A DNA stretch of 9,636 nucleotides from contig JAAFKL010000007.1 in the NCBI GenBank assembly GCA_021399405.1, positions 1-9,636 on the forward strand. Direction: 5' to 3'. Numbering within the stretch: the stretch's first letter is position 1; the number at the start of each line of letters is the position of its first letter. The DNA comes from Candidatus Heimdallarchaeota archaeon (GTDB lineage Archaea > Asgardarchaeota > Heimdallarchaeia > Heimdallarchaeales > Kariarchaeaceae). The notes beneath the pieces were generated by a model that was not told the DNA's origin, made no database searches, and was given only the letters and a program-made list of their open reading frames with translations. A program made the position numbers and the translations under genes. Of the stretch, positions 1 through 9,636 are shown one piece after another.

Positions 1-3000
1 AATACCAAGGATCTCAAACATGTAACAAATCTGATTGATGATCAACATAAAACAGCAATGCATAATTGGAGACAGACCAATGATTTTGATGAGCTTAGAA
101 AATCAGAAGCCAATTTACGCAAGAATTACCTGCGATTAATATTTGAATCCAGTAGTAGGTATGGAAATACTGTATTCAAAAGATACCAGGATCCCAAGGG
201 AGATATGGATCCAATGAATATGTTGTTTAATATTGCAGGTGCTCTCATGCGTGCATTTGCAGAGGAATTCTATCCCCTTCCCTCATTCGATGAGAGGATT
301 GGAAAGGATCGTGGATACATATCTCAAAAACATGCTTTTGTCACAATAACTCATCCCAATATCCCATCCCTTGATTTGATCGACATGACAAGGGCACACA
401 TGTGGTTTCTTTGCCACCATTTATTTATCTACAGGGTGAATTCTTTTGCTGCCACACGTTACCTGATGATACTACTATTCAAATTCAAATCTTATCTCTA
501 TTATATCTATGCTGGAGGAGGACAGGGAAGAAAGATAATAGAGAAAAAATATAATAGCATACTGGATATGGACAAGGACCTGTATGATGTGATCAGATTG
601 GCCAAATATGATCGCGAGACCAATCATGCAGTACACAGAGTGACTCAACTAGAATTACCAGATACAAAAAATAAGCTCTTCGATATGATAAAAGATGAAA
701 TTGATGATATCAATATCAATGATAAATTCTATTTAAAAGTGGTAGAACTATTCGAGATAGAGCAGAAAAAAATTGGTACAATCAGGCATCAAGAGATAAT
801 GTCTGGATTACCTCAACCATATAACCTTAGAGATATTGTTTTCAATGGGGATAAATATGTACAGAATAATTCTGGGTATCTAGTCGTGGCAGAATTACCC
901 ATTCCAAGTAAGAAATCAGCCAAGATCGATTTTGTAATATTCAAAAGAATTCTAAGAAAAACTAGGTATATCTGGATCCCGGTGATTATTCTAGATTTAA
1001 AGACTAAAACCGATGGAGCATTTGATTTCAAATCACAAGCTGTGAGGGGGCGACCAGAGCTGAAGCAACCAAAACCAGTGATTAAACTGGAACCTGTTGA
1101 TGAATGGCATATGACAGTCTCTAATGCCATGAATAAACATGCCTCCAACCAGTTGAATACCTATGTGCAAATAATTCGAAAAGAAATGAACGGAATTCTA
1201 AGAGAAGTTCAGCATGCACCACTGCAGGGAATTGTAGCTATTAGGGCCGAAAACAATGATCTACGAGATTCGATTCAAAATTTATTGTATTCACTCCCAG
1301 AATATCTCCTTGAAAATTATAAAGACCTGGGTGGCTGTTATTTCTATCCTGAGGATGAAGATATCGCAGTTATATTCAAAGACTTTCAAAATATTGAATT
1401 GCTGAGAGATCCCAAAGCTGGGAAGAAGAACCAATACATACCTCAATTATCTAGGGCAGAAAAAAATATTACACTCTATGTAACCTGTGCATCGAATATC
1501 AATTTTGGAAAGACAGCTGCAAATATTGCTGCTGTATATGACTGTATCAAAACAGTGGTTGAGGATCATGGAGAGATAATTGTACTAGATACTCTTGATG
1601 TATATTCTGATTTTACCACAGAAAGAATGAGATTACCCCAGGAATTCCTTGATAAAGTAGAAATTATTCCATTAGATGTCATAGATCCAGATTTAGACAT
1701 GCTTAGACAAATTAAAAAACCGGTGGTCATAACTGGTTGGGCAGACAGCAAAACAATGATTACTCGTCCCTGGGATAAAGAGCAATTGATATTAGAAAAT
1801 ATAAATACAGAGTATATATATTTAATCGATCGGGCAGTCAAGGGTATAAACACCTCAAAAATATATAATGATCGCTGTATACTACCTTACCGGGAATATA
1901 GTAAGAGGAAAAATTACATCTCCAAAATCATTTATAATTTACCTGTACCACCCAAGAAAATCAAAAAACCCCTGTACGATGATGTCCGGGTTATTATCGG
2001 TGAAAAAGCAGAGATCACAATCTGTCCTGCATTGACAGGGATTGCAATGAAATTTGAGAAAACGGATAGAAGAAAGAAAATTGATAGTAACCGCAATTTA
2101 TCTCTGATTAAACTGGAAGAAGTATATGATTTAATTGCTCATATGAGAACTGAGTATTCTCTTGAGAAATTAACTTTCGATTATTCTTCACTGGGTGAAA
2201 GAGAAGAGCTAATTCAGCTATTCCATCTACCACTTGTAAAAGAAAAGAAGAAAAAAGAAGTAAACCGAGAATTTAGGTCTCGCAATCCATTCAAGAGAAT
2301 AGTAAAAATGTATCAGAGAACATACAGGGTACCGTATAGTAATGAATTCGGGAGAAGAACTCTGGTAGTAGAAGCATTAGATGATGTCAAGGTGTTTATT
2401 GAAGCCAAAGAAGACCTAAATTATATCCTTGAGGATTTCGAAGATAATATTAATTATAATATAATGCAATCATTGATTTTATCAGAGACTCGTTTGGGAC
2501 TAAATTTATTGCCTTTAATTGAGGACCACAGGTATAATTTTTACAAGACTTATTGTATGCTTGATATGAATTATGAGAAATTTAAGGAAAACACCAACTG
2601 GTACAATTTGTTATTTCTTGCATTGAGATCAATATACCCCTTACGAGATAATCATCTGATACAACTATGGAGACAATTCAGTACCTGGATGCTATATACT
2701 CTTGGTTACGAGATGCGATCCAATATAAAATACATATTCAATATCGCAAATATCTGGAGACAGTTAGAATCCCGGTGTCATTACTACCTATCACTGGATG
2801 GTGAAGTTATAAGACACATGGAACAGGGAGTAATGGAAATTGGAGATCGATACTCTATCATTCGATTTGAGGATTCCAGGGGTCTATTTGAATTCACAGA
2901 CCATAATGAACTTAGGGAAGTTCACTGGCAAGTCAGTCATGCAGATGTTGTACTCAGCAATTTTGAATTAAAAGAAATAATCCCAATTTGTAGTGGGTAC

Positions 3001-4398
3001 CTGGGAACCGATAGATATTTGTGGTCGAATGATGACTGGTCTGAAGTAAGAAAGCTAAGGATGCGTGTGGATGAACTGAAGGAATGGAACATAAGGAATA
3101 TTCAGTTAATTCCCTGCAATTTGGAAGAGATACCCTCGGTGGATCCATACATACCTGAAACCAGAACATTGGACATAACATATGTTGGTTGCAATTTGGA
3201 ATATAATGATGGAATTGAGATGACAATCTATTCTAAAAAAACAGCTGAGATTTCAGAACAGATATACAAAGTATTTGACAATGTAGAGGAGCTCATGGAG
3301 GTACTCAGACACCTTTGGGGAAACATTTCTCATCCTCTTGAAATCGAAAACTATTATTGCAGGATTGAATTCAGGTATGATATTGATTGGGGGGTATTTG
3401 TATCACTAAGTAAATATCTAGGAAAAATCGATGTGCCTTTCATACTTGAGGATTTTGAATTTGTAGAGGGAATGGAGAAAATATATTTAAATTGTTATTT
3501 GAACCACAATGAAGAGATATGTGAAGAAGGTCATCCCAATTGCTGGATATGGGAGAGCTATAATGAGGATCTAGATTATTATCTATCCGATTATGCCTCT
3601 ACAGAGGATATCAAGGAGATATTTGACAAGAAAATAATTGAGCTGGAGGATATTGACAAAATCTATTTTCTGAATTTCAAATTTGATGAGAATAGAATAT
3701 TGTACCAGGAAAATAAGATAATCAAATCACTTCTGAGCAGGCATACGATTAATAGGTACCTGTTACTTGAATATAAGAGCTACGAAAAAGAGGTCACCAA
3801 GACACTAGAAGATATTTCTCATGATTCCAGCAATAATACACTAGTACTCACTTTTGTGAATAATATCACCAAGGAGAGTGAAATTGAGTTAATTAGCTAT
3901 ATTGCAGAAAATAAAAGAGAGCAGATGCAGGAGATTCTGTCTATATTTGATGGATTTGATTATCAAGAGGGTATTTATCCTGAGAATGTATTCAAAGAAA
4001 TAAAAGAAGAATGTGAAAGCTATTTGGAAGAATATCCTCTAGCTGAAATTGATAACTTTGAAATGAAAGATCCCACAATTACAATAAGTGATTTTGATTG
4101 TGATGAGGTTGATTATGATCAATACCATCTGCAACTCAAAATAGATGATCAATGGCATAATTATGAAAATAATCCCAATCGTCTTCTAGGTAAAGATGAA
4201 GTAATACGTTTGATAGATCAACTATTACAAGAGAAGAAAAAGCCATCTGGCAGAGATATTTTGAGTAATCTTATTGATTACTTCATTGAAATTGATTTAA
4301 CTGACCATGAAATTATTCCAGATGGGAATATGGAAGATATTGAAGAGATATTATCTGAACTAAAAGAAGAATTATTGAAAAATGAGGATGTTAATTAA
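1..4398 (+). CDS. Giant PD-(D/E)XK nuclease-domain protein with possible degenerate P-loop region (5'-partial)
   Basis: The frame is open from base 1. The 19 codons before the first in-window ATG (base 58) read as normal protein (NTKDLKHVTNLIDDQHKT...), and no ribosome-binding site precedes that ATG, so I treat the gene as 5'-partial with at least 1465 residues (numbering from base 1). Residues ~285-400 carry a PD-(D/E)XK nuclease core: E298 in a hydrophobic strand, D310 in AKIDFVIF, D332-L-K334 in VIILDLKTKT, and a QxxxY motif (Q384-Y388, QLNTY), the order seen in RecB/Cas4-type nucleases. Residues ~490-680 may form a RecA-like fold: a Walker-A-like SNINFGKT (498-505) lacking the first Gly, then IIVLD with D530 as a Walker-B candidate. 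Residues 1-285 and ~690-1465 are not recognised; the last ~350 are rich in Asp/Glu. There is no signal peptide or membrane segment in the visible part, suggesting a cytoplasmic DNA-acting protein. The downstream GTPase gene overlaps its stop codon. DNA cleavage is inferred from motifs; the ATPase reading is weak. Confidence 0.85.
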   Translation, partial: NTKDLKHVTNLIDDQHKTAMHNWRQTNDFDELRKSEANLRKNYLRLIFESSSRYGNTVFKRYQDPKGDMDPMNMLFNIAGALMRAFAEEFYPLPSFDERIGKDRGYISQKHAFVTITHPNIPSLDLIDMTRAHMWFLCHHLFIYRVNSFAATRYLMILLFKFKSYLYYIYAGGGQGRKIIEKKYNSILDMDKDLYDVIRLAKYDRETNHAVHRVTQLELPDTKNKLFDMIKDEIDDININDKFYLKVVELFEIEQKKIGTIRHQEIMSGLPQPYNLRDIVFNGDKYVQNNSGYLVVAELPIPSKKSAKIDFVIFKRILRKTRYIWIPVIILDLKTKTDGAFDFKSQAVRGRPELKQPKPVIKLEPVDEWHMTVSNAMNKHASNQLNTYVQIIRKEMNGILREVQHAPLQGIVAIRAENNDLRDSIQNLLYSLPEYLLENYKDLGGCYFYPEDEDIAVIFKDFQNIELLRDPKAGKKNQYIPQLSRAEKNITLYVTCASNINFGKTAANIAAVYDCIKTVVEDHGEIIVLDTLDVYSDFTTERMRLPQEFLDKVEIIPLDVIDPDLDMLRQIKKPVVITGWADSKTMITRPWDKEQLILENINTEYIYLIDRAVKGINTSKIYNDRCILPYREYSKRKNYISKIIYNLPVPPKKIKKPLYDDVRVIIGEKAEITICPALTGIAMKFEKTDRRKKIDSNRNLSLIKLEEVYDLIAHMRTEYSLEKLTFDYSSLGEREELIQLFHLPLVKEKKKKEVNREFRSRNPFKRIVKMYQRTYRVPYSNEFGRRTLVVEALDDVKVFIEAKEDLNYILEDFEDNINYNIMQSLILSETRLGLNLLPLIEDHRYNFYKTYCMLDMNYEKFKENTNWYNLLFLALRSIYPLRDNHLIQLWRQFSTWMLYTLGYEMRSNIKYIFNIANIWRQLESRCHYYLSLDGEVIRHMEQGVMEIGDRYSIIRFEDSRGLFEFTDHNELREVHWQVSHADVVLSNFELKEIIPICSGYLGTDRYLWSNDDWSEVRKLRMRVDELKEWNIRNIQLIPCNLEEIPSVDPYIPETRTLDITYVGCNLEYNDGIEMTIYSKKTAEISEQIYKVFDNVEELMEVLRHLWGNISHPLEIENYYCRIEFRYDIDWGVFVSLSKYLGKIDVPFILEDFEFVEGMEKIYLNCYLNHNEEICEEGHPNCWIWESYNEDLDYYLSDYASTEDIKEIFDKKIIELEDIDKIYFLNFKFDENRILYQENKIIKSLLSRHTINRYLLLEYKSYEKEVTKTLEDISHDSSNNTLVLTFVNNITKESEIELISYIAENKREQMQEILSIFDGFDYQEGIYPENVFKEIKEECESYLEEYPLAEIDNFEMKDPTITISDFDCDEVDYDQYHLQLKIDDQWHNYENNPNRLLGKDEVIRLIDQLLQEKKKPSGRDILSNLIDYFIEIDLTDHEIIPDGNMEDIEEILSELKEELLKNEDVN
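871..1170 (+). other. PD-(D/E)XK nuclease core within the giant protein
   Basis: This domain-level entry covers residues ~291-390. Visible residues are E298 at the end of GYLVVAE, D310 in KIDFVIF (motif II, acidic after a short charged stretch), D332 and K334 in ILDLKTKT (motif III, D-x-K variant of E-x-K), and Q384/Y388 in NQLNTYVQ (motif IV, QxxxY). In the RecB/Cas4 branch these residues bind the metal ion and position DNA. Spacing D310 to D332 is 22 residues and K334 to Q384 is 50, slightly long because of a Pro/Lys-rich loop. All key residues are present, so the domain is likely active. It could instead belong to another restriction-endonuclease-like clan with the same motif order. Confidence 0.65.
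4384..4388 (+). promoter_or_regulatory. Ribosome-binding site for the GTPase start
   Basis: GAGGA lies nine bases before the ATG at 4398, inside the last codons of the giant gene. Together with the one-base TAATG stop/start overlap it supports translational coupling of the two genes and fixes the GTPase start. Confidence 0.6.
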
Positions 4399-4613
4399 TG
4401 GAATATTTTAGAGTATTAGTTATTGGAGAGAGGGGTGTGGGTAAGACATCTCTAATCCAACGATTCCTTTCTGATACTTTTACTGAAAAATATTACGAGA
4501 CTAATGAGATACAGTATGTAAAATATCTACTCCCTGGCCTTTCGCAGATTATTGAGGAAGGAGACAACATCATCCCTGCTTTGAAAGTTGTTGCAGAATT
4601 TTGGGAAGAGTAG
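4398..4613 (+). pseudogene. Ras-like small GTPase, truncated after switch I and joined to a foreign tail
   Basis: Residues 1-45 are the opening of a Ras/Rab-type GTPase: strand FRVLVIG, P-loop GERGVGKT (10-17, with K16 and T17 as in Ras), helix 1 ending in FLSDTFTEKYY, and a switch-I threonine exactly at residue 35. The G3 DxxG, G4 NKxD and G5 SAK motifs are absent, and the ORF stops at 71 residues against the usual 160-200. The tail from about residue 46 (GLSQIIEEGDNIIPALKV...) does not fit a GTPase. It resembles the C-terminal helix of HxlR-type winged-helix regulators (pattern LTExGxxLIPxLxxLxxWxEE), so the ORF looks like a fusion of two gene ends. It could not bind guanine specifically or switch in the normal way. 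It has a good ribosome-binding site and a TAATG overlap with the giant gene, so the original gene was probably co-expressed with the nuclease. Many such GTPases are typical of Asgard archaea. Confidence 0.7.
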
Positions 4614-4891
4614 GAAAAGGAGTTTTGTGGAATTGTTACAGATGTAATATCACTATATGTTGTCTGAATAGGACTTTCAATTATTATTATTGGAAAATCG
4701 GTATCATACAAAGTGAATATCACAGTTTGTGTCTGTACAGGGAATGATTGATCTACTGAAACTATAGTTAAATTATGGCCTCCAAGGTCTAAATTGTGCC
4801 AAATGTACCCACTATCAATATTACTTCCATTAACAACATTATAAAAATATACACTGACAATTTGCCTTTGGCTCAACCTAATCCTCATCAT
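4614..4891 (-). pseudogene. Fragment of an Ig-like surface-protein domain
   Basis: Read on the minus strand, about 90 residues look like one or two beta-sandwich repeats of an archaeal cell-surface protein: a GHNLTIVSVD strand, then TVIFTLYDTDFPIIIIESP, the usual link between extracellular Ig-like repeats. There is no signal peptide, no ribosome-binding site before the ATG at 4891, and no anchor. The open frame runs on into the antisense of the GTPase ORF (to 4493), but beyond 4614 it stops looking like protein. I read it as a decayed piece of a larger gene left between two other fragments. Which surface protein it came from cannot be told. Confidence 0.4.
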
Positions 4892-4961
4892 CCATATTGA
4901 TCAATTTGTCTTTTGTCAGATTGTAATCAGGGATTTCTGATTTTTCTTCGATTTTTTCCAA
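4878..4961 (-). other. 27-codon acidic ORF just after the polymerase stop
   Basis: From TTG at 4961 the frame reads LEKIEEKSEIPDYNLTKDKL... and ends in MDDED before TAG. It is in the same frame as the polymerase fragment, with a single TGA (4967-4965) and one AAG codon between them. Two readings fit. It may be the original C-terminal extension of the polymerase, cut off by a nonsense mutation. Or it may be the start of a next gene: GAGGTG (4973-4968) would be a ribosome-binding site six bases before the TTG. Either way it ends abruptly where the surface-protein fragment begins, so it appears truncated. No function is proposed. Confidence 0.3.
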
Positions 4962-4964
4962 CTT

Positions 4965-5471
4965 TCACACCTCAATCTTCAATGGTTCCAGCAACTGACT
5001 AAAAACAGAAACAAAAGTCTTCATCAGAGCACCGGTATCCACATCCACAACCTTCACTTGATCCGCGGGTACCACCTTGGAATTTTTAATCTGCCCCTTG
5101 GGTAGAGCCAGTCCCTCTGGAACCACCACCTTGACAGCCTTCTCCACCTTCACATAATCCAAACGCACACCGCTCCTGAATTCATCCAGAGATCGCCCCG
5201 CATTGACCAGCTGTGCCACCACCTGCAAATTCTGCACCCAGGTCTTGTAGTACTCTGGTCTCTTGGTCAAGTTGGATGATATCATCACATCCTCGATCTC
5301 AAAATTACTACTTTTTATCCTTATTCTCAACTCCTCAAGTTTCTCCTTGATAAGTGGAACTGCAGCATGCATCTCCACCTTGGTAATTGCCTTACTTAAC
5401 ATAGTAATAATCTCGTTGAATGTGTCTCTAAAAATTTTTGGAGTATTAGATTTCCTACCCATCAGACCCAC
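4965..5471 (-). pseudogene. C-terminal (thumb) fragment of archaeal family B DNA polymerase
   Basis: The 168 residues match the end of archaeal replicative PolB: GLMGRKSNTP at the palm-to-thumb boundary, a helical thumb segment with LTKRPEYYKT (68-77; compare the family's LTK-x-x-x-EYK), then a YVKV strand, and the closing SVFSQLLEPLKIEV, which corresponds to the conserved end (S-x-F-x-QLLEPLGI). The exonuclease domain, fingers and palm, with the catalytic DTD and SLYPS motifs, are all missing, about three quarters of a normal 750-900 residue enzyme. The GTG at 5471 is only the first start codon in the frame: the four codons before it (KEII) still fit PolB, and the frame closes at a TAA at 5487-5485. 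No ribosome-binding site is seen. It therefore looks like a relic, not a split-polymerase subunit, though a subunit cannot be excluded. Its GC content (62 of 120 bases in 5041-5160) is far above its neighbours. Confidence 0.7.
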
Positions 5472-5561
5472 GATAATTTCTTTTAATTATGTCATTTCCA
5501 CTGATCATGGTAGCTGTTAAAACAGGAAAATCCCATTTCTAGGTAACAATATCCTTCTAAA

Positions 5562-5580
5562 ATATTCAAGAATTGAATAT
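5562..5580. repeat. Short perfect inverted repeat
   Basis: ATATTCAA and TTGAATAT form an 8-bp perfect stem around a 3-base GAA loop. No T-tract follows on either strand, and it sits between two gene fragments. It could be a regulator site or a junction scar; an 8-bp AT-rich palindrome can also arise by chance. Confidence 0.3.
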
Positions 5581-5617
5581 AAAATGAATCGGGGTACTGC
5601 TACAAAAATAAGATACA

Positions 5618-5785
5618 TCAGTCTCTATCCCGACCCGTGCCTGGGACAATTTTTCCCTCACTGTATACTACGGAACCATAGATCTCAATTCCGGTAGTGG
5701 TTGCCTCTAGATCATCTAATCTGGCATCATCAGATGAAGTTATCATTTCTGATACGTTGGCAGGGAAGAAGTCGGTGGTCAAATT
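5618..5785 (-). pseudogene. C-terminal fragment of an unidentified protein
   Basis: The minus strand carries about 55 protein-like codons (LTTDFFPANVSEMITSSDD..., later GIEIYGSVVYSEGKIVPG) ending at TGA 5620-5618. Acidic residues, an alternating beta-strand stretch and moderate GC suggest real coding origin. Upstream the frame is closed by consecutive TGA and TAA codons (5791-5786), and the TTG at 5782 has no ribosome-binding site, so the N-terminus is missing. I do not recognise the family. It sits upstream of the polymerase fragment on the same strand, so both could be leftovers of one deleted stretch. Confidence 0.4.
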
Positions 5786-5912
5786 TCATTAATTAATTAG
5801 AATTCTTTTATCAAGAAATTAAATCGGTGAAGGAGTACTAACTTGCATTAAAAGGATATATGTAATTGATATTTTCACAGCCTTAATAACATAGGGAAAT
5901 CAACAATGAATT

Positions 5913-8900
5913 TCAAATTATTCTGTATTTTCGGTTATAAAATTTCAATATTGGGAGCATTATTGTTAATAGAATTAAAGATGATATTGGAAATGACAAT
6001 GATCCAGTTGGACTTTCTTTTGTATCTTCATGACTAGATGTAGTTTCATCTCTGTCTAGAATTTTATCAAGAATAGATAAAAATTCAAGATATTTCTCTC
6101 TTGATCCTTGAACCGCATTATTTACATCTATAAAGACTGAATTGGAAACTTCAACTCCTTCTATATTCTTAACGATAGCCGTAACTATATAGTTCCCGTC
6201 CTGTACAAATTTATAACTGAAGTTGGAACCATAGATATCCAACTCATTTTGATATAGAATGTTCCCATCATTACCTATTTTTTTTATATTCCAATAAATT
6301 GAATTTGGATCAATATCTCCTATCTGTGGATCAAATCCACTGGCAGTTAAAGATATTGAAGAACCAACCGTTGAGTTTAGATTTCCCCTGTTTGGAATTA
6401 TGGTTTTTCCATCATCAGTCATCGAATTCCTCTCAATTTGTATTCTAGGGATTAATAGAGGAGATGCAATAACATCCTGATCATTGATTATTTTTGAGTT
6501 AAATCCATCTGATAATATCAATCTGAATTGTCCATTATCTCCTCCAGGAATGTTATTACCAAATACAACACCTTGTAAGATATTTTCGTCTGTCTGCCTT
6601 CCAATATTTATCCAACTACTACCATCATGAGAGTATTGCAATTGAGAATAGATATTTGTTTGATTTATCAAGTTTACATATTCCCATTTTATATCGAATA
6701 TTTCATCTCGAACAATAGAAAAGGGTGATATAATATCAACATCATCCACAGAGAATTCTGATCCGGTTATTTCATCTAATATATTACCTGAACTGTCTTT
6801 AATTCTAACTGCAGAAATTTGTCCATCATCATCTATCCACAAATTAAATCCATGTTTATCTCTTGCATAATGAAATTCATCTGGTAGTACATTTAAATCA
6901 ACAAATAATGAGTAGCTATTAGTGGTTTGATTTATAAAGTCAACTTCTATAGTATGAGTAGGGATAATTCCCTTTTCTACACTTGGTATTACGTTAAAAC
7001 TACCGGGTAAGTTATAGGAAGGTTCAAATTTTGCAGTTCCATCCTTATGTATATATCCTGTTATTTTCCTTGTAGAGTTTAAGGTGAAGTCTATATTTAT
7101 TGATTCTTTATTTACTTCTTCATTAATATTTAATTTACTAGTGAATATAGGATGTACTGGCATACCAGGTACAAATCCTTCTAATCTATCAATTAAAAAC
7201 TCCCATCTATAGTCTGAAATCCAGCTGTATGGATATTTATCACTATAACAATAACTCATAAAATCATTTTCATTACTATCAATAATATCATTATTAAGAT
7301 TTCTTAATCCCAGAGTAGTTGGATATAATTGATTCAAATTATCATTATTACTTGGCCAAGACCTATCAGATCCATCTGCACCACATCCCCAGTTTGGATC
7401 ATTGACACCATTATTTGGGTATGATACATGCCTTCCCCAGTTATTATCACCGATGTTGTGATTGACTTCATGCGCTGCTACATCTGGACTGAATAATGTA
7501 CCAACTACTGATGCCATGGAAGGTAATCCATTATACCAACTGGGTGAACTCTGACCCCCTCCTCCTGCAGTAAATCCAATAATTTGATCCGGTATGGGGT
7601 AGCGTGTAGGTAGGTGTAGTGTTCTTTGCAAAATGATAGCTAGAGTGATAAGCATTGCATAATCAGTTAATTCTGAGAGTACTTCGTCTCTATCATACCT
7701 ACCTCCCCATGCACCAATTACTGACCAATCCAATTCTATGAAATTTATGCTCTTTGTTGGAAAGACGTTTTTGATGAAATTAAATTGCTTGACTAGTGCT
7801 GCAGAAGAAGTTTGATTAGGTTGACTTGCTGTACCTTTATTTACTCTAACGTAAAGGATATTCATCACATGTGTCTTTTTGAAGAAAAAGCCATCTGTTT
7901 TTGAGTTATCATCAATACGAGTGTCAACATGGTCGACAGGAACCACCTCTGCTTTGAGTATCAGAAAAGGCACATGGGTCCATCCCCCAGGTAGTTCAAA
8001 AATAACTGCATCTGTTCTATTTGTACGGTATGCTATCGGAGGTGCGAAAAATCGTTGAGTTAACGTTCCAAAATCAAACATGTTAGGTACTTGCAGTGCA
8101 GATCCTGTCAATCTTACCTCTACAAGTACAGGGAGATGTATCGGATTATTGATAAACACCCTCACTTTTGTAGTCTTTCCATAGACTAACCGAATAAAAT
8201 TATCCTCAGTTTGTATTGCTTGTGTGACCTCAATATGATCAATAGCTAGATCAATATCCAATTTAGTATCTGAGACAACAACTACATTGTATACTGCAAA
8301 CACAGAAACTTCTTTTTCTTGTGCAGAATTGGTTGTCGGTTTGGAGGGATAGCCATATTTAATCCCAGTGGCTGAAGCGATTATTATACCATAACTAACC
8401 TTGTCAAGTGACACATTTGTTAGTTTCAAATTTGGCAATGTCAAATCAAGCAATTCATAATATGAAGAAGGTAAAAATTGTATTTCAACGGAATCAGATG
8501 TTTTACCTTCATTATTCCTAATAAATAAATCAGGTTCACTTAAAGCGATTTTTCCTGTTTTTGAGATTAACTCATTATATTTATTGAATCCACTAGCAAC
8601 TGGATCCCAATTGGGATTATCTAAATTCCACTCCTTTATTTTCCATAGATTTGGATTTAGAACTGTTGGATCACTCCACAACCCGTTATAATATATTTTT
8701 AATTTATTATCAATCGAAAATAATTCTGCATTGTTATTTTGGTTGCTTTTTATTGGGTCATATGCTTTATTTCCAATTAACTTTAAATCACCATTGCTAA
8801 CACTACCATCATTGTCAATATCTAGTTGTAGTTCTACTGAACTCACCAATTCTGGAAATTCAAAAGATAAAAATAGGTTATTTGAAACCATTTTACTTGA

Positions 8901-9188
8901 GATTGAAGAGGTAATAGGATTTATCGCTTGATTTAATATAAGATTTGAACTTGCGGCTGGCTGGAATTCAACAATTTCAGTTTTAGCGTCCTCCCATTCA
9001 CTGATAGTTGAGGAAGATGATAATTTATCTATCACCCCATCAATCCTTGGGTTGAAAAACCCATTTATATTCTTTGGTGATCCAATACTAGCAGCATTCA
9101 AAATGATTATATTTACCGGAATTAATGAAGTAAAAATTAATATTATCATTATAAACGGCACATTCAATTTATTTTTCATATCAATCAT
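5913..9188 (-). CDS. Secreted, membrane-anchored HExxH metallopeptidase with DOMON-like and PKD/Ig-like domains
   Basis: This 1091-residue protein starts with a signal peptide (basic MKNK, hydrophobic core ~10-30, likely cleavage after A33). Residues ~46-150 look like a DOMON/CBM9-type domain: IDGVI...EWEDA, then LDIDNDGSVSNGD (D123-D134), a possible calcium or sugar site. Around 315-345 is IEVTQAIQ...LVYGKTTKVRVFI, a segment common before secreted metallopeptidase domains. The catalytic part has H573-E574-V-N-H577 followed by NIGDNNWGRH (H587 as possible third zinc ligand) and a Met-turn-like DFMSYCY (M644), then WISDY. This resembles metzincins, with a 4-residue insertion before the third His. 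Residues ~800-930 are Ig-like and ~937-1022 PKD-like. The end is a Ser/Thr/Glu linker, a membrane helix (~1064-1083) and a basic tail, placing the enzyme on the outer cell face. The first ATG suits the promoter below; an inner ATG at 9179 is possible. Substrate unknown. It stands alone and is intact. Confidence 0.85.
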   Translation of the reverse strand: MIDMKNKLNVPFIMIILIFTSLIPVNIIILNAASIGSPKNINGFFNPRIDGVIDKLSSSSTISEWEDAKTEIVEFQPAASSNLILNQAINPITSSISSKMVSNNLFLSFEFPELVSSVELQLDIDNDGSVSNGDLKLIGNKAYDPIKSNQNNNAELFSIDNKLKIYYNGLWSDPTVLNPNLWKIKEWNLDNPNWDPVASGFNKYNELISKTGKIALSEPDLFIRNNEGKTSDSVEIQFLPSSYYELLDLTLPNLKLTNVSLDKVSYGIIIASATGIKYGYPSKPTTNSAQEKEVSVFAVYNVVVVSDTKLDIDLAIDHIEVTQAIQTEDNFIRLVYGKTTKVRVFINNPIHLPVLVEVRLTGSALQVPNMFDFGTLTQRFFAPPIAYRTNRTDAVIFELPGGWTHVPFLILKAEVVPVDHVDTRIDDNSKTDGFFFKKTHVMNILYVRVNKGTASQPNQTSSAALVKQFNFIKNVFPTKSINFIELDWSVIGAWGGRYDRDEVLSELTDYAMLITLAIILQRTLHLPTRYPIPDQIIGFTAGGGGQSSPSWYNGLPSMASVVGTLFSPDVAAHEVNHNIGDNNWGRHVSYPNNGVNDPNWGCGADGSDRSWPSNNDNLNQLYPTTLGLRNLNNDIIDSNENDFMSYCYSDKYPYSWISDYRWEFLIDRLEGFVPGMPVHPIFTSKLNINEEVNKESINIDFTLNSTRKITGYIHKDGTAKFEPSYNLPGSFNVIPSVEKGIIPTHTIEVDFINQTTNSYSLFVDLNVLPDEFHYARDKHGFNLWIDDDGQISAVRIKDSSGNILDEITGSEFSVDDVDIISPFSIVRDEIFDIKWEYVNLINQTNIYSQLQYSHDGSSWINIGRQTDENILQGVVFGNNIPGGDNGQFRLILSDGFNSKIINDQDVIASPLLIPRIQIERNSMTDDGKTIIPNRGNLNSTVGSSISLTASGFDPQIGDIDPNSIYWNIKKIGNDGNILYQNELDIYGSNFSYKFVQDGNYIVTAIVKNIEGVEVSNSVFIDVNNAVQGSREKYLEFLSILDKILDRDETTSSHEDTKESPTGSLSFPISSLILLTIMLPILKFYNRKYRII

Positions 9189-9205
9189 AGGTAAACTGTC
9201 AATCT

Positions 9206-9217
9206 GATATATAAAAC
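9206..9217 (-). promoter_or_regulatory. TATA-box promoter of the metallopeptidase gene
   Basis: On the minus strand GTTTTATATATC is centred about 24 bases before the ATG at 9188. Archaeal transcription starts roughly 25-28 bases after the TATA centre, which puts the transcript start at or next to that ATG, so a leaderless mRNA is likely. No ribosome-binding site is seen (upstream bases are ACAGTTTACCT), in line with this. A second TATA-like stretch, ATTTATAAATATTG (9237-9224), would give a short leader instead. Confidence 0.5.
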
Positions 9218-9275
9218 TATCAATATTTATAAATAAAATTGATATAAGAAATATATAAGTCAGAAAGATCAGGGA

Positions 9276-9380
9276 AGAAGAATTGAAAGGGTTGGGATGC
9301 TTAAATATCTCTCAGATGTGGTTTACCCACATGCAGAGAAGATTATCCTTGTTCAGGACGGAAATCTTCCGAGTATATAA
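9276..9380 (+). mobile_element. IS630-type transposase remnant
   Basis: A short open stretch reads RIERVGMLKYLSDVVYPHAE followed by KIILVQD. This closely fits the DDE catalytic region of IS630-family transposases, where FLxxLxxxYPxAEKIxLVxDNLNTH carries the second catalytic Asp. After VQD the text is GNLPSI and stop, where the family has NLNTH: an extra GGA codon and then loss of the frame. Only about 35 of the usual ~300+ residues remain, with no N-terminal helix-turn-helix, no first Asp or final Glu, and no inverted repeats in the visible flanks. The element is dead. It could be read from ATG 9297 behind the TATA-like AAATATATAAG at 9249-9259, but that is probably incidental. Confidence 0.55.
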
Positions 9381-9438
9381 TCTGTATTTGCAAATATAAA
9401 TTTCTGAAGTAAATTTCATATTTTTGAAAACCAGTGAA

Positions 9439-9636
9439 TCACTTACCAGGTTGCATATTATCCCTGTCTCTCCATGCAGCACCCAACATATTCTCATATT
9501 CCTCTGGATCCTCACTCATTCTTTCTAAAGTATTATTGGGACGTTCATCTTTTGAACCCTCATTCCATACCCCCTCCGCGACCAGAGCCCGGATCAGCTT
9601 CTTGGGGTGTTTCACCGTCCAGCCAATATCAGTGTA
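9439..9636 (-). CDS. C-terminal part of an unidentified protein (runs off the right edge)
   Basis: The last 65 codons of a minus-strand gene enter from the right edge: YTDIGWTVKHPKKLIRALVA, then EGVWNEGSKDERPNNTLERM, SEDPEEYENMLGAAWRDRDN, and MQPGK before TGA at 9441-9439. Composition is that of a soluble, charged, helical protein end. I do not recognise the family. GC is high (33 of 60 in 9541-9600), like the polymerase relic and unlike the two large genes. It may be an intact gene ending here or another truncated piece; the upstream part is not visible. Confidence 0.6.
   Translation of the reverse strand, partial: YTDIGWTVKHPKKLIRALVAEGVWNEGSKDERPNNTLERMSEDPEEYENMLGAAWRDRDNMQPGK

What the first reader, a model, noticed from the sequence alone, without database searches (positions are those of the whole stretch)
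1..4613. Giant nuclease protein translationally coupled to a Ras-like GTPase: candidate new system
A 1465+ residue protein with complete PD-(D/E)XK/QxxxY motifs overlaps by one base (TAATG, with GAGGA upstream) a gene starting as a Ras-family GTPase. Nucleases paired with NTPases are a recurrent plan in prokaryotic defence and mobile-element systems, but I know of no described system joining a large RecB/Cas4-like nuclease protein to a eukaryote-like small GTPase. The idea is that the GTPase acts as a switch for the nuclease.
Basis: partly seen in the sequence, partly recalled or inferred. Interest (0 to 1): 0.75.

Follow-up and report, generated by a model that had tools for sequence, protein, structure and literature searches.

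The report
Giant integrase-nuclease of Asgard transposons
The giant nuclease gene belongs to a family found in mobile elements of Asgard archaea, where a very large protein with a DNA-cutting domain and a domain resembling the CRISPR integrase Cas1 is paired with the RNA-guided nuclease TnpB; the GTPase beside it in this window is a broken bystander.

Summary
The 1465-aa open frame, its PD-(D/E)XK/QxxxY motifs and the TAATG overlap are real. The "GTPase" is a 71-aa stump with no continuation in any + frame. A GTPase-like frame follows within 1 kb on the same strand in only 2 of 43 non-redundant relatives.

The recurrent partner lies upstream, off this contig: in 54 of 62 non-redundant Asgard relatives the giant gene is divergently paired with tnpB. 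Flank comparison shows two insertions of about 7.9 and 8.6 kb; in both, the tnpB-side end coincides with the end of a conserved omegaRNA-like motif, with 10-bp or 6-bp direct repeats. One genome gave 37 matches, fragments included.

Best reading: a Cas1-like integrase/nuclease mobilises the element and an interchangeable TnpB homes it. Catalysis is inferred; the window's own tnpB is not seen. Diverged Asgard Cas1 homologues were reported in 2020 (paper not held), so novelty is moderate.

The parts
1..4398 (+). Giant gene, 5' end cut by the contig edge (1465 aa held, about 26 residues missing by comparison with P0002 and P0003): the finding itself
   Evidence: open frame; relatives
1..534 (+). 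Residues 1-178: helical domain resembling the Cas1 catalytic domain; invariant E36 (nt 106-108), H118 (352-354), D125 (373-375), D128 (382-384), R131 (391-393)
853..1245 (+). Residues about 285-415: PD-(D/E)XK nuclease; E298 (892-894), D310 (928-930), D332 (994-996), K334 (1000-1002), Q384 (1150-1152), Y388 (1162-1164)
   Evidence: conservation; strand 293-301, strand 304-319, strand 322-336, helix 379-399, strand 408-415
1456..2037 (+). Residues 486-679: RecA/KaiC-like fold with a P-loop that is not conserved, so probably not an active NTPase
2098..4398 (+). Residues 700-1465: variable C-terminal half, fold not determined
   Evidence: (mean pLDDT 60.8, pTM 0.35)
4398..4613 (+). Truncated start of a Ras/Roc-type GTPase gene: neighbour, not part of the recurrent system

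Best explanation
The gene is the large protein of a family of Asgard mobile elements of about 8 kb with the plan tnpB <- -> giant. SHOWN by sequence, in relatives: the divergent pairing, multiple intact and decayed copies per genome, two insertions into sites that are empty in relatives, an omegaRNA-like motif whose end coincides with the tnpB-side boundary of these two elements, and two invariant sets of residues in the giant. INFERRED: the N-terminal domain is a Cas1-like integrase that joins the element's ends to the target, leaving a short target duplication; the PD-(D/E)XK domain trims or cuts DNA ends for it (a role like Cas4 or TnsA); the RecA-like domain is a structural DNA-handling part; and TnpB, guided by the host sequence just outside the element, cuts the empty site so that the element is kept and copied. 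A minority of elements also carry an IS607-type serine recombinase. For this window the tnpB partner is inferred from relatives, because the contig begins inside the giant gene.
For: Pairing: of 62 non-redundant loci, 54 with divergent tnpB, 2 with tnpB downstream on the same strand, 6 without tnpB seen, 4 of which hold under 1.5 kb upstream. Heimdallarchaeota loci L001 and L002 are paired. The window's relative P0004 (44% identity) lies on a 38,502-bp contig, and TnpB P0017 is also listed on a contig of 38,502 bp. TnpB identity: PF07282 at E 7.5e-11 to 6.6e-15 in 6 of 6 tested. Mobility: 37 matches, fragments included and some with stops, in one genome; 36 of 227 genomes of the phylum have a match. 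Insertions: L019, whose flanks lie 14-231 bp apart in 11 of 12 fetched relatives, the twelfth ending at its contig end; L016 against L112. The L016 alignment with the empty site ends exactly at the motif's end (AACAGGTTC) and a 6-bp repeat with one mismatch flanks the element. In L019 homology stops 23 bp further out; a 10-bp repeat ends exactly at the motif's end (ATGGGTTC). Cas1 likeness: (local profile score 24.2, 0 of 100 column shuffles reach it). Nuclease residues. Partner exchange: TnpB type changes 10 times on the giant's tree, at least 7 forced by well-supported branches, shuffled mean 15.5 (FastTree). Parallel: 2 of 4 fetched giants of genome G087 (2160 and 2601 aa), with Cas1 over Pfam's cut-off, are also divergent to tnpB.
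Confidence: 0.6

Rival explanations
1. The giant is a passenger of TnpB/IS607-type transposons: TnpA, acting in cis or trans, moves the element, TnpB maintains it, and the giant serves something else, for example destroying rival DNA.
For: IS607-type TnpA (MerR-type HTH plus Resolvase) or its remnant lies next to the giant in 8 of 62 loci, in 3 of them as an open frame overlapping its 3' end (L007, L090, L105). TnpB types swap.
Against: None of 27 type A loci with at least 700 bp held downstream has TnpA, against 5 of 13 type B loci. Two mapped insertions have 10- and 6-bp duplications, which IS607 and IS200/IS605 insertions are not known to leave (recalled). The Cas1-like residues are invariant.
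Confidence: 0.23
2. A defence module: giant nuclease plus TnpB act against invading DNA, carried on mobile elements.
For: Nuclease plus RNA-guided nuclease is a common defence plan (general knowledge); copies are many and diverse.
Against: No PADLOC family in P0001, P0004 or P0006 and one weak partial hit in P0005. In the two mapped cases the sequence after the motif is host DNA at the insertion site, as in homing elements, not foreign DNA.
Confidence: 0.1
3. One reading: the giant and a Ras-like GTPase form one operon, the GTPase switching the nuclease.
For: TAATG overlap with GAGGA upstream; clear G1 motif.
Against: The GTPase is a 71-aa stump; 2 of 43 relatives have a GTPase-like frame within 1 kb downstream on the same strand.
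Confidence: 0.03

Closest known systems
IS607 / IS200-IS605 elements with TnpB
   Same: TnpB with a conserved motif downstream of its 3' end, at which the element ends in the two mapped cases; IS607-type TnpA in a minority
   Different: An opposed gene for a Cas1-like/PD-(D/E)XK protein of about 1400-1960 aa beside tnpB; no TnpA in 27 of 27 type A loci with downstream sequence; short target duplications in the two mapped cases
Casposons (Cas1-encoding transposons)
   Same: A Cas1-like catalytic domain encoded by a mobile element
   Different: No family-wide terminal inverted repeats (2 of 11 loci); duplications of 6 and 10 bp rather than about 14-15 bp (recalled); TnpB present; Cas1 likeness seen only by fold and residues
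Diverged Cas1 homologues of Asgard archaea (Makarova et al. 2020, CRISPR J; not held)
   Same: A 2022 review passage says Asgard genomes hold unprecedented Cas1 diversity, some possibly in new mobile elements (PMC8730458)
   Different: Whether the paper includes this family or the TnpB pairing could not be checked
Aloposons (PMC8813620)
   Same: Asgard transposons with giant proteins
   Different: Tandem genes of 3000-6000 aa at tRNA sites with a ParA-like ATPase; the word TnpB does not occur in the main text (passages and counts)
Ealt TnpB / Fanzor (PMC10711439)
   Same: Type A TnpBs have the glutamate six residues before the zinc finger in 37 of 37 (definition read in passages)
   Different: Archaeal, with a giant partner; RuvC-I consensus reads D-L-G, not D-P-G

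Membership tests
PD-(D/E)XK nuclease superfamily | Catalytic D ... (D/E)xK plus QxxxY motif | tested here: met
   D310, D/E332, K334, Q384, Y388 in 66 of 66; E298 in 64 of 66
PD-(D/E)XK nuclease superfamily | alpha-beta-beta-beta-alpha-beta core fold | tested here: inconclusive
   Order of elements in the model fits; structure searches were filled by other domains
Cas4 | Sequence kinship with Cas4 | tested here: inconclusive
   hhalign against 8 Asgard Cas4-like proteins (picked by motif from 30 loci) aligned only 7 columns; 2 of 100 shuffles scored as high
Cas1 | Catalytic E and D with conserved surroundings | tested here: met
   E36, D125, D128, R131 in 66 of 66; E36, the GPLNALLNYAG stretch and LDxxDxxR fall in register with Cas1 EG, DPVNALLSYG and LDxxExFR in a global profile alignment
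Cas1 | Catalytic H between them | tested here: inconclusive
   H118 is invariant in 66 of 66 and stands before LDxxDxxR as in Cas1, but is not in register with the Cas1 H in the profile alignment
Cas1 | Fold of the C-terminal catalytic domain | tested here: inconclusive
Cas1 | Recognised by the Pfam Cas1 model | tested here: not met
   No Cas_Cas1 among the 25 families shown of 35 matched, 51 members scanned at E up to 10; hence called Cas1-like, not Cas1
Cas1 | N-terminal beta domain ahead of the helical domain | tested here: not met
   26 residues precede window residue 1 in P0002 and P0003, and 0-58 (median 32, from the first M) in the 62 loci: too few for that domain (its size recalled)
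Casposon | Terminal inverted repeats | tested here: not met
   Inverted repeats of 46-47 bp around the pair in 2 of 11 loci tested, and the L008 repeat occurs at further places
Casposon | Family B DNA polymerase in the element | not tested
   No systematic search; the window's PolB fragment (4965-5471, -) is not placed in the element
IS607 | Serine recombinase TnpA with MerR-type HTH beside TnpB | tested here: not met
   Gene or remnant in 8 of 62; PF00239 E 1.2e-20 and PF12728 E 4e-11 in L007; 0 of 27 type A and 5 of 13 type B loci with 700 bp or more downstream; so met only by a subgroup
TnpB | Cas12f1-like/TnpB domain and RuvC catalytic residues | tested here: met
   PF07282 in 6 of 6; type A: glutamate motif and RuvC-III D in 37 of 37, RuvC-I pattern in 34 of 37; type B: RuvC-III in 13 of 13, RuvC-I pattern matched in only 5 of 13 with the expression used
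Ras-family GTPase (4398-4613) | G1 P-loop | tested here: met
Ras-family GTPase (4398-4613) | G3 DxxG and G4 NKxD | tested here: not met
   Frame ends at 71 aa; no continuation in three frames
Aloposon | Tandem genes for proteins of 3000-6000 aa | tested here: not met
   One giant of at most 1964 aa per locus among 62; definition from PMC8813620 passages

The most novel reading that the evidence does not exclude
Asgard archaea carry a class of mobile elements that unites, in one 8-kb unit, a Cas1-like integrase, a PD-(D/E)XK nuclease and an RNA-guided TnpB whose effector part is exchanged again and again: a living parallel to the union of a Cas1 adaptation module with a TnpB-derived effector that made type V CRISPR-Cas. 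In its boldest form the giant also writes new guide sequence next to the omegaRNA.
Probability: 0.35. Interest if true: 0.93.

Novelty: new variant of a known kind. Interest (0 to 1): 0.72.

Why it matters
Type V CRISPR systems are thought to have arisen when a Cas1 integration module met a TnpB nuclease (general knowledge). A mobile element in which a Cas1-like protein and TnpB are already neighbours, with the TnpB type changing at least seven times on the giant's tree, would let that step be studied directly. It would also give TnpB elements a second mobilising enzyme beside the known TnpA types, explain a set of giant unannotated proteins of Asgard genomes, and offer a natural set of Ealt-type TnpBs.

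Tried and rejected
GTPase as partner: rejected. Terminal inverted repeats as a family feature: L004 and L008 only, of 11 loci tested; the L008 repeat occurs at further places. A 10-bp duplication at L113: withdrawn, because the match belongs to a 27-nt stretch of 16S rRNA beside a complete 16S gene that carries a 30-nt insert. Repeats at L103 and L124: ambiguous, tRNA genes lie there. Repeat count: 37 element ends were located by motif and 32 had enough downstream sequence; one (L007) was dropped as an artefact of a short flank, leaving 31, of which 5 (L019, L103, L113, L117, L124) had 9 bp or more, against about 1.9% of mismatched pairs (the 3.1% of pairs at 20 bp, the L007 artefact, left out); L113 is now withdrawn, and only L019 of the five is backed by an empty site. 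Cas4 kinship: not shown. Active P-loop in the RecA-like part: rejected. Viral relatives: no stretch matched the six peptide patterns in viral contigs, no structural match at E <= 0.001. Solved relatives by sequence: none for the window protein at E up to 1; profiles gave only weak hits, best E 0.027 and 0.03. C-terminal half: poor model, not searched. Aloposons: a different element. The global hhalign score was reached by 1 of 100 shuffles, so I rely on the local score and the residues. Copy numbers are lower bounds, because at most two candidates per genome were scored. The tree is FastTree's, warns of long branches meeting in the Heimdallarchaeota part, and P0004, L084 and L086 were given their TnpB type by me (from P0017 and the downstream tnpB). 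Literature searches: aloposon (22), Asgard/TnpB/transposon/nuclease (23; 25 of 196 listed), IS607/TnpB/cargo/nuclease (71), Thorarchaeota/TnpB (72, none), Cas1/Asgard/casposon (75), Asgard/Cas1 homologs/mobile genetic elements (78), casposon/TnpB/Cas1 (98), Asgard/Cas1/Cas4/TnpB (99, none); none of the titles or abstract openings listed describes this family. Most subscription papers are not held.

Full report
OBSERVATION. The window holds one frame open from base 1 to 4398 (1465 aa), a 71-aa frame overlapping its stop at 4398-4613, and other frames on the minus strand. Relatives P0002 and P0003 (73-75% identity) start 26 residues earlier. The PD-(D/E)XK/QxxxY motifs are real and strictly kept. 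The 71-aa frame has a good G1 motif but breaks off; the three + frames to 4970 show no continuation. So the coupling described is between a real giant gene and a GTPase stump.

RELATIVES. A search of 5.8 billion proteins (7995 best candidates scored) gave 6 hits, the window itself included; two carry an organism name, both Candidatus Heimdallarchaeota, one of them LC_2. A scan of one genome for each of 84,980 species gave 23 loci, 2 Heimdallarchaeota and 21 Thorarchaeota (it rests on two peptide patterns, so other groups may be missed). In the phylum of these genomes 36 of 227 match. Copies are many: in six genomes 2, 7, 37, 2, 8 and 5 matches, fragments included, some with internal stops.

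THE PARTNER. Upstream of the giant, on the other strand, lies tnpB. Of 62 non-redundant loci, 54 have it divergent; 49 of these are under 250 bp away between open frames, one 437 bp, and four 1.07-1.20 kb, three of them with a further gene of about 230 aa between. Two loci (L084, L086) have tnpB downstream on the same strand. Six show none: L020, L023, L037 and L115 hold under 1.5 kb upstream, L083 and L116 hold more; L037, L083, L115 and L116 group with L084 and L086. The window begins inside the giant, so its own partner cannot be seen. Its relative P0004 and TnpB P0017 are both listed on contigs of 38,502 bp, most simply the same contig; no TnpB listed lies on a contig as long as those of P0002 or P0003. 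Two TnpB types occur. Type A has the alternative glutamate, ExWTSxxC, in 37 of 37, as defined for Fanzor-like TnpBs in PMC10711439 (passages read). Type B shows FE-L at the canonical place in its consensus. On the giant's tree the type changes 10 times, at least 7 forced by well-supported branches, against a shuffled mean of 15.5; for example sister giants L010 and L014 carry types A and B. The pairing is kept while the partner changes. In another Asgard genome, G087, four giants with Cas1 matches were fetched; two of them (2160 and 2601 aa, helicase and Cas1 domains over Pfam's cut-offs) also stand divergent to tnpB, and the neighbours of the other two were searched only with this family's TnpB profiles, without a hit.

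MOBILITY. Downstream of tnpB is a conserved stretch ending TTCACTCAC-N-AACAGGTC or similar in type A loci. Element L019 splits a region whose flanks lie 14-231 bp apart in 11 of 12 fetched relatives, the twelfth ending at its contig end: the element is about 7.9 kb; homology of the left flank stops 23 bp outside the motif, and a 10-bp repeat, present once in relatives in similar form, runs up to the motif's end. Element L016 (about 8.6 kb) is missing from the same place in L112; here the alignment ends exactly at the motif, with a 6-bp repeat, one mismatch. L112 in turn carries its element beside a tRNA-Leu gene, with 101 bp overlapping on both sides and 1.7 kb of extra DNA, a less clear case. 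An IS607-type TnpA or remnant adjoins the giant in 8 of 62 loci: 0 of 27 type A and 5 of 13 type B loci with at least 700 bp downstream, L005 with less, and L084 and L086. In known TnpB elements the guide is the flank just outside this end (recalled), so TnpB would be directed at the empty site.

HOW IT MOST LIKELY WORKS. Shown, in relatives: the plan, two insertions, the conserved residues, the boundary at the end of the motif. Inferred: the Cas1-like domain joins the element to the target; the PD-(D/E)XK domain prepares ends; TnpB homes on the empty site. Rival: the giant is a passenger moved by IS607-type TnpA in trans. Duplications of 6 and 10 bp and the absence of TnpA from type A copies speak against it, but the unequal lengths keep it open, as does break repair after TnpB cutting.

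WHAT IS KNOWN. A review passage (PMC8730458) cites Makarova et al. 2020 for great Cas1 diversity in Asgard archaea, some possibly in new mobile elements; that paper is not held, so I cannot say whether this family was listed. Searches for Asgard with Cas1, Cas4 and TnpB, and for Thorarchaeota with TnpB, gave no paper. Aloposons are different (PMC8813620, passages). I rate it a new variant of a known kind, with a real chance of being more.

Noticed in passing
window 4965-5471 (-): C-terminal piece of a family B DNA polymerase (PF00136, E 1.2e-6); by eye no polymerase continuation in the three minus-strand frames of 5400-5912. Probably a gene fragment.
   Followed up: partly
window 5913-9188 (-): 1091-aa secreted-looking protein with a HEVNH motif like zinc metallopeptidases (motif recalled) and a weak PKD match below the cut-off.
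   Followed up: no
window 4493-4891 (-): 132-aa frame, no Pfam match, read through the stretch where the GTPase breaks off: a possible junction of two gene remnants.
   Followed up: partly
L208 873-10500, L210 1264-9392: Giants of 2601 and 2160 aa with DEAD helicase and Cas1 domains, divergent to tnpB, in an Asgard genome (G087) outside the family studied.
   Followed up: partly
L205, L206, L207: Proteins of 1325-1367 aa with weak Cas1 Pfam matches, each near two similar-looking genes of about 270-285 aa; may be the CRISPR-like systems described for Asgard archaea (recalled).
   Followed up: no
L113 3601-5132 and about 12589: A complete 16S rRNA gene with a 30-nt insert stands beside the giant, and the flank next to the tnpB-side motif is a 27-nt 16S stretch without that insert. 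Could be a guide against 16S or an insertion scar.
   Followed up: partly
L111, L114, L118, L127: Elements with near-identical flanks (GTGCATGCAGCC...) in L111, L114 and L127; in L111, L114 and L118 a homologous gene starting MPPKDM... lies next to the tnpB end. Suggests the same target site in several genomes.
   Followed up: partly
L017 183-256 and 8198-8270: Second copy of the omegaRNA-like end in the same direction beyond the giant gene.
   Followed up: partly
L016 9118-9798, L017 2505-3248, L022 9079-9789, L023 1-699: A small gene of about 230 aa just before the giant in one subclade; of the three scanned, two have no Pfam match and one only weak ones below the cut-off.
   Followed up: partly
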